Below, in pieces: positions 1-64,000 of a DNA stretch of 64,000 nt (its first letter is position 1; each line of letters starts with the position of its first letter). A model generated the notes under the pieces. That model saw only the letters and a program-made list of their open reading frames with translations, did no database searches and had not been told where the DNA came from. The stretch is from the NCBI GenBank assembly GCA_027063065.1, contig JAMOSO010000007.1:1-64000 (forward strand), given 5' to 3'. A program made the translations under genes and the position numbers. This stretch comes from Planctomycetota bacterium (lineage in GTDB: Bacteria > Planctomycetota > JAMOSO01).

Positions 1-161
1 ACATAATAAATATTTATTATGATTTTAGCTATTACACCAATATATATGATGTAAAAGTATTCCAAAAATCTACTTTACTAAAAACACACCTATTATATTT
101 AGCTATCAATTCCAATTATCTCCCTACAAATGATATGTCAAGTACCTATCACCTTCGTTTC

Positions 162-454
162 ATTCTAAAAATATTCTAAATATCGCTAATAAATCAATAA
201 AATTGACTATCAAAGCTATATCTTGAACGACATTTAGAATAATCACCCAAAATAAGGAGCTTTTTAGAATACATGTTGCTTTAGGGAGATATTTAGAATA
301 TTTAGGTGTTTTATATAATAAATTCTTTAAAAATAAAGATAAACAGAATTATCAAATAAACTAATGGAATACCTAAAGCGATATATAGAATTGACTTAGA
401 GCTCTTTGGACAGTATAAAAAGATAATTGGAATATTGCTAGAGATTTTTAGAAT
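162..454. repeat. Iteron-like repeats, putative replication origin
   Basis: Six copies of the 9-mer WTTTAGAAT lie ahead of the rep-like gene. Two are inverted (162-170, 173-181) and four direct (232-240, 262-270, 291-299, 446-454). Looser copies (TAATGGAAT 362-370, ATATAGAAT 383-391, AATTGGAAT 425-433) sit between. The direct copies at 232, 262 and 291 are 30 and 29 bp apart, near three helical turns, and the inverted pair is 11 bp apart, one turn. This phased arrangement next to an initiator gene fits iterons bound by Rep. The whole stretch 1-572 is AT-rich and otherwise gene-free. Some matches are expected by chance in DNA this AT-rich, but the phasing and position argue for function. Confidence 0.5.
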
Positions 455-572
455 ACCTTATTATGTAAGTTCTTTTAAATAAAGACTTTAAATAATATTC
501 ATTTTTGCGTATATTGTTATATGTATTTAAGTAATAGTATTATACTTTTTTTATTAAATAGGTGTGTTATTT

Positions 573-2588
573 ATGGCCAAACAGCAATTGTCTTTTTTAG
601 AGGACATTGAAGATAGTGGTGTTGATATTTTAGAATTAGCTGTTTTTACTATTACACCACCTAAAGGTGCTTTCAATGAAGAAACTAAAGAAATTATAGA
701 AGCAGATGGTACTAAATTAATTTATACACAAACTACATATCAAACGCCACGCATTAATCCTAAAACAGGTGCATTAGATTATACAGAAAGAACTTACAGA
801 GTAACCCCTGGATATGGAAGAGGCAAAGCCGAATGGGATGATAGGGTTTTTGCGGCGATTATATGTTTAGCTCAACAAAAATCACAAAAACAACTAAAAG
901 TGGTTAATGAAAGCCCTTTAGATATTGATACTTCACTAGGAGAAATAGCTAGATTTTTAGGTATTAAAAAACCAAATTCTGATCAACGTCAAAAAATATT
1001 TGCTTCAATTATTAGATTAGAAATGACTTCTATAGTAGGTGATTGGTGGAGTTATCAAAGGGAAGATTTTGTAGAATATAAATTAAGCCCGATCAATAAA
1101 GTTGAGCGTACTAGAAAACCAAATACTCCAAATGAAAAAACCTTGGCCAGGCGTGATCCATCTACGCCAGAAATACCGCACTTTACAGAATTTGAAACAG
1201 TGTTTAAGGTTGTTTTACCTAGTGAATGGAAACATATGTTGCAGAAAACAGATATTGTTTTGCATTATGCAATGGTTGCGTCTTTAAAGCCCAGTCAATT
1301 AGCTATTTATCGTTTTTTAAATGTATATTATTCAACTCGTAAACCCGAGGTCATGGCCTTAGAAGATGAGTATTGGTTTTTGTTAAAAGATTTAGTTGAA
1401 AAAGCAGGATTTGAATATAAACAAAATAATAAAAATTTAAAGGGTAACTTTCATAAAAATATTATTAAAGGGTTGCGTGAATTTGGCATTATAGCTTTTG
1501 ATGCCGATGAGGATTGGCAAAAACGTGATAATGCATTGTGGGTGCGTTTGAGGCCAGGTCCAGCTATAAATAAAGACACTTATGTTCCTGCCAATATTAT
1601 TCGTGAATATGAAAAACTTATAACATGGAAAATTAAACCAGAGTTGGCTAGTCAAATAGTACATTGTGCAGCAACTTCTATGGAATTTTTAGGTACATTG
1701 CGTTATTGGTCATTAGCTTTAGACATAACCCCTGGAACTATTCAATCTCCAAAGGCTTATATTGAAAGTGCATATAAAGCTGAAGAACAGGGTAATGGTT
1801 GGAAGGGCAATGCAAAATTGGCAGATTTGTTAGAGGAGATTAAATCACGCTATCCAAATATTAATGAATTAACTTTATATCAACGTGACTGGAACAATAC
1901 TGCTTTATTTAATACCAGTGAAAAAAACATAGCATCAATTTGTACAAAACTGGGCATAGCAGAAAAAATTTATATTAAATGGTTGCGTATGGGTAAAAAA
2001 TTTCCATATTTTGAATATTTATTGCATATGTATGCTATCAGAGATCAATTATTAGTGCAGGGCAAAAAGCCGGCTTATTGGGTCAAAATGATTGATAAGC
2101 AACATCCGTCTATTTGGGCTATTCCGATACCGGGTTCAGAATATCAACAAGTAATTTTGGATGAAAAGCACTCAAGTAAATTTTCTGTAAATGCGGTGCC
2201 TAATCCATCAGAGCAACAATCTGTTTTACAAACAGACATAGAGATAGTTGCGCCAGATAAGACACAATATATAAATCCATTAGTAGATGTGGAAGGTTTA
2301 AAGGTAGCCATTAGATTTTTATTAAAGCAGTTTCAAAAATCTATACCTGCATTAACGGCATTACCTAAAGATAAGCTTAATCAATTAATTAGTTCTGCAG
2401 CTTATGATTTAGCATCTAATAATGAGTATTGGCATGATGGAGATTACAGTGATGCCGTAGAAGTTTTAATGAATATTATTGAAACTTCTACAGATAGTGT
2501 CATAACGCAAAGTCAAAGATTGCAACTTTTGCTGACACATAGGCAATCCATTAGTGATAATTTTGGGTTGTTAGTTTCATCATCCTAA
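573..2588 (+). CDS. RepA-like replication initiator protein
   Basis: A 671-residue soluble protein that looks like a plasmid-type replication initiator with tandem winged-helix domains. The first half has a region like the RPA/RepA family: AEWDDRVFAAIICLAQ near residue 90, then SLGEIARFLGI followed by a run of predicted helices, and LLKDLVEKAGFEY near 270. The C-terminal third has no domain I recognise. I prefer ATG 573 (MAKQQLSF) to GTG 564 because an AGG at 560-562 sits about 10 nt before it. Iteron-like repeats lie directly upstream, which supports the assignment more than the protein sequence alone does. It ends 17 bp from the convergent GH20 gene. Alternatively it could be another DNA-binding protein of a mobile replicon. 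Confidence 0.5.
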   Translation: MAKQQLSFLEDIEDSGVDILELAVFTITPPKGAFNEETKEIIEADGTKLIYTQTTYQTPRINPKTGALDYTERTYRVTPGYGRGKAEWDDRVFAAIICLAQQKSQKQLKVVNESPLDIDTSLGEIARFLGIKKPNSDQRQKIFASIIRLEMTSIVGDWWSYQREDFVEYKLSPINKVERTRKPNTPNEKTLARRDPSTPEIPHFTEFETVFKVVLPSEWKHMLQKTDIVLHYAMVASLKPSQLAIYRFLNVYYSTRKPEVMALEDEYWFLLKDLVEKAGFEYKQNNKNLKGNFHKNIIKGLREFGIIAFDADEDWQKRDNALWVRLRPGPAINKDTYVPANIIREYEKLITWKIKPELASQIVHCAATSMEFLGTLRYWSLALDITPGTIQSPKAYIESAYKAEEQGNGWKGNAKLADLLEEIKSRYPNINELTLYQRDWNNTALFNTSEKNIASICTKLGIAEKIYIKWLRMGKKFPYFEYLLHMYAIRDQLLVQGKKPAYWVKMIDKQHPSIWAIPIPGSEYQQVILDEKHSSKFSVNAVPNPSEQQSVLQTDIEIVAPDKTQYINPLVDVEGLKVAIRFLLKQFQKSIPALTALPKDKLNQLISSAAYDLASNNEYWHDGDYSDAVEVLMNIIETSTDSVITQSQRLQLLLTHRQSISDNFGLLVSSS

Positions 2589-2605
2589 GCTAAAAATATA
2601 GATTA

Positions 2606-4363
2606 TTATTTGAGTCTTAAAAGACTATCTTTTAAGCCTCCTATGCGGTTGCGTTTTAACCAAATAGTTTTATATTCAGTTTTGATTTCGTTAGGCATAT
2701 TATGTAAAGCTCGGTTATGTTTTATTGTGCTGATAGCTTTATTTAAAGCATATTTAGCTATACTAATGCTTAAATTTAATTCTTGTTTGCTAATGGTTGC
2801 TTCGGAAGAAGTAGGTGTAATGTTTTTAAGACACTTTGATATTGTTTTTAAATGTTTTAAGCAGTTGTTGATTTGTACTTTGGTGAGTTGGTTTTCTGTA
2901 ATAATTTTTTTTGTGTCATCTTCAAACAATAATTGATTAATAAATGTTTTATTATTGTTAATAGAATTGGGTGCTAATAAAATAGTTTGACCTAGTTTTA
3001 TCCATAAATCAGCAAGATTAAGTTTGGCATTTTTATAAAAGATAGTATCTATTATGATAGCCCAATTGTTTTTGTGGTTATTTTTTAAACACCAGCTACA
3101 TCCAGCTCCTACAGTAAAACCTAAGTAACTTATCGGCAAATTTTGATGATGACCGTGATCTCCCCAGTCTGTATTTAAAAAACCTAAGGCATTGTTGCGA
3201 ATGGCATTTTTAGCAGCATTTTTAATGTTGGCAATACAGTTGTCGCTACGGCCTGTGATGCTATTCCAACTGGATGTACCAGGGCAAACATAAAAATTAA
3301 TACCTGATTTTTTAAAAGTAGCAGTAGTTTTATTAAAAGGTGACTGTGCTTCGTAACCCCAATCAAGTGCAATGCAATCTTTTGGAATGTCTTTGATTAA
3401 GTCTGGTCGTTTTAAAATAATATCACCCCAAAACATCATTTGTTTTTTGTGTTTTTTTACTAAGCAATAGATACCTTTTAGATGTTTTAAATATACCTCT
3501 GTTGATTTTAATTCAAATGTTTCATCACATCCAACATTAAAAAGTGTACTGGTAAAATTTGGTAAAAATTCTTGGTAGAGTTCATCAACAAAATTTAAGC
3601 TAGCTTGATTTGGTTTTAATGTGCTACCTACAGGTCGGTAGTTTTGCCAAGGATCAATAAAACCAGAAGGTTGTAATGCTAGGTGCGCATATTTTTTATG
3701 TTTTAACCATCGTTCTAAATGCCCAAATGAGTTTAAATTTGGTACTAATGTGATAAACCTTTCACGACAGTAAATGTCTAATTCTATAATTTCTTGATGG
3801 GTAAATGGTGATGATTTAAGCCATACTGTTTGATGTTGGCTAAATGCAAAACTGTGTTCTATATAAAGTTGTAGTTGATTGATACGCATTATAGCCAAGC
3901 TATCAATTAGCTTTTTAAGTGTGTTTATTTTTGGCACCTTATCACGACTAACATCTAACATAATACCACGATGTTTTAAATCGGGGTAATCTTCTATTTC
4001 AGTTTGGTATAAATTGTCATTGTGATTATTTAGTATTTGCAACACAATTTGCGAAGCATAAAAAATGCCAGCTTCATCACTGGCAATAATGTTAAAACCT
4101 TTATTTGAAAGGGTTAATTTAAAATATTCTGATATTTTTATATTAGTATCAATTTTAAAATTAATTAATTGATTTGTATTGAGATTGGTTTTGCTTAATT
4201 GTGCTTTATGTTTGGTATGTTTTTTGATTTGGTTGCATAATATCACTAAATGTTTATATAAATTATCACTGGATAAATCAGGGGCTTTTACCCAGTGAAG
4301 ATTATCTAAAGATATTTGCCTTTTAAATTGTTTATATGTTTGTGGTTTAGGAAAAATAAACAT
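2606..4363 (-). CDS. GH20-type glycosidase (beta-N-acetylhexosaminidase-like)
   Basis: A 585-residue glycoside hydrolase of family 20 type. A GH20b-like N-terminal domain (about 1-130) precedes the TIM barrel, which opens with RGIMLDVSRDKVP near 132. The catalytic Asp-Glu pair is in VGCDETFE (D280, E281). Family members remove terminal beta-linked GlcNAc or GalNAc using the substrate acetamido group. There is no signal peptide, so it probably acts in the cytoplasm on imported sugars or recycled wall fragments. Its start codon directly abuts the stop codon of hslO, so the two are probably co-transcribed. The exact sugar specificity cannot be read from the sequence. Confidence 0.8.
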   Translation of the reverse strand: MFIFPKPQTYKQFKRQISLDNLHWVKAPDLSSDNLYKHLVILCNQIKKHTKHKAQLSKTNLNTNQLINFKIDTNIKISEYFKLTLSNKGFNIIASDEAGIFYASQIVLQILNNHNDNLYQTEIEDYPDLKHRGIMLDVSRDKVPKINTLKKLIDSLAIMRINQLQLYIEHSFAFSQHQTVWLKSSPFTHQEIIELDIYCRERFITLVPNLNSFGHLERWLKHKKYAHLALQPSGFIDPWQNYRPVGSTLKPNQASLNFVDELYQEFLPNFTSTLFNVGCDETFELKSTEVYLKHLKGIYCLVKKHKKQMMFWGDIILKRPDLIKDIPKDCIALDWGYEAQSPFNKTTATFKKSGINFYVCPGTSSWNSITGRSDNCIANIKNAAKNAIRNNALGFLNTDWGDHGHHQNLPISYLGFTVGAGCSWCLKNNHKNNWAIIIDTIFYKNAKLNLADLWIKLGQTILLAPNSINNNKTFINQLLFEDDTKKIITENQLTKVQINNCLKHLKTISKCLKNITPTSSEATISKQELNLSISIAKYALNKAISTIKHNRALHNMPNEIKTEYKTIWLKRNRIGGLKDSLLRLK

Positions 4364-5215
4364 TTATAAATTTGCAATATCATCAGCATTAAAACTATAT
4401 TCTTTATGGCAAAATTGACAATTTAATGTAACGGCACCTTCTTCTTTTAAAATTGCTTTTAATTCATTGCGATCGATTGTACGTAAAGCTTCTTGTGTAC
4501 GTTTGCGCGAACAAGTACAGCGATATTGAACTATTTTTGGGTTAAATATTTTTAATGGATCTTGGTGATATAGGCGATATAAAAGAGTCTCGTATTCTAC
4601 GCTTAGTAATTCTTCATCGGTTAATGTATTAGCTAATTGGGTGAGACGGTTCCAATTTTCGGCTCTTGTATCTGTATCGCTAATCTTATGCATTGGCATT
4701 TGTTGTAAAATCATAGCGGCAGCGGTTTGACGTCCTTTGTCAGTACCAATGGCAAAATTAAAATGGGTTGGTAATTGTTCTGATTGTATAAAATATTGCG
4801 ATAAGCACTCAGCTAAATTTTTACCTTCTAATGGCACGATACCTTGATAGGGTTTACCATTAGTTGGCTCTATGGTTATAGCTAATGTTCCTTGGGCTAA
4901 TAACGCATTAAAATCACCTTGGATAAAGTTATCTCGTACTTGAGCTATACCTCGTACTTCACGGTTGGAGTCGCATTCCATAACGATAAATGGTATTTCA
5001 CCTTTGGAGCTTGCTTGCAGGCTTAAGCGTCCTTCAAACTTCATAGTAGTGCTTAAAAGTACAGTTGCCACTAAAAATTCACCTAATAAGTTTTTAGCAA
5101 CTTCAGGATAGTCGTGGTTTTGAATTAACTGCTCAAAGCTATCGGTACAGCGAACAAGCTCGCCTCTTATATCAGTATTGTCAAATATAAATCTTTGGGA
5201 TATGTCTAGTTCCAT
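4364..5215 (-). CDS. hslO: Hsp33 redox-regulated chaperone
   Basis: A 283-residue Hsp33, a cytoplasmic holdase activated by oxidation. The C-terminal zinc switch is complete: CTCSRKR (CxC) near 232-238 and CQFCHKEY (CxxC) near 265-272. N-terminal blocks such as LLGEFLVATVLLSTTMKFEGRLSLQ match the family, and the length is near the usual 290. ATG 5215 is the first in-frame ATG. The downstream GH20 gene follows without a gap, an unusual partner for hslO. Upstream a divergent outer-membrane protein gene starts 171 bp away. Confidence 0.93.
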   Translation of the reverse strand: MELDISQRFIFDNTDIRGELVRCTDSFEQLIQNHDYPEVAKNLLGEFLVATVLLSTTMKFEGRLSLQASSKGEIPFIVMECDSNREVRGIAQVRDNFIQGDFNALLAQGTLAITIEPTNGKPYQGIVPLEGKNLAECLSQYFIQSEQLPTHFNFAIGTDKGRQTAAAMILQQMPMHKISDTDTRAENWNRLTQLANTLTDEELLSVEYETLLYRLYHQDPLKIFNPKIVQYRCTCSRKRTQEALRTIDRNELKAILKEEGAVTLNCQFCHKEYSFNADDIANL

Positions 5216-5325
5216 AAAAATCTCTTTAAATTATTATAATGTGGTTGATATATATCGGTTTTTTTTATTTACGACTTAAATGGTATTTAGTTGCGCTTAT
5301 GCGTAGGTGAGTTACTTAATTGTTA

Positions 5326-5353
5326 TTGTAAGTTATGGATACGTTGTTAGAAT
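5326..5353 (+). promoter_or_regulatory. Possible sigma70-type promoter of the barrel protein gene
   Basis: TTGTAA (5326-5331) and TAGAAT (5348-5353) are separated by 16 bp and lie about 34 bp ahead of the GTG start at 5387. The arrangement fits a housekeeping promoter, but hexamers like these are common in AT-rich DNA. Confidence 0.3.
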
Positions 5354-5386
5354 CACGGTTTTAATTTTATTTTCAAGGGGAAAATT

Positions 5387-6073
5387 GTGAAAAAATGTAT
5401 GAAAGTTTTGTCTTTAACTACAGCGTTAATTTGTGGTTCAATTACTTCTTATGCTGCCGATACAGCTGTTACAACTAATACTAATAATTGGGATACTGGT
5501 TTGCGTATTAGTACTTTAGGTGCAGGAGCAGAATTAGGTTATAAATTAAATGATAATTTTAGAATTAGATTAGTAGGTCAAGGTTTTAAATATAGTACAG
5601 ATTATACTGATACGGATTTAACTTATGATGGTGATTTAGATTTATTAACCATTGGACCAATGTTAGATTGGCATCCTTGGGGTGGTAGTTTTAAATTGTC
5701 AGGTGGTTTGTTTTATAATGGTAATGAAGTATCTATGACTGCAAAACCTACTTCTGATGTAAAAATAGGTGATAACACATATTCTCCTTCGGATATTGGC
5801 ACAGTCGATATGAAAGTAGATTTTAATTCTGTTGCTCCTTACTTGGGTTTTGGTTGGGGAAATGCATTTAAAGGCTCTAATTGGACTTTTAATTTTGAAA
5901 TGGGCGCTATGTATCAAGGCGAGGGTGATTTAAGCTATTCTACAAATGGAGCTGCAGTTAATAATGCGGCGTTTCAAGCGGATATTGCAAAAGAACAAGA
6001 TGAATTGCAAGATGAAATTAACAAGTATAAATTTTATCCTGTAATAACATTGGGTTTAACTTATTCTTTTTAA
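5387..6073 (+). CDS. Outer-membrane beta-barrel protein
   Basis: A 228-residue protein with a clear Sec signal peptide (MKKCMKVLSLTTALICGS, cleavage after SYA near residue 23). The mature part alternates polar and hydrophobic residues as in a small beta-barrel and ends in LGLTYSF, with the terminal Phe expected for BAM-inserted proteins. The GTG start is preceded by AAGGGGA (5375-5381) at good spacing; ATG 5399 would shorten the signal. A charged stretch near 200-215 (AKEQDELQDEINKYK) may be an extracellular or periplasmic loop. The gene stands alone and ends in a strong terminator. No substrate can be inferred. Confidence 0.75.
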   Translation: MKKCMKVLSLTTALICGSITSYAADTAVTTNTNNWDTGLRISTLGAGAELGYKLNDNFRIRLVGQGFKYSTDYTDTDLTYDGDLDLLTIGPMLDWHPWGGSFKLSGGLFYNGNEVSMTAKPTSDVKIGDNTYSPSDIGTVDMKVDFNSVAPYLGFGWGNAFKGSNWTFNFEMGAMYQGEGDLSYSTNGAAVNNAAFQADIAKEQDELQDEINKYKFYPVITLGLTYSF

Positions 6074-6095
6074 TATATAAATCAAATTAGTATTT

Positions 6096-6134
6096 AAAAA
6101 AAGCAATCGTTTATCAATAACGATTGCTTTTTTT
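6096..6134. terminator. Bidirectional intrinsic terminator
   Basis: A perfect 11-bp stem, AAGCAATCGTT (6101-6111) with AACGATTGCTT (6119-6129), has a 7-nt loop. It is followed by a T run on the plus strand and preceded by an A run, so it can serve both the barrel gene and the convergent araB-like gene. Confidence 0.85.
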
Positions 6135-6142
6135 AATGGCAA

Positions 6143-7819
6143 TTATTTTCTAACTTTATTGCGAATAGCAATTAAATCTTTCATGGCAAGATTTAATTTA
6201 CCGCTATAATCTTTAGTGCCAAAGGCATCATGTAATTGTTGATAGATAGCATATAATTCTTTATATATTTTGACATTTGCTTTAATGGGTTTATATATTT
6301 TAGTTTTTACACCTGTCATTTTAGATTGTGCTATTGCAGTTGATTTGTGAGCGTTACCAACAACGGCTCCAAAAATAGCAGCTCCTAAGGCACATGTTTG
6401 TGAGCTACGGCTTATTTTGATAGGGCGGTTGCAAATGTCTGCATAAATTTGCATAACCATTGGGTTTTTTTCTGCAATACCACCGCAGGTTATGATTTCT
6501 TTGATTTTAATATCGTATTCTTGTATACGTTTAATAATTGTTAAAGCTCCAAAAGCAGTGGCTTCTATTAATGCTCGATACATTTCAGGGGCAGTGGTGT
6601 GCAGGGTGGTTCCTATTGTACATCCGCTTAATAAAGGATCTACTAATATTGTGCGATTTCCATTGTTCCAATCTAGGCACATCAATCCGCTTTCCCCGGG
6701 TTTTAATTTGTTTGCTATTTTAGTCAAGCTAATATGAGCATCTATTTTGCAAAATTCTGGAGGGCAAAAGTTTTTAACAAACCAATTAAAAATATCGCCA
6801 ACGGCTGATTGTCCAGCCTCTATACCAATTAGCCCTGGCAAAACAGAGCCTGGCACTACACCGCATACTCCTGGTATATCTCTAGTGTTTTTTGCCCCTA
6901 CCAATAAATCACAGCTAGATGTGCCAATGACTTTAATCAAGGTACCTTTTTTTACTCCGGAGCCAACAGCGCCGTGGTGGGCGTCAAATGCGCCAACAGC
7001 AACGGCTATATTGTTTGGTAAGCCTATTTTTTTGGCTATTTCATTGGTTAAATATCCTGCTATTTGATCTGATGCGTAAGCAGTTGAATATAGTCTATCG
7101 CGTAGGTCGGCTAAGTCAGTATCTAGTGATTTTAAAAATGCTTTGCTGGGTAGACCGTTCCAATCTTCACTAAATAAGGCTTTGTGTCCAGCGGCACAAA
7201 TAGAGCGTTTAAGGCTAAGCGGATTTAAGTTTCCAGTAATATATGCTGGGATAAAATCGCATAATTCTACCCAGCTATATGCTGCATTAAAAACACCTGG
7301 AGCTTTGTTTTTGCAATGCCATATTTTTGCCCAAAACCATTCTGAGCTATATGTTCCACCGCATTTTGCTAGGTAGGGTAGATTTTGTTTCTGTGCCATT
7401 TCGGTAATTTTGGCGGCTTCTTGATGACTTGTATGGTCTTTCCAAAGCCATGCCTGTGCATTTAAATTATTTTTAAACCTTGGTTTAAAGGCTAACGGAA
7501 TACCTTCTTTATCTACAGGTATAGGGGTGGAGCCAGTGGTGTCGACGCCGATGCCTATTATATAGGCGGGATCAAATCCTTTAATTTTTTTAGCATCTTT
7601 AATTGTTTGTTTGCTTACTTTTAAAAAACCAGTGATATAATCTTGTGGATTTTGACGTGCCAAATTAGGGTCTTTGTCCAGCAAGATGCCAGCTTGTCCA
7701 GAAGGGTAGTTGTAGGTGTTGGATGCTATTTCGCGTCCATTGGAAACATCTACTATTAATGCTCTACAGCTATTTGTGCCATAGTCTATGCCCATAGAGA
7801 ATTGTTTGTGTTTAGCCAT
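6143..7819 (-). CDS. araB: FGGY-family ribulokinase
   Basis: A 558-residue carbohydrate kinase. The N-terminal phosphate-binding block MGIDYGTNSCRALIVDV, the GIGVDTTGSTPIPVD segment and GSGVKKGTLIKVIGTSSCD in the second actin-like domain match L-ribulokinase (AraB), which phosphorylates L-ribulose in the arabinose pathway. Length is close to E. coli AraB (566). I chose ATG 7819 because TAAGGAGC lies at ideal spacing; upstream in-frame starts would add an unlikely 27-residue tail. No araA or araD is nearby, so a related ribulose or ribitol substrate is possible. An Rrf2-type regulator lies upstream on the same strand. Confidence 0.8.
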   Translation of the reverse strand: MAKHKQFSMGIDYGTNSCRALIVDVSNGREIASNTYNYPSGQAGILLDKDPNLARQNPQDYITGFLKVSKQTIKDAKKIKGFDPAYIIGIGVDTTGSTPIPVDKEGIPLAFKPRFKNNLNAQAWLWKDHTSHQEAAKITEMAQKQNLPYLAKCGGTYSSEWFWAKIWHCKNKAPGVFNAAYSWVELCDFIPAYITGNLNPLSLKRSICAAGHKALFSEDWNGLPSKAFLKSLDTDLADLRDRLYSTAYASDQIAGYLTNEIAKKIGLPNNIAVAVGAFDAHHGAVGSGVKKGTLIKVIGTSSCDLLVGAKNTRDIPGVCGVVPGSVLPGLIGIEAGQSAVGDIFNWFVKNFCPPEFCKIDAHISLTKIANKLKPGESGLMCLDWNNGNRTILVDPLLSGCTIGTTLHTTAPEMYRALIEATAFGALTIIKRIQEYDIKIKEIITCGGIAEKNPMVMQIYADICNRPIKISRSSQTCALGAAIFGAVVGNAHKSTAIAQSKMTGVKTKIYKPIKANVKIYKELYAIYQQLHDAFGTKDYSGKLNLAMKDLIAIRNKVRK

Positions 7820-7924
7820 TTTGCTCCTTATATAAATATCATATAAGTTATATTTTATATAATAGATGGCAATGGTATATTCTGCGGGCGTGTAGAACAA
7901 TACTGCTGGCTGTACCGATGTTTA

Positions 7925-8347
7925 TTAGCAGGATTTGTTAGTTGTTGAACAGATATCTTGTAAGGTTGTATTTTGTAAATATTGTTGTATTTGCATATTT
8001 GCCTGTTTAATAATGCCGTTAAATATACAGCTAAAACGGGTGCAATTATTATGATTTCGTATACAACTATGACAATTAAATTTACCTTCAATGACTTCGT
8101 AAATATTTAATAAGCTTATTGAGTTTGGACATCTAGCTAATTGTACGCCGCCTTGTGGTCCACGAATACTACGGATTAAGCCAGCTCTAGTTAAGCGTTG
8201 ATGAATTTTGGCTAGATGATTTTCAGACACTTGCAATTCTATAGCAATATTACACGTAGGTATTACTTGGTTATATTTGTCAGCTAATATAGCTAAACTA
8301 TGAAATGCCAATGAAACGCCCTCGGAGATTTGTAATATATCTGACAT
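7925..8347 (-). CDS. Rrf2-family transcriptional regulator
   Basis: A 140-residue winged-helix regulator. The helix-turn-helix region (CNIAIELQVSENHLAKIHQR, about 32-51) and the following GLIRSIRGPQGGVQLAR wing match Rrf2/NsrR/IscR proteins. A cysteine group, CHSCIRNHNNCTRFSC near 92-107, lies where Fe-S-binding members carry their ligands, so it may sense iron-sulfur status, oxidant or NO. It is divergent from aat, with a dyad between them. The araB-like gene follows 105 bp downstream on the same strand. Confidence 0.85.
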   Translation of the reverse strand: MSDILQISEGVSLAFHSLAILADKYNQVIPTCNIAIELQVSENHLAKIHQRLTRAGLIRSIRGPQGGVQLARCPNSISLLNIYEVIEGKFNCHSCIRNHNNCTRFSCIFNGIIKQANMQIQQYLQNTTLQDICSTTNKSC

Positions 8348-8381
8348 ATTAAATCCATTATAGAATAAAGATTGTTGATGG

Positions 8382-8404
8382 TAATTGTACTATTGGCACA
8401 ATTA
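8382..8404. promoter_or_regulatory. Dyad, candidate Rrf2 operator
   Basis: A perfect inverted repeat, TAATTGT (8382-8388) and ACAATTA (8398-8404) with 9 bp between, lies in the 75-bp gap between the divergent rrf2-type gene and aat, just ahead of a TAGAAT hexamer (8411-8416). Position and symmetry suit an autoregulatory operator. The assignment to this regulator is inference. Confidence 0.4.
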
Positions 8405-8422
8405 TTTTGCTAGAATCATTTT

Positions 8423-9085
8423 ATGATAAATAGTCCTATTGTACTTAGTCTAGATAATTATAATTTTCCAGATGCAAATTTGGCAATGCGTGAACCAGAT
8501 GGTCTTTTGGCAATAGGGGGGGATTTATCGGCAGAGCGTATTGTCAATGCATATACTAATGGGATTTTTCCTTGGTTTAGTGAAGAAGATCCAATTTTGT
8601 GGTGGAGTCCTAATCCGCGTGCGGTTTTGTTTCCGTCAGATTTGCATATTTCACGTAGTTTACAAAAAGATTTACGCAAAAGGATTTACACCACTACTAA
8701 AAATCATGCGTTTGAAACAGTGATTAAAAATTGTGCAACTGTGTGTAGAAAAGAACAAAATGGTACGTGGATTATAGACCCGATGCAACGTGCATACATA
8801 AATTTATATAATATGGGAATAGCTCATAGTATTGAAGTGTGGTCTAATCAGCAATTAGTAGGTGGCTTATATGGTTTAAAATTGGGTAAAGTGTTTTTTG
8901 GTGAGTCAATGTTTCACATTAAAACAAACGCCTCTAAAGTTGCGATGGTGAGCTTAGTGCAATGGCTGTTAGAGATAGGGGTAGAGCTTGTGGATTGTCA
9001 AGTAAGCTCTACCCATTTAAATAGCTTAGGAGCGCAAAGTATACCTAGATCAGATTTTTTAGCCTTATTAAATCGTTTAATTTAA
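8423..9085 (+). CDS. aat: Leucyl/phenylalanyl-tRNA-protein transferase
   Basis: A 220-residue Aat enzyme, which transfers Leu or Phe from tRNA to proteins with N-terminal Arg or Lys, marking them for ClpAP through the N-end rule. Family blocks are clear: FPDANLAMREPDGLLAIGGD near 14-33, YTNGIFPWFSEEDPILWWSP near 43-62, and GGLYGLKLGKVFFGESMF near 149-166. Length is close to the usual 230. It ends one base before the convergent Tim44/TerB gene. No clpA or clpS is in the window. Confidence 0.94.
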   Translation: MINSPIVLSLDNYNFPDANLAMREPDGLLAIGGDLSAERIVNAYTNGIFPWFSEEDPILWWSPNPRAVLFPSDLHISRSLQKDLRKRIYTTTKNHAFETVIKNCATVCRKEQNGTWIIDPMQRAYINLYNMGIAHSIEVWSNQQLVGGLYGLKLGKVFFGESMFHIKTNASKVAMVSLVQWLLEIGVELVDCQVSSTHLNSLGAQSIPRSDFLALLNRLI

Positions 9086-11014
9086 TCATGATATCTTTTT
9101 TAATTTAGCTTTAGCTTGTTTATAAAGATATTTGCGTTCAGTATTAATCATCATATTAATATCAGAATCAGTTATGTTATCATCAGATAATAAATTTTTA
9201 ATAGCTTTTCGTTCGGCAGCGCAAACATTGCCATCGGCTAGTGCTAGGCGTATTAATTGTCTTAAAACCTCATGTGTTTCTTTGTGATTTTTTAGATCTA
9301 ATTTAAAATCAGGATTATTTTTAACGTGATTTTCAATGGAATTAAATAGTTTTTGACTAACATTTAATTTGTTTGCCATTTTTAATAAGGTTTCACGTTC
9401 TTTTATGTCGCGTTTGCCATCACTATCCATAACTAAAATCATAGCAGCAATTACTTCTTCAATTGGAATGTTATATAGTGGTGCTTCAATTACATCTGGC
9501 AATTTGGCTTTGGCTTCGCTTATGGCGTCGTGATAATCTTCGTATTTATATGGTTCAATAGAATCTAAAACCCAATTTTTTAATCCGTCATTTAAAGCTA
9601 TACCACAATAACTACAGCAGTTGCTACTGTCTACAGTTTCAGGGGCTCCACAGCCTATACAACAATTTGCCGATAGAGCGTGTTTAGGATTGCTAATGGC
9701 GTCTTTATGTCGACACATAATTAATTTATGCTTATATATACGAGAATTTAAAAAGCTGGGTACATCACCTGGTCCAGGTTTAGATTCTTGCCAACATCCA
9801 GACCAAGTTACTATAATATGGCAACGATTCATATCTGCTTTATTATCAAATCTAATAATTTCCACTGAGCCCACTGCTAAATCTTGTGCAAAAGTACGCA
9901 TACCTTTTTGGTTTAATTGAAATTCGTTTTTGTGGATATTTAAAAATTTATTATTTGCCATTTTACTTAAATATTTAGCATTACAAAAATATCTCGCACT
10001 GTGATATCGCCAAAACATAATAGAGGCTCTATCTTCTAGGTATTGAATATTTAATGCTTTATCTTGTTGTTTTAATTGGCTTGCTCCAGCAATTAAGTCT
10101 GGATTACGATGTTGAAATGCTTTAGCTTGGGTTATTTCTGAAAGTACCCAATCATATTCGCCACTGGTAATTAAGGCCTGACAAGACATACATTCTATTT
10201 TATCTGATAGCTTTAATGGTGATCCGCAGTTTGGACAAAACCCTTCAATCGCACCGCCTTGTTGTAATGTTTTAGTTCCTGGTTTGCGTAAAAACGACCA
10301 GTATTCTTTAAAGATATCTGTCGACAAAGAATATTTTTTATCTGAGCCTTCTTTAATATAATAATCTGCAGCAGATGCACTAATTGCTACAATAATGACG
10401 TCAAAAAATTCATCGCATTTATATGATACTACATGTGCATCTTTAATGTCGATATCGGTAATTTTATTAATATATCCATTGGCTTTGTTTAATTCTAAAT
10501 TTAGGTTTAATCTATCGTAGATGGCATCACTTAACATGCTTCTAACAGGAGACATGTTTTGGTTGTTCCAAGAATTTTGTAAAGCAAGAAAGGTTTGCTT
10601 GGCGCGTTCTAAAAATTGAATTTCATCAAAATTATTATCACGTTGAATTAATTTGTTTTTTTCATTGCGATTCATTGCAACATCATATTTGGCATTGCCT
10701 GTAGTGATGACATGGCTTTTATAAGAGTTAGCACCTCGTTGTGTACCAACTAAGCTAATATAACCACCTATTAATAACATAGGTATTCCAATTAATGGAT
10801 GTTCAAGGCATAACCTAATTAATAAATATAATATTAAACCATCGCCAGAACCACCGCTGGAATGGCCTCCAGAGTATCCACCGCTAGAATGGCTACTACC
10901 AAAGTTACCGCCACCGCCCATGCGTGCCCAAGTTTCGCTGGGCATAAATAATAGAATTATTAACGAGGCAAAGTATATTTGCCTCGGGGTTATTAAGCTT
11001 GTGAGTTTCCGCAT
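9086..11014 (-). CDS. Tim44-like/zinc-ribbon/TerB-like membrane protein
   Basis: About 642 residues. An N-terminal hydrophobic segment (signal or anchor) is followed by a Gly/Ser-rich stretch (about 30-57) and a second membrane segment near 60-88. Next comes a Tim44-like domain (FLERAKQTFLALQNSWNNQN onward, about 132-230). Two zinc-ribbon pairs follow: CPNCGSP...CMSCQA near 258-280 and CCIGCGAP...CCSYCG near 445-470. The C-terminus resembles a TerB domain (EEVIAAMILVMDSDGKRD and LIRLALADGNVCAAE). I chose ATG 11014 rather than TTG 11023. It overlaps the SPFH gene by 22 bp, so the two are translationally linked. Role unknown; the architecture suggests a membrane-bound scaffold. Confidence 0.65.
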   Translation of the reverse strand: MRKLTSLITPRQIYFASLIILLFMPSETWARMGGGGNFGSSHSSGGYSGGHSSGGSGDGLILYLLIRLCLEHPLIGIPMLLIGGYISLVGTQRGANSYKSHVITTGNAKYDVAMNRNEKNKLIQRDNNFDEIQFLERAKQTFLALQNSWNNQNMSPVRSMLSDAIYDRLNLNLELNKANGYINKITDIDIKDAHVVSYKCDEFFDVIIVAISASAADYYIKEGSDKKYSLSTDIFKEYWSFLRKPGTKTLQQGGAIEGFCPNCGSPLKLSDKIECMSCQALITSGEYDWVLSEITQAKAFQHRNPDLIAGASQLKQQDKALNIQYLEDRASIMFWRYHSARYFCNAKYLSKMANNKFLNIHKNEFQLNQKGMRTFAQDLAVGSVEIIRFDNKADMNRCHIIVTWSGCWQESKPGPGDVPSFLNSRIYKHKLIMCRHKDAISNPKHALSANCCIGCGAPETVDSSNCCSYCGIALNDGLKNWVLDSIEPYKYEDYHDAISEAKAKLPDVIEAPLYNIPIEEVIAAMILVMDSDGKRDIKERETLLKMANKLNVSQKLFNSIENHVKNNPDFKLDLKNHKETHEVLRQLIRLALADGNVCAAERKAIKNLLSDDNITDSDINMMINTERKYLYKQAKAKLKKIS

Positions 11015-12099
11015 TCTGGGCAAAATTTAGCAGTTGGAGAAAGTAGCGCATTACAGTTCTTGCAGTGCATTTCTTGGGCAGCCCCACACAGTGGACAAAA
11101 TTTAGAGTCTTTAGGAATAGCTTGATTGCATTTTACACAGCTTTGTTCTTGTATGTGTAACGATTGGCCGCATCCACCACAAAATTTAGCATTGCTAGGT
11201 GATTGTTGTTGGCATTTAGGGCAGATTATAACTTCTTTTGGTTGTATTTGCTCTTGAGCTTTACCCATCATTCCGCCAAGATTAGCACCTACCATCATAC
11301 CCATCATGTCCCCAGTGCCTCCTTGGTTATTGGCAGCATCTCTTAAAGCTTTTGCTTGTTGGTATTGGGCATATTGATTTAAATTGCCAACGGCGCTCAT
11401 TGATGCGCGTTCGTCAATGGCATTTTGTACGTCATCTGGCAAGCTGATGTTTTCTAGGGTAAAAGATAATAGCTCTAATCCCATTTTGATGAAATAGCCA
11501 TTTAATTTTGTTTTTATAGCATCACTTATTTCATCATATTGTGCAGCTAAATCTAAGGCTGGTATTTTAAGCTCTGCGATTGCATCCGAAAATGATGATA
11601 CAATTTTAGTACGCACTTGATCTTCTAGAGCATCGGCAAAAAACTCTTCGCCAGCTCCTACAAATCGACTTAGCATATTTTCTTGTTCACCAATTTTATA
11701 AGAATAATTACCTCTACATCTTAATCTGACAATGCCAAAGTCAATATCGCGTAACATAATTGGATTTGGAGTACCCCATTTGCGATTTAATTGTTCTGTA
11801 GTATCAATAAAATAAATTTCAGCTTTGAATGGCGAATTAAACCCATATTTCCATCCATATAAGGTGGATAGTATGGGCATATTTTTGGTTTCTAGCGTAT
11901 ATGTACCAGCTTCAAACTGATCGGCAATTTTGCCTTCACGCACAAAGATGGCTTTTTGGCCTGGACGCACAATAAGTTGTGCTCCCATTTTGATTTCATT
12001 TTGATAGCGATTAAATCTATGTACCAACAAACCGTCTGTTTTATCAGTCCATTCAATAATATCTATAAATTCATTTTTTAATTTATTAAATAATCCCAT
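10993..12099 (-). CDS. SPFH-domain protein with C-terminal zinc ribbons
   Basis: A 368-residue protein of the YdjI/virion-core-protein-like SPFH group. The SPFH region (about 30-250) includes LIVRPGQKAIFVREGKI and a long helical segment ending near the Gly/Met-rich stretch GTGDMMGMMVGANLGGMMG (about 274-293). The last 75 residues carry three double-Cys knuckles (CPKCQQQ...CGGCG, CVKCNQA...CPLCG, CKNCNAL...CPECG). SPFH proteins form large membrane-associated oligomers. There is no obvious N-terminal membrane span. It is followed by the overlapping Tim44/TerB gene, with which it probably works. Start ATG 12099 has a GGAGG-type site just upstream. Confidence 0.8.
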   Translation of the reverse strand: MGLFNKLKNEFIDIIEWTDKTDGLLVHRFNRYQNEIKMGAQLIVRPGQKAIFVREGKIADQFEAGTYTLETKNMPILSTLYGWKYGFNSPFKAEIYFIDTTEQLNRKWGTPNPIMLRDIDFGIVRLRCRGNYSYKIGEQENMLSRFVGAGEEFFADALEDQVRTKIVSSFSDAIAELKIPALDLAAQYDEISDAIKTKLNGYFIKMGLELLSFTLENISLPDDVQNAIDERASMSAVGNLNQYAQYQQAKALRDAANNQGGTGDMMGMMVGANLGGMMGKAQEQIQPKEVIICPKCQQQSPSNAKFCGGCGQSLHIQEQSCVKCNQAIPKDSKFCPLCGAAQEMHCKNCNALLSPTAKFCPECGNSQA

Positions 12100-12197
12100 A
12101 TTCCTCCTAACATAAAGATTTTTAATTTACTAATAGTATAGCCTTATTTATAAATAATAAACTTGAATTTTTTTTAATAGCAGTTATTACTTTTGGT

Positions 12198-13013
12198 ATG
12201 TTTAAAATTAGTGTTATTATTCCTACATATAATCGACCGTTACAAACTTTATCTGCAATTAATTCTGTATTGGCTCAAACGTATAAAAATTATGAATTAA
12301 TAGTAGTCGATGATGGTTCAGAAAAACTCTTAGATACTTCTATATTGCAAAAGCACAATAATTGTCGCGTGCTTTTATTAGATAAAAATTATGGGGTTTC
12401 TACTGCACGCAATGAAGGTATTAAGGCGTCTAACGGTAATTGGATAGCTTTTTTAGATAGTGATGACATTTGGCATTGTGATAAATTAAGACAGCAGGTT
12501 TTATATTTAAAACAAAATTTAGAATGTCAGATAGTACAAACTCAGGAGCAATGGATTAGGCATGGTAAAAAAGTTAACCAGCCCAAAAAATGGCATAAAA
12601 AACAAGGTTGGATTTTTGAGCTTTCTTTGCAACGTTGTACTATTAGTCCTTCGTCAGTGTTGATTCAACGTAGTTTATTAGATGAAGTTGGTTGGTTTAA
12701 TCCTAATTATTTAGCCTGTGAGGACTATGATTTATGGTTGCGAATAACATTAATTAGGCCTGTTGGTTTAGTAAATAAAATTTTAATGACTAAATATGGA
12801 GGGGCTTCAGATCAATTATCTACATCTGTACAGAAGCAAGATATTTTTAGAATAAAGGCATTGCATAATATTTTAACATATGATTTAAATATTAATCAAC
12901 GTGAAGCTGTATTGGATTGTTTAAATAAAAAAATTGAAATAGTAGTAAATGGTTTTAAAAAACGTGGTAAATTAGCAGAGGCTGAAAATTTTTATATTGA
13001 TTTTCATACTTAG
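12198..13013 (+). CDS. Family 2 glycosyltransferase
   Basis: A 271-residue GT-A fold enzyme. It begins with MFKISVIIPTYNRPLQT, has VVDDGSEK near 37 and the metal-binding DSDD (FLDSDDIWH) near 90, all standard for GT2. The second half (LACEDYDLWLRI near 174) carries the usual ED-type acceptor motif. It has no membrane segments, so it is a cytoplasmic enzyme adding one sugar to an envelope glycan or lipid. The neighbours do not identify the product. The ribosome site is weak. Confidence 0.88.
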   Translation: MFKISVIIPTYNRPLQTLSAINSVLAQTYKNYELIVVDDGSEKLLDTSILQKHNNCRVLLLDKNYGVSTARNEGIKASNGNWIAFLDSDDIWHCDKLRQQVLYLKQNLECQIVQTQEQWIRHGKKVNQPKKWHKKQGWIFELSLQRCTISPSSVLIQRSLLDEVGWFNPNYLACEDYDLWLRITLIRPVGLVNKILMTKYGGASDQLSTSVQKQDIFRIKALHNILTYDLNINQREAVLDCLNKKIEIVVNGFKKRGKLAEAENFYIDFHT

Positions 13014-13081
13014 CCTAGATAAGATGTTTGCATACTGCTTGTATATGCAACATATAAATTAAATTATAGTTAGAGAAAATT

Positions 13082-13963
13082 ATGAAATTTGTTAATCCTC
13101 AAAATGATTTTGCATTTAAAAAGATATTTGGTAATGAACAAAAAACATCTATTTTGGTTTCTTTATTAAATTCAGTTTTAGATTTTAAAGGTCAAAATAA
13201 GATAAAAAGCGTATCGATAGCTAATCCATATCAAGTTCCAAAGATTGATGCGTTAAAAGAAACAGTCTTAGATGTTAAAGCAGTAAATCGGCGAGGAGAG
13301 AGTTTTATTGTAGAAATGCAAAGAAAAGACAATCATGATTTTGCTAAGCGAAGCTTATATTATACTTCTAAAGCTTATGTGTCTCAGTTAGAGCCAGGAG
13401 TACAGCACGGGTATGCTAATTTAAAAAAAGTTTATTTTATAGGTTTTTTAAATTTTAATATGTTTGCAGGAGACAACTATATAAGTAGACATTTAATTTT
13501 AAATAAAGACACGCTCAAACAAGAAATTAATGATTTTGAGTTTACTTTTATAGAACTGACAAAATTTAAAAAAAAGTTATCAGATTTAACTACGGTATTA
13601 GATAAATGGATATATTTTATCAATAATGTACAGAATTTAACTATGATACCTCAGGAATTTTCTAATTTAGATGAATTTAAATTAGCTTTTGATACCGCTA
13701 ATCAGTGTTGTTGGGATGCTAAGGAATTAGAAATTTATGAATATATGGCATTTAAAGAATATGAAGACCGCATGTACGTGCAACGTGAAATAGCTAAAGG
13801 TGTTCAAAAAGGCATTGAGCAAGGCATTGAGCAAGGCATTGAGCAAGGCATTGAGCAAGCGAAAATTGAGACTGCTAAAAATCTTAAAGCTTTAAATATA
13901 GATGTTAATGTAATTGCTAAATCAACAGGGTTATCTATAAGACAAATTGATAATATTCATTAA
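13082..13963 (+). CDS. Rpn-family PD-(D/E)XK nuclease, transposase-like
   Basis: A 293-residue member of the Rpn/PDDEXK_2 family, small nucleases linked to recombination and often annotated as transposases. The start FVNPQNDFAFKKIFGNEQ is diagnostic. The nuclease core contains ETVLDVKAVNRRGESFIVEM (about 60-79), giving the D and ExQ/ExK-type catalytic positions. A C-terminal region has four tandem GIEQ tetrapeptides before a short helix and a helix-turn-helix-like end (NVIAKSTGLSIRQI). GAGAAAAT precedes the start. Such genes spread by transfer and are often present in several copies per genome. Confidence 0.85.
   Translation: MKFVNPQNDFAFKKIFGNEQKTSILVSLLNSVLDFKGQNKIKSVSIANPYQVPKIDALKETVLDVKAVNRRGESFIVEMQRKDNHDFAKRSLYYTSKAYVSQLEPGVQHGYANLKKVYFIGFLNFNMFAGDNYISRHLILNKDTLKQEINDFEFTFIELTKFKKKLSDLTTVLDKWIYFINNVQNLTMIPQEFSNLDEFKLAFDTANQCCWDAKELEIYEYMAFKEYEDRMYVQREIAKGVQKGIEQGIEQGIEQGIEQAKIETAKNLKALNIDVNVIAKSTGLSIRQIDNIH
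13811..13858 (+). repeat. Four perfect 12-bp tandem repeats inside the Rpn gene
   Basis: GGCATTGAGCAA is repeated four times without any mismatch, coding (GIEQ)4 in frame. Since the unit is a multiple of three, copy number can change without breaking the frame. It forms the linker between the nuclease core and the C-terminal helix. Confidence 0.95.
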
Positions 13964-14045
13964 GAAATACTATTTGATATACGTTATATATTTGCAATTT
14001 TATATTTGTAACATACACTAAATGAATTAAGTTCAATGGAGTCTA

Positions 14046-14978
14046 ATGCAAAATGCAATAGAAATTAAGGGATTGACTAAATTCTATAGGGGTAAATTTT
14101 TTAGATTAAGTGTTAATCCATCTTTGGATAATTTAAATTTAAATATACCTCAAGGTTGTGTATTTGGTTTTTTAGGCCATAACGGAGCGGGTAAGACTAC
14201 TGCTATTAAGTGTTTAATGGACTTGATTAAACCGACAAAAGGCAGTGTTACTATTTTTGATTTGCCTGTCGATAGTAAAGAGGCTCGCAAAAAAATTGGT
14301 TATTTACCAGATGCTCCATCGTTTAGTTCTCATTTGTCCCCTAATCAGTTTTTAAAAACTTGTGCTAAATTAGTAGGCCTAGATTGGCAACTTCGTAAGC
14401 AACGCATAGAGGAGGTCTTAACTGATGTGGGTATGCTTGAGTATGCTTCAAATAATATGGGTTCTTTTTCGCGTGGTATGATGCAGCGAATCGGTATTGC
14501 TCAAGCTTTATTAAATAAGCCTGAGCTTTTGATTTTAGATGAACCTTTAGTAGGCTTAGATCCTCAAGGTCGCAGAGATTTATTAACAATAGTACAGAAG
14601 CAAAAAGAATTAGGTACAACTGTTTTTTTTTGTTCACATATTTTATCTGATGTAGAAAAACTATGTGATTCGGTGGGCATTTTAAGTAAAGGTAAACTAT
14701 TATTTGCTGGCGCTTTAAATCAGTTGACAAGCAGTGATGGGATCGTGGTTAAGTTTCCGGCGGAACACTTAGCAATAGCTCAATCTTTTATGATGCAAGC
14801 AGATAGTTCAAAAAAAATAGATGATGGTGGCGTGGCATTAGAGTTTATTACAAATAATAATTGGCAATTAATTAAAAGAGCATCATTGCCTTCAAATGTG
14901 ATAATAGAGGCGCATCATGGAACTTTAGAGGAAGAATTTTTTAAATTAACAGGTGAGGATACACCAGGCAATACATAA
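14046..14978 (+). CDS. ABC transporter ATP-binding protein
   Basis: A 310-residue ATPase with Walker A GHNGAGKTTA near 43-52, signature SFSRGMMQRIG near 140-150, Walker B LLILDEPLVGLD near 160-171 and the H-loop FFCSHILSD near 197. The type matches NosF/GldA-like exporters with ABC-2 permeases, and the C-terminal extension (about 220-310) is typical of them. GGAG (14038-14041) precedes the start. It leads a five-gene operon: ATPase, permease, two anchored helical proteins, second permease. The substrate is unknown. Confidence 0.92.
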   Translation: MQNAIEIKGLTKFYRGKFFRLSVNPSLDNLNLNIPQGCVFGFLGHNGAGKTTAIKCLMDLIKPTKGSVTIFDLPVDSKEARKKIGYLPDAPSFSSHLSPNQFLKTCAKLVGLDWQLRKQRIEEVLTDVGMLEYASNNMGSFSRGMMQRIGIAQALLNKPELLILDEPLVGLDPQGRRDLLTIVQKQKELGTTVFFCSHILSDVEKLCDSVGILSKGKLLFAGALNQLTSSDGIVVKFPAEHLAIAQSFMMQADSSKKIDDGGVALEFITNNNWQLIKRASLPSNVIIEAHHGTLEEEFFKLTGEDTPGNT

Positions 14979-14995
14979 CTAAAATGGAGATAGGC

Positions 14996-15724
14996 ATGGA
15001 TGAGGTCAATGCGATAGCAGAAGGTGTGTGGGGTAGGATTTTACGTATGAAAATATTGTATTTTTTGATAGGTTGTGCTTGGTTGCATATAATTTTATCA
15101 TCACAGTATGAAGCTTTAATGTTAAAAGAACAAAAGATGTTAATGGCAGATATGTCATTTTTTTTGGCGGGATTAGGTGCTGTTTTAAGTGTTTTAACTT
15201 TAACTTTTGATTTGTCTAAAGATTTGCGTCAAGGTACAGCTATCGCTTATTTGTCTAAGTCTGTTAGTCGCACTCAGTATATTTTTGGTAAATTTTTAGG
15301 CACTGTTTGGGTTGGCGTTGTTGTGACCGTATTAATTGCCATAGGTTTTTTTATGATTCATAATGCCACTTATGGCTCTTTACCTGTAGTAATGGTAAAG
15401 GCGCATTTACTTATTATAATTTCAGTTTTACCCATGGCGGCAATAGCTTTGTTTTTTTCTACTATATTGTCTGAAGCTGCCGCTGCTGTTTTAACGGTAG
15501 CAACAATTTGGATGGCTTATTCAGCTAATGCAATTAGTTCTGTATCTATGTTATATGGTGGCATTGTGCCAGATTTAAGCTTATTTAATATGCGTATGGA
15601 GGCGGTTCATGGCACACAATTTGGCTGGTCTTATATAGGTTTAGCATTTATATGGAGTGTTGTTTATTCTGTTGGATTAGTTTCATTGTCAGGCATCTTT
15701 TTTAATAAACGTGATCTTGGTTAA
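14996..15724 (+). CDS. ABC-2 type permease subunit (first)
   Basis: About 242 residues with six predicted membrane spans (for example MKILYFLIGCAWLHIILSS, FLGTVWVGVVVTVLIAIGFF, LLIIISVLPMAAIALFFSTI). The cytoplasmic motif LRQGTAIAYLSKSVSRTQYI between spans two and three is a NosY/ABC-2 feature. I chose ATG 14996 because GGAG (14986-14989) lies 6 nt before it; ATG 14984 would lack a site. It follows the ATPase gene within 20 bp. Confidence 0.82.
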   Translation: MDEVNAIAEGVWGRILRMKILYFLIGCAWLHIILSSQYEALMLKEQKMLMADMSFFLAGLGAVLSVLTLTFDLSKDLRQGTAIAYLSKSVSRTQYIFGKFLGTVWVGVVVTVLIAIGFFMIHNATYGSLPVVMVKAHLLIIISVLPMAAIALFFSTILSEAAAAVLTVATIWMAYSANAISSVSMLYGGIVPDLSLFNMRMEAVHGTQFGWSYIGLAFIWSVVYSVGLVSLSGIFFNKRDLG

Positions 15725-15735
15725 GGAGGCTTACA

Positions 15736-16716
15736 ATGGATTCAAATAAAAAATTAATTGTTACATTTATTTGTTGTTTTGTAATTGCTGGTGTATTGGC
15801 AATCAAACTTAATAGGGTACAACATCAAGTTTCTCCAACTCGTAAGTTAGTGGACAATTTACCTGTGGCTGGGTCGCAAAAATTATTAGCTGATATACAA
15901 TGGATGCAATTTATTCAGTATATAGGTCGTCAAAAAACTTTAGATAAATCTAGTGCTGCAAATGTCGAAAAGCGCTTAAATAACATTATTGATTTAGATC
16001 CAGATTTTGCAAAAGTCTATTATGATGGTGCTTTAGTTTTGATGAATGATAACCCTGACGGCGCTTTAAAAGTGTTAGAAAAAGGTATGTTACATCCAAT
16101 TATTGGTCGTAATTGGCGTTTATATATGCTTGCAGGTCATATTTTAATTCAGGGAGAAAGGGCAAATCGTCATGCACATCTACCTATAAATTATAATCGT
16201 GTCAAACGTGCGGCATTATATTTTAAAAAAGCAATGAATTGTGCAGATTCGCAAAATTATGTAGTTAATCAATGGCTACAAGCAGAAGCTTTTAATGCTA
16301 GTGAAACTGCTAGTCATTTGACTCAGTTGCAGACTATGCTGAGATTGTACAAAAAGCATTTAACTGATATGCAAGATAATGAAAATGAAATGTCTACGGG
16401 TATTTTTGGTAAATATGATACACAAGAATTTATTGATAAAATGATATCTGAGGCTTTAGAATTGCGTCAAGAAAGTGAAAATCAAAAAGGTCTGAAAGCG
16501 TTATTAGATGAAGTAGTGTTGACTGTTTTTCCTAATCAAGAAATAGACCCTTATACTTTACGCCCATATCCTGCAGGTTTTAGGTTTTCTCCACAAACAG
16601 GAAAGCCATTAAAGGTACATGGTGTGTGCAAGCATTGTGGACGTGTGTTGAAGGGACCATTTTGTTGGTATGATGGTACTGATAATGTGGCAGAGTGGAA
16701 TAAATCTAAGCACTAA
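15736..16716 (+). CDS. Membrane-anchored TPR-like helical protein
   Basis: A 326-residue protein with one N-terminal membrane span (LIVTFICCFVIAGVLAIKL, about 6-24). The rest is mainly helical with TPR-like character (FAKVYYDGALVLMNDNPDGA near 95, RAALYFKKAMNCADSQNYV near 155). It ends in a short Cys-rich tail, CKHCGRVLKGPFCWYDG near 300-318, that could bind metal. An AAGGAGG site precedes ATG 15736. It lies between two permease genes of the same ABC operon and is probably an accessory on the periplasmic face. The family is not known to me. Confidence 0.6.
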   Translation: MDSNKKLIVTFICCFVIAGVLAIKLNRVQHQVSPTRKLVDNLPVAGSQKLLADIQWMQFIQYIGRQKTLDKSSAANVEKRLNNIIDLDPDFAKVYYDGALVLMNDNPDGALKVLEKGMLHPIIGRNWRLYMLAGHILIQGERANRHAHLPINYNRVKRAALYFKKAMNCADSQNYVVNQWLQAEAFNASETASHLTQLQTMLRLYKKHLTDMQDNENEMSTGIFGKYDTQEFIDKMISEALELRQESENQKGLKALLDEVVLTVFPNQEIDPYTLRPYPAGFRFSPQTGKPLKVHGVCKHCGRVLKGPFCWYDGTDNVAEWNKSKH

Positions 16717-16733
16717 GTGTTTGGTCTTAGTTG

Positions 16734-17429
16734 ATGGTCATTAAAAGAAAAGTTATTAGTTTATTTACGCTAATGCTTTTCTTTTTTTTATATTTGGTTG
16801 CCGAGCGTGGTTTACGTACGCAAGTATATGATAATGCTCAATTAAATAGTTTTGATTATCGAAAAACTATGGAAATGTTACCAGAGTTTTTGAGAATAGC
16901 ATTGGAGCATCAGGTATTATTGGTTGAAAAACGTAAAAATGTTAATAATGCTAAAGGCGATGCTAAAATTAAGGCAATGTACATTTTAGCTGATGAGTAT
17001 GGTTTAGGTATTAATTTTAGTGATTTAATGTTGCAAATAACACAAGATTCTAAGTTAAGAAATTCCAAATACGCTAGTCGCGCTTGGTTACATGTGTTAA
17101 AGGGCAAATCAGACAAAAATGTATTAGCAATTTATTTGCAATATTTGCACTCTATTAAAAAAGCGACTCATACAGACTTGATAGATTTGTTTAAATCTGG
17201 TTTACAGTTGGCACCTTTTGCAGAAGAAGAGGTTAAATTAAAGTATTATTTAAATATGGCAAAAAATAATTTGATTGATAAAACTTTGATAGATGCTTAT
17301 GAAGACTTTGTGTTATTGTCATTTAAAGATGCAAATATAAAACAAATAGCAGAGAAATATTTAAAAGCATCTAAAGATGATTTATTGCAATTTGAAGCCT
17401 CTCAAGCACGTAAAAGGGCTACAAAATAA
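16734..17429 (+). CDS. Anchored helical protein of the ABC operon
   Basis: About 231 residues, with an N-terminal span (KVISLFTLMLFFFLYLVAE) and then an all-helical, Lys-rich domain with repeat-like helical pairs. I recognise no family. ATG 16734 is preferred over TTG 16731. The stop codon is immediately followed by the ATG of the second permease, so coupling is likely. With the preceding gene it makes two non-homologous anchored helical partners for one transporter. Confidence 0.55.
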   Translation: MVIKRKVISLFTLMLFFFLYLVAERGLRTQVYDNAQLNSFDYRKTMEMLPEFLRIALEHQVLLVEKRKNVNNAKGDAKIKAMYILADEYGLGINFSDLMLQITQDSKLRNSKYASRAWLHVLKGKSDKNVLAIYLQYLHSIKKATHTDLIDLFKSGLQLAPFAEEEVKLKYYLNMAKNNLIDKTLIDAYEDFVLLSFKDANIKQIAEKYLKASKDDLLQFEASQARKRATK

Positions 17430-17430
17430 T

Positions 17431-18177
17431 ATGTGGGCTATAGCATGTCATACTTTGTATAAGGTCAAAGAGCCAGCTTTTGTATTATTGTTATTTGTAG
17501 GTGCTTTATTGGCTTGGTTTACTAAAGATATGGGTTGTATTTCGTTGATTGGTGAAGGTATTCATCGAGATAATATATTAATAGGTACAGTTATAATATT
17601 ATCTTTTGGTGTAGTGGTGGCTTTGTTAGTAGGAGCAACAGAAATACCTAAGGATATGGACGCTAATATGATAGCAATTTTTTTAGGAAAATCTCTAAAA
17701 CGAGAAGCGTATATTTTAGGTAAGGTAATAGGAGTTGCCATTTTAATTGTTAGCTGTTCAGGATTTTGGCTAACTTTACTTTTGTTAAGTCGTTATTGTT
17801 TTACGTTTGATAATGCAATCGAGGCTATGTCGTTTGTTGATATTTGTAGTCAATATTTCAGCTTACTTTTATTATTGCCTGTTTGTGCGCTTGCCATTTG
17901 TACATCGTGTTTATTTGGTGATTTGGGTGCTATGATTTTTAGTTTTATTTATATGGGTTGTTCTTTATTGGTGAGCATTGTACCTTATATTTTAAAAATA
18001 GTTCCAAAGCCAATTAATTATATATTAGAAATACCTTATTATTTAGTGCCTAATGTTATGTATTTTGTCAGTAGTTTAGATGTCATAGGTTTTTTATATT
18101 TGGTTATGTATGCTTTAGTTATAGGTATGTGTTTTGTATTGATTGCACAAAATGTATTTAACAAGGCGGAGTTATAG
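17431..18177 (+). CDS. ABC-2 type permease subunit (second)
   Basis: A 248-residue membrane protein with about six spans (AFVLLLFVGALLAWFT, NILIGTVIILSFGVVVALLV, LLLLLPVCALAICTSCLFG, LYLVMYALVIGMCFVLIAQ). It has the cytoplasmic ANMIAIFLGKSLKREAYILG motif, the same position and pattern as in the first permease of this operon. ATG 17431 directly follows the preceding stop; the longer frame from 17377 would overlap that gene. Together with the first permease it probably forms a heterodimeric pore. Confidence 0.78.
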   Translation: MWAIACHTLYKVKEPAFVLLLFVGALLAWFTKDMGCISLIGEGIHRDNILIGTVIILSFGVVVALLVGATEIPKDMDANMIAIFLGKSLKREAYILGKVIGVAILIVSCSGFWLTLLLLSRYCFTFDNAIEAMSFVDICSQYFSLLLLLPVCALAICTSCLFGDLGAMIFSFIYMGCSLLVSIVPYILKIVPKPINYILEIPYYLVPNVMYFVSSLDVIGFLYLVMYALVIGMCFVLIAQNVFNKAEL

Positions 18178-18303
18178 GGCGCATTTAAATCTTTTGTACT
18201 GTGATAAATTTCTTGAGAATAGGCATAACTTGTGTATCATTGTAATTTTATTATATTCGCTGTTTATGCTTTTGCGTATACAGTTTTGTTTTGAAAGAAA
18301 TAT

Positions 18304-20070
18304 ATGAATCCACATACTTTTCATATCCCAGTACTTGGGACAGCCTTTACCATAGATACACCTATTAAGGTGGCTCGTTTTGGTATATCTTCTGTTATAT
18401 CTTTAGCGGATGACTTTTTAATTGAAGATATGCGTAAAGTTTATGCTACCAAGTATTCTCAAGAATATACTCGTATTGAAAATAATGCTGAAGATGCTAG
18501 GGCACGTCGTATTACCAGTTATTTAAATTTAGTGAATTATATTGTTAATCAACAAATAGAAAATTTAAAACAAGAAGAATTTAAAGCTGATACTGAAATT
18601 ACTAAGTATTTTGAATTATTACCCGATGGTGTTTTAAAAACTAAATATCAAGCTATGTTAAATGCTTCGGCATCTGATAGACACAAATTAGAAGAAGAGT
18701 TGCGAGGAGCTATTAGGCCAGGTCGTATTGATGTTAATATTATGACTAAACTAGATAGGGATAATTATAAAAATCGTCAAAAGTTACCTTCTGAATTTAG
18801 TGATGCTTTAGCTGGCTTGCGTGGTTTTGCCCAAAGTGATTTAAGTAATGCGTGTGTTGTGTTTTCGGCTGGAATGAATCCTCGATTGTATGGTTATGCT
18901 ACAGAATTTAAAGATTTTTATCCAAATGAAGAAGGCGTCATTAAAAAAGGTATTATACTTAAGGTAAGTGATTATCGTTCTACAGCTACGCAAGGTAAAT
19001 TTTTAGCCAAGCGTGGTTTGTGGGTACAAGAATATAGGATAGAATCAGGCCTTAATTGTGGTGGTCACGCATTTGCTACTGCTGGGCTATTAATGGGACC
19101 AATATTACAAGAATTTAAAGATAATCGTGATGATTTGCAGGCAAAGCTTGTTAAAATTTGGTTAAAGGGCATTGATAAGCAAAAGCATCAGGCTCATGGT
19201 TTAGAACCTAAGTTTGGCATTACTTATCAGGGAGGTTTAGGTAGTGCCCAAGAAAATAAATTTCTATGTACTTATTATAATTTAGAAGGTACTGGGTGGG
19301 GAACTCCATTTATGTTGGTACCAGAGGCTATCACAATAGATGATGATCATTTGTTAAAATTAGCTAAAGCTAAAACAGGTGATGTGTGCTTAAGTAAGGC
19401 GTCTCCATTAGGTGTGCCATTTTGGTTATTAAAGGCATCTTCTAGTGAAGACGAGCGCAAACAACGTATATCTGCAAATAAATCTGGTAGTCCTTGTCCT
19501 CAGGGTATATTAAAATTTGATACGGAATTTACTGAAGTGCCTATTTGTACGGCATCAAGGGGTTATCAAAATTTAAAATTAAAACAATTACAAGATGCTA
19601 ATTTAAGTGATGAACAAAGAGCAGAATTAATAGACGATGTTTTATGTAAAAGTTGTATTTGTAAAGATTTAGGTGGCTCAGCTCAGCTGATATATAATGT
19701 TGTAAAACAGGTGGCCATTACTGTGTGCTCAGGGCCTAATATTGTAAATTTTTCGCAAACAGCAACTTTGCAAGAAATGGTGGATTTTATTTATGGTCGA
19801 GTGAGTGGTTTAGCAGATTCTGATCGTCCGCATGTATTTTTAAATGAATTAAATATTTATATTGAATATTTCCGCACAGAATGGCATCGTTTTTCTATTG
19901 GGTTGTTAGACAAGAAAGATACTTATTTTAAAGAATTCCAACAAAATTTATTAAATGGTGTTGAATATTATAAAAATATTACTGAAAATTTTATGGAAGA
20001 TACACGTAGTACATTTTTGACAAGATTAGATGCTTTGCGCCGTGAAGTGGAACATTTAATTCCTGTATAG
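18304..20070 (+). CDS. Large conserved-looking protein of unknown function
   Basis: A 588-residue soluble protein. The opening (FHIPVLGTAFTIDTPIKVAR, then FGISSVISLADDFLIED) reads like the first strand of a TIM-barrel flavin enzyme of the nitronate monooxygenase or glutamate-synthase type, but I cannot confirm this. Cysteines cluster in CGGHAFATAGLL near 251, GSPCPQGILKF near 398 and CKSCICKDLGG near 448-458. The last of these could hold an Fe-S cluster or zinc. The final 80 residues are helical and charged. It stands alone, with a 126-bp AT-rich leader before it and a convergent small gene after it. Confidence 0.5.
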   Translation: MNPHTFHIPVLGTAFTIDTPIKVARFGISSVISLADDFLIEDMRKVYATKYSQEYTRIENNAEDARARRITSYLNLVNYIVNQQIENLKQEEFKADTEITKYFELLPDGVLKTKYQAMLNASASDRHKLEEELRGAIRPGRIDVNIMTKLDRDNYKNRQKLPSEFSDALAGLRGFAQSDLSNACVVFSAGMNPRLYGYATEFKDFYPNEEGVIKKGIILKVSDYRSTATQGKFLAKRGLWVQEYRIESGLNCGGHAFATAGLLMGPILQEFKDNRDDLQAKLVKIWLKGIDKQKHQAHGLEPKFGITYQGGLGSAQENKFLCTYYNLEGTGWGTPFMLVPEAITIDDDHLLKLAKAKTGDVCLSKASPLGVPFWLLKASSSEDERKQRISANKSGSPCPQGILKFDTEFTEVPICTASRGYQNLKLKQLQDANLSDEQRAELIDDVLCKSCICKDLGGSAQLIYNVVKQVAITVCSGPNIVNFSQTATLQEMVDFIYGRVSGLADSDRPHVFLNELNIYIEYFRTEWHRFSIGLLDKKDTYFKEFQQNLLNGVEYYKNITENFMEDTRSTFLTRLDALRREVEHLIPV

Positions 20071-20074
20071 TCTT

Positions 20075-20362
20075 TTATATATCTAAAGCAGCTAATTGTT
20101 GTATAAAATATTGGTATAATATTTTTAATGCTAAAAAAGACGCTATGGTTATTGTTGTGCATAAAATAGTGATTATAACTTTAGTTGCTTTTTTGTATGT
20201 GGGATGAAACCAAATAAGCGGCAACATCAAAGGACCTACACATAAAAAAGAAAATACGATATTTGGAGTTCTATAATACCATCTAATTTGATTGCATCCG
20301 CAAAAACGACATTTAATAGCAGCATCTTGAATTTCTTCAGCACAAAAGAGGCATTTTTTCAT
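20075..20362 (-). CDS. Small zinc-ribbon membrane protein
   Basis: A 95-residue protein with an N-terminal zinc ribbon (CLFCAEEI and CRFCGC, CxxC pairs about 15 residues apart) followed by two membrane spans (NIVFSFLCVGPLMLPLIWF and KVIITILCTTITIASFLAL). Such proteins are common and uncharacterised. ATG 20362 is chosen over TTG 20374 because GGA lies upstream at usable spacing. It is downstream of the nrdJ terminator, so it has its own promoter. Confidence 0.7.
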   Translation of the reverse strand: MKKCLFCAEEIQDAAIKCRFCGCNQIRWYYRTPNIVFSFLCVGPLMLPLIWFHPTYKKATKVIITILCTTITIASFLALKILYQYFIQQLAALDI

Positions 20363-20380
20363 TGTTTTTTCCAATTAAAT

Positions 20381-20412
20381 AAAAAGGCCAGTTACTTATA
20401 ACTGACCTTTTT
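20381..20412 (-). terminator. Intrinsic terminator after nrdJ
   Basis: AAAAAGG-C-CAGTTA (20381-20394) pairs with TAACTG-A-CCTTTTT (20399-20412) with one mismatch and a 4-nt loop. Read on the minus strand it ends the reductase transcript. Confidence 0.75.
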
Positions 20413-20444
20413 ATAAAGTTTAATAAAATATCATATATGATATT

Positions 20445-22853
20445 TTAGCTACATTTACTAAATCCACAACTATGACATTTTGCACAACCTTCGGCCATTA
20501 CAAGTTCTCCAGCACATTCTGGGCATTTTAGCTTAAAAGCTGTATTTGCTGTGGTTTCTTTGGCGCCCATATCATCACCCATAGTTCTAAGGCCTTTAGA
20601 TACTTGGCTTAAATCACTTTCGCCAAGCAGTAAGGCTTTTAAGCCACTATCTTTTTTGGCATGTTGATATTTTTGAATAGCTTTCGCTAACCCGTCTGCC
20701 AATGATGTAATACGGCCATCTTTGGTTGATATGGATAGGCTAGAGCCGATTCCTTCTAGTTGTTTTACAACATCGTTAAGACTGCCTTCAACACGTAAAT
20801 ATAAGCTCATAAGGCGACACATAGCCTCTAGATCAGAACATGCCACATCACCACCTTTGCCTAATTGCGCAAATACTTCACGTTCTTTTCCAGATATTGG
20901 ATCTACAACAATTTTTACATGCATATTACCAAACGGAGTCATTTGTTTAATGCGAATAGCTGTAAGGATGTCTGGTAAACGCATAGGCTTAACAAAACCA
21001 TCTTTGGTTAATTTTAAGGTAGATGTAGCTGGGATTACTTCTTTTTTAGTTTCTTTTTTCTTTTCAGTTAATGCCATAGGTTGATTGTCACGACATCCAT
21101 CGCGGTATACAGTAACGCCTTTGCATTTTTGTTCCCAAGCTTGCACATATATATCGCTAACTTCTTGTATGGTAGCTTCATGAGGGAAATTAGTAGTTTT
21201 AGATATGGCACTATCACAGTGTTTTTGAAAAGCAGCTTGCATTTTTACATGCCATTCAGGAGTTATGTCGCGTGCGGTTACAAAAACTTTTTTGATATCT
21301 TCTGGGATACCATCAATTTGAGATATAGAACCTAATTCACAGATGCGATCTAATAATTTTTGAGAATGGATGCCAAGTTTTTTAGAAACTGTTTCAAATT
21401 GTTCGTTTACTTCTGTCAGACGTTGACCATCTAATACATTACGATGAAAAGCCAATGAAAATAATGGCTCGATGCCACAAGAACAGTTGGCAATAATTGA
21501 GATCGTACCTGTAGGTGCTAATGTGGTTGTGCAGGCATTGCGCATTTTGCGTTTGTTTTTTTCCCATATAGAGCCTTTCCAATTAGGAAAACACCCACGA
21601 TCATCGGCTAATTTTTCTGAAACAGCATGAGATTCATCGTTTAAAAACTTCATTACTTTTTCAGCAAATTTTACCCCTTCTGATGAATTATAAGGGATGC
21701 CCATGGCGTATAAAGTGTCGCCAAAACCCATTAACCCTAAACCTATTTTGCGATTATTTTTAGCTATATCTTCAATTTCTTTTATTGGGTAATTATTGGC
21801 ATCAATTACATTATCTAAAAATCTAGTTGACAGATGTATGGTGTTTTTTAGCGAGTCCCAATTAAAATTTGCTATGCCATTCTCGTCTTTTTCAACAAAT
21901 TTACAGATGTTGATAGATCCTAAATTGCAAGATTCGTAAGGCAATAATGGTTGTTCTCCGCATGGATTAGTCGCTTCGATTTTGCCGATATGTGGCGTGG
22001 GGTTTTTGCGGTTTACTTCGTCAATAAAAATAATACCTGGTTCACCTGTATTCCAAGCTTTTTGTACGATTTCATCATATATTTCTTTGACAGACCAGTT
22101 GCCTCCGTTGTCTTTGGGTATATTAGATGCTTCGCCAGTGCGTGGATTATAGCATACATGGTCGCTATTTGGATTGTCTTTTAAATTTTGCATAAATTCA
22201 TCAGTAACCGATACAGATAAATTAAAATTAGTTAAATTGGTTAAATTTTCTTTGACATTAATAAAATCGACAATATCTGGATGGTCAATACGCATCATGC
22301 CCATATTGGCGCCACGACGAAAAGCTCCCTGTTGAATAGCGTTGGTGGCCTCAGAAAATACCTTCATAAAAGAAAGAGGTCCTGAAGTAGTGCCTCCTGA
22401 TGAGCGTACAATATCATTTTTAGGACGTAAATTGGCAAAGCTAAAACCTGTTCCGCCGCCGGCTTTTTGGATAAGAGCAGTGTTTTTAATGCTGGTAAAA
22501 ATACCGTCAATACTGTCCTCAACGGGTAAAACAAAACAGGCGCTTAACATACCCATACTTCTACCGGCATTCATTAGAGTAGGCGAGTTAGGCATAAAAC
22601 GTCCAGATACCATCAAATCATAAAATTCTTGTTTGACTGTTTCTATGGCGCCTTCGGATAGACCGTAATTTTTTTCAACATCAGCTATGACGGTGGCAAC
22701 TCTGTTAAATAGTTCCGCTGGGGTTTCAATAGGTTTGCCATTGTCGTCTTTTGCAAGATAACGAGCTTTTAAAACAGCCTCTGCATTTTTGGTAATGGCA
22801 TATGTTGATTTGTCCCCTGCAACTCTATTTGTACTAGTTTTCACAGCCTCCAT
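20445..22853 (-). CDS. nrdJ: B12-dependent (class II) ribonucleotide reductase
   Basis: An 802-residue adenosylcobalamin-dependent reductase that makes deoxynucleotides with or without oxygen. Active-site residues are present: ATNPCGEQPLLPYESCNLG with N296, C298 and E300, and the redox pair C106 (LSACFVLP) and C309. The substrate loop QKAGGGTGFSFA lies near 129-140 and PTGT near the middle. The C-terminal metal-binding or redox tail has CPECAGE and CHSCGFSKC. Two NrdR-like boxes lie about 200-250 bp upstream, so NrdR repression is likely. GGAGC precedes the start. The window also holds cobT, consistent with B12 use. Confidence 0.95.
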   Translation of the reverse strand: MEAVKTSTNRVAGDKSTYAITKNAEAVLKARYLAKDDNGKPIETPAELFNRVATVIADVEKNYGLSEGAIETVKQEFYDLMVSGRFMPNSPTLMNAGRSMGMLSACFVLPVEDSIDGIFTSIKNTALIQKAGGGTGFSFANLRPKNDIVRSSGGTTSGPLSFMKVFSEATNAIQQGAFRRGANMGMMRIDHPDIVDFINVKENLTNLTNFNLSVSVTDEFMQNLKDNPNSDHVCYNPRTGEASNIPKDNGGNWSVKEIYDEIVQKAWNTGEPGIIFIDEVNRKNPTPHIGKIEATNPCGEQPLLPYESCNLGSINICKFVEKDENGIANFNWDSLKNTIHLSTRFLDNVIDANNYPIKEIEDIAKNNRKIGLGLMGFGDTLYAMGIPYNSSEGVKFAEKVMKFLNDESHAVSEKLADDRGCFPNWKGSIWEKNKRKMRNACTTTLAPTGTISIIANCSCGIEPLFSLAFHRNVLDGQRLTEVNEQFETVSKKLGIHSQKLLDRICELGSISQIDGIPEDIKKVFVTARDITPEWHVKMQAAFQKHCDSAISKTTNFPHEATIQEVSDIYVQAWEQKCKGVTVYRDGCRDNQPMALTEKKKETKKEVIPATSTLKLTKDGFVKPMRLPDILTAIRIKQMTPFGNMHVKIVVDPISGKEREVFAQLGKGGDVACSDLEAMCRLMSLYLRVEGSLNDVVKQLEGIGSSLSISTKDGRITSLADGLAKAIQKYQHAKKDSGLKALLLGESDLSQVSKGLRTMGDDMGAKETTANTAFKLKCPECAGELVMAEGCAKCHSCGFSKCS

Positions 22854-23055
22854 CGAAGCTCCTTTATAAGAAAATGGTTAAATTATTGTTTGTCTATGCA
22901 AGATTGTTGCAAAGAAAGTTGTACTTAAAACTTGTGCAAAATTTATCAGCTTTATAAAAAATGACAAGTAAAAACCAATCAAATGCGTAAGACGTTATGC
23001 TGAAAGTGTTTAAGTAATGTTAGCCTTATTTGCAAAGTTGTTTTTGTACAGTTTC

Positions 23056-23104
23056 ATACTATATATGGTATATGCTTATTGTTTTTAAGCCCTGTATATA
23101 GTGG
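23056..23104. promoter_or_regulatory. Tandem NrdR boxes upstream of nrdJ
   Basis: Two 16-mers, ATACTATATATGGTAT (23056-23071) and GCCCTGTATATAGTGG (23089-23104), match the NrdR-box consensus ACACWATATATWGTGT at 12 and 12 positions by my count. They are 33 bp apart, close to three helical turns, the usual spacing for paired NrdR boxes. They lie in the 296-bp gap before nrdJ. Nothing else is evident in that gap, and I see no cobalamin riboswitch core. Confidence 0.65.
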
Positions 23105-23149
23105 TCGTTTTTGTTGTTGACAGACTCTAACCTCTAAGAGAGCAAGGGT

Positions 23150-23674
23150 TTAGGGTGATGATGTATATTTTTTTGCCAGTGCTTGGTATTTATTTGCCCA
23201 CTTTATATGAGTTTGTATAGTATGTGGCTCTAAGTTTTTAATTGTTTTGCCAGGAACGCCTACGACCATTGATCCAGGGGTAATAATTTGCCCTTCGCGT
23301 ATTAATGCACCCGCACCAATTACGCTACCTTGTCCAATAATAGCCCCAGATAATACTATGGCGCCTATGCCTATTAAGCAGGCGTTTTCTACTACACAAC
23401 CATGCAAATTAACATTGTGTCCAATGGTACAGTTGTTTCCTATAATACATGGATGGTTATTGCTAACGTGTAATACACTACCGTCTTGAATATTTGTATT
23501 ATCACCAATTTGAATATGATTGATATCAGCTCTTAATACAGCATTGTACCATATGGAGCTATTGTTACCTATTTTTACATCGCCAATAATTTTGGCTCCA
23601 TCGGCGATAAATATACTTGAATGAAATGTTGGAATAGAGGTATTAATATTTATGGGTAAATCAGTAGCTGTCAT
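23150..23674 (-). CDS. Gamma-carbonic anhydrase-like hexapeptide protein
   Basis: A 174-residue left-handed beta-helix protein of the gamma-CA/YrdA/PaaY group. Hexapeptide turns run through ADGAKIIGDVKIGNNSSIWY to GAIIGQGSVIGAGALI. Metal-ligand-type histidines are in LHVSNNHPC and IGHNVNLHGC near 68-91. Classical carbonic anhydrase activity is not assured for this group. It is divergent from the recombinase gene, with 44 bp between. Confidence 0.87.
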   Translation of the reverse strand: MTATDLPININTSIPTFHSSIFIADGAKIIGDVKIGNNSSIWYNAVLRADINHIQIGDNTNIQDGSVLHVSNNHPCIIGNNCTIGHNVNLHGCVVENACLIGIGAIVLSGAIIGQGSVIGAGALIREGQIITPGSMVVGVPGKTIKNLEPHTIQTHIKWANKYQALAKKYTSSP

Positions 23675-23718
23675 TAGTTAGTTCTCCAAAAAAAAAAGTT
23701 ATCTGTTATACTACATAA

Positions 23719-24801
23719 ATGTCTATAAACAATGAAGCAAGAGATTTAGCACAAAGTATATCACAATTGGGTTCACATAGTGCTTTAGAAGAAATGCGTC
23801 ATTTAAAAGGTGAGGCATTAGTTAAACGTTATTTAGAATTTTTAGCTAATTGCACCCTTGAAACAGTACATAGTTATCAAGTGCATTTAATGCAGTTTTT
23901 TGAAGTAATTGGTACAGATGATATAGGCAAAGTTGATGGTGAAGCAGTTGCGGATTATATTTTTCATCTCAAGCAAGAAAATTACGCTCAAGATTCGATT
24001 AAATTAAAAATCGGACGCGTGATGGGTTTTTTGCGTTTTTGTAATGATTTAAATATGCTAAATTTCCCATTGGGCTTGTTATCTCATTTAATTAAAGCAC
24101 CTAGAGTTCATACAAAAGAGTTAAGCAGTAAAGATATCTTTGATTTGGGTGATATAGAAAAGTTGGCAATGTATTTTAATACACGCATTTCTCAAGCTAC
24201 TGTAGAAAACAATTTAAAAGCCATGCGTTTGGCATGGAGAGATAGGTTGATTTTTACGATAGGTCTTAATACTGGCATTCGAGTTAGTGAGATATCTAAT
24301 ATCCAAATTAAGGATATGATTCAATATAATGGAAAATGGTATATTAAGATTATTGGTAAGGGCTCTAAACATTTTGATGTTCCTTTATTAGGTAGAGATT
24401 TAACAGAGGTTATTAAACCATATTTACAAATTACAAAACGCACGATGGGTGATAGAGATAGTTATTTATTAATGAGTGATAGATCTAAAGGTTTAAAACC
24501 TCTTAATCGTACAGCTATTTTTAAAGTAATTAAAAAGGTATGTTTAGAAGCAGAGATATATAAAAATTTATCACCCCATTCTTTGCGTCATACCTTTGCT
24601 ACAAATTTAGCCTTGCAGGGTGCCGATATTCATACGGTTAAAGAAGCTTTACATCATGAAAGTATCACTACTTCAGAGCGATATATTCATATGGCTCAGC
24701 AGTTAAAGGATAAAATCCGTAATTATATACCAGGTGTGGTATTAAATGCGCAAAAGGGTGGGGAAGTTTATATTAATTATCATGCAGGTTATAATTTATA
24801 A
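23719..24801 (+). CDS. Xer-type tyrosine recombinase
   Basis: A 360-residue tyrosine recombinase with an N-terminal SAM-like domain (about 25-115) and a catalytic domain holding the full RKHRH/Y set. Arg is in NTGIRVSEISNI near 189, Lys in IGKGSK near 215, H-x-x-R in SPHSLRHTFATNL near 287-299, a second His in ALHHESITTS near 312, and the Tyr nucleophile in SERYIHM near 321. It may be XerC or XerD acting at dif, or an element integrase. The neighbours are chromosomal genes, which favours a housekeeping Xer. ATG 23719 is close to a divergent promoter region. Confidence 0.85.
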   Translation: MSINNEARDLAQSISQLGSHSALEEMRHLKGEALVKRYLEFLANCTLETVHSYQVHLMQFFEVIGTDDIGKVDGEAVADYIFHLKQENYAQDSIKLKIGRVMGFLRFCNDLNMLNFPLGLLSHLIKAPRVHTKELSSKDIFDLGDIEKLAMYFNTRISQATVENNLKAMRLAWRDRLIFTIGLNTGIRVSEISNIQIKDMIQYNGKWYIKIIGKGSKHFDVPLLGRDLTEVIKPYLQITKRTMGDRDSYLLMSDRSKGLKPLNRTAIFKVIKKVCLEAEIYKNLSPHSLRHTFATNLALQGADIHTVKEALHHESITTSERYIHMAQQLKDKIRNYIPGVVLNAQKGGEVYINYHAGYNL

Positions 24802-24803
24802 AT

Positions 24804-26045
24804 ATGTCTGAACCAATGTTTTTATCCCGTGATAAGCATCCAATATCTCGTAAAGATATTGATAAGGGTGTATTACATATTTTATATACATTAAAAGATT
24901 CACGTTTTAGAGCCACTTTGGTTGGCGGATGTATTAGGGATATGTTATGCGGTTTAAAGCCAAAAGATTTTGATATAGCTACTGATGCGCCTCCAGAGAA
25001 AATCAGACGGTTATTTAGGCGTTGTTATATTATAGGTCGTCGTTTTAGGTTGGCGCATGTATATACCTCTAAAAATGACTTTGTTGAAGTGGCTACATAT
25101 CGAGGCCCTGTTGATCAGGACGCAAAAGAAAATCAAATGCATCCCCAAGCTAATAATACTTATGGTAGTATTTCTGAAGATGCCCTGCGCAGGGATTTTA
25201 CTATCAATGCGTTATATTATGATATCAATGGCTTTAGTATTATTGATTATGTTGGTGGCTTAGATGATATTAAAAATAAAATTGTGAGGATGATAGGTGA
25301 TCCGTATCAGCGAATTTTAGAAGATCCAGTGCGTATAATACGCGCTGTAAAATATGCTGCTAAATTAGATTTTAATATCGAACCAGTTTTATTGACACAG
25401 TGTCAAAATTTAATTCCAGAGCTTATTAAAACTAATACTGTTAGACGTTTAGAAGAATTGTATAAAATATTAAATAGTGGCTATAGTGCGCCAGTTTTTA
25501 AGTTATTACATAAAATAGACGCTATTAACGCCATTGCCCCACAGTGTGATAAGAATATAGATTTATTAATAACTAGATTGCGTTTACTAGATGAGTCGAT
25601 TGCCAATGGTAATAAATTTTCTAGGGGTGTTTTAATTGGCTTATTATATTATCAACGCATTTTAGGTGCTTTGCATACTAAGCAGGCACAATTAGGTAAA
25701 CGTATAGATGCTACATCTTTTTATTATGATGAGTTTACACCTATTGCTATTAGTATTAGTTTACCTAAAGTCGATCGTGAGATTATGCGTAGTGTTTTAA
25801 TGCAACAAGATATTTTTAAAAACCCTTATGAGCGCTCGTTTAATAAAAAGCGTTTTGTACAATCTCGCAATTTTAAAGACGCATTTGATTTATTTAAAAT
25901 TTTAAATAACGCAGATGAAAACTCAGAAATATTTGAGTTTTGGTATGATTTAATCGATAAAATACCACCCTTGCCAGATAAGCCAAAAACCAAAAAAAAG
26001 GCCAATCGCTATAAGCGTAAACGTCGCAAGCCACCTGTTAAATAA
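24804..26045 (+). CDS. pcnB: Poly(A) polymerase / tRNA nucleotidyltransferase family
   Basis: A 413-residue class II nucleotidyltransferase. The catalytic head has LVGGCIRDMLCGLKPKDFDI near 37-56 and the RRDFTINALYYD motif near 128-139. IIGRRFRLAHV near 75 is typical of bacterial poly(A) polymerases rather than CCA enzymes. The C-terminus is very basic (KKKANRYKRKRRK), suited to RNA binding. It starts 2 bp after the recombinase stop, so the two are co-transcribed. CCA activity cannot be excluded. Confidence 0.85.
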   Translation: MSEPMFLSRDKHPISRKDIDKGVLHILYTLKDSRFRATLVGGCIRDMLCGLKPKDFDIATDAPPEKIRRLFRRCYIIGRRFRLAHVYTSKNDFVEVATYRGPVDQDAKENQMHPQANNTYGSISEDALRRDFTINALYYDINGFSIIDYVGGLDDIKNKIVRMIGDPYQRILEDPVRIIRAVKYAAKLDFNIEPVLLTQCQNLIPELIKTNTVRRLEELYKILNSGYSAPVFKLLHKIDAINAIAPQCDKNIDLLITRLRLLDESIANGNKFSRGVLIGLLYYQRILGALHTKQAQLGKRIDATSFYYDEFTPIAISISLPKVDREIMRSVLMQQDIFKNPYERSFNKKRFVQSRNFKDAFDLFKILNNADENSEIFEFWYDLIDKIPPLPDKPKTKKKANRYKRKRRKPPVK

Positions 26046-26072
26046 CAGGTGCAATAAGGCTAGATTGCCTTA
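26032..26072. terminator. Hairpins between convergent genes
   Basis: CACCTGTTA (26032-26040) pairs with TAACAGGTG (26043-26051), spanning the pcnB stop, and TAAGGC (26055-26060) pairs with GCCTTA (26067-26072). There is no T run, so termination is likely but not certain. Confidence 0.4.
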
Positions 26073-26081
26073 GCGATTAAT

Positions 26082-27518
26082 TTAGTTATGTATATGTGTT
26101 ACTGTAAAATGAGTAATATTTTTGCCAATTATTTTAACCTGTTCACCACGATTGATAAAGCAACCTTCAGTAACTACATCAATGGTTTTATCATTGATAA
26201 TTATTTTGCCACTGGGTCTTAAATCGGTGGAGGCTATACCAATTTGATTTATTAAGTCGTCTTGACTGTTGGAGCAGGTGATGCTTTTGTCTAATGTAGT
26301 TTTTAAAGCTATAGCGTTAAAAACTGGTACATCTGGCAAATAATAGGCCAATATTAAAAATATAACTATTGAGGTTGCAAATGAGCCAGATAAAATTTGC
26401 ATTTGGGTAAATACAAAATCAGTTTGCAATGGCGTATCAGGGATAATTATTCCACCGGTGAAGGATAAAACTAAACCCATTAAAAATAATCCAAAGCCAA
26501 TCAAACCAAATAGCATAGTGCCAGGAATAATAAATAATTCTATTACGATAAGTACAATGCCTGTAAAAACCATAATAATATAAGGTATATCAGCTAAGCC
26601 AGATAAATAGCGTGCACCTAATAAAATACTAAAACAGGCGATAGATGTTAAACCAGGCATTCCAAAGCCAGGCATTTTAAATTCTGTCCACATGGCGACA
26701 AGCGCAATAATTAATATGATTGAACTAACTCCACTAGAGGTTAAATACATGGTTAAATTTTCTGACCAATTTGGTTTAATAGAGGGAAGTTCTTGAAGGT
26801 TATAATATTGTTTAAGTTCACTTATATCTTTTATATTAGCTTTAGAAAATCCCATTTCCAAGGCTTCACTGTTGTCTATGGTTAATAATTTGCCTTTAGC
26901 TATGATGGTCTTTTTTTGAGTATAACGATTTTTTTTGATTTTTGATAAATCTTGATATTGCTGTTTGCTTAGGTAAGTGGTTTTGCCATTTAATTTAAAT
27001 TTATAAACTTCTATGCTCTGATCGACAAAAGCTTCAGCTAATGGTTGCGAATAACCATTGCGTCTGGCAAATGATCTAAATTGAGAGCGTAAAACGGTTT
27101 CTATTTTTTCGCCAGCTGGGGTTGGTGCGCCATTGTTGCCTCCTACGATTGGTTGGCAATCACCTATTTGTGCTCCGTGTGTCATTATTATTTCATTGCA
27201 ACTCATACTAATTAAAGCCCCCGCAGAGATGGCTCTAGTATTGACCCATGCAATGGTTTTAATCTTTGGATTTGTATTAATTGTATCGCAAATTTTTAAT
27301 GCACTATCTACTCTGCCACCAAAAGTATTTAGTTTGTATATAATAATATTTACACCGTTTTTGATTGCTTTTTGGGTGGCATTTTCAATGTGCATAGCAA
27401 GACTGGGGCTTATTTCTCCGTCTATATTGATAAGCACAGCTTTAGTTTTGGTTGATTCTTGAGCTTGTATATGCAAGCAAGAGATAAATAATGTAACAAA
27501 AATAGTTATATATTTCAT
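26082..27518 (-). CDS. NfeD-family membrane serine protease (ClpP-like)
   Basis: A 478-residue long-form NfeD protein. A signal peptide (MKYITIFVTLFISCLHIQAQ) precedes a ClpP/SppA-like protease domain. Its Ser is in RAISAGALISMSC near 101-113, after the typical LNTFGGRVDSALKICDTI segment. Then come four to five membrane spans (about 255-395) and an OB-fold NfeD tail with SGKIIINDKTIDVV. Such proteins pair with stomatin-like SPFH proteins, and the window holds several SPFH genes elsewhere. Its ATG overlaps the larB stop by 4 bp (ATGA), giving an operon with larB and the AsmA-like gene. Confidence 0.87.
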   Translation of the reverse strand: MKYITIFVTLFISCLHIQAQESTKTKAVLINIDGEISPSLAMHIENATQKAIKNGVNIIIYKLNTFGGRVDSALKICDTINTNPKIKTIAWVNTRAISAGALISMSCNEIIMTHGAQIGDCQPIVGGNNGAPTPAGEKIETVLRSQFRSFARRNGYSQPLAEAFVDQSIEVYKFKLNGKTTYLSKQQYQDLSKIKKNRYTQKKTIIAKGKLLTIDNSEALEMGFSKANIKDISELKQYYNLQELPSIKPNWSENLTMYLTSSGVSSIILIIALVAMWTEFKMPGFGMPGLTSIACFSILLGARYLSGLADIPYIIMVFTGIVLIVIELFIIPGTMLFGLIGFGLFLMGLVLSFTGGIIIPDTPLQTDFVFTQMQILSGSFATSIVIFLILAYYLPDVPVFNAIALKTTLDKSITCSNSQDDLINQIGIASTDLRPSGKIIINDKTIDVVTEGCFINRGEQVKIIGKNITHFTVTHIHN

Positions 27519-28225
27519 TGATTGTTTGATTGTGCGTATGCATCAACCACCTTTTTATTAATCATTGAGGCTTGATATCCAGCCCCAAATCCATTGTCAA
27601 TATTTACCACCGATATACCGGCAGCACAAGAATTTAACATGCTTAAAAGGGGTGCTAATCCGTTAAAAGATGCTCCATACCCAACTGAGGTTGGCACAGC
27701 AATAACAGGAGTATCTATTAAACCTCCGATTACAGAAGGTAATGCTCCGTCCATACCAGCAACGACAACCACGGCATTTGCTTGCTTAATTTGATTTATT
27801 TTTGCCAAAATTCTATGCAGTCCTGCCACACCACAATCACTTATGCGGATTACTTTGCTACCTGTTACCTCTGCGGTAACGGCGGCTTCTTCAAAGACAG
27901 GCCTGTCGCTTGCACCAGCTGATATTATGGCTATTAATCCAGATTGCTGAATGGGTTGATTATGTATTATTATTGTGCGTGCTATTGGGTTGTGTTGTGC
28001 GTTTGGATATATAGCTAATATTTTATCTGCTGTTTTGGATGATACTCTTGTGCCAAAAAATATTTTATTTTGGTCAGTAAAGTGTTTGACTATAGTCAAA
28101 ATATCTTCGGTAGTTTTTTCGGCACAGTATATAGTTTCAGGCGCAAGGCATCTTTTTTGGCGGTGTGCATCAATGCAAATATGCTCTAAATCTTGATAAT
28201 AATCATTTAAATGGTTTTGGTTCAT
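27515..28225 (-). CDS. larB: LarB, nickel-pincer cofactor carboxylase
   Basis: A 236-residue LarB/PurE-like protein. LarB carboxylates the pyridinium ring of nicotinic acid adenine dinucleotide at the start of nickel-pincer nucleotide synthesis, used by LarA-type racemases. Clear motifs are AIISAGASDRPVFEEAAVTA near 100-119, VVVVAGMDGALPSVIGGL and VPTSVGYGASFNGLAPLL, and NIDNGFGAGYQA at the end. larC, larE and larA are not in this window. It is sandwiched in an operon with an AsmA-like gene (1-bp gap) and nfeD (4-bp overlap). Confidence 0.92.
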   Translation of the reverse strand: MNQNHLNDYYQDLEHICIDAHRQKRCLAPETIYCAEKTTEDILTIVKHFTDQNKIFFGTRVSSKTADKILAIYPNAQHNPIARTIIIHNQPIQQSGLIAIISAGASDRPVFEEAAVTAEVTGSKVIRISDCGVAGLHRILAKINQIKQANAVVVVAGMDGALPSVIGGLIDTPVIAVPTSVGYGASFNGLAPLLSMLNSCAAGISVVNIDNGFGAGYQASMINKKVVDAYAQSNNQ

Positions 28226-28226
28226 A

Positions 28227-29750
28227 TTAAAAGAATCCTGAAAAATCTACATTGGGTAATGGCAGGTCGCCTTTGATTTTAATAGGATAGATTTGATTTT
28301 TTTTGACTGTGGGATCTAATTTGTTAAATCCTGTTAATCCTATATTTAAATTAAGATAGTTTGGTGCTTTAAAATATCCATTTAAATATGTATCAAATGA
28401 TGATGGGCTATTGATTTGAATATCTTTTAATTGATATTGGTTGTTTTTAAATATTAATTTGCCAGAGTTAATATTAAAATCATATTGATTGGGTATGGTT
28501 TGGATAATATTTGCTATTTGGTGTTGGTTGTGATTATTAGCTTGTGTACTGATGGGAAATTGCAATCCTATCTTTATAAATTTAAACCATTGTGCATTTA
28601 TATGTCCGTTGCGTAAACGTGGCTCGGCATTAAAACTTAGATGATGCATAATAGGATTGTATTGCCAACCTTTGGTTTGTAAATCATTAATGGCAACATT
28701 TAATTGTCCTGACACACCCGCTAATGATGAAAATTTTGATTGAATCATTTGTGTGATGTCTAAATTACTAATATTGCCATTGGCTGACCATACAGGATTG
28801 GTGTTATTTATATTGCCAGATAAACTACCTGTTGCTATGCCATGAAATATAGATGCGTGGTTAAGATTTATACTTAGCAGACCATTATCTAAAAAACTTT
28901 CCAACTGTATATTTTTGATGGGTGCAATCGGTGTTTGTAAAATATCAAGCGATGCTTTGTTGTTAAGTGTAATCTTGTTATGATTTGCCTTAGTTATTTG
29001 TATAGTTCCATTAGTATTAAAGTTTTTAAATGAGTATCCATTAGGTAAAAGTTCTGGAAAGTTTAGTTTTAGCATATCATCATTTTGAATTGTGATACTG
29101 TAATCAAAACTGTGTTGATTATGATTTGAAATACCAGACAATACTATCTTGCCAATGGGCGTAAATATGGTGGTATCTTGAATACTAATCAAGTTGTTTT
29201 GTAGTGCAATTTTAATATTAAATTCTATTTTGCAAGCGCTTAAATTGACTGGGTGTAAACCTAATGCTAATGGCGTTGCTTGTAGATTTGCCGTTGTATA
29301 ACCTGTAAAAAATAGTTTTTTAGTGTTGCCATTTATTTGACAATTTAAATTAATATTTTTTAAGTTAATTTTATATTGATTTAAATAAATCTTAAAATTT
29401 GCGTGTTTAAAGTTTATGTTTTCTATTTTTAGTTTACCTTGTAAAAGCGATGGCGTGTCAACTTGCGCCAATATTTTTTTGGCATCAAAAACATTTTTTT
29501 TATGCCTTAAGTGCATATTGCTGATTTGAATATCAGATTTATTTAAGCCTGTACTAATTTGTAAGTGTTTTAATTTACAGTCCCCTTGTATATATGTGCT
29601 TAATACTTGTTCTAGTTTAGCTTTTGTTGATTTGCTAGAAAGATAATTAGATATTATATTTGGCAGAATAACAGTGCTTGTTATTAAAAAAATTATCAGT
29701 CCAACCGTGCCAAAGATAATAGCTTTATTGTAAGTTTTAGATATTTGCAT
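28227..29750 (-). CDS. AsmA-like envelope protein
   Basis: A 507-residue protein with one N-terminal membrane span (AIIFGTVGLIIFLITSTVIL, about 10-29) and a long beta-rich periplasmic part made of repeated amphipathic strands (for example IQISNMHLRHKKNVFDAKKI, then LKIENINFKHANFKIYLNQY). This pattern is typical of AsmA/TamB-like bridge proteins that handle lipids or outer-membrane assembly. It leads an operon with larB and nfeD. The family call rests on pattern, not on a diagnostic motif. Confidence 0.55.
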   Translation of the reverse strand: MQISKTYNKAIIFGTVGLIIFLITSTVILPNIISNYLSSKSTKAKLEQVLSTYIQGDCKLKHLQISTGLNKSDIQISNMHLRHKKNVFDAKKILAQVDTPSLLQGKLKIENINFKHANFKIYLNQYKINLKNINLNCQINGNTKKLFFTGYTTANLQATPLALGLHPVNLSACKIEFNIKIALQNNLISIQDTTIFTPIGKIVLSGISNHNQHSFDYSITIQNDDMLKLNFPELLPNGYSFKNFNTNGTIQITKANHNKITLNNKASLDILQTPIAPIKNIQLESFLDNGLLSINLNHASIFHGIATGSLSGNINNTNPVWSANGNISNLDITQMIQSKFSSLAGVSGQLNVAINDLQTKGWQYNPIMHHLSFNAEPRLRNGHINAQWFKFIKIGLQFPISTQANNHNQHQIANIIQTIPNQYDFNINSGKLIFKNNQYQLKDIQINSPSSFDTYLNGYFKAPNYLNLNIGLTGFNKLDPTVKKNQIYPIKIKGDLPLPNVDFSGFF

Positions 29751-29832
29751 AATTAATTAAAATGTCCTTAAATAGAAATTACATTGTAATGCCTTTGTTA
29801 ATGGATGCAATTGTACCTATCTTCTTTTGCAA

Positions 29833-29894
29833 ATAGAAAATGTTAAATAAATAATAGAAAAAGATATTTATTAATCAATTATAGGTATTAAATT
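29833..29894 (+). promoter_or_regulatory. Conserved upstream block, copy 1
   Basis: A 62-bp block ahead of the PQQ/LamG gene that recurs at 34954-35015 ahead of the DUF4838 gene. The words ATAGAAAATGTTAAA, ATTTATTAAT and TATTAAATT occur at offsets 0, 33 and 53 in both. By my count 47 of 62 positions agree without gaps. It is probably a shared operator, perhaps for the AraC-type protein encoded between the two genes. Confidence 0.55.
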
Positions 29895-29979
29895 GTAATT
29901 AAGCTTAAATCTAATCATAAGCTTATATTATTTGTTAAAGTTAAATATAGTAATAACAACAAAATAAAGGTGAAATTCT

Positions 29980-32900
29980 ATGAAGGCGTATTTTAAAATA
30001 ATTTGCATAATATTGGTAATCACTGGTACAGCTTATGCCAATCAAAATTGGCCAATGTATCGTGGTGATAATCAGCGTAGTGGCATAGTAGATGCCAAGC
30101 TAACATTGCCATTGCAAACGTCATGGGTGCATAAGCCTTTAAATGAGCCTAATCCATCTTGGCCAAAACCAGCTAAGCAAGATTTTTGGCATCGTGTTGC
30201 TAAATTAAGTCCAACAACTATTTATGATAGGGCATTTCATCCAATTATTTTTAACGGTATGGTTGCTTATTCATCATCTGCGGATGATACCGTTTATTGT
30301 TTGGATGCAAAAACAGGCAAAAACATTTGGCATTTTAGCACTAACGGTCCTGTTAGACTGGCACCTGCATATAAAGAAGGCAGGTTGTATGTTGGTTCTG
30401 ATGATGGATATTTGTATTGTCTTAATAGCAATAATGGTGAGTTGATTTGGAAATTTTGGGCTGGCGATGACAAACAACGTTTGTTTTTGGGTAATTCGCG
30501 TTTGATTTCTCGTCAACCTGTGCGTACAGGAGTTGTTTTTAAGGATGGCTTTGTTTATGTAATAGCAGGCTTATTTGCTAAAGAATCTATTTGTTTATCT
30601 GCTGTTAATATGCAAACAGGTAAAGCTAAATATAAAACAAAAGTAGATGTGCCAGCTCAAGGATATATCACTTTATTTAAAAATAAATTAAGTTTTCCTG
30701 TGGGGCGTACTGCACAGGCTGTATATAATATAGAGACAGGCAAAAAACTTTTTAGCTTTGCGCCAGGCTCAAATGCGGCTGTATATGACAATTTGTTTTT
30801 TTCTGGTGTTGATGAAAGGGGCTTTGGAACATTGTTTTTAGTCGATGATGGCAAAAAAACAGTTGTGGCTAAGCTTCAGGCACATCAAATAACAGTTATT
30901 AAAGATATTTTATATGTTTTTACTAACAACACCATAACTGCCTATAAAAGAAATGATTTTGTAAATTCGTCAGTTAAATATAGTCAATTAGCTTTGGTTA
31001 AGCATAACCAGCGAGACGCCAAATGGAAAGCTGCCGCAAAAGCTGCTTTAAAAATAAAGCAAAATAGCAAGTTATGGAGCGCACCTGTACGCGAAAACAT
31101 CTCAGTTATTACTACGGCAGATTATTTTATTTTGGGATGTAAAAATAAAGTTGTGGCAGTGTCAAAAACAGCAGGAAAAATTTTATGGCAGGCAAAAACA
31201 GAAGGAAAAATTTATGGCTTGGCAGTTGTAGATAATTGTTTGGTTGCCGCTAGTGATAATGGTAACATTTATTGTTTTAATAATGTTAATAAGAAAACGC
31301 CTACAAATATTATTACAACTTCTAAAAAAACACCAGAGGCTACATATCAGCGTAATTATGATGACAGTTTGTCTAATGCTTGGATATTTTCAAAGTCCAG
31401 CATTGATAAAGGATTTGTAAAGGATCAAAAAGGCATTAGGGATGTGGCTGTTCCAGTGGCGCAAATAGTAACGGATAAAAAAAATAGTTACCTTAAATTG
31501 TCAGGTAAATCTTGTGTGTCAGTAGGTGATGAAACTAATATCAATCTTTTACCTAAAAAAGCATTTACATTGGAAGCAATAGTTTTAATTAGTAAACCAT
31601 TAAAATGGGGCGGTATTATTGGTGCATTTCAAGATAATGGCAACGATGAACATGGTTGGGTGTTAGGTTTTTTAAATCAACGCTTTATGTTTGGGCTTAA
31701 ATGCAAAGATTCAAAACAATTAACTTATTTAAAATCTGCTCAAAATTTTAAGCTTCATACTTGGTATCATGTGGTTGCTACTTATGATGGCACAGATATG
31801 GTGCTTTATATAAATGGTAAAAAATCGGCCTCGTCTAAAGCCCAACGGGGTGAGATAGATTACAGTAAAAACTTTTTTTATGATATCGGCAGTTATCACG
31901 ATGATAATGAATTTTATAAAATGTCAGGACGTTTGTTAGAGGTTGCTGTATATTCTAGTGCATTGACAGCTACACAGGTTGCGGAAATGTCAGATTTTCT
32001 TAAACCTTGGATGCCTGTTGTAAAATTAGCATCTAAGAACTCAAAAGGTAATGTGATATCTAAAGATTTGTATGGCGAACCCAGTGTCTTATTTGATTAT
32101 CGTGGTATTTGCACAATATCTTTTACAGAAAAAATGACATTAGATACAAAGGTGGCTTATGGCACAGATCGTAATCAGCTAGAAAAAACACTATCGCCAA
32201 AAAATGCTCAGGTGGTGATTAGTGATTTGCAACCCAACACTAAATATTATTTTACAATAGTACCCGCTAACGGGAAAAAAACAAAAATATATGAAATGCA
32301 TACCCCAATAAATCCTTTTAAAACCAAACAAATACAAAGTAGTGTTGCTAAAGTTGCAGAACAAATATTAAAAGCAGGTAATGTTACAAAAGGGTATTGT
32401 TATATTTTAGATTTTGATAATGGTGATTTAGCTTTAGCTTTGGCATCTAAAAGCAATTTGCAAATAATTGGCATTGCTACCGATACTAAAAAAGCAGCTT
32501 TAGTTAGAGAAAAATTTAGAAAAACGGGTTTACTAGGTACGCGTATTACGGTTTTAAATCTAAAAGATTTAAAAAAATTGCCAGCTCGTACGGCTAATAT
32601 TATTACATCAGAGTTATCATATAAAACTAATACATTGCCAGATTATGATGATAAATTAATTAAAAGACTTTTACGTCCTAATGGTGGTACTTCTGTTTTT
32701 ATTACCAGCCAAAATAGTATGGTGTATAAGCGTCCGGCGTTAGAAGGTGCTGGTAGTTGGACACATATCTATGCAGATAGAGGTGCAAGTGCCAATAGTC
32801 AAGATTCTTTAATTACATCAGATATGGAGATTCAATGGTTTGGCCGTCCAGGACCAAGGCGTATGGCAGATAGGCATCATAGGCAAATGCCACCTTTATA

Positions 32901-34047
32901 TAGCAATGGCAATTTATTTATTTTAGGCAATAATTATTTATATGGTGTAGATGCTTATAATGGCACAATTTTATGGGAACGAGGCATACCTAAATCAAGA
33001 CGATTAGGTGTGATGTATGATACTGGTATTATGGCGGCATCGGCAGATAAATTATATATTGGTTCGGGTGATAAATGCTTGGCTTTAGATGGACGCAGTG
33101 GAATAGTAGAAAAAAGTTTTGCCATCTCTTATAAAGATAGTGAAGTTGGTTATATTGCTATTGATAATGATAATTTAATTCTTTCAGCTCAACCTACAAA
33201 CGCTTCATGGAATAAACTTTATCGCAATAATGCATTAATGGAAGGTGATTTTAGGCCTATTGCTTGTAGCAGAGCTTTGTTGTCGTATTCAGTTGCTTCG
33301 CAACAAATCAAATGGAAATATAAAAATGGTATTATTTTTAACCCAGCCATTGTGCAAAGCGATGATGCCATTTATTTTTTAGAATCTCGTAATCCAAACT
33401 TGATGAATAAGCCAGACGGTCGTTTTGGTATAAAAGATTTATTGGCAGATGGTTATGGTTTTTTAGTTGCCTTAGATTTAAAGACGGGCAAAAAATGTTG
33501 GCAACAAAAAGTAGATTTACCTTTTACTAATATTGTCTTTTTAAATTATAGTCATAATGTTGTTGTGGCTAGCGGTAGTTACAATATGGATAAGCACGTA
33601 AAATATCAAGTGTCTGGATACGATGCTAAAGATGGTAGTTTAAAATGGCAACATGATGCGTCTTTAAAAGGTATCAAAATTAATGGAGCTCATGGTGAGC
33701 AATGGCAACATCCATTTATATTAAATGGCGCAGTGATATTACAAGCTCACGTTATTGATTTAGCTACTGGCAAAATCAAAAGAGGAGTAAGAGCAATGGC
33801 GCGCAATGGCGGTGGATGTGGTACTATGTCATGTAGTGCTAATTTTACTTTTCAGCGCTACCGTTATCCAACCCAAAAAAATCTAAAAACAGGTGTATTG
33901 TCAAAATTGACCACAGAAATTAAACCGGGATGCTGGATTAATATGATTCCTGCTGGTGGGATGGTTTTAATTCCAGAAGCTAGTTCTGGATGTACCTGTG
34001 CCTATGCTATACAAGCTTCAATGGCTTTGGCGCCTAAAGAAGAATAA
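29980..34047 (+). CDS. Secreted PQQ-propeller / LamG / methyltransferase-like giant
   Basis: A 1355-residue protein with a signal peptide (cleavage after AYA near 20). A first PQQ-like beta-propeller spans about 25-435, with repeats such as GKNIWHFSTNGPV and VYCLDAKTGK. A LamG/concanavalin-like domain lies at about 525-660 (TWYHVVATYDGTDMVLYING) and an Fn3-like domain at about 705-775 (LQPNTKYYFTIVPANG). A Rossmann-like stretch at about 797-927 resembles a methyltransferase. The second propeller is at about 960-1275, followed by a Cys-rich end (CGTMSCSANFTF, SSGCTCAYAIQ). Proteins of this style occur in Lentisphaerota and Planctomycetota. AAGGTGA precedes the start. It is likely periplasmic or surface-exposed and glycan-related; activity unknown. 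Confidence 0.75.
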   Translation: MKAYFKIICIILVITGTAYANQNWPMYRGDNQRSGIVDAKLTLPLQTSWVHKPLNEPNPSWPKPAKQDFWHRVAKLSPTTIYDRAFHPIIFNGMVAYSSSADDTVYCLDAKTGKNIWHFSTNGPVRLAPAYKEGRLYVGSDDGYLYCLNSNNGELIWKFWAGDDKQRLFLGNSRLISRQPVRTGVVFKDGFVYVIAGLFAKESICLSAVNMQTGKAKYKTKVDVPAQGYITLFKNKLSFPVGRTAQAVYNIETGKKLFSFAPGSNAAVYDNLFFSGVDERGFGTLFLVDDGKKTVVAKLQAHQITVIKDILYVFTNNTITAYKRNDFVNSSVKYSQLALVKHNQRDAKWKAAAKAALKIKQNSKLWSAPVRENISVITTADYFILGCKNKVVAVSKTAGKILWQAKTEGKIYGLAVVDNCLVAASDNGNIYCFNNVNKKTPTNIITTSKKTPEATYQRNYDDSLSNAWIFSKSSIDKGFVKDQKGIRDVAVPVAQIVTDKKNSYLKLSGKSCVSVGDETNINLLPKKAFTLEAIVLISKPLKWGGIIGAFQDNGNDEHGWVLGFLNQRFMFGLKCKDSKQLTYLKSAQNFKLHTWYHVVATYDGTDMVLYINGKKSASSKAQRGEIDYSKNFFYDIGSYHDDNEFYKMSGRLLEVAVYSSALTATQVAEMSDFLKPWMPVVKLASKNSKGNVISKDLYGEPSVLFDYRGICTISFTEKMTLDTKVAYGTDRNQLEKTLSPKNAQVVISDLQPNTKYYFTIVPANGKKTKIYEMHTPINPFKTKQIQSSVAKVAEQILKAGNVTKGYCYILDFDNGDLALALASKSNLQIIGIATDTKKAALVREKFRKTGLLGTRITVLNLKDLKKLPARTANIITSELSYKTNTLPDYDDKLIKRLLRPNGGTSVFITSQNSMVYKRPALEGAGSWTHIYADRGASANSQDSLITSDMEIQWFGRPGPRRMADRHHRQMPPLYSNGNLFILGNNYLYGVDAYNGTILWERGIPKSRRLGVMYDTGIMAASADKLYIGSGDKCLALDGRSGIVEKSFAISYKDSEVGYIAIDNDNLILSAQPTNASWNKLYRNNALMEGDFRPIACSRALLSYSVASQQIKWKYKNGIIFNPAIVQSDDAIYFLESRNPNLMNKPDGRFGIKDLLADGYGFLVALDLKTGKKCWQQKVDLPFTNIVFLNYSHNVVVASGSYNMDKHVKYQVSGYDAKDGSLKWQHDASLKGIKINGAHGEQWQHPFILNGAVILQAHVIDLATGKIKRGVRAMARNGGGCGTMSCSANFTFQRYRYPTQKNLKTGVLSKLTTEIKPGCWINMIPAGGMVLIPEASSGCTCAYAIQASMALAPKEE

Positions 34048-34057
34048 AATTAATTAG

Positions 34058-34930
34058 TTATGATTTAGGGTTTTTATGGTACTGATCACGGTAATGTTTA
34101 GGTGATTGACCGATAATAGTTTTAAACGCTCGGCTAAATGCGTATATATTTTCATAGCCACATTCTTGGGCAATCGTACTGATGCGCATATCAGTAGTGC
34201 CTAATAATTTACATGCTTTATGACTTTTAACTTCGCGGATATATCGGCCTAGGCTCATGCCAAAACTTGTTTTAAAAATAAAACTCAAATGCGATACAGA
34301 ACAACATAGACTTTCAGCAAGCTCTGCAATCTGTAAATTTTTATGTATTTGATTATGAATTAATGGCAAAACAGATTCTAGTAATGAAGAAGGTATAGGT
34401 TGGTTATTGGCACAAATAGGGTCTTCATCGATTTTTTGCAATAAATAATGATTTAATAATTCAGCAGCTTGCAAATTTATAGCTCGTAGATTACTTATAG
34501 AGTTATCTTCATCTTGATATAGTTCTAGCATTTGTTGTGTGTGTTTTATGGCTTTTGAATCGATATTGGTGGTATGAAAACGCAAGTGGTTTAATTCTTC
34601 TGATGAATAATGATCAGGTAATGCAAATGTAGTAAATAACCAAGTAGGATTTGGTGGTACATCAATATAATAATGTTGTTGAAATGGAAAAATCAAATAA
34701 GCATGCATCGGTTCAAAGGGTATTAGTTTGCCATCGACACATAAAGTACCGGTTGTTTTAAAGTTTTGTATTAATACAAAACGGTTGTGTTGATCAGGTG
34801 TAGTATTTGCAAATAATTTAGGTGCGCAAAAACAAATTATGTTTTTTGGAATGACAATTTCCGGTATAGCTAACCCTCTAAAAAATTGTGGGGGATTAGG
34901 TAGATTTCTGATTTGTTGGCACACATCCAT
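34058..34930 (-). CDS. AraC-family transcriptional regulator
   Basis: A 290-residue regulator. An N-terminal cupin-like sensor domain (about 20-160, with FEPMHAYLIFPFQQHYYIDV) precedes two C-terminal helix-turn-helix motifs: LQIAELAESLCCSVSHLSFI near 196-215 and ISTIAQECGYENIYAFSRAF near 245-264, followed by GQSPKHYRDQY. These proteins usually activate sugar genes on ligand binding. It is divergent from the DUF4838 gene and lies between the two genes that share the upstream block, so those are its best candidate targets. Confidence 0.9.
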   Translation of the reverse strand: MDVCQQIRNLPNPPQFFRGLAIPEIVIPKNIICFCAPKLFANTTPDQHNRFVLIQNFKTTGTLCVDGKLIPFEPMHAYLIFPFQQHYYIDVPPNPTWLFTTFALPDHYSSEELNHLRFHTTNIDSKAIKHTQQMLELYQDEDNSISNLRAINLQAAELLNHYLLQKIDEDPICANNQPIPSSLLESVLPLIHNQIHKNLQIAELAESLCCSVSHLSFIFKTSFGMSLGRYIREVKSHKACKLLGTTDMRISTIAQECGYENIYAFSRAFKTIIGQSPKHYRDQYHKNPKS

Positions 34931-34953
34931 AGATTGTATTATATAGGGTTTTC

Positions 34954-35015
34954 ATAGAAAATGTTAAAAAAATAATTAGAAATACCATTTATTAATAATG
35001 AATTACTATTAAATT
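34954..35015 (+). promoter_or_regulatory. Conserved upstream block, copy 2
   Basis: The second copy of the block seen at 29833-29894, with the same three words at the same offsets (0, 33, 53). It lies in the 131-bp gap between the divergent AraC-type gene and the DUF4838 gene, ending 46 bp before the latter's ATG. In this position it could control both genes. Confidence 0.55.
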
Positions 35016-35061
35016 ATGAACAATAAAATAATTTAAAGTATATTATATAAAGGTTAGTAAA

Positions 35062-36897
35062 ATGGATAAATTCATTATTAAAACACCGCACTCAGCTAGT
35101 AACATTATTGATTTTGCTGCGATAGAATTACAAAAATATCTTTGTAAGGCTAATTTAGATTTATATTTTAATAACTCAGATTTTCAGCTGATATATCATT
35201 TGAAACTTGATAATAATTTAGATTCAGATGGGTTTTCTATAGCTGTAGATGATAATAATATATATTTGATAGGTTTAAATGAACGATCAGTTTTATTTGC
35301 TGTTTACACTTATTTAGAAAAATATATTGGCTTTAGCTGGCCACATGTTGGTGAAGATGTTTATTCTAATAAGTCTATTGTATATCCATCTACTGCTAAA
35401 GAAGATTTTAAACCAGATTTTTTTGATCGTGGTTTTAATTTAGAAACAGGTTTTACAGATGATGATATGTTATCCTTTGTTGATTGGATAGCTAAAAATC
35501 GAATGAATACTGTTGCTATACCGTTTCATTGTTGGGATAAATTTAAAGATATAGTATCTCAACAAATTATAAAACGTGGTATTAAATTAGTATTAAGTGG
35601 TCATTCTTATTTTAAATTTTTACCTAAAGAAAAATATTATGCCGATAACCCTCAATGGTATGCTCTTATTGATGGCAAACGCAAAGAGACGGGTCAATTA
35701 TGTTTTGCTAATAAGCAGGCTATTGATACCTTATATAAAAATGTTTTAGACTATTTAAATCAGCAACCGACAGTATCAAGGTTGTCTATATGGCCAGCTG
35801 ACAATAAACAATTATGCGAATGCGAACAATGTTCTCAATTTAGTTTCTTAGAAAATTATTGTCGGTTTACCAGTAATTTAAAAAGTTTTTTGGCAGACAA
35901 AGGTTATGTTATTGAAGTTGACCATTTAGCATATAATGCAGCGTTATCAGAGACTATGTTGCATGCACCAGATAATGCCGATGCCCATGAAAATATTGAT
36001 ACACAACTTGCGTTTTGGGGTCGCAATTATAAATTTCCTTTGGCAGAATCACCAATTTTAACCGATCAAAAATCAAAGGATACTATCGTTAATTGGTCAA
36101 AATTAAGACAGGCAAAATCACAGTCCTTATATATTTTAGAATATTATACTGATTACTGGATGTTAAGCCCGTTATTTCCACCGCTAACTAATGTGATTGC
36201 AAAGGATATGAGTTTTTATAAAAGTATTGGCGTACAAGGTATGTATTCATTATGCGTAGGGTGTTCATTTGGTTTTTTTAAAGGCAAGGGATATCCTTGG
36301 CAATGGCGTCAAGGTTTAAATATGTACGTGTTTGCCAAGGCATGTTGGGACAGTAATTTAGACGTTGATGCAGTATCGGATGCATATTTCACAGATTATT
36401 ATGGAGAATATGCTCAGGAGGCAACTAAAATATTTAAAATTTTAGAGCAAAATTTACCATCTTTAACATCTTGTAATATACCATTATTTAGATTGCGATT
36501 TGTTGATATTTGGCAACGTGATGAAACGCCAGAAGAAGGTGGCGTGATGTTTGACCCGCAAGACTGGCACCCAGAGCAATGTCAAAGTAATGCCGAAAAA
36601 ACTAGGGCACTTTTATGCAAAGAAGTTACACAAAATTTTATCAAATGTACCCCAAAAAGTTTTGGTGATAAAAAGTCAATTTACTATGACAGGTATATGC
36701 ACGCGTATAAATATTATGACTATTGTAAAAATAAATTAATTGCATTAAATGCTCAATTAGAAGCTCAACAAGCCATACAGAATGGCGATAAAAAATATGC
36801 TATTAAATGTTTACAGCAAGCATTGTCATTGCAACATAAATTGTATAATCAAAATATTGATAATTGTAATAAATGGTTAAAAATATTAACTGAATAA
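35062..36897 (+). CDS. DUF4838-domain protein, glycosidase-like
   Basis: A 611-residue soluble protein. The N-terminal part (ASNIIDFAAIELQKYLCKA) resembles the GH20/GH67 non-catalytic domain. The middle matches the DUF4838 TIM barrel, including SIWPADNKQLCECEQCSQF near 248-266, a Cys-rich motif typical of this family. DUF4838 proteins are related to alpha-glucuronidases and hexosaminidases and occur with polysaccharide-use genes; substrates are mostly unknown. There is no signal peptide. It is probably regulated by the divergent AraC-type protein through the block upstream. AAGG lies 9 nt before ATG. Confidence 0.8.
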   Translation: MDKFIIKTPHSASNIIDFAAIELQKYLCKANLDLYFNNSDFQLIYHLKLDNNLDSDGFSIAVDDNNIYLIGLNERSVLFAVYTYLEKYIGFSWPHVGEDVYSNKSIVYPSTAKEDFKPDFFDRGFNLETGFTDDDMLSFVDWIAKNRMNTVAIPFHCWDKFKDIVSQQIIKRGIKLVLSGHSYFKFLPKEKYYADNPQWYALIDGKRKETGQLCFANKQAIDTLYKNVLDYLNQQPTVSRLSIWPADNKQLCECEQCSQFSFLENYCRFTSNLKSFLADKGYVIEVDHLAYNAALSETMLHAPDNADAHENIDTQLAFWGRNYKFPLAESPILTDQKSKDTIVNWSKLRQAKSQSLYILEYYTDYWMLSPLFPPLTNVIAKDMSFYKSIGVQGMYSLCVGCSFGFFKGKGYPWQWRQGLNMYVFAKACWDSNLDVDAVSDAYFTDYYGEYAQEATKIFKILEQNLPSLTSCNIPLFRLRFVDIWQRDETPEEGGVMFDPQDWHPEQCQSNAEKTRALLCKEVTQNFIKCTPKSFGDKKSIYYDRYMHAYKYYDYCKNKLIALNAQLEAQQAIQNGDKKYAIKCLQQALSLQHKLYNQNIDNCNKWLKILTE

Positions 36898-36954
36898 TTA
36901 ATATTTTGATGGTATAGATAGCCGTGGTTATAAAGTCGTGGGTGATTTTTTTAG
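36898..36954. other. Unassigned spacer before the IS3 relic
   Basis: A short open frame (36902 to about 37009, plus) reads FDGIDSRGYKVVGDFFSSK and CYPKDVCGYMF. It resembles coding DNA but matches nothing I recognise, has no start and overlaps the relic. It is possibly another gene remnant. Confidence 0.25.
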
Positions 36955-37179
36955 CTCAAAAAGTTTATATCGTTGCTATCCAAAAGATGTATGCGGTTAC
37001 ATGTTTTAAAATCACTTATATATGATAGTTATCTTAATGCATACGAATCTATAAATGAAGCAAAACAGCGGATAGGTAACTATTGTAATAATTACAATAG
37101 TTTTAGACCTCATGTAGCTATGAGTGGAAATACGCCAGAGGAGGTTTATTATAAAAAGGAGTTGAAACAAGTGGAATAA
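36955..37179 (+). pseudogene. IS3-family transposase relic (C-terminal end)
   Basis: The frame ends with LKSLIYDSYLNAYESINEAK and YCNNYNSFRPHVAMSG-NTPEEVYY, the characteristic last 60 residues of IS3-family OrfB (the YN..RPH..L...TP pattern). Everything upstream, including the DDE catalytic core, is missing, and the frame is closed by a stop at 36952. The DNA between 37180 and about 37299 probably belongs to the element's right end. The element is dead. Confidence 0.75.
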
Positions 37180-37299
37180 AATTTCACACTAGAAAATCAG
37201 TGGGAGACTGCTACGCAATCGTTAATTAACTTTTTAAAATTTAATGGTTTTTTTCTTATTTACCACTGAATCTGTCTGTTGATTGGGGACCGCTTTACC

Positions 37300-37679
37300 A
37301 GAAGAACTCAGTGGATTAAAATTTAAATTTCCTTGCCATTTTATTTGCATTTGTTTATTGGTTTGGCAATAAAAGAGCATGGGGTTGTTAACGTTTGGTT
37401 TGGTGGAAAAATTATGTACAGTAAAATTAATATTATTTAAAATGCGTTTAAAATTAAAACTTTATCAATGAAGTATAACTTACTTTTTGTGATAGAAATA
37501 TTTTTTATGTCTAAAGGTGATAAATGCAAAGGTTTATTGTTGGGCTTAGTTTTAGTTGGGTGCTGTAATATAGTTAAAAGATTTATAGAATGCTCATGGT
37601 TAATTGTTATGTTGATATTTGTTTCTCGACTTTTAAACTCATCTAAAACAATGCGCCATGTAGTTAAACTTTTTATCGC
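37300..37679 (-). pseudogene. Broken DUF748/AsmA-like gene fragment
   Basis: On the minus strand, 37679 to about 37455 reads LTTWRIVLDEFKSRE...HSINLLTILQHP...LHLSPLDIKNISITKS-KLYFIDKVLI. A shift of frame near 37450 then continues with KRILNNINFTVHNFSTKPN...MQIKWQGNLNFNPLSSSGK to 37300. This is the core of a DUF748 repeat: small-amide-rich strands, IxF.D, then LSWQG-L.LNP-SSG. Both ends are missing. The right end abuts tex; the left end abuts the IS3 relic, which probably caused the break. Confidence 0.65.
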
Positions 37680-37756
37680 TTAAAAATCTTTGCATTATAC
37701 TCGCAAAATTAGTCTAATTATATCCGCAAAAAATCACATTTTTTTATGGAAACCCA

Positions 37757-39868
37757 ATGGATAATATAAATATCATATCAGATAGTTTAGGCTATAGACA
37801 CAATAGCGTAAAGGCTGTTTTGGATTTATTAGCAGATGGATCTACTGTGCCATTTATCGCTAGATATAGAAAAGAACAAACAGGCAGTTTAGATGAGGTG
37901 GCGATTGCCAAAATACGTGATACTCATACACAAATTTTAGAATTGTCAAAAAGACGTAACGTTATTATTGCATCATTGTCTGAGAGAGATTTATATAAAT
38001 CTAATTTAAAAAATAGTATTAATAATGCTAGTAGTTTAAAAGAACTAGAAGATTTATATTTACCATACCGCCTTAAAAGACGAACGCGTGCTACTATAGC
38101 TAAAGAAAATGGTTTGCAACCATTGGCAGATAGTATTTTTAACAGTGCTGATATCTCATTGTTAAAAAATGCTGATGAACAATCCATACTAGGTGCTCGG
38201 GATATTATTGCAGAAAAGATTAGTGAAAACACACAGTTGCGCAAAAAATTACGTGAATTGTATGCCACGCAGGCAATATTGGTTAGCAAGGTTGTAAAAA
38301 AGAAAACAGAATGTGCTATAAAATATAAAGATTATTTTGAGTGGTCAGAAAATGCAAGTAAAGTGCCTTCACATAGATTCTTAGCAATATTGCGTGGAGA
38401 AAGTGAAGGTTTTTTAAAAGTTCAAATACGCCCTGCGCAGATAGATGCGTTAAGGTTAATGCAACATTATATTATTAAGTCTAAACATAAAAATCATCCC
38501 CTTATCTATAGTCAAATTAAGCAGAGTATTGAAGATGCGTATAAGCGTTTATTAGCACCGTCAATGGAGACAGAGTTGCGATCTGTTTTAAAAGAAAATG
38601 CCGATGAAGATGCTATTAAAGTATTTACGGATAATCTGAGGGAATTACTTATGGCACCGCCGTTAGGGCAAAAGGCAATCTTAGCTATAGATCCAGGCTT
38701 TAGGACAGGTTGCAAAGTAGTTTGTTTAAATCCACAAGGTAAATTGCTTTATAATACAGTGATTTATCCGCAGGCACCTAAATCAGTAAAAAACTCTGAG
38801 CAAATATTGGTTGATTTGGTTGATAAGTATATGATTGAAGCCATAGCAATAGGCAATGGCACGGCGAGCCGTGAGACGGAATCATTTGTGCGTCAATGTA
38901 ATTTTAAGCGTAAGCCAATTATTGTACAAGTTAATGAAAGTGGAGCGTCTATTTATTCTGCTTCGGATATTGCTCGTGCAGAATTTCCAAATGACGATAT
39001 TACTGTGCGTGGGGCAGTTTCGATTGGACGTAGGTTGGCCGATCCGTTGGCAGAGTTGGTTAAGTTAGATCCAAAATCTATAGGTGTAGGTCAGTATCAG
39101 CATGATGTCGATCAGCATAAACTAAAAAAAGGTTTGGATGATACGGTTGTGTCGTGTGTTAATGCAATAGGGGTAGAACTAAACACAGCCAGTGCTTATT
39201 TGTTGTCTTATGTTTCTGGTTTAGGTATGCAACTAGCACAAAATATTGTTGATTACCGCAATGAAAATGGAGCGTTTACATCTAAGGCGCAATTAAAAAA
39301 GGTTAAGCGTCTAGGGCCAAAAGCATTTGAGCAATCAGCAGGTTTTTTGCGTATTCATAATGCTAAAAATCCTTTGGATAGTTCTGGTGTTCATCCAGAA
39401 CGTTATCCTTTAATAGAGCAAATATGTAAAGATTATCAGACTAATATTGCAGATTTAATGCAAGATGCTACATTAAGATCTTCTATTAATTTATCAAAAT
39501 ATATAACTAATGATGTTGGTTTGCCTACATTAAAAGATATTATTGTGGAATTATCCAAGCCAGGTAGAGACCCTCGTCAAAAATTTGAGTTGTTTTCTTT
39601 TGCTACAGATATTAATACAGTTGATGATCTTAAAAAGGGGATGCGTTTGCCTGGTATTGTTACTAATGTCACTAATTTTGGTGCGTTTGTGGATGTGGGG
39701 GTGCATCAGGATGGTTTAGTGCATATATCTCAATTGGCTGATAAATTTGTTAAAGATCCATCTGCTATCGTTAAAGTAGGTCAAAAAGTTAAGGTATGGG
39801 TATGTGATATTGATAAAAAACGCGCTCGTATAGCCTTATCGTTGCGTAGTGAGTATCAATGTGATTAA
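37757..39868 (+). CDS. tex: Tex, S1-domain RNA-binding transcription factor
   Basis: A 703-residue Tex protein, a conserved cytoplasmic factor related to eukaryotic Spt6 that binds nucleic acid. It has the N-terminal helical region (TVPFIARYRKEQTGSLDEVA near 32-51) and YqgF-like domain (ILAIDPGFRTGCKVVCLNPQ near 308-327). Next comes the helix-hairpin-helix part (LAQNIVDYRNENGAFTSKAQ near 495) and a C-terminal S1 domain (MRLPGIVTNVTNFGAFVDVG, then HQDGLVHISQLADKFV near 630-665). Length is slightly under the usual 720-780. It converges on the sensor kinase gene with a 4-bp overlap. Confidence 0.95.
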   Translation: MDNINIISDSLGYRHNSVKAVLDLLADGSTVPFIARYRKEQTGSLDEVAIAKIRDTHTQILELSKRRNVIIASLSERDLYKSNLKNSINNASSLKELEDLYLPYRLKRRTRATIAKENGLQPLADSIFNSADISLLKNADEQSILGARDIIAEKISENTQLRKKLRELYATQAILVSKVVKKKTECAIKYKDYFEWSENASKVPSHRFLAILRGESEGFLKVQIRPAQIDALRLMQHYIIKSKHKNHPLIYSQIKQSIEDAYKRLLAPSMETELRSVLKENADEDAIKVFTDNLRELLMAPPLGQKAILAIDPGFRTGCKVVCLNPQGKLLYNTVIYPQAPKSVKNSEQILVDLVDKYMIEAIAIGNGTASRETESFVRQCNFKRKPIIVQVNESGASIYSASDIARAEFPNDDITVRGAVSIGRRLADPLAELVKLDPKSIGVGQYQHDVDQHKLKKGLDDTVVSCVNAIGVELNTASAYLLSYVSGLGMQLAQNIVDYRNENGAFTSKAQLKKVKRLGPKAFEQSAGFLRIHNAKNPLDSSGVHPERYPLIEQICKDYQTNIADLMQDATLRSSINLSKYITNDVGLPTLKDIIVELSKPGRDPRQKFELFSFATDINTVDDLKKGMRLPGIVTNVTNFGAFVDVGVHQDGLVHISQLADKFVKDPSAIVKVGQKVKVWVCDIDKKRARIALSLRSEYQCD

Positions 39869-42225
39869 TTTTTTGGATTAATTTTGATTATTTTTTCTGG
39901 TGGGATTTTAACCATGAAGGTTGTCTCTGGCAAAGTGGTATTGTCTGTCTCTAGTAGGCTTAAATGTCCGCCAATTTCGCACATCATATTAAATGCATTG
40001 TGTAATCCAAACCCATAGTGTTTGTTTTTGGTTGTAAAACCGTATTGAAATATACTATCTTTGTTTTTGGCTGGGATAGCTACGCCTTTATTTGATATTG
40101 TAATTTTAATGCCTTGTGTTTCATTGCCACTTAATTTAACCTCTATATTTTGGTTGGGGTTTTCTTCTAATGATTCAATAGCATTATTTAATAGTTCAAT
40201 AAAGACATGGGCTAATTTTGATTTGTTTAATTTGATATTTATGTTTGCGTTTATTTCATTGATCAACGAGATGTTATTTATTAATGCGTTTTGTTTAAAC
40301 AATAAAAGTTCTGTTATCATATTTGTTAGGTTAAATTTTAAGTCAAACTCTGGGTAGCGGGTTAATTTTTTTTGTGATGTAATAGTTTGCGATATTAAGT
40401 CTAAACAATGTTTTAATTCGTTTTGCTGTATATTTATATCGCCATGTAGCTTTAAGATGCCTTTGTAAAAAGATGTTCCAAGTATCGATAGGTGTCTAGA
40501 TTTGTGTTCTATATCAAGATTAGGATTGTTTTTAATTTGATTAAATTCTTGATTTAGGCGTTCAAATGCTTTTAGTTCGTCATTTAAATTGCTAGATAAA
40601 TTGTCGTAGGCAGTGTTGGCAAGTACTAGACTGTTGCCAAATAGGTGCACAATATTGGTGGCTATTTCTGACTTGCCAGATTCATTGGCTTGTTGTAATA
40701 GTTCGGCTTTTACTTTTGCTAGCTCATTGGTGCGGTTGGCAACTTCTTTGCGTAGTTGCTGTTTTACTTCTTCTTGAAATTTAACATATTCACTTACGTC
40801 ATTGATTATTATTACTGCTCCTTGGCTGATAGGGTAAAAGGTAATATTTACTTGTCGTGTTGTATTGTTGTTTTCTAGTTGTAGTGTGATATTTTCTTTT
40901 GTGGTTATACATTTGCATCCGATTGTTTTTTCTATTTCTTTTTTAAAAGGGTTTAATACATTTATGTATTCAAATAATGGGCGACCAGCGATACGGCGAA
41001 TATCTAAATTGATAATTTTGCTTGCTGCTCTATTGGCAGTGGTAATAATTAATTTATGATCAATGACAAATATAATAGCGGGCATTGAATCTATTATGTC
41101 TGTCAAATTATTGCGGGATTTAATTACGTTATCTCTCTGGGTTTGGATATGTCTAAATGCTTTTTCAATAGCATTGCCAATAACATTAAAGTCTTTTACT
41201 ACAGTTTTTGTAAATGGTTTTATATTTGTGTAGGCTGTTTCGGAGTTTCTAATATATGTTAAAAGCTTAGATAGAGGTTTGTTTATAAAGAACGAAAAAA
41301 ATAATAAGATAATTAAAATAATAATTATGTAAGCGACTGTTAATATTGGAAATTTATATTTGAATGTAGTAGGGGCTTTTTTAAGTGGGCTAGCTAATAT
41401 TATATTTAACTTATTTTGTGTTTTGTTGTTATGTAATGGGTATGATTTACAATATATGGTATTTGCTTTAGTGTGTTGTTCTATCAAATTGTATGGTGTA
41501 TCTGTAAAGCGTAGTCCAATTTGTGATTTGGCGATATGTTTTGTAAATTCTTGGTAAAAACCTACTATGGGTTTATTGTTATAGGTTATTAAAAAATCTT
41601 TATTATTTAGAATTTGAATAATTTTTGAATATATATTTAAGTTGTTGTTAATAATGGTTGCGCCTGTAATGGTTGCAATGACTTCGCCATCTTGACTTAA
41701 GATTTCTTTGGAGCTTACTTGATAAAGCTTGATTTGTTTTTGATCATCGACAAATGAATATATAGAAGCATCGTCGTTATTGACGTTTTGTACGATTGAA
41801 TTTAAAGTTTTTTTGCTGTACATACCCAAGCTTAGATTTAGCCAAACTTTGTTATTTTTTGTGATAAATAATATTTCACTCTGTTCAATTTCAGAAAACA
41901 ATATAATGCTATCTGCTTCGTTTAAGGTGGGTTGTTTTTGATTTGATTTTATAAGTTGAGAAAATCTTTTATTATTAGCTAAGTTAGATATGAAATTTTC
42001 GAGTTGCTTCCAATTTAAGTTAAGGCTGTACTCAATTGAAAGTTTGTTGTGATCAAATTGTGAGTTGACTTCATTTTTTAATATTTTTTGTGAATAATCA
42101 TTGATTTCTAGGTATAGTCCACCTAGCCCGATGGCGGATATTAGTGTTATAAGTAAGATACTTAAATTAATTACTTTCCATTTGTTATTTGTTTTATCGT
42201 TTGGCATTAGAGTATCGAAAAGCAT
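39865..42225 (-). CDS. LuxQ-like membrane sensor histidine kinase
   Basis: A 786-residue kinase: span 1 (about 19-38), a 250-residue periplasmic sensor, span 2 (about 292-314), a HAMP-like region, a PAS domain (about 375-485) and a coiled coil. The dimerisation helix has H527 in ATNIVHLFGNSL, the HNVGN-type H-box variant, and a HATPase end carries HVFIELLNNAIESLEENP and KHYGFGLHNAFNMM. Its start overlaps the luxP-like gene by 32 bp (ATG 42225; ATG 42207 would still overlap by 14). This order and overlap match Vibrio luxPQ. Unlike LuxQ it lacks a receiver domain, so it needs a separate response regulator, not found here. Confidence 0.8.
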   Translation of the reverse strand: MLFDTLMPNDKTNNKWKVINLSILLITLISAIGLGGLYLEINDYSQKILKNEVNSQFDHNKLSIEYSLNLNWKQLENFISNLANNKRFSQLIKSNQKQPTLNEADSIILFSEIEQSEILFITKNNKVWLNLSLGMYSKKTLNSIVQNVNNDDASIYSFVDDQKQIKLYQVSSKEILSQDGEVIATITGATIINNNLNIYSKIIQILNNKDFLITYNNKPIVGFYQEFTKHIAKSQIGLRFTDTPYNLIEQHTKANTIYCKSYPLHNNKTQNKLNIILASPLKKAPTTFKYKFPILTVAYIIIILIILLFFSFFINKPLSKLLTYIRNSETAYTNIKPFTKTVVKDFNVIGNAIEKAFRHIQTQRDNVIKSRNNLTDIIDSMPAIIFVIDHKLIITTANRAASKIINLDIRRIAGRPLFEYINVLNPFKKEIEKTIGCKCITTKENITLQLENNNTTRQVNITFYPISQGAVIIINDVSEYVKFQEEVKQQLRKEVANRTNELAKVKAELLQQANESGKSEIATNIVHLFGNSLVLANTAYDNLSSNLNDELKAFERLNQEFNQIKNNPNLDIEHKSRHLSILGTSFYKGILKLHGDINIQQNELKHCLDLISQTITSQKKLTRYPEFDLKFNLTNMITELLLFKQNALINNISLINEINANINIKLNKSKLAHVFIELLNNAIESLEENPNQNIEVKLSGNETQGIKITISNKGVAIPAKNKDSIFQYGFTTKNKHYGFGLHNAFNMMCEIGGHLSLLETDNTTLPETTFMVKIPPEKIIKINPKN

Positions 42226-43279
42226 ATTCTTTAATTTTTTTCAGTTCTGCTTTAGTGGTGTTTTGGTCGATAATTTTCATGGAACCAGAATATATAATAG
42301 GCTTAGGTAATTTTTGGGCTTCTATATTTAGTTTAATTGCTTCGGCCATCGCAACACCATTGTCATCGTTAAGGCGCATTACTGTAAAAGCCATATCTTT
42401 TTTTGCTATTGATTTAAGCTCGTCGCTGCCTCCGCCCCAACCATTAACTATGGGTGGGTTTGATATGTCGCTGTCTTTAATTGCCGATATTGCGCCTAGT
42501 GCAATGTCGGTGCTACAGGCGTATATAAAATCTAGCGAGTGTTGTTTTTTTAGTATTTTTGCTGTTGCTGTTTTAGCTGTTTGAAAATCAGCTTTAGTAT
42601 AAAACGCATTGGTTAGTGTGAATTTAGACTTTTTAAATAAGTTTGTAAAATACAGGCCTCTTTGTCTGTTTATGGGAGAGTTTCTTAAGAAATATAAAAT
42701 ACCAAAATTTATTTTTTCTTTTTTGGCAAAGATTTTTTTATATTTATCGGCTAGCATTTTAGTGCCTTTGCGGTGAGAAAATCCAACATACATAAATGGT
42801 GGTGTGTTGCGCCATTTTTCTAGTGGCTCTACTAGGTTTTGAATAATTACTTTTGTATTTTTGGCAGCTAGAAGGTTAGAGATGGTTATTTCGTCGCTTT
42901 TAGAGCTAATAGTAGTTACAAGATAATCTGGTTGTAGCAACATGGCTTTTTGAATGGCGATATGTGCTTTGCGTTTTTCGTAAATGGCGGTGGAAAATTC
43001 ATAAAGTTTATAATTTATTTTTAATTCTTTCATACGTGCTTCAAATGATTGTATGCTACGTCTCCAGTAATCGGAATTTTGTTTTAGAGGTGTTGCAAAC
43101 GCTATTGTTACATTCTTGTTTTGTAGGTTGGCTTTTATTGGTCTTGCAGGGGTTTTTATAATTTTTTGAAAGTTATCTTGAAAGCGTGTAGCTGTTTGTG
43201 TGTTATCTGCGAAGGTGTTGGCTAAAATGTTGCAGTTGGAATAGTTACAAATTAAAAATAATAGGATAATAATACGCAT
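42194..43279 (-). CDS. luxP: LuxP-like autoinducer-2 binding protein
   Basis: A 361-residue periplasmic binding protein with an N-terminal signal (MRIIILLFLICNYSNCNILA). It matches Vibrio LuxP block by block: QNSDYWRRSIQSFEARM, FIYACSTDIALGAISAI, VNGWGGGSDELKSIAKKD and TVMRLNDDNGVAMAEAIK. Residues that contact AI-2 in LuxP have counterparts: Q67, S69, W72, N148, R207, T257, D258, W281 and R302. This points to a furanosyl borate-type AI-2 receptor rather than a ribose-binding protein. It overlaps the downstream sensor kinase gene, as luxP does luxQ. Confidence 0.88.
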   Translation of the reverse strand: MRIIILLFLICNYSNCNILANTFADNTQTATRFQDNFQKIIKTPARPIKANLQNKNVTIAFATPLKQNSDYWRRSIQSFEARMKELKINYKLYEFSTAIYEKRKAHIAIQKAMLLQPDYLVTTISSKSDEITISNLLAAKNTKVIIQNLVEPLEKWRNTPPFMYVGFSHRKGTKMLADKYKKIFAKKEKINFGILYFLRNSPINRQRGLYFTNLFKKSKFTLTNAFYTKADFQTAKTATAKILKKQHSLDFIYACSTDIALGAISAIKDSDISNPPIVNGWGGGSDELKSIAKKDMAFTVMRLNDDNGVAMAEAIKLNIEAQKLPKPIIYSGSMKIIDQNTTKAELKKIKEYAFRYSNAKR

Positions 43280-43311
43280 AGTATGTCCTTATTAAAAGTA
43301 TTATTACTGCA

Positions 43312-43351
43312 AATACAATGGCTTTTGCCGTAGTTCAAAAGCCATTGTATT
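43312..43351. terminator. Strong hairpin after the 100-residue membrane protein gene
   Basis: AATACAATGGCTTTTG (43312-43327) pairs perfectly with CAAAAGCCATTGTATT (43336-43351), a 16-bp stem with an 8-nt loop. On the minus strand it separates the small gene at 43360 from luxP. The T run is weak. Confidence 0.65.
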
Positions 43352-43359
43352 ATAATTTG

Positions 43360-43662
43360 TTAGGAGTCTTTTTTGATTTGTAATTTTTTTATTTCGATGA
43401 TTAATATACCGACAGCAGCAATTAATAAACCCATTTGGCATTGATTGAAATAATTTTCAGTGATACCTTGTTGCATGACATTTTGGGGTGAAATTAATAT
43501 ATATTGTATTAGTGAATATAAAAACCAATACGAACCGATACCAACAAAACCTACTCCAGAGGTCAAACCTAAAAAGCCCATTATTTTAAATAAGGTTTTG
43601 TTAAACCAATTTTGAGCATCTTTTGCCTCAAGATCATAATTACATTCTTGTTTATCTTCCAT
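43360..43662 (-). CDS. Small two-span membrane protein
   Basis: A 100-residue protein: acidic start (MEDKQECNYDLEAKDAQNWF), then spans at about 25-50 (IMGFLGLTSGVGFVGIGSYW) and 70-88 (QMGLLIAAVGILIIEIKKL). I recognise no family. AAGGAG lies at good spacing before ATG 43662, which supports expression. It is separated from luxP by a strong hairpin, so it is probably an independent unit. Confidence 0.6.
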   Translation of the reverse strand: MEDKQECNYDLEAKDAQNWFNKTLFKIMGFLGLTSGVGFVGIGSYWFLYSLIQYILISPQNVMQQGITENYFNQCQMGLLIAAVGILIIEIKKLQIKKDS

Positions 43663-43815
43663 TTATATCTCCTTATTAAATTAATTATAGTTTAAAGATA
43701 TAAAATGTAAAATCTAATAAAACTAGATAAATAATTATAATGTTAGATGTTGATTTATATCAATGTATCTTAATCAGCAGTGGCAACCGCGGAGGTAAGG
43801 CCATATAATAAGTTT

Positions 43816-44574
43816 ATGCTTATTTTAATTTCACCTACAAAAACATTAAATTTTGTGCAAAATATAAGCGGCTTGGCAGAAACCAAGCCGCTTTTTTTTG
43901 ATAAAAGCGCAAGTCTAGTCAATGTAATAGCAGGTATGTCATTGGCTCAGATTAAAACTATTTTTAAATTAAGTGACATGTTGTCTCAAAAAACATTTAA
44001 TGAATATCAAGATTGGTCGGTAACAGATATACAAAATCCAGCGATTTATTCTTATGCTGGTACTGTTTTTGATAAGATGAATCCATCTCAATTTTCTTTA
44101 GAAGATATGCAGTTTGCACAATTACATTTATGTATTATTGATGGTTTATATGGTTTGTTACGTCCTATGGATATGATTAAAAGATATCGCTTAGAAATGA
44201 ATACAAAAATACCGTTACACGGCTTTAAAAATTTATATGCATTTTGGTGCGATTTAATAACCTCTTATTTGCAAACACAATTATGCCAGTCAGACTATAT
44301 TATAAACTTAGCTTCCAAAGAATATTTTAAGGCTATTAAATTTGAAGATTTAAACGTTTTAGTAATTACGCCTACCTTTGCAGAATGGTCAAATGGTGTA
44401 TTAAAAACAAAAGCGACTTATGCCAAACAAGCTAGGGGGTTAATGGTGGCTTTTTGTATTAAAAATCAAATAGAAAACCCCAATGATTTAAAGCTTTTTA
44501 ATCAAGAAGGATATGAGTTTTCTGAAACGCATTCCAACAAAAATAATTTTGTTTTTATCAGAAAATCACAATAA
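43816..44574 (+). CDS. yaaA: YaaA family peroxide-stress protein
   Basis: A 252-residue DUF328/YaaA protein, linked in E. coli to lowering free iron during peroxide stress and to DNA binding. The start MLILISPTKTLNF, the middle ADGLYGLLRPMD-like segment (LCIIDGLYGLLRPMDMIKRY near 115-134), INLASKEYFKAI and the RGLMVAFCIKNQIENPNDLK end match. I chose ATG 43816 from family alignment; a GTG at 43780 with a nearby GGAGGT would add 12 atypical residues. Confidence 0.93.
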   Translation: MLILISPTKTLNFVQNISGLAETKPLFFDKSASLVNVIAGMSLAQIKTIFKLSDMLSQKTFNEYQDWSVTDIQNPAIYSYAGTVFDKMNPSQFSLEDMQFAQLHLCIIDGLYGLLRPMDMIKRYRLEMNTKIPLHGFKNLYAFWCDLITSYLQTQLCQSDYIINLASKEYFKAIKFEDLNVLVITPTFAEWSNGVLKTKATYAKQARGLMVAFCIKNQIENPNDLKLFNQEGYEFSETHSNKNNFVFIRKSQ

Positions 44575-44651
44575 TTAACATTATTTTGACAAGGATTTTA
44601 ACATCGGTTTTGTTATAGTGTGTATATAATTAAATTGGAGAGCATAGTATT

Positions 44652-44764
44652 ATGAAGTATAAGCCATTTTTAAAATGGACTCTTTAAATTGTAGGAGGAT
44701 ATTAAGTAATTCTGATGTTAAGGCTGATTATGGAACAGATACAATAGATACGTTTATAGATTAG
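44652..44764 (+). other. Two overlapping mini-ORFs in the cobT leader
   Basis: An 11-codon frame (44652-44687, MKYKPFLKWTL) has a GGAG upstream, and a 29-codon frame (44675-44764, MDSLNCRRILSNSDVKADY) overlaps it. They could be a leader peptide, a decayed gene or chance. No riboswitch core is apparent in this 217-bp gap. Confidence 0.2.
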
Positions 44765-44791
44765 CAATTTAGTTAAAGGTAATAAATTAAT

Positions 44792-45838
44792 ATGAGTATA
44801 GAACAAAAATTAGAAGTGATTTGTGGTAATATTCCAGAGTTGGATATGGGCTGGGCAAAGTGTGCTAAGACTAGATTTAATGAGTCATTTTTGCAAGGTG
44901 GTGGTTTGGGTACTTTAGTAGAACCAGCATCAATTGTTGCGGCAATTAACGAAGATTTATTATCTGGAATTAAAAGTAAAATGTTATATATGGTTGCTGC
45001 TGATCACGGTTTATTGCGCAATTTTGATGTGTCAACTTTTGGCTCAGATTTTTTAAATGAAGCTAGTCAAGCAATTTTAAATAATAAATCTGCGGGAACA
45101 ATTACTGCAAAAGCATCGGGGGTTAAAGTACGTTTGATAGATGCTGGTATTAAGGGTAAAATAGAAAAACACCGCCATTATATCGAGATAGGTAAACGCA
45201 TATCCGCAGATATAACCATTGAAAATGCTTTTAGTCGTAATGAAACCCTTGAGGCAATTGGCGCAGGTGTTGGGTTGGTTGAGGTTGGAGTCAGAGCTAC
45301 AATGGATTGCATTGCTGTTGCTTCATTGGGAGTGGGTGCCGAGCTTAGTGCATTATCTTTATTGGGTGCAATTACAGATTTAAAAGCGGAACAACTTTTA
45401 GATAATACAGATGAAAAATATACGCAAAAACGCACAGTAATAAATAAGTCAATAAATCGTACTAATAAAAATCAAAATGCCATAGATTTATTAGCTACAA
45501 TTGGTGGTGCTGATATAGCGGCCTTGGTGGGTATTTGTTTGTCTGGTGCTTTTTATAGGCGACCAATTGTTTTAGACGGCATAGCATCTTTGGTTGCAGG
45601 TATTATTGCTTGCGAATTAGCACCCGAAGTGCGCGGATATTTATTGGCTGCTCAAGAAGGATATGACAATGCAACTGATAGAGCATTGGAATGTTTACAA
45701 GTGCCTGCCATAATTGATATGGGCATAGGTGAAGGTGATGGCACTGCAGCATCTATTGCCTTAAATGTTTTGGATACCAGTATGCAGTTATTAAATAAAT
45801 TACCAACTTGTAAAAATGTAGGTATCAACAAAATTTAA
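44792..45838 (+). CDS. cobT: Nicotinate-nucleotide-dimethylbenzimidazole phosphoribosyltransferase
   Basis: A 348-residue CobT, which activates dimethylbenzimidazole as the alpha-ribotide lower ligand of cobalamin. Family signs are AADHGLLRNFDVSTFG near 69-84, AIGAGVGLVEVGVRAT, NAIDLLATIGGADIAALVG, PIVLDGIASLVAG and the C-terminal catalytic segment DMGIGEGDGTAASIAL with E317-like Glu. Length matches the usual 350. No other cobalamin-pathway gene is visible here, so it may serve remodelling of salvaged corrinoids. It lies 1 bp ahead of the pabB-pabC gene. Confidence 0.92.
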   Translation: MSIEQKLEVICGNIPELDMGWAKCAKTRFNESFLQGGGLGTLVEPASIVAAINEDLLSGIKSKMLYMVAADHGLLRNFDVSTFGSDFLNEASQAILNNKSAGTITAKASGVKVRLIDAGIKGKIEKHRHYIEIGKRISADITIENAFSRNETLEAIGAGVGLVEVGVRATMDCIAVASLGVGAELSALSLLGAITDLKAEQLLDNTDEKYTQKRTVINKSINRTNKNQNAIDLLATIGGADIAALVGICLSGAFYRRPIVLDGIASLVAGIIACELAPEVRGYLLAAQEGYDNATDRALECLQVPAIIDMGIGEGDGTAASIALNVLDTSMQLLNKLPTCKNVGINKI

Positions 45839-45839
45839 A

Positions 45840-47612
45840 ATGTTACCTAAAAAAGATTTTGTTTTTCTGGATAACGCATTAAAAAGTGAATCTGGTTTTG
45901 GTTTTGGAAAGCATCAATTGCTTTTTACTAACCCACATAAGCAGTTGGTGTTAAAATCATTTAAACAGGTCAATTCATTTTTTGATGATATAGAAAGGTT
46001 ATCTAAAAATTTTTGGTTAGCTGGATATTTTACTTATGAGCTAGGTCATTATTTTAATACAGGTATAGCCAAAGCAATAAATACTCCACTGGCTTGGCTT
46101 GGTGTATTTGATGAACCAAAAGAACCAAATCAAAATTTTTTATCGATGACGCAATCATTTGATATGTCCCAAGGGGCTTTATCACAAACCAAGCAAGAAT
46201 ATTTTAAAGCTATTGATTTAATTAAATTAGCCATTGAATCAGGTGTTACTTATCAGGTTAATTATTGTTTAGCATATTTGTTTAAACTCTGCGGAGATCC
46301 GTGGGGGCTTTATAAATTTATGCGTTCTCAACAACCAGTGTCCCATGGGGCTGTATTACAATGTGCAAATATGTGGGCTATTTCAGCTAGCCCAGAATTG
46401 TTTTTTAATTGTAAGTCAAATAAATTACGATCCAAGCCTATGAAGGGTACAGCTTGTCGAGGGCGTAATAATTATGAAGATAACCAACAATCTAAATGGT
46501 TGCAAAATGATATAAAATCACGGGCAGAAAATGCAATGATTGTAGATTTATTACGCAACGATATTGGGGCGTTATCTGAGTTGGGCTCAGTTAAAGTGAA
46601 AAATTTATTTGATATAGAAAAATACCCAAGCTTATTGCAAATGGTATCTAGCGTTGAAGGTAAATTAAAAAACAATACATCTTGGCAAACAATGTTTACA
46701 AAGTTATTTCCCTGCGGTTCTATTACTGGTGCGCCAAAAATATCTACGATGCATTTAATTGATCAATTAGAGACTCGGCCTAGAGGTGTTTATACAGGTG
46801 CAATAGGTTATATACATAAAAATTTAGCAGAATTTTCTGTGCCGATCAGAACGGTTCAGTTACAAGAAAATCCCTTGGGTGATTTTAATGCAAGCTTAGG
46901 CTTAGGTAGTGGAATTATTATGGATTCTGATGCACAATCAGAGTTTGATGAATGTTTACTAAAAGCAAAATTTTTGCAATATAGATACCCAGATTTCCAA
47001 TTGTTAGAAACTATGTTATGTAAAAATGGTACTATAGAGTTATTGGATTATCATTTAAATCGAGTGCGAGAGTCGGCTATTTATTTTGGATGGGATTTAA
47101 ATCATCAGTTAATTAAGCAACAAATATTGTCTTTAATCGTAAGCTTAAAGGGATATTATCGTATCAGAATGTTAATTTTTAAAGATGGTCGATGTAAAAT
47201 TGAAAAATTTTCTTTTAAAACAGATAAATCTAATCAATTACTTAATGTAACAATTAGTAATCAGCGTATAGATTTGAAAGATTGTTTTCATTTGCATAAA
47301 ACTACTAATAGAAGTTTTTACGATAAGCAATTTTCTATGGCACAAAAACGGGGCTTTGCAGATATTGTATTTTGTAATAAAGATGGTTTGCTTACACAAG
47401 GTGCTATTAGCAATATTTGGATTAAGCGTAAAGGTGTACTATTGACCCCGCCTGTTTATGTGGGTGCGTTGCCAGGTGTTTATCGCCAATATTTATTGGA
47501 TAGGGGGGCAAAAGAATCAAAATTATATTTAGATGATTTAAAAAATGCAGATGAAATATATTTATCTAATGCCCTGCGTGGTTTGCGCAGGGTTACATTA
47601 AATATTAATTAA
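45840..47612 (+). CDS. PabB-PabC fusion (aminodeoxychorismate synthase I and lyase)
   Basis: A 590-residue fusion for 4-aminobenzoate synthesis on the folate route. Residues 1 to about 375 are chorismate-using PabB: SASPELFFNCKSNKLRSKPM near 181-200, MKGTACRGRNN, IVDLLRNDIGALSELGSVKV and GSITGAPKISTMHLID with the conserved GAPK. Residues about 385-590 are a PLP fold-type IV lyase (ETMLCKNGTIELLDYHLNRV, LHKTTNRSFYDKQF with the PLP Lys, LTQGAISNIWIKRKG). The amidotransferase partner PabA is not in the window. It follows cobT by 1 bp and ends 8 bp inside the convergent methyltransferase gene. Confidence 0.92.
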   Translation: MLPKKDFVFLDNALKSESGFGFGKHQLLFTNPHKQLVLKSFKQVNSFFDDIERLSKNFWLAGYFTYELGHYFNTGIAKAINTPLAWLGVFDEPKEPNQNFLSMTQSFDMSQGALSQTKQEYFKAIDLIKLAIESGVTYQVNYCLAYLFKLCGDPWGLYKFMRSQQPVSHGAVLQCANMWAISASPELFFNCKSNKLRSKPMKGTACRGRNNYEDNQQSKWLQNDIKSRAENAMIVDLLRNDIGALSELGSVKVKNLFDIEKYPSLLQMVSSVEGKLKNNTSWQTMFTKLFPCGSITGAPKISTMHLIDQLETRPRGVYTGAIGYIHKNLAEFSVPIRTVQLQENPLGDFNASLGLGSGIIMDSDAQSEFDECLLKAKFLQYRYPDFQLLETMLCKNGTIELLDYHLNRVRESAIYFGWDLNHQLIKQQILSLIVSLKGYYRIRMLIFKDGRCKIEKFSFKTDKSNQLLNVTISNQRIDLKDCFHLHKTTNRSFYDKQFSMAQKRGFADIVFCNKDGLLTQGAISNIWIKRKGVLLTPPVYVGALPGVYRQYLLDRGAKESKLYLDDLKNADEIYLSNALRGLRRVTLNIN

Positions 47613-48615
47613 TTTTTTTTGCTTCAATTAGCCAGTGAGGCAATGGGGCTGGCAATTTTGTGGTGCAAGCATTTTTAAAATTGGCATTACTTAACCATTG
47701 TTTTATTTCTGTATCGCTAAAAACCCACCCATTGTCAGTAGTGAGAGCCATATTGATAGCAAACAAAGCCGAAAACGTAGGTTGTGTATGGGTTTTATCT
47801 GTCATCATATCTAAAATATAAATTTTACCACCCGGTTTTAAAGCTGTATAAGCTTTTGATAATAACTTTTTTATGTCCTCGGGACTTTCTTGGTGTAGCA
47901 TACCAAAAAAATTAATGGCATCCATATTTTGTGGAAATTCTATTTCATGATAACTACCTGCTAAAGTGCTAACTTGTTGATCCATATTATGATCGGTAAT
48001 GATTTCTTGCGCCACTTTTACGACTTCTGGTAAATCTAGTACGATTGATTTTAATCGTGGGTAGGCTTTGGCAATTAAAATGGAGTATGTGCCGGGGCCA
48101 CCACCAATATCAAGTAGTCGTGAACAATTGTTATAATCTAAGTGTGGTATTAGACCTTTGCCAATTGCCATAGCTCTACCGTGCATTGAATAAACAAAAG
48201 TTCTAGTTCTGTTTAAATCACTGCCTAGGTGTATTTCTGGTTTTTCTACTGGCTTACCAGATTTAATTAATTGTGGCAATTTACCCCATGCATTATATAC
48301 ATCACGGTTATAGCGAATGGCTTTAGATAAATCTGCGGGTGAATTTTCACTTAAAAATATGGAGCTTATTTCTGTATTATTATAGGTATCATTATTTTTT
48401 TGTAATAATTGTAGGGCGACACAACCATCTAACAATAATCTTGCACCACGTGTATCTATTTTTAAATCTTTGCTGATGTGTTGAATATCTTGATTTGGAT
48501 TGTTTTGTAGATATGTAAAAACACCTAAATCACTGGCAGTGAATAAAATACAAGAGTCATAAAAAGCAGAAGCCATATCAGTAATATATTTTGGATTTAT
48601 TTTATTAGATTGCAT
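47605..48615 (-). CDS. O-methyltransferase (acetylserotonin-type), ebo cluster
   Basis: A 336-residue SAM methyltransferase of the plant-type family 2/ASMT group. It has an N-terminal winged-helix dimerisation domain (about 1-95, SDLGVFTYLQNNPN) and a C-terminal Rossmann domain with motif I LLDIGGGPGTYSILIAKAYP near 166-185, GSYHEIEFP, and catalytic-type INFFGMLHQESPEDIKKLL near 230-248. These enzymes methylate hydroxyl groups of small aromatic or polyketide-like metabolites. It overlaps EboE by 11 bp, so it probably decorates the cluster's product. Confidence 0.86.
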   Translation of the reverse strand: MQSNKINPKYITDMASAFYDSCILFTASDLGVFTYLQNNPNQDIQHISKDLKIDTRGARLLLDGCVALQLLQKNNDTYNNTEISSIFLSENSPADLSKAIRYNRDVYNAWGKLPQLIKSGKPVEKPEIHLGSDLNRTRTFVYSMHGRAMAIGKGLIPHLDYNNCSRLLDIGGGPGTYSILIAKAYPRLKSIVLDLPEVVKVAQEIITDHNMDQQVSTLAGSYHEIEFPQNMDAINFFGMLHQESPEDIKKLLSKAYTALKPGGKIYILDMMTDKTHTQPTFSALFAINMALTTDNGWVFSDTEIKQWLSNANFKNACTTKLPAPLPHWLIEAKKIN

Positions 48616-49726
48616 TTATTTTCTCCATGGCGAAATAGTATTCGTTAATAATTGATTTGGTTAAACCAATATTTTGTAAATTTGTTGGCAGTACATTAAA
48701 AGTGTAGGTTTCGATTTCAAAATGTTTTACACCAATTTTTAAAGCCGTTTTAAAAAAATCTAAATCAATTTGATTATTGGTAGTTTTTATATTGTCATAA
48801 CCATTAAAATAAATCGGCAAATGAAAATGTATTCTCATCTCTTGCCATAAATCAGTATTTTGTTGCATAATGTCTGGTGATAAATCGCTAAAACTTAAAA
48901 TATTTTTATTTGTTTTTATTTTAACTTGATGTAAATATTTATCATCGTAAAACTCGTGCAATAAATTTTGTTGAAAATTTTTATCAATACGCAAAGCGGA
49001 AGATATTTGTATTTTATTAATAGGTATATTGGCGGCGTGTAGATTAAGTAAGCTTTGGGTTAAGTTCTCATATTGAATAGCTAAATGGCAGGTATCAAAA
49101 CATAGTCCAATATATTGTTGAGTTATATTATTTAATTGTTGATAAAAATCAATAAATTCTTGGCTAGTTTCTATACAACAGTCAGGTTCTGGTTCAATGG
49201 CAATATCAATATGTTTGCCAGTTTTTAATTCTATGTGTTGTAAAAATAGAGCAATATCATTTAATTTTTTTTTGGATTGTTTAATTTTATCCCAAGAATT
49301 ATTATTGGTTTTATATGAGATGGGTATACTACTAATCGATCCATTAATATTGTCTGGTAATAGCTCAGCCATAATATTGCAAACTCGTTTAGAGTATTGC
49401 AATCTTTCTGATGAGGTCCAGTCGGGATAGTATACCTTTGTTTTTAAATTTGGAGTAAAAAAATCACCATAGGGAAAAGCATTTATTGTAAAACAATATA
49501 AATTATGTTTGATTAAAAACTCTTTAAATCTGTTTAAATTATTTGGTTTTTCTAGCTCTATAGAGGCTTTATTAGATAGGTATAAACCTAATCCAAATGG
49601 TTGATCAGGGCATATTTGATTTTTTATTTTTAGTGAATATTCTTTAATAGCTAAGGAAATTTCATCAATATTATTTGCATTATGTACGTTAAGGCAATAG
49701 GTTAAATGGCAATTTTGAATTTGCAT
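48605..49726 (-). CDS. eboE: EboE-like TIM-barrel protein
   Basis: A 373-residue protein of the EboE group, related to xylose-isomerase-like TIM barrels. Diagnostic stretches are CHLTYCLNVHNANNIDEI near 6-23, CPDQPFGLGLYLSNKASIEL near 40-59, FTINAFPYGDFF near 82-93, VYYPDWTSSERLQYSKRVC and CFDTCHLAIQYENL near 213. The family is tied to the ebo cluster, needed in a cyanobacterium for export of a scytonemin precursor; its chemistry is undefined. It lies between EboD and the methyltransferase, tightly packed on the same strand. Confidence 0.82.
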   Translation of the reverse strand: MQIQNCHLTYCLNVHNANNIDEISLAIKEYSLKIKNQICPDQPFGLGLYLSNKASIELEKPNNLNRFKEFLIKHNLYCFTINAFPYGDFFTPNLKTKVYYPDWTSSERLQYSKRVCNIMAELLPDNINGSISSIPISYKTNNNSWDKIKQSKKKLNDIALFLQHIELKTGKHIDIAIEPEPDCCIETSQEFIDFYQQLNNITQQYIGLCFDTCHLAIQYENLTQSLLNLHAANIPINKIQISSALRIDKNFQQNLLHEFYDDKYLHQVKIKTNKNILSFSDLSPDIMQQNTDLWQEMRIHFHLPIYFNGYDNIKTTNNQIDLDFFKTALKIGVKHFEIETYTFNVLPTNLQNIGLTKSIINEYYFAMEKINAI

Positions 49727-49742
49727 ATTTAATAAATGTCAG

Positions 49743-50891
49743 TTAAAAATGAGTATTGATAATATGAGCTATTAATTCAAAATCCATTTGATGTATTTCT
49801 TGTGATGAGCCAATAGATGTTGGTAATGTTATATTAAGCTTTCCACCTAGGTGGGTTCTAAATTCTTCTAGGCCTTTTAATATTTCTAATTTTTTATTTT
49901 TATCTTTCTTGTGTAAAAAACTGCTGTTTAAAACTAAACCACAGTTCTGCATGGTTTGTAAAATATGTTTACATTCAGATAAGCCAATCATATTTTTATA
50001 ATGAGCATAGCGTACATCTAAGGCAATGCCAATGGCTACAGATTGACCGTGGTTTAATGAATATTGACTTAAACTTTCTAATTTATGTGCAGCCCAATGA
50101 CCAAAATCTAAAGGTCTTGCCGAACCAAATTCAAAAGGATCGCCATTTGTAGCGATATGATTTAAATGGATTTGTGCACACTTTATGATAACTTTTTCGA
50201 TAGAGTTTTCATCGCGCGCTTTCAAAAGTGGGGCAAAAGTTTCTAATAATTTAAAAAAAGAAGAGTCTTTAATAATAGCTACTTTAAAAGCTTCTGCTAA
50301 GCCGCCACTCCAATATGATAAAGGTAAAGAATGTAAAAAATCAAAATCATTAATTACTGCAAAAGGCGGAGCAAAAGTTCCTAAAAAATTTTTATAATTA
50401 TCTAAATCAATACCGTTTTTCACTCCAACGCCAGCGTCATTTTGGGCTAATACGGTACTGGGAAGTCTAACAAGTCGTAGCCCTCTATGTACAAGGCTAG
50501 TTGCTAAGCCTACAGAGTCTAGCATACTGCCTCCGCCAATTGCTATCACAAAGCTATGTCGACACGGATTTACAGTTTTTAAAATTTTTAAAATTTGCTT
50601 AAATGATTCTGTGTTATTTTTCTGTCGTTCACCACCGACGGTAATTTGTGGTTGTATAAGTAGATTTAATTGTTTGCAATAATGTTGAAAATACTTATTT
50701 ATATTATTTATTAATTGTGGTTGGGCAATAGCTAAGCCATCATCAACAAATATAATCACTTTGCTTTTTTGTGATGTAGAAGAAAGTAATGTTTGTAATA
50801 ATAAAGGATTGTTGCAATTAAAAATATCTCGACAAAAATGCACAGGATATGAAAAATCAACTTTAAATTTTTGAATAATAGTCTGTGTCAT
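49743..50891 (-). CDS. eboD: EboD-like 3-dehydroquinate synthase homologue
   Basis: A 382-residue sugar-phosphate cyclase homologue. NAD and metal-binding features are seen in IAIGGGSMLDSVGLATSLVH near 116-135, VRLPSTVLAQNDAGVGVKNG near 140-159 and DFGHWAAHKLESLSQYSLNHGQSV with the metal His residues near 265-290. Context and a long N-terminal insertion place it with EboD rather than housekeeping AroB. Its start overlaps the EboC stop (TAATG). Substrate unknown, likely a sugar phosphate or phosphorylated ketose. Confidence 0.86.
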   Translation of the reverse strand: MTQTIIQKFKVDFSYPVHFCRDIFNCNNPLLLQTLLSSTSQKSKVIIFVDDGLAIAQPQLINNINKYFQHYCKQLNLLIQPQITVGGERQKNNTESFKQILKILKTVNPCRHSFVIAIGGGSMLDSVGLATSLVHRGLRLVRLPSTVLAQNDAGVGVKNGIDLDNYKNFLGTFAPPFAVINDFDFLHSLPLSYWSGGLAEAFKVAIIKDSSFFKLLETFAPLLKARDENSIEKVIIKCAQIHLNHIATNGDPFEFGSARPLDFGHWAAHKLESLSQYSLNHGQSVAIGIALDVRYAHYKNMIGLSECKHILQTMQNCGLVLNSSFLHKKDKNKKLEILKGLEEFRTHLGGKLNITLPTSIGSSQEIHQMDFELIAHIINTHF

Positions 50892-51775
50892 TAGCTTGTA
50901 TAAAAATGTTTACGTAAAAGTTTGTTAGTATTAAATAATATTAAAGCTACCCCCGCAAATATTAAACCTAATTTATTATATAAACCGATTAGGGCAGTTT
51001 GAAAGAATATTAAATTAGTTATTAAGACACCGACTATTTGAATGGTAATATTAGATTTGACAGTGCCTGATAATATGTAAGAGCATTTAAATGCAGTGGC
51101 GGTTGAAATCAAAGCTAATATTACAAAATAGATACTGGGTTGGTTTTGGATAGTTAAGATATAACTAAGGGTTATAAATAAAGTCCCAAAAGGCATAAAT
51201 TTTAACCAACCTATTTTTGTGTCTTGTCTTTCATTATAGGCAATCATTGTTACGCTCATAATATATAGGCTTTCGCCTATCGCCACGATTAAGACAGTAA
51301 TATGGGTAATGCTTTGCCAACCCAATATACTAGCACCCATAAACAAACTTAACCCACGACATAACCCCATAAAGATGCCAGCTAAAACGTTGTTTTTTTT
51401 GGCCCACATATTATATATTAAAATATTTAGCGTTAAAATTATGGCTATGATGCCTGTGGTTTTTGAAGTATACAACCCTAAAAAAATGCCAACACATAAT
51501 AAAAATACCGCAACGATTTTAGCATGAAATGGATTTATTTCTTGGGTAACTAAAGGGCGTTTTAACTGATTATTTGTATCTTCGTTAATATCGATAATAT
51601 CATTAATAATTAAGCCTGCACAATAAAACATTATTGAAGCTAACATAATAGGATATGCCTGTTTAAAACTTATAATTTTATTTAAACTAACAGCTGCAAT
51701 ACAAAACCCAGCAAGCGCATCACCGGGTACAGTTAAAATGTTTGGTAAGCGTATTAATTTTAACCAAGCATACAT
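50891..51775 (-). CDS. eboC: EboC-like UbiA-family prenyltransferase
   Basis: A 294-residue polytopic protein with about eight spans. The first Asp-rich motif is in YCAGLIINDIIDINEDTNNQ near 48-67, NxxxDxxxD type, followed by KRPLVTQEINPFHAK, as in UbiA enzymes that prenylate aromatic or other acceptors. The second motif is less canonical (YNERQDTKIGW near 177). ATG 51775 (MYAWLKLIRLPN) follows the SDR stop at once; the frame could extend to 51814 inside the SDR gene. It overlaps EboD. Confidence 0.85.
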   Translation of the reverse strand: MYAWLKLIRLPNILTVPGDALAGFCIAAVSLNKIISFKQAYPIMLASIMFYCAGLIINDIIDINEDTNNQLKRPLVTQEINPFHAKIVAVFLLCVGIFLGLYTSKTTGIIAIILTLNILIYNMWAKKNNVLAGIFMGLCRGLSLFMGASILGWQSITHITVLIVAIGESLYIMSVTMIAYNERQDTKIGWLKFMPFGTLFITLSYILTIQNQPSIYFVILALISTATAFKCSYILSGTVKSNITIQIVGVLITNLIFFQTALIGLYNKLGLIFAGVALILFNTNKLLRKHFYTS

Positions 51776-51776
51776 T

Positions 51777-52502
51777 CTACGCCCAAGGTGTCGAAGAATT
51801 ACGATGAATATCAATTTGGTCTATTACGCCCGATGTTCTAGTAAGTAAAAACAGTACAGTCTCAGCTATTTCTTGTGTTTTAATTAATGCGTTGCGATCT
51901 AAATCAGGTCTGGAAGCAGCAACCATTTCTGTGTCTACGCCACCAGGGCAGATGGCATGGACACGGATATTGTCGTTTTGTAGTTCCTTACCTAAAACTT
52001 TACTCATTCCCATTAAAGCATGTTTAGATGCTGTGTAAGCCGCTTGGTTTACATAACCTTTTTGTCCTACCACCGAAGCTATATTTACAATTGCTCCACC
52101 ACCGTTACTTCTTAGATGTTGTATGATTTCACGAGATAAAATAAAAGGGGCTCTAGTATTGCTAGCCATAATTAAATCCCAAGTTTCTACGCTAGTTTTT
52201 TCTAGTGGTTCAAAGATACCAAATCCAGCATTATTGATTAAAAAATCAATTTTTCCTGTTAGTTCAGATGCTTTTTTAATCAGAGATATACATTCAGACT
52301 CTTCTAATAGATTAGCGGTGATAATATGGGCTTTACCGCCAGCTTGTGATATGCTTTTTGCTACTGCATCTAATAAAGCTATTTGACGCCCAGTGATAAT
52401 TACAGTTGCTCCTTGCTTTGCAAGTGTTTGTGCAATGCTAGCACCAATACCACGAGATGCTCCAGTTACTAAAGCTACTTTACCAGTTAAGTCTAAATTC
52501 AT
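51777..52502 (-). CDS. Short-chain dehydrogenase/reductase in the ebo cluster
   Basis: A 241-residue classical SDR: TGASRGIG cofactor motif near 14-21, NNAG near 90, catalytic Ser in VNIASVVGQ, and YTASK (YxxxK) near 154. It is probably NADP(H)-dependent judging from the TGR after the second strand. It is inserted between EboB and EboC, where standard ebo clusters carry no such gene to my knowledge, so it may reduce or oxidise the cluster's product. Confidence 0.9.
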   Translation of the reverse strand: MNLDLTGKVALVTGASRGIGASIAQTLAKQGATVIITGRQIALLDAVAKSISQAGGKAHIITANLLEESECISLIKKASELTGKIDFLINNAGFGIFEPLEKTSVETWDLIMASNTRAPFILSREIIQHLRSNGGGAIVNIASVVGQKGYVNQAAYTASKHALMGMSKVLGKELQNDNIRVHAICPGGVDTEMVAASRPDLDRNALIKTQEIAETVLFLLTRTSGVIDQIDIHRNSSTPWA

Positions 52503-52513
52503 AAATCCTCTTT

Positions 52514-53344
52514 TTAACGTTGAAAACTTTTTATTTCCAATGGTTTTAAATCAAAGTTAGGTTTAAATTTTCCAGAATAAGAATAAAAATTCAAGGCATT
52601 ATTGTGAGTTAGATTGTTAATATCTTCTTGACTATGACCATCTTTTTGCATTTGTGTTACAGTATCTACCAATGCTAGGGGGTTAGAAACTCCCCAGTCA
52701 GCACTACCATTGACCATCATTTTTTGAGAGCCATATTCTTTTATAATATTAGAAACTCTTTGAGGAGTTAGTTTTGATACAGGATATACAGTAAAACCGC
52801 AAAAGTAACCTGAAGCGTACGAGGCTGCAATGGTTTCTTCGGTGTTGTGATCTATTAAGGCCATATCTGTTGGTACTTGCATTTCTTTTAATATATCAAT
52901 AGAGCGCAAAGTTCCCTTTAATTTATCTTCATGTGGCGTATGTAACATAATTGGTAAATTATGCTTTAAGGCAACTTCTATTTGGGCAATAATCGATAGT
53001 TCTTCATTTTTAGTATTATTATTAAACCCAATTTCACCGACACACAAACATCTGTCGTGATTTAGGTATTCGTCCATACCTGCAATCACCTCTTTAGCAA
53101 GCCCTACATCTTCGCTTTCTTTTGGATTCATGGCAATATTAGACCAATGATCAATTCCAAACCTAGAAGCGCGCAAGGTTTCAAATTCTAATGATAATTG
53201 AAAGTAGTCAAAAAAACTACCTGCGTAACGTCTGTTGCTACCTTGCCAAAAAGATGGTTCGACACAAACCCTAATGCCAGCTTTGTACATAGCTTGGTAA
53301 TCTTCGGTTGTGCGTGAAAGCATATGAATATGTGGTTCTATCAT
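52514..53344 (-). CDS. eboB: EboB-like TatD-family metal hydrolase
   Basis: A 276-residue metal-dependent hydrolase: HxH in IEPHIHMLS near 4-6, Glu in VGEIGFNNNT near 108, His in PIMLHTPHEDK near 141, His in LIDHNTEET near 174, and Asp in GSADWGVSNP near 223. The complete set implies an active two-metal site. EboB-type members share the RRYAGSFFDYFQLSLEFET stretch. The ATG overlaps the preceding stop (TAATG, 53342-53346), so translation is coupled to the prenyltransferase-repeat gene. Confidence 0.84.
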   Translation of the reverse strand: MIEPHIHMLSRTTEDYQAMYKAGIRVCVEPSFWQGSNRRYAGSFFDYFQLSLEFETLRASRFGIDHWSNIAMNPKESEDVGLAKEVIAGMDEYLNHDRCLCVGEIGFNNNTKNEELSIIAQIEVALKHNLPIMLHTPHEDKLKGTLRSIDILKEMQVPTDMALIDHNTEETIAASYASGYFCGFTVYPVSKLTPQRVSNIIKEYGSQKMMVNGSADWGVSNPLALVDTVTQMQKDGHSQEDINNLTHNNALNFYSYSGKFKPNFDLKPLEIKSFQR

Positions 53345-54588
53345 TATGGCTCCTGTGTTGATAGTTTAAATTCTGTTGCTAAAGCAAATTTTTGAGCTAT
53401 TACTGCGTAAGCTGTGGTTAATTCGGGGATGTTTTCCCAAAAACGACCATTTTCATTTATCCAATGTCCATCAGCTTTTTGTATGGATATTAGCTTTGTG
53501 ATTAATTCTGGTCGCCATTTATGTTTTTGTTTATCTGGTGTTTGAATTGTTTCTATTTTCATTGCATCTAGCGCTTTTGATGCGGTCATATAGTAATAGT
53601 ATAATGCCGAGTTGCCTGCTTTTGGGTTCTTTTTAAATTTTGGATCTTCAAGCTTTGGATTGCGTTCCCAGGTATAGTGCTTTTGAATCCAATCAAATGC
53701 TTTTTGTACTTTTTCTGTCATTTCTGGAGTATGTAAATTTGCATAGACTAAAGATTTTACTCCGGCGTAAGTCATAGAACCATAACTGCGACTGCGTTCG
53801 GCTTTGTAAGTGCCAGTTTCGTATCTAAATCCGCCGTCATTTGTGGCGTAATCCATTTTATTATATTTTGTATTTTGACAACGATTTAAAAAAATTAATG
53901 CCTTTTGCCAGTGTAGTCCTAGTTCTTTTTCTTCTTTTTGCATTTCTTTTTTGGAAGGCAAAATAGTTTTAAATGATTGCATATATAATTCTGCTTCATG
54001 TATTGCATCTAAAGCCATTTGTGTATTTGATAAATCTGGACGTGTATCTCCACCGTAGCCAATACCACCATAAAATTTATGATTTTTATTAAAGCCTTCG
54101 CCCTCGTCTAATTGAAATTTAACTAAAAAATCATGAGCATTTTTGACAATATCTTTATATTTTGGATCACGAGTTTGTGCAAATGCCATTAAACATACAG
54201 CTGTTATATAATTGCGGTATTCTTTTTTGTAAATACCACCATTTTTTTGTACAAAGCCCTTTAGAAAATTAAATCCGGCTTCTACAGATTGATTGGTTTT
54301 GTTGTCATTGATATAAAAGTTAGATTGAGGATCTAACACTATCGAGTATAACACCATGGCAGTTATAGGAGCAGAATCGCACCAAGAACCATTTTTTTGT
54401 TGTTGTAACATTAAAAAAGTATGAGCTTGAGCTAAGCTATGTTTGCTTTCTTTGAGTAGTGATAGAGGCAAGTGATCATCGGCTTTTATAGGGGCGCAGA
54501 CTATTATCAGACATAGTAAATACAATGGTAGTATGCGATTGACAAATATGTCTGTTGTATGTGTTTTTAAGTCTTTTGTGAAAAGCAT
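53344..54588 (-). CDS. Prenyltransferase/squalene-oxidase repeat protein (secreted)
   Basis: A 414-residue protein with an N-terminal span or signal (ILPLYLLCLIIVCAPIKA). The rest is an alpha/alpha toroid with QW-like repeats: FLMLQQQKNGSWCDSAPITA near 58-77 and LISIQKADGHWINENGRFWE near 370-389. The fold is shared by terpene cyclases, but the catalytic Asp motifs of squalene-hopene cyclase are not apparent, so enzyme activity is doubtful. It is coupled to EboB by a 1-bp stop/start overlap. Proteins of this type abound in PVC bacteria. Confidence 0.75.
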   Translation of the reverse strand: MLFTKDLKTHTTDIFVNRILPLYLLCLIIVCAPIKADDHLPLSLLKESKHSLAQAHTFLMLQQQKNGSWCDSAPITAMVLYSIVLDPQSNFYINDNKTNQSVEAGFNFLKGFVQKNGGIYKKEYRNYITAVCLMAFAQTRDPKYKDIVKNAHDFLVKFQLDEGEGFNKNHKFYGGIGYGGDTRPDLSNTQMALDAIHEAELYMQSFKTILPSKKEMQKEEKELGLHWQKALIFLNRCQNTKYNKMDYATNDGGFRYETGTYKAERSRSYGSMTYAGVKSLVYANLHTPEMTEKVQKAFDWIQKHYTWERNPKLEDPKFKKNPKAGNSALYYYYMTASKALDAMKIETIQTPDKQKHKWRPELITKLISIQKADGHWINENGRFWENIPELTTAYAVIAQKFALATEFKLSTQEP

Positions 54589-54590
54589 TT

Positions 54591-55274
54591 TTACTCCTTG
54601 GATTTTTTTATAATAATCAAAATTTTTTGATCGATGGATATATCAATGTCACTAGGGTGAGTCATAATAAACCCTGCATTTTCATTTTGATATGGATTCT
54701 GACCAGTGTTAAATAAATTTAATGGCGCACTTGAATCTGGCCAAATACCAATATAACAAAAATCAATATCAGCCATATATTTATTGTTTGTGCTAAAACA
54801 TCCCCCTGTATAAACCCAAGTTAAATTTTTATTTTGGTAATCTTTAATTTCTCTATTTCGCAGAAAAAGGGCGGGGGAGAGCTGTGTATCATATAAATAT
54901 AAATTAATATTAAATATAGAGTTAGGGTATTTGTGTTTTAGTTGTTGCAGACCATTTGTCATTTTTTGATATTTCATTAATTCTGCAAAAGGTACAGGCT
55001 CGGAGCCTATAAGTAATAATGCAAAGTTTAATTCTGAACCTTTAGTTTTTGAGTCTACTTTAAAGGCAGATTCGTAAGTTTTGCCCTCTTCGCCAACTAG
55101 GAAGTATTCTAATATGTCGTGTTTAACAGCAAATGATGCTTTAATTTGTATTTCGGACGTTTGTTTATTAATTGAAATGTTATTGATTTTAATAGTTTCG
55201 TGTTTCAGAGAGGGTTTGGCTAAAATTTGATTTGTAAATACGGTAAAAAATATAATTAAGATGAGGTATTTCAT
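54591..55274 (-). CDS. YdjY-like secreted protein
   Basis: About 227 residues with a signal peptide (MKYLILIIFFTVFTNQILA). The mature protein begins LKHETIKINNISINKQTSEI and contains ILEYFLVGEEGKTYESAF near 64-81, which resembles the YdjY domain found in planctomycetal secreted proteins. I chose ATG 55274 because ATG 55298 lies inside a strong hairpin. It precedes the repeat-protein gene by 2 bp. Confidence 0.55.
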   Translation of the reverse strand: MKYLILIIFFTVFTNQILAKPSLKHETIKINNISINKQTSEIQIKASFAVKHDILEYFLVGEEGKTYESAFKVDSKTKGSELNFALLLIGSEPVPFAELMKYQKMTNGLQQLKHKYPNSIFNINLYLYDTQLSPALFLRNREIKDYQNKNLTWVYTGGCFSTNNKYMADIDFCYIGIWPDSSAPLNLFNTGQNPYQNENAGFIMTHPSDIDISIDQKILIIIKKSKE

Positions 55275-55289
55275 TATTTTTAAAGGTAA

Positions 55290-55324
55290 GATGCCCATAT
55301 TAAATTTTATTTGATATGGGCATC
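55290..55324 (-). terminator. Hairpin between the two repeat-protein operon parts
   Basis: GATGCCCATAT (55290-55300) and ATATGGGCATC (55314-55324) form a perfect 11-bp stem with a 13-nt loop, just after the 55333 stop on the minus strand. The T run is weak, so it may attenuate rather than end transcription into the ebo cluster. Confidence 0.5.
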
Positions 55325-55332
55325 TTATATAA

Positions 55333-56952
55333 TTAATGTGCGGCGTAACGCCAAAAGACTTCCATAGAAAGTGTATTAAAACAAGTTACACCGGTTCTGC
55401 CTAATTTATTTTCTCCATGCTGATGTCCTTTGACGGCGTCTACAGCCCAGCTACCATTAGTTAAACCACCTGACTTGTCTTGAGTTGGAGGCAGACATTT
55501 TAACATACCATCACGCCAGGTTTTCCAATATTTACCACCCATTTGAAAATTTACTAATGCGCCATAATACATGGCATAATAGCCGTTTGCTCGATTTTCT
55601 TTGCCTGTTGGTCTGGTTGGAACGTATTTTTTACTTAATAAATATTTTGCTGGTTTTACCAATTGTGGATCGGTTTTTTTCATGCCAAAAAATTCTTTAA
55701 TACACATAACTACTAACGTCATAGTAGGGGTGCCAAAGTTGGCGTGTCCTTTTAATGGGGACTGATAGTTGCCCTGAAAATTTTTCTTGCCATCTGTGGT
55801 AGCGCGGTCAAAAGCAGCTAAAGCTTTTTTGATTTTTCGTTCATTTAATTTTAAATGAGCTAGTTTAGCAGATTTTATTGCCATCATTTGCCAGCCAGCA
55901 ACAGACGTGTCATTTTTTCCATCTGGCTGTTTTTTATTTTTTGTTTCTCCAGTGGAGTATCCCCACGAACCCGCATTGTTTTGTGCGGCAAAGACCCAGT
56001 TGATGGCTTTTTGAGCCGCCGCTTTGGTTTTGCTTTTGTTAGCCATAGCTGCTGCTTCTGCTAATGCCATAGTGGCTATACCATTGATGTAAGTTCCTCC
56101 ATGTCCAAAACCGCCGTCATTTTTATGTTGTTGTTTTAATAAAAATTTAATGGCGTTTTTAACATTTTTACGATATTTACCCGCTATTTCAGTATGGCCA
56201 GCCCCTAAAAAACAAAGTACAGCTAAACCTGTGATTGCAATATCATTTTTATCAGGTTGGGGATTGGCATTGGGCTCTTTTGACCAAGAACCATCATTTC
56301 GTTGTACGCGGGCTAAATATTTTAAAGCGCTTTCAACTGTTTCAATTACTTGTTTGCCACCGCCACCTCTAGCAACAGCTTTTCTGCGTCCTTTTTTGGA
56401 ACCACGAGCAGCTAACATACCACCTTTAATGGCTCCGCCAGCATCGCCTACGCCAAATACGCCTAATTCTTCGCCTCCTACTGGTGCGTCAAACGAAACA
56501 TCTGATATTTGTTCGTCGGATACTTCGGTTTCTTCAAAGGCGTCAACTTCAATGTCGGTTTCTACTTCGATATTATCTTCTACTACTTCTTCTTCAACAA
56601 CATCGTCAACTTCAACGTCATCAACTTCGACTTCTTTTTCTTCTAACTTTTCTTTTAATTCTTCTTTTTCTTTGTCTTGTACTTGTTCAATCATTTCTGA
56701 TTGCACAACAACAACCTCTTCTTGATCTTTTGCTTTCATAGTTACTATTAATGTCATTAAAAAAATAACAACTCCGTGGGCAGCAAAAGAAATAAACCAC
56801 CATGGTGATGATTTGATTTGGTCATCAATAATTTGTTTAAGGCTCTTTTTTTCGTAAAAACTTTCAATCAACTCATTATGACCACTATATTCACCTTCAT
56901 GAATTTCCTCTTCGTGGTTTGGTGTTTCGTCAATTTCTTGATTGTCTGACAT
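55333..56952 (-). CDS. Anchored acidic-linker protein with prenyltransferase repeats
   Basis: A 539-residue protein. A short acidic cytoplasmic start is followed by one span (WWFISFAAHGVVIFLMTLIV, about 48-67). A long Glu/Asp/Val-rich linker comes next (about 75-150, VEVDDVEVDDVVEEEV), then a Gly/Arg-rich patch, and from about 200 an alpha/alpha toroid with repeats YLARVQRNDGSWSKEPN and NNAGSWGYSTGE. The linker resembles the TonB-like spacer that crosses the periplasm. ATG 56952 has GAGGA at good spacing; TTG 56964 is less likely. It lies downstream of scpB and upstream of the ebo genes. Confidence 0.75.
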   Translation of the reverse strand: MSDNQEIDETPNHEEEIHEGEYSGHNELIESFYEKKSLKQIIDDQIKSSPWWFISFAAHGVVIFLMTLIVTMKAKDQEEVVVVQSEMIEQVQDKEKEELKEKLEEKEVEVDDVEVDDVVEEEVVEDNIEVETDIEVDAFEETEVSDEQISDVSFDAPVGGEELGVFGVGDAGGAIKGGMLAARGSKKGRRKAVARGGGGKQVIETVESALKYLARVQRNDGSWSKEPNANPQPDKNDIAITGLAVLCFLGAGHTEIAGKYRKNVKNAIKFLLKQQHKNDGGFGHGGTYINGIATMALAEAAAMANKSKTKAAAQKAINWVFAAQNNAGSWGYSTGETKNKKQPDGKNDTSVAGWQMMAIKSAKLAHLKLNERKIKKALAAFDRATTDGKKNFQGNYQSPLKGHANFGTPTMTLVVMCIKEFFGMKKTDPQLVKPAKYLLSKKYVPTRPTGKENRANGYYAMYYGALVNFQMGGKYWKTWRDGMLKCLPPTQDKSGGLTNGSWAVDAVKGHQHGENKLGRTGVTCFNTLSMEVFWRYAAH

Positions 56953-57020
56953 AATTATCCTCAAATTACAATTGTAAGTTTACAAATGATTTACGCTTTA
57001 AAATTCAAAAGGTTCAAAAA

Positions 57021-57632
57021 TTAATTGTTTTTATCTTGGTTTCCATTTATCTCAACGGAATCAGGTAATTCTTTAGTATTTTTTAGTCCAAATAGTTGTA
57101 AAAACTCATCAGTTGTACCATACAATAACGGACTGCCAAGGCTTTGGGCTCTACCTATTACTTTAACTAATTTTAACTCCATTAAACGGCGTACATTTTG
57201 GCCACATCCAACACCTCTGATGTTTTCTAAGTCTTGTCGTGTGATAGGTTGCTTGTATGCGACAATTGATAGCGTTTCTAAGACAGCTGGAGTCAAATCT
57301 TTTTTATTTACGGGTTTAGATAATTCTTGTAATACAGGAGCGTAGCAACTTTTAGTTAGCAATTGAAACCCTTTGGCTATTTCTATTAATTCATAAGGTC
57401 GAGAACTGTTGTTTATTTCGTCCGCTAACAATTCTATTGCGTCGCATAATACTTGAGGATTAATTTTACCACCTAAATTTTTTGTAATTTGTTTTAAGCT
57501 TTGAGGTTTATCGCTGGCAAATAAAATTGTTTCGATCCACGGGCATAATTCAACTGCATTTAAATTTTCTAATAAAGGCAATTGGTTGTTGTTTTGTTCA
57601 TTTAACGGATTTATTGCATCTAAACTATTCAT
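57021..57632 (-). CDS. scpB: Segregation and condensation protein B
   Basis: A 203-residue ScpB, which with ScpA regulates SMC in chromosome segregation. The two winged-helix domains are visible: ETILFASDKPQSLKQITKNL near 31-50 and LTPAVLETLSIVAYKQPITR near 109-128, then LENIRGVGCGQNVRRLMELK and SPLLYGTTDEFLQLFGLKN. Length is near the family norm. scpA is not adjacent in the window. It is divergent from the ABC permease gene. Confidence 0.93.
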   Translation of the reverse strand: MNSLDAINPLNEQNNNQLPLLENLNAVELCPWIETILFASDKPQSLKQITKNLGGKINPQVLCDAIELLADEINNSSRPYELIEIAKGFQLLTKSCYAPVLQELSKPVNKKDLTPAVLETLSIVAYKQPITRQDLENIRGVGCGQNVRRLMELKLVKVIGRAQSLGSPLLYGTTDEFLQLFGLKNTKELPDSVEINGNQDKNN

Positions 57633-57722
57633 ATTTTATATATAGTGCCATTAGGGCAATAAATGTCAATGAAATAAATAGTGGTAATTTAATAAAAAAC
57701 TCAATACTATGTTTCTTAAACT

Positions 57723-58682
57723 ATGAAGATTATAAGCCTTAGCTACAATACTTTTTTAGAGATAATACGTCAGCCATTTTTCAGTTTAATTCTGATAAGT
57801 ACGGCTGCGATTATCGCTTTGTCACCCGCTTTTACTTTTTTTACTTTGATGGATTCTACAAAGTTGGTGCAAGATATGTCATTGGCAAATATGTTGTTGG
57901 CAGGTTTGTTTTTAGCTATTTTTTCTGCTGGGGATTCATTGGTTAGAGAATTACAACACCATACAGTGCTTACGTTATTGTCTAAGCCTATGGGCAGAAG
58001 TAGTTTTGTAATAGGTAAATTTTTGGGTATTTTGGCTTCACAGGCTGTGAGTTTTTATGTGTTGACAGTTGTAAGTTTATTGGTGGTTAAGTTTGGCACG
58101 CAAGATGCAAATTATATAATATTAGAAACGCAATGTATGATATTGCTTGTAATTGCTTTTTTATTGACGCTTATTATAGCTGCTACCATGAATTTTTTAG
58201 CCAATAAAGTGTTTTTATCTACTGCGGTGATAGTTGCTATTCCGATGTTTACATTGGCTTTGATAGGCGGGGCTTTATTGGATCATAATTGGAGTTTTAT
58301 TGTTTTTGGATCTGATATTAAATGGGATATTGCATTAGCGGGGGCATTAGCTTTTTGTGCCTGTGCAATTTTGTCTGCCGTAGCCATTACTTTGGCAACT
58401 AGATGCAATTTAACCTTGACGGCATTAGGTACTATTTTAATCTTTTTTATTGGATTAAGTGTTAGCTTTGTAACCAGTCATGTAATTTCTGTGTCTTGGA
58501 TGTCAAAGTTTATGATGGCTGTTGTTCCTGATTTTCAAATGTTTTGGGTTGCCGATGCTCTTAATTTAGGTTCTCATATACCTTTTAATTATTTATTATT
58601 GTCAGCTAGTTATGCTTTAAATTGTATCGTTGCCATTTTAGCATTGGGCTGTTGGCTTTTTTCTTGTACTGAGGTTAGTTAA
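57723..58682 (+). CDS. ABC-2 type permease (NosY-like)
   Basis: A 319-residue protein with six spans. The cytoplasmic stretch ELQHHTVLTLLSKPMGRSSFVIGK near 78-101 is the ABC-2/NosY marker, also seen in the two permeases at 14996 and 17431. No ATPase gene is next to it. It lies at the start of a plus-strand run and its stop overlaps the first SPFH start (TAATG). Confidence 0.75.
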   Translation: MKIISLSYNTFLEIIRQPFFSLILISTAAIIALSPAFTFFTLMDSTKLVQDMSLANMLLAGLFLAIFSAGDSLVRELQHHTVLTLLSKPMGRSSFVIGKFLGILASQAVSFYVLTVVSLLVVKFGTQDANYIILETQCMILLVIAFLLTLIIAATMNFLANKVFLSTAVIVAIPMFTLALIGGALLDHNWSFIVFGSDIKWDIALAGALAFCACAILSAVAITLATRCNLTLTALGTILIFFIGLSVSFVTSHVISVSWMSKFMMAVVPDFQMFWVADALNLGSHIPFNYLLLSASYALNCIVAILALGCWLFSCTEVS

Positions 58683-60535
58683 TGCTTGAATTACAACCAG
58701 ATCAATCACTTGTTTCTCATAAGCGCGCTTTAGCTATGTCTGCTTTTGGTCTATTTTTTACTATTATATTAGCAGTTGGTTTTTTTGTATGTGATATGCA
58801 AGTACCAAACGTGGGTACAGAGGCTACATCATGGATATTAATAGTGCTTGCTTGTTCTTGGTTATATCCATTGTTGGAGCTTTATTTAGAAACACGAGTG
58901 GATAGAGAGGCTATTGATATTGAATATTTAAAAAGTCAAAGTAGCCAAGGTAACTTATTTGACGATGCTGATGATTATTCTGCTGCTGCTAGGTTAAAAT
59001 TAGTGAAGTTTTGGTTAGTTCCAATATTTGCTTTATGTATGGGCGTGCTTTCTTTAGTTTTGTCCTTTTATGTGTGGCACTTAAAAACAGACAAAAATAT
59101 AATTATAGATCAAAATTCATTGGTAATTACAGGTTTTATACAAGCTTTCATAGGTTTTATTTTATTTATTTTTGCTAGATTTTTGGCAGGCTTAGCATCT
59201 CAATCTGGGTATGGTATTTTAAGATCTCCTGCTGGGTTAATGATGTTATCTGCTTGGGCTGCATTATTATCGGCAATTGCTAGAGCAGGTAATTATATGA
59301 ATTGGCCTATCGGATCTGTTGCGCTTGGATATATATGTGCAGTAGTTCTAGGTTTATATGCTTTAGAAACCTTGGGTGGTGTTGTATTGCATATTTATAG
59401 TAATCAAAAACAAACTAGGCGACCTCCGCAGGATTCACGTTTATTGTTTATTTTGGCTTCTCCGAGCCGTATTGCTAAAAGTATAGGAGATGTCTTAGAT
59501 TATCAATTTGGGTTTGAAATTTCAAAAAGTACCATGTATCGTGCGTTTGAAAAGGGAATAGCACCATTTTTGATAGCGCAAATTATTATATTATGGCTGT
59601 GTAGTTCTATTACTATTATTGATGCTGGATATGTAGGTTTTGTAGAGCGTTTTGGCAAACGGGTTAGCAAAATACCGCTAGAGGCAGGTTTGCATTTTAA
59701 TTTACCTTGGCCAATTGACAGTATACGCAAAGTTAATGTTGGCAAGGTGTATGCTATGCAATTGGGTTTATTGAATGAAAAACAAGAAATTAGAATATGG
59801 ACTACAGAACATGGTCAAGCTGAAGAGTCTATGGTGGTTGCGTCTGCAGAATCAGTAGGTGATGAAGTCCCTGTAAATTTATTGGCAACCAGTTTTGCTT
59901 TAATTTATAAAATTCGGCCAAACAGGGCTGTTGTATGGGCATATAATTATGCCAATGCAAAGGATTTATTTGAAAGTAGGGCTAAAGCAGCTTTGACAAG
60001 GTATTTGACAACGGTTGATTTTTTTAAAGTGATGGGAGAGGGAAGGCGTAAGGAAGCAAAGCGTTTAACTACAAAATTAGAGGCTATTGCAAATTCGATG
60101 GGTGTTGATTTAGCTTATGCAGGTTTTGTAGGTGTGCATCCACCTGTTGAGGTTGCAGAAAGTTATGAAGCTGTAGTTAAGGCAGATGAAGCCAAGCGGG
60201 CAAGGTTGCTACAGGCAGAATCGACTAAAAATAAGTTAAGTACATCTGCGGGTTATGAGGCAAAGGTTATCGAGTTAAATGCTCAGGGTCAGGCTGCTGG
60301 TATTGTGGCATTAGCTAAAGGTGATGCTGGTCGTTTTGGTTCACAATTAATAGGATATAAAGAGGCTCCAAAATTATATAAAATTCGTAGGCGACTAGAG
60401 ATGCTAAAAGTAGCCATGACAAAAAGCAGAAAATATATAGTTCCAGAAGGAAAAGATAGAGTAGATATTTTAAATTTAGAAGAAAAATTAAGAGCTGATA
60501 TTACAGATTTAGACTTAAATAGTTTAGCGAACTAG
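58682..60535 (+). CDS. Polytopic SPFH-domain protein (HflK-like)
   Basis: A 617-residue protein. The N-terminal 275 residues hold about six spans with short loops; a seventh (APFLIAQIIILWLCSSITII near 294-313) leads into an SPFH domain (VGFVERFGKRVSKIPLEAGL, then HFNLPWPIDSIRKVNVGKVY). A helical tail (EAVVKADEAKRARLLQAEST) follows. HflK/C-type proteins form cage-like complexes around membrane proteases such as FtsH. The multi-span extension is unusual. It is coupled to the permease before it. Confidence 0.82.
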   Translation: MLELQPDQSLVSHKRALAMSAFGLFFTIILAVGFFVCDMQVPNVGTEATSWILIVLACSWLYPLLELYLETRVDREAIDIEYLKSQSSQGNLFDDADDYSAAARLKLVKFWLVPIFALCMGVLSLVLSFYVWHLKTDKNIIIDQNSLVITGFIQAFIGFILFIFARFLAGLASQSGYGILRSPAGLMMLSAWAALLSAIARAGNYMNWPIGSVALGYICAVVLGLYALETLGGVVLHIYSNQKQTRRPPQDSRLLFILASPSRIAKSIGDVLDYQFGFEISKSTMYRAFEKGIAPFLIAQIIILWLCSSITIIDAGYVGFVERFGKRVSKIPLEAGLHFNLPWPIDSIRKVNVGKVYAMQLGLLNEKQEIRIWTTEHGQAEESMVVASAESVGDEVPVNLLATSFALIYKIRPNRAVVWAYNYANAKDLFESRAKAALTRYLTTVDFFKVMGEGRRKEAKRLTTKLEAIANSMGVDLAYAGFVGVHPPVEVAESYEAVVKADEAKRARLLQAESTKNKLSTSAGYEAKVIELNAQGQAAGIVALAKGDAGRFGSQLIGYKEAPKLYKIRRRLEMLKVAMTKSRKYIVPEGKDRVDILNLEEKLRADITDLDLNSLAN

Positions 60536-60542
60536 GAGAAAA

Positions 60543-61439
60543 ATGCGTTCTAAACCCCTTACATTACTTATTGCTTTAGGTATTACATTAACCTTAGTTA
60601 TTTATTTGCTTGCATTTCAAGTAAGTCAAACGGAACAGGCGGTTGTTTTTAGCTTTGGAAAACCGCAACGGCCTATTACTGAGGCAGGTTTCTATTGGAA
60701 GTGGCCTGCGCCAATTCAGACAGTTAGCACTTTTGAAAAACGTCTTCAAGTTTTTCGTGGGAAATTAGAGCAGGGTATTACCCGTGATGGTAAAAATTTA
60801 ATTTTAGAAACAGCTGTTGTGTGGAGGATTGTTGAGCCATTAAAATTTTATACAAGTGTTGGCGAGGTAAGTGTTTTTGAAAATCGTTTTGATGCAATGA
60901 TTAGATCGGCAGATAAAGCTGTGTTGGGTATGTATAAATTGGCAGATTTAATTAATGTAAATCCAAAGGTAATCAAATTGGATGCTTTTGAAAACCAAGT
61001 TCTCGGTGAGGTAAAAACACAAGCTGCAAAACGATTTGGCGTTGAAATCACAGACTTTAGTATTGAACGTATAGCCTTTCCAGAGTCTACTACGCAAGAG
61101 GTATTTAATAGGATGAAAGCAGAGCGCAGTCGTATTATAGAAAGAATTAATGCCGAAGCAGATGGGGAAGCTCGTGAGATTGAAACTGCCGCCCAGTCAG
61201 AACGTGCACAATTATTGGCCGAGGCCAATGCTAAGGCAAAACAAATAAGAGCGGATGCTGATGCGCAGTCTGCCCAGTATTATAAAGTGTTTAGGCAGAA
61301 TCCAGATTTGGCAACTTTCTTATTTGAAATAGATTCTTTGGAAGAAATATTAAAAAGTCGTTCAACAATTATTATGGATACTGGAACAAGTCCATTTACT
61401 CAATTAAAACAGGGTAGTGTTGGAGGTTCTGGTGAGTGA
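60543..61439 (+). CDS. hflC: HflC-like SPFH protein
   Basis: A 298-residue protein with a single N-terminal span (LTLLIALGITLTLVIYLLAF) and an SPFH domain: QTEQAVVFSFGKPQRPITEA near 29-48, then GFYWKWPAPIQTVSTFEKRL, DFSIERIAFPESTTQEVFNR and a helical tail ending in DTGTSPFTQLKQG. Start, size and tail match HflC. AGGAGA precedes ATG 60543. It overlaps the next SPFH gene by 11 bp. Confidence 0.85.
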   Translation: MRSKPLTLLIALGITLTLVIYLLAFQVSQTEQAVVFSFGKPQRPITEAGFYWKWPAPIQTVSTFEKRLQVFRGKLEQGITRDGKNLILETAVVWRIVEPLKFYTSVGEVSVFENRFDAMIRSADKAVLGMYKLADLINVNPKVIKLDAFENQVLGEVKTQAAKRFGVEITDFSIERIAFPESTTQEVFNRMKAERSRIIERINAEADGEAREIETAAQSERAQLLAEANAKAKQIRADADAQSAQYYKVFRQNPDLATFLFEIDSLEEILKSRSTIIMDTGTSPFTQLKQGSVGGSGE

Positions 61440-62484
61440 AGATAAAAAAATAGCAACAAATCCAGCTTTTGAAGCTTTAGCTGGTGCGTTGCAGACTTCA
61501 TTTATAGTTTTAAAAGCCATTATGTTATTGATTGTTTTAGCTTATATATTTTCTGGAATGTATATGGTTAAAAGTTATCAACAAGCAATGGTTTTTAGAT
61601 TTGGTAGATTAGATAGAATAGAATCAGACGGTTTGCATTTTGCTTGGCCAGCACCTATTGAGCGTGTTGAAAAAGTATCGGTTAGACGAGAACAAAGTTT
61701 TGCAATTAAAGATTTTTATTTTAAATCTACAGCTGATGGTAAAAATAGTGCTGTAGGTAAGACTTTATCGCCTGTGACAGATGGTTATTTAATTACAGGT
61801 GATACCAATATTGTACATGCTTTAATGACAGTGCATTATCGATTAAGTGATTTACGCAGTTATTACAATACAGTTGGAACTGTAGAAAAAGAACATAGAT
61901 TACTTAAATTGGCAGTAAAAAATGGTGCTGTAATTGCCGGCGCTACTATGGCAGTTGATCCATTGTTGCGTCATGGAGCAATTAGTTTTAAAGATGCTAT
62001 TGAGTTTTCTGCAAAAAATTCATTAAAAAACTGGGGCACGGGCATCGAAATAGCCTCGGTAGAAGTGAGTATAGTTCCGCCACGACAGGTTAAAAAAGAG
62101 TTTGATAAAGTTTTATTGGCCGAACAAAACAAATCAGAAGAGATGTCTAAGGCTAAAGGAAAGGCTCAACGGATACTTAATCAAAGCAGAGGCGATGTCA
62201 GTGCCGTTTTGGCATCGGCCAAGACGTTGGCAGCGCAATCTTTGGCGCAGGCACGGGCAGATGCTAAATATTTACAAACCATTATAAATAAGTATGGCAA
62301 GGATAAGACAGCGTTAAATTTATTTGTTGTTAATACACGTTTTGCACGTTTAAAGCGTATTTTAAAGCAGGTGGAAGCTAAGTATTTTTTGCCTGATGGT
62401 GGTAAAGAATTACGTTTGCGATTGGGCCTTGATCCACAGCGCATAAATAAAGATGCAGAGGAGTCAGAAAATGACAGAGGCTAG
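61429..62484 (+). CDS. hflK: HflK-like SPFH protein
   Basis: About 351 residues: span near 20-45 (LLIVLAYIFSGMYMVKSYQQ), SPFH domain (AMVFRFGRLDRIESDGLHFA, then WPAPIERVEKVSVRREQSF), the T-rich VTDGYLITGDTNIVHALMTV segment of HflK, and a C-terminal coiled helix. GTG 61429 is preferred because GGAGG (61418-61422) lies 6 nt before it; the TTG 61417 frame would place that site inside the gene. It overlaps the hflC-like stop and the downstream ATPase start (14 bp). Confidence 0.84.
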   Translation: MVSEDKKIATNPAFEALAGALQTSFIVLKAIMLLIVLAYIFSGMYMVKSYQQAMVFRFGRLDRIESDGLHFAWPAPIERVEKVSVRREQSFAIKDFYFKSTADGKNSAVGKTLSPVTDGYLITGDTNIVHALMTVHYRLSDLRSYYNTVGTVEKEHRLLKLAVKNGAVIAGATMAVDPLLRHGAISFKDAIEFSAKNSLKNWGTGIEIASVEVSIVPPRQVKKEFDKVLLAEQNKSEEMSKAKGKAQRILNQSRGDVSAVLASAKTLAAQSLAQARADAKYLQTIINKYGKDKTALNLFVVNTRFARLKRILKQVEAKYFLPDGGKELRLRLGLDPQRINKDAEESENDRG

Positions 62485-64000
62485 ATGTTGTAATGCGTCA
62501 GCGCAGTTAGAAGCAGCTATGGATAGTTGTGATGAGCATGATGGGCATGATCATTCCTTGTCTAAAATAGGAATTATTTCTGTGTTTGGAGGTTTGGCGT
62601 TTTTTTTAAATTCCTTTTTGGCAGAAATATTTTTTGGAGGTGATTTTTACCCTCAATTTTTTGCATTAATTGCTGCTGTTTTCATTGGCGCTCCTTTGGT
62701 TTTTGGTGCGGTAAAAGCTTTGATTCATGGTCATTTACACATGGAAGAACTAGCTGCCTTGGCGGTAATTGCTTGTATTAGTCTGGAGGATTATCGCACC
62801 TCTGCAGTGGTGGCATTTTTAATGTTAACTGCTAATTTAATTGAATCTCGACAGGCAAAAGGTGCATTTAAGGCTATTGAAGGTTTGATTAAATTAACTC
62901 CTAAAAATACATTAGTAAAACGTGATAATGATTTTATTGAAATCCAAGTATCAGAATTATCTATAGGTGATATTGTAAAGGTTTTACCTGGGGATTCTTT
63001 TCCAGCTGATGGGGTTATTATAAAAGGCGAAACAACTATCAATGAAGCCCCTATTACAGGTGAGTCATTGCCTGTAGAAAAAGGAGCCAATGATGAGGAG
63101 TTGACTGTATTTGCAGGGACGGTTAATTTGACAGGGGCGGTAGAAGTTAAGATAGATAAATTAGGTGGCAATACTCTTTTGGGGACAGTACGTGAATTAA
63201 TTTTAAAAGCTGGCTCTACAAAAATAGCAGTTACAAAAATAGTTGATAAATATATAGTTTGGTATACACCAGTTGTCTTGATGTTGTGTGCTGTTATTTT
63301 GTTTTTTACAAAAAATATGTATGCGGCTATTACAACATTGGTGATAGTGTGTCCTTGTGCTTTTATCTTGGCTACGCCAACAGCTATGATAGCGGCGCTT
63401 TCTGCTGCTGCCAAATCAGGAGTATTGGTAAAAAATGCAGTCGATCTTGAAGAAGCAGCTAATATAGATGCGGTTGTTTTTGACAAGACAGGTACATTAA
63501 CCACAGGTAATTTGGAGGTTTTTAAAATAGAACCATTTGATATAAATCCTATTGAATTTTTAAAAATATCCAGTTCAGTAGAACTGCATTCACGCCATCC
63601 TGCTGCGCTTGCAGTTGTTGGCGCGGCTAAGCGTGCAAAGATAGATGCTGAAAATATAGAAGATTTTGAAGAGGTGCACGGCAAAGGTGTTAAAGCTAAA
63701 TATCAAGGTTCAAACATCATAATAGGTAGAGCTACATTTTTGCAAGAAAATGCGATTACAGTGCCAAAGGATAAGTCGGATTTAGTTGCTTCTATTTTAC
63801 ATGTTGCTAAAAACGGTAAATATATAGGCAGAATCTTAATGGCTGATAAAATGCGTACTGAAGCTAAAGAGGCTGCTCAAGAATTGCGTGATATTGGTGT
63901 AGGTAATTTGACTATGCTTACAGGTGATCGTTGGGAAGTAGCTAATAGCATAGGTAAGGAGCTAGGCTTTACTAAGGTTGAGGCGCAGTGTTTGCCAGAG
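62471..64000 (+). CDS. Heavy-metal P1B-type ATPase (partial, runs off the window)
   Basis: The first 510 residues of a metal-exporting P-type ATPase. The N-terminus has no full metal-binding domain, only CC near 6-7 and a His/Asp-rich stretch (CDEHDGHDHS). Family motifs: ITGESLPVEKG near 194-204, membrane CPC in IVCPCAFILATP near 292, and the phosphorylation site FDKTGTLTTG near 337. CPC fits Zn/Cd/Pb or Cu transport. GAGGAG is upstream, and the ATG overlaps the HflK-like stop by 14 bp. The frame stays open to the window edge, so the gene is incomplete here. Confidence 0.9.
   Translation, partial: MTEARCCNASAQLEAAMDSCDEHDGHDHSLSKIGIISVFGGLAFFLNSFLAEIFFGGDFYPQFFALIAAVFIGAPLVFGAVKALIHGHLHMEELAALAVIACISLEDYRTSAVVAFLMLTANLIESRQAKGAFKAIEGLIKLTPKNTLVKRDNDFIEIQVSELSIGDIVKVLPGDSFPADGVIIKGETTINEAPITGESLPVEKGANDEELTVFAGTVNLTGAVEVKIDKLGGNTLLGTVRELILKAGSTKIAVTKIVDKYIVWYTPVVLMLCAVILFFTKNMYAAITTLVIVCPCAFILATPTAMIAALSAAAKSGVLVKNAVDLEEAANIDAVVFDKTGTLTTGNLEVFKIEPFDINPIEFLKISSSVELHSRHPAALAVVGAAKRAKIDAENIEDFEEVHGKGVKAKYQGSNIIIGRATFLQENAITVPKDKSDLVASILHVAKNGKYIGRILMADKMRTEAKEAAQELRDIGVGNLTMLTGDRWEVANSIGKELGFTKVEAQCLPE

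Follow-up and report, generated by a model that had tools for sequence, protein, structure and literature searches.

Previous studies reported LuxP homologues beside PAS regulators in luxS-negative Neptuniibacter, Marinomonas (Oceanospirillales) and Desulfuromonas, and the idea that luxS-negative LuxP carriers sense the AI-2 of others dates from the same work of 2008 (PMC2561040). A survey of 2025 lists 267 LuxP proteins, mainly from Proteobacteria, with AI-2 binding reported for three LuxPs from Proteobacteria and Deferribacterota, and mentions planctomycetes for LsrB (PMC12268683); a gut-microbiome paper of the same year describes LuxP as exclusive to Vibrio (PMC12503165). No paper in our literature search described a LuxP from Planctomycetes or Lentisphaerae. 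Here we analyzed a stretch of 64,000 nucleotides (the window) carrying a luxP-type gene and an adjoining sensor kinase gene (Table 1). The preliminary description held that LuxP with the full ligand set is mainly known from Vibrio and relatives; their rarity elsewhere was thereby somewhat overstated (PMC2561040, PMC12268683). Since LuxP homologues from luxS-negative bacteria other than Vibrio were reported in 2008, the window LuxP is new in kind no more than they are, but its phylum is apparently new for LuxP, and its partner kinase has a core differing from that of Vibrio LuxQ.

The locus resembles Vibrio LuxPQ in the homology of LuxP over its length, the presence of all AI-2 contacts (9/9), and a kinase gene directly after luxP, whose product has two transmembrane (TM) segments near residues 30 and 300 and a LuxQ-type periplasmic domain between them. 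However, Pfam finds a PAS domain in the window kinase but none in the LuxQ of V. campbellii (L038), and the window kinase has neither the HE(I/L)RTP H box nor the receiver of Vibrio LuxQ; moreover, no LuxS was found in the window genome, and the LuxU/LuxO pathway is not established there. The systems described in 2008 share a luxS-negative host and a LuxP homologue that forms an operon with a signalling gene containing PAS, but their hosts are Pseudomonadota or former delta-proteobacteria (PMC2561040). The Marinomonas relative in our own set (L004) has lost most contacts, and luxS is present in its genome. In a genome of the same phylum as the window (G240), a LuxP-like protein likewise adjoins a kinase (862 aa), and the two LuxPs group together, but most AI-2 contacts are lost in G240, and its kinase ends in a receiver domain and passes Pfam PF09308 (LuxQ-periplasm), which the window kinase does not. 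LsrB of the Lsr uptake system shares the broad periplasmic binding protein family and the AI-2 ligand class, but it has 0/9 LuxP contacts and lies outside the LuxP clade, and the window luxP has no transporter neighbours.

Table 1. Features of the luxP/kinase locus in window coordinates, parts of the kinase in residues of its product, and counterparts of the V. harveyi LuxP contact residues.
Feature	Size	Position	Strand	Remark
luxP-type periplasmic binding protein gene	361 aa	42194..43279	-	ATG start, TAA stop, complete ORF
Membrane sensor kinase gene	786 aa	39865..42225	-	next gene downstream of luxP
Kinase/luxP overlap	32 nt	42194..42225	-	end of luxP and start of kinase gene
Long inverted repeat, near-perfect	16 pairs	43312..43351		between upstream 100-aa membrane-protein gene and luxP
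Kinase, LuxQ-type periplasmic domain		residues ~40-295		
Kinase, PAS		residues 377-462		
Kinase, candidate histidine		H527		
Kinase, HATPase_c		residues 669-777		
V. harveyi Q77, S79, W82		Q67, S69, W72		KQNSDYW
V. harveyi N159		N148		IIQN
V. harveyi R215		R207		RQRG
V. harveyi T266, D267		T257, D258		ACSTD
V. harveyi W289		W281		NGWGGG
V. harveyi R310		R302		TVMR

LuxP family membership and AI-2 contact residues

When the window LuxP was searched with phmmer against PDB chains, V. harveyi LuxP was the top match (225 bits, E 7e-66, residues 46-358) and the second family, the ribose-binding proteins, reached 30 bits; full-length LuxP homology thus stands clearly above that to other sugar-binding proteins, which confirms the preliminary description of a LuxP-type protein. 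The overall identity is about 34%, and the hydrophobic N-terminus was read as a signal peptide. The protein passed the cut-off of Pfam Peripla_BP_4 (70 bits) and reached none of the NCBIfam equivalog cut-offs. An AlphaFold model from a two-row alignment was poor (pLDDT 44).

The preliminary description had also proposed a phylogeny with LuxP and RbsB/LsrB, and had named a grouping with ribose- or xylose-binding proteins without LuxP as the result that would speak against the family call. In our tree of 32 rows, E. coli proteins included, the LuxP-like clade was split from RbsB, AlsB, XylF, YtfQ, LsrB and TorT at 100/99, and the window protein lay within it, in a nested subclade that also held Vibrio LuxP, Marinomonas and G240 (100/99), which supports its membership in the LuxP family. 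It paired with G240 at 83/95, a moderate support involving a long branch, and its fine placement within the subclade is unsure because the outgroup branches are long.

V. campbellii LuxP (L038), which has Q77, S79, W82, N159, R215, T266, D267, W289 and R310 at the same numbers, served as the reference for the contact sites. All nine (9/9) have counterparts in the window LuxP, as previously claimed, that of R215 by way of a one-residue gap. R215 is the sole ambiguous site: the window loop is one residue longer (LRNSPINRQRG vs SEGYISDVRG), and MAFFT pairs R215 with Q while phmmer sets the RG motif on RG. We estimate that nine of nine pre-named sites at about 34% identity lie far beyond chance (about 6e-5 if the sites are independent). 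Judged from its aligned residues, the protein appears to have the boron-diester contacts whose absence from the pocket was the second result named against the family call. In the same alignment, 9/9 contacts were present in every full-length LuxP row of the Vibrio clade and in four Pseudomonadota rows lying further away, 5-7 in Ruegeria-/Roseicitreum-type paralogues, which have no LuxQ-type kinase, 2-3 in Marinomonas-type LuxP, about 2-3 in the LuxP-like protein of G240, and 0-3 in the six E. coli binding proteins (RbsB, LsrB, TorT, AlsB, XylF, YtfQ).

Three LuxP-bearing Pseudomonadota genomes (G490, G644, G458; loci L035, L036, L037) contain a second, diverged LuxP-like paralogue, and the two paralogues examined (L058, L061) keep 6/9 contacts and have no adjoining LuxQ-type kinase. 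The Ruegeria-type paralogue is located in an ABC transporter cluster. In addition, plasmid pRA01 of Roseicitreum antarcticum (L008) encodes at 4839-5975 a LuxP-like binding protein with 7/9 contacts; because ABC transporter genes surround it and an annotated lsrK lies nearby, this LuxP-type protein may function in the uptake of AI-2.

The adjoining LuxQ-like sensor kinase

The membrane sensor kinase gene was absent from the preliminary description. Its overlap with luxP suggests translational coupling; a later in-frame ATG of the kinase (MPNDK) would cut the overlap to 14 nt. The TM segments of the kinase peak near residues 30 and 303, compared with 27 and 292 in Vibrio LuxQ. Pfam PF09308 had no match in the kinase at E up to 1. 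Profiles built from Vibrio LuxQ alone were too narrow, matching just the GEVLG...NNN motif (E 0.002), and wider LuxQ-type profiles were used. Against these, hhalign aligned the sensor domain over 172-173 columns with a score of 51 (E 3e-7); excluding G240 from the profiles gave 48 (E 1.3e-6). The controls scored far lower: 22 for the highest among 100 shuffled sequences, 15 for the reversed sequence and 19 for TorS. The motif common to the sensor domains is GEVIATITGATIINNNLNIY in the window kinase and GEVLGYLHIGVVMNNNFALI in Vibrio. Moreover, BLASTP matched the window kinase to that of G240 (E 6e-8) over a region that begins at residue 45 and ends with the second TM segment. The AlphaFold model of the periplasmic domain was poor (pLDDT 34).

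In the cytoplasmic core, HATPase_c scored 48.7 bits, above the Pfam cut-off, and no Response_reg (receiver) domain was found by Pfam in the 786 residues. H527 in IVHLFGN is a candidate phospho-acceptor, and the N box (LLNNAIE) and the F/G2 boxes (GFTTK and GFGLH) are present. The G1 box, as we read it, is weak, with ISNKGVAI at residue 710 instead of the usual Asp-containing box, and kinase activity could therefore be altered. The gene thus lies next to luxP and encodes two TM segments and a LuxQ-type periplasmic domain, but not a hybrid kinase with a receiver feeding LuxU/LuxO, and we describe its product as LuxQ-like, not as LuxQ.

In the homologous loci inspected, including Vibrio luxQ and the same-phylum G240, the genes of the LuxP subclade are directly followed by a membrane sensor protein. 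The sensor is fused to hybrid kinases in L038 and L054, to PAS kinases without receiver in L047 and L056, and to a HisKA_3 kinase in L057, where it was assigned by position and topology with no PF09308 match; the Marinomonas-type sensor proteins had no recognised Pfam kinase domain. Because the sensor is joined to such varied outputs across loci, luxP plus sensor looks like a conserved unit.

Neither transporter genes nor a cognate response regulator adjoin the window pair. Receiver-domain matches number 57 in the genome (G000, 2.1 Mb), and many fall on a single contig (C48), so candidate partners of the kinase exist; this small genome is rich in sensory genes. The inverted repeat upstream of luxP is a possible transcription boundary. 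Elsewhere in the window, a minus-strand gene run (47605-56964) encodes xylose-isomerase-like and 3-dehydroquinate-synthase-like proteins, a TatD-like hydrolase, a methyltransferase, a short-chain dehydrogenase, a UbiA-like prenyltransferase (by reading) and a final protein with a squalene-hopene-cyclase C-terminal match; the run resembles an ebo-type cluster.

Host, distribution and signal source

The 16S rRNA gene of the genome contains the EUB338-II and PLA46 sites with 0 mismatches and the EUB338-III site with 1 mismatch. PLA46 serves as a Planctomycetes probe (PMC8243005, PMC12323593). The host is thus probably a planctomycete of the PVC group, and these mismatch-free matches to EUB338-II and PLA46 uphold the PVC, non-Vibrio setting suggested earlier from the neighbouring genes. 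Among 391 other genomes of the phylum, a clear LuxP relative was found in one (G240, with most contacts lost). In a Pseudomonadota sample, 19/398 genomes gave hits; a scan of the wider genome contig set gave one relative (Marinomonas), and a scan of viral contigs gave none.

LuxS (PF02664) had no match in the genome, whose assembly is 90% complete, so that a luxS gene could have been missed, and S-adenosylhomocysteine hydrolase was likewise not found in this 90% complete assembly. LuxS was found in 0/199 genomes of the phylum (the window genome and 198 others sampled), with positive controls. AI-2 quorum sensing comprises a producer and a responder, and luxS was not detected in the same genome as this putative responder. 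Since LuxS was found neither in the genome nor in the sampled phylum, the likeliest role of the pair would be to sense the AI-2 of other species.

Among the 45 genes of the window, luxP and the kinase gene ranked first and second in codon deviation (leave-one-out, synonymous codons), with GC contents of 34% and 30% against 33% for the contig, AT-rich like the contig itself. As the two strongest outliers in codon usage, they were probably acquired horizontally as a unit. Assembly contamination is disfavoured, and transfer fits better, because the pair lies mid-contig, its GC is ordinary and codon choice alone deviates.

Proposed mechanism and alternative explanations

We consider it rather probable that the locus is a two-gene, horizontally acquired LuxPQ-like AI-2 receptor operon in a planctomycete-type host without detectable LuxS, in which LuxP binds foreign AI-2 and docks on the kinase. 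Periplasmic LuxP would bind extracellular AI-2 released by other species, most likely in the borated S-THMF form because the counterparts of R215 and R310 are kept, and would dock on the neighbouring kinase at its LuxQ-type periplasmic domain; ligand binding would in turn alter phosphorylation by the kinase of a response regulator encoded elsewhere.

In an alternative that we regard as unlikely, the sensor pair would keep the LuxP fold and largely LuxP-like pocket residues, but its ligand would have changed to a different small molecule, for example a sugar, a furanone AI-2 mimic or another borate diester. Such a shift would agree with the drift of the relatives in G240 and of the Marinomonas type, both down to 2-3 contacts and both with adjacent sensor proteins, with the lack of LuxS-made AI-2 in the genome and the sampled phylum, and with the altered R215 loop; however, the retention of nine contacts at about 34% identity, like Vibrio LuxP and unlike the drifted relatives, argues against it. 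It is considerably less probable that the pair is a non-signalling remnant, with LuxP intact and the kinase inactive through decay of the ATP-binding G1 box: the ISNKGVAI region is what such decay might leave, but both reading frames are open over their full length, the N, F/G2 and candidate H (H527) boxes are present, and HATPase_c lies above its cut-off. An ordinary binding protein for ribose or a related sugar, belonging to an ABC transporter and LuxP-like by fold alone, is the least probable of all; although the protein shares Peripla_BP_4 with RbsB and LsrB, this explanation was rejected on the score (225 bits for LuxP vs 30 for ribose-binding proteins), the tree, which sets the protein outside RbsB, AlsB, YtfQ and XylF, and the neighbourhood, with a sensor kinase gene adjoining and no transporter genes.

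Returning to the AI-2 receptor operon, whether AI-2 acts as a one-way cue between species could be tested directly on this LuxP, which is intact and has a LuxQ-type partner, in a phylum whose searched genomes yielded no LuxS. The loci compared suggest that the LuxQ-type sensor domain has been attached to several different kinase outputs, with its association to LuxP retained. Further, we see an even chance that LuxP and the LuxQ-type periplasmic domain form a mobile module that crosses phyla, is joined to varied kinase cores and allows bacteria that do not make AI-2 to eavesdrop on it, this planctomycete-type genome being the first reported case from its phylum with a seemingly intact AI-2 pocket. 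A bacterium far from Vibrio may thus listen in on the AI-2 of other species.
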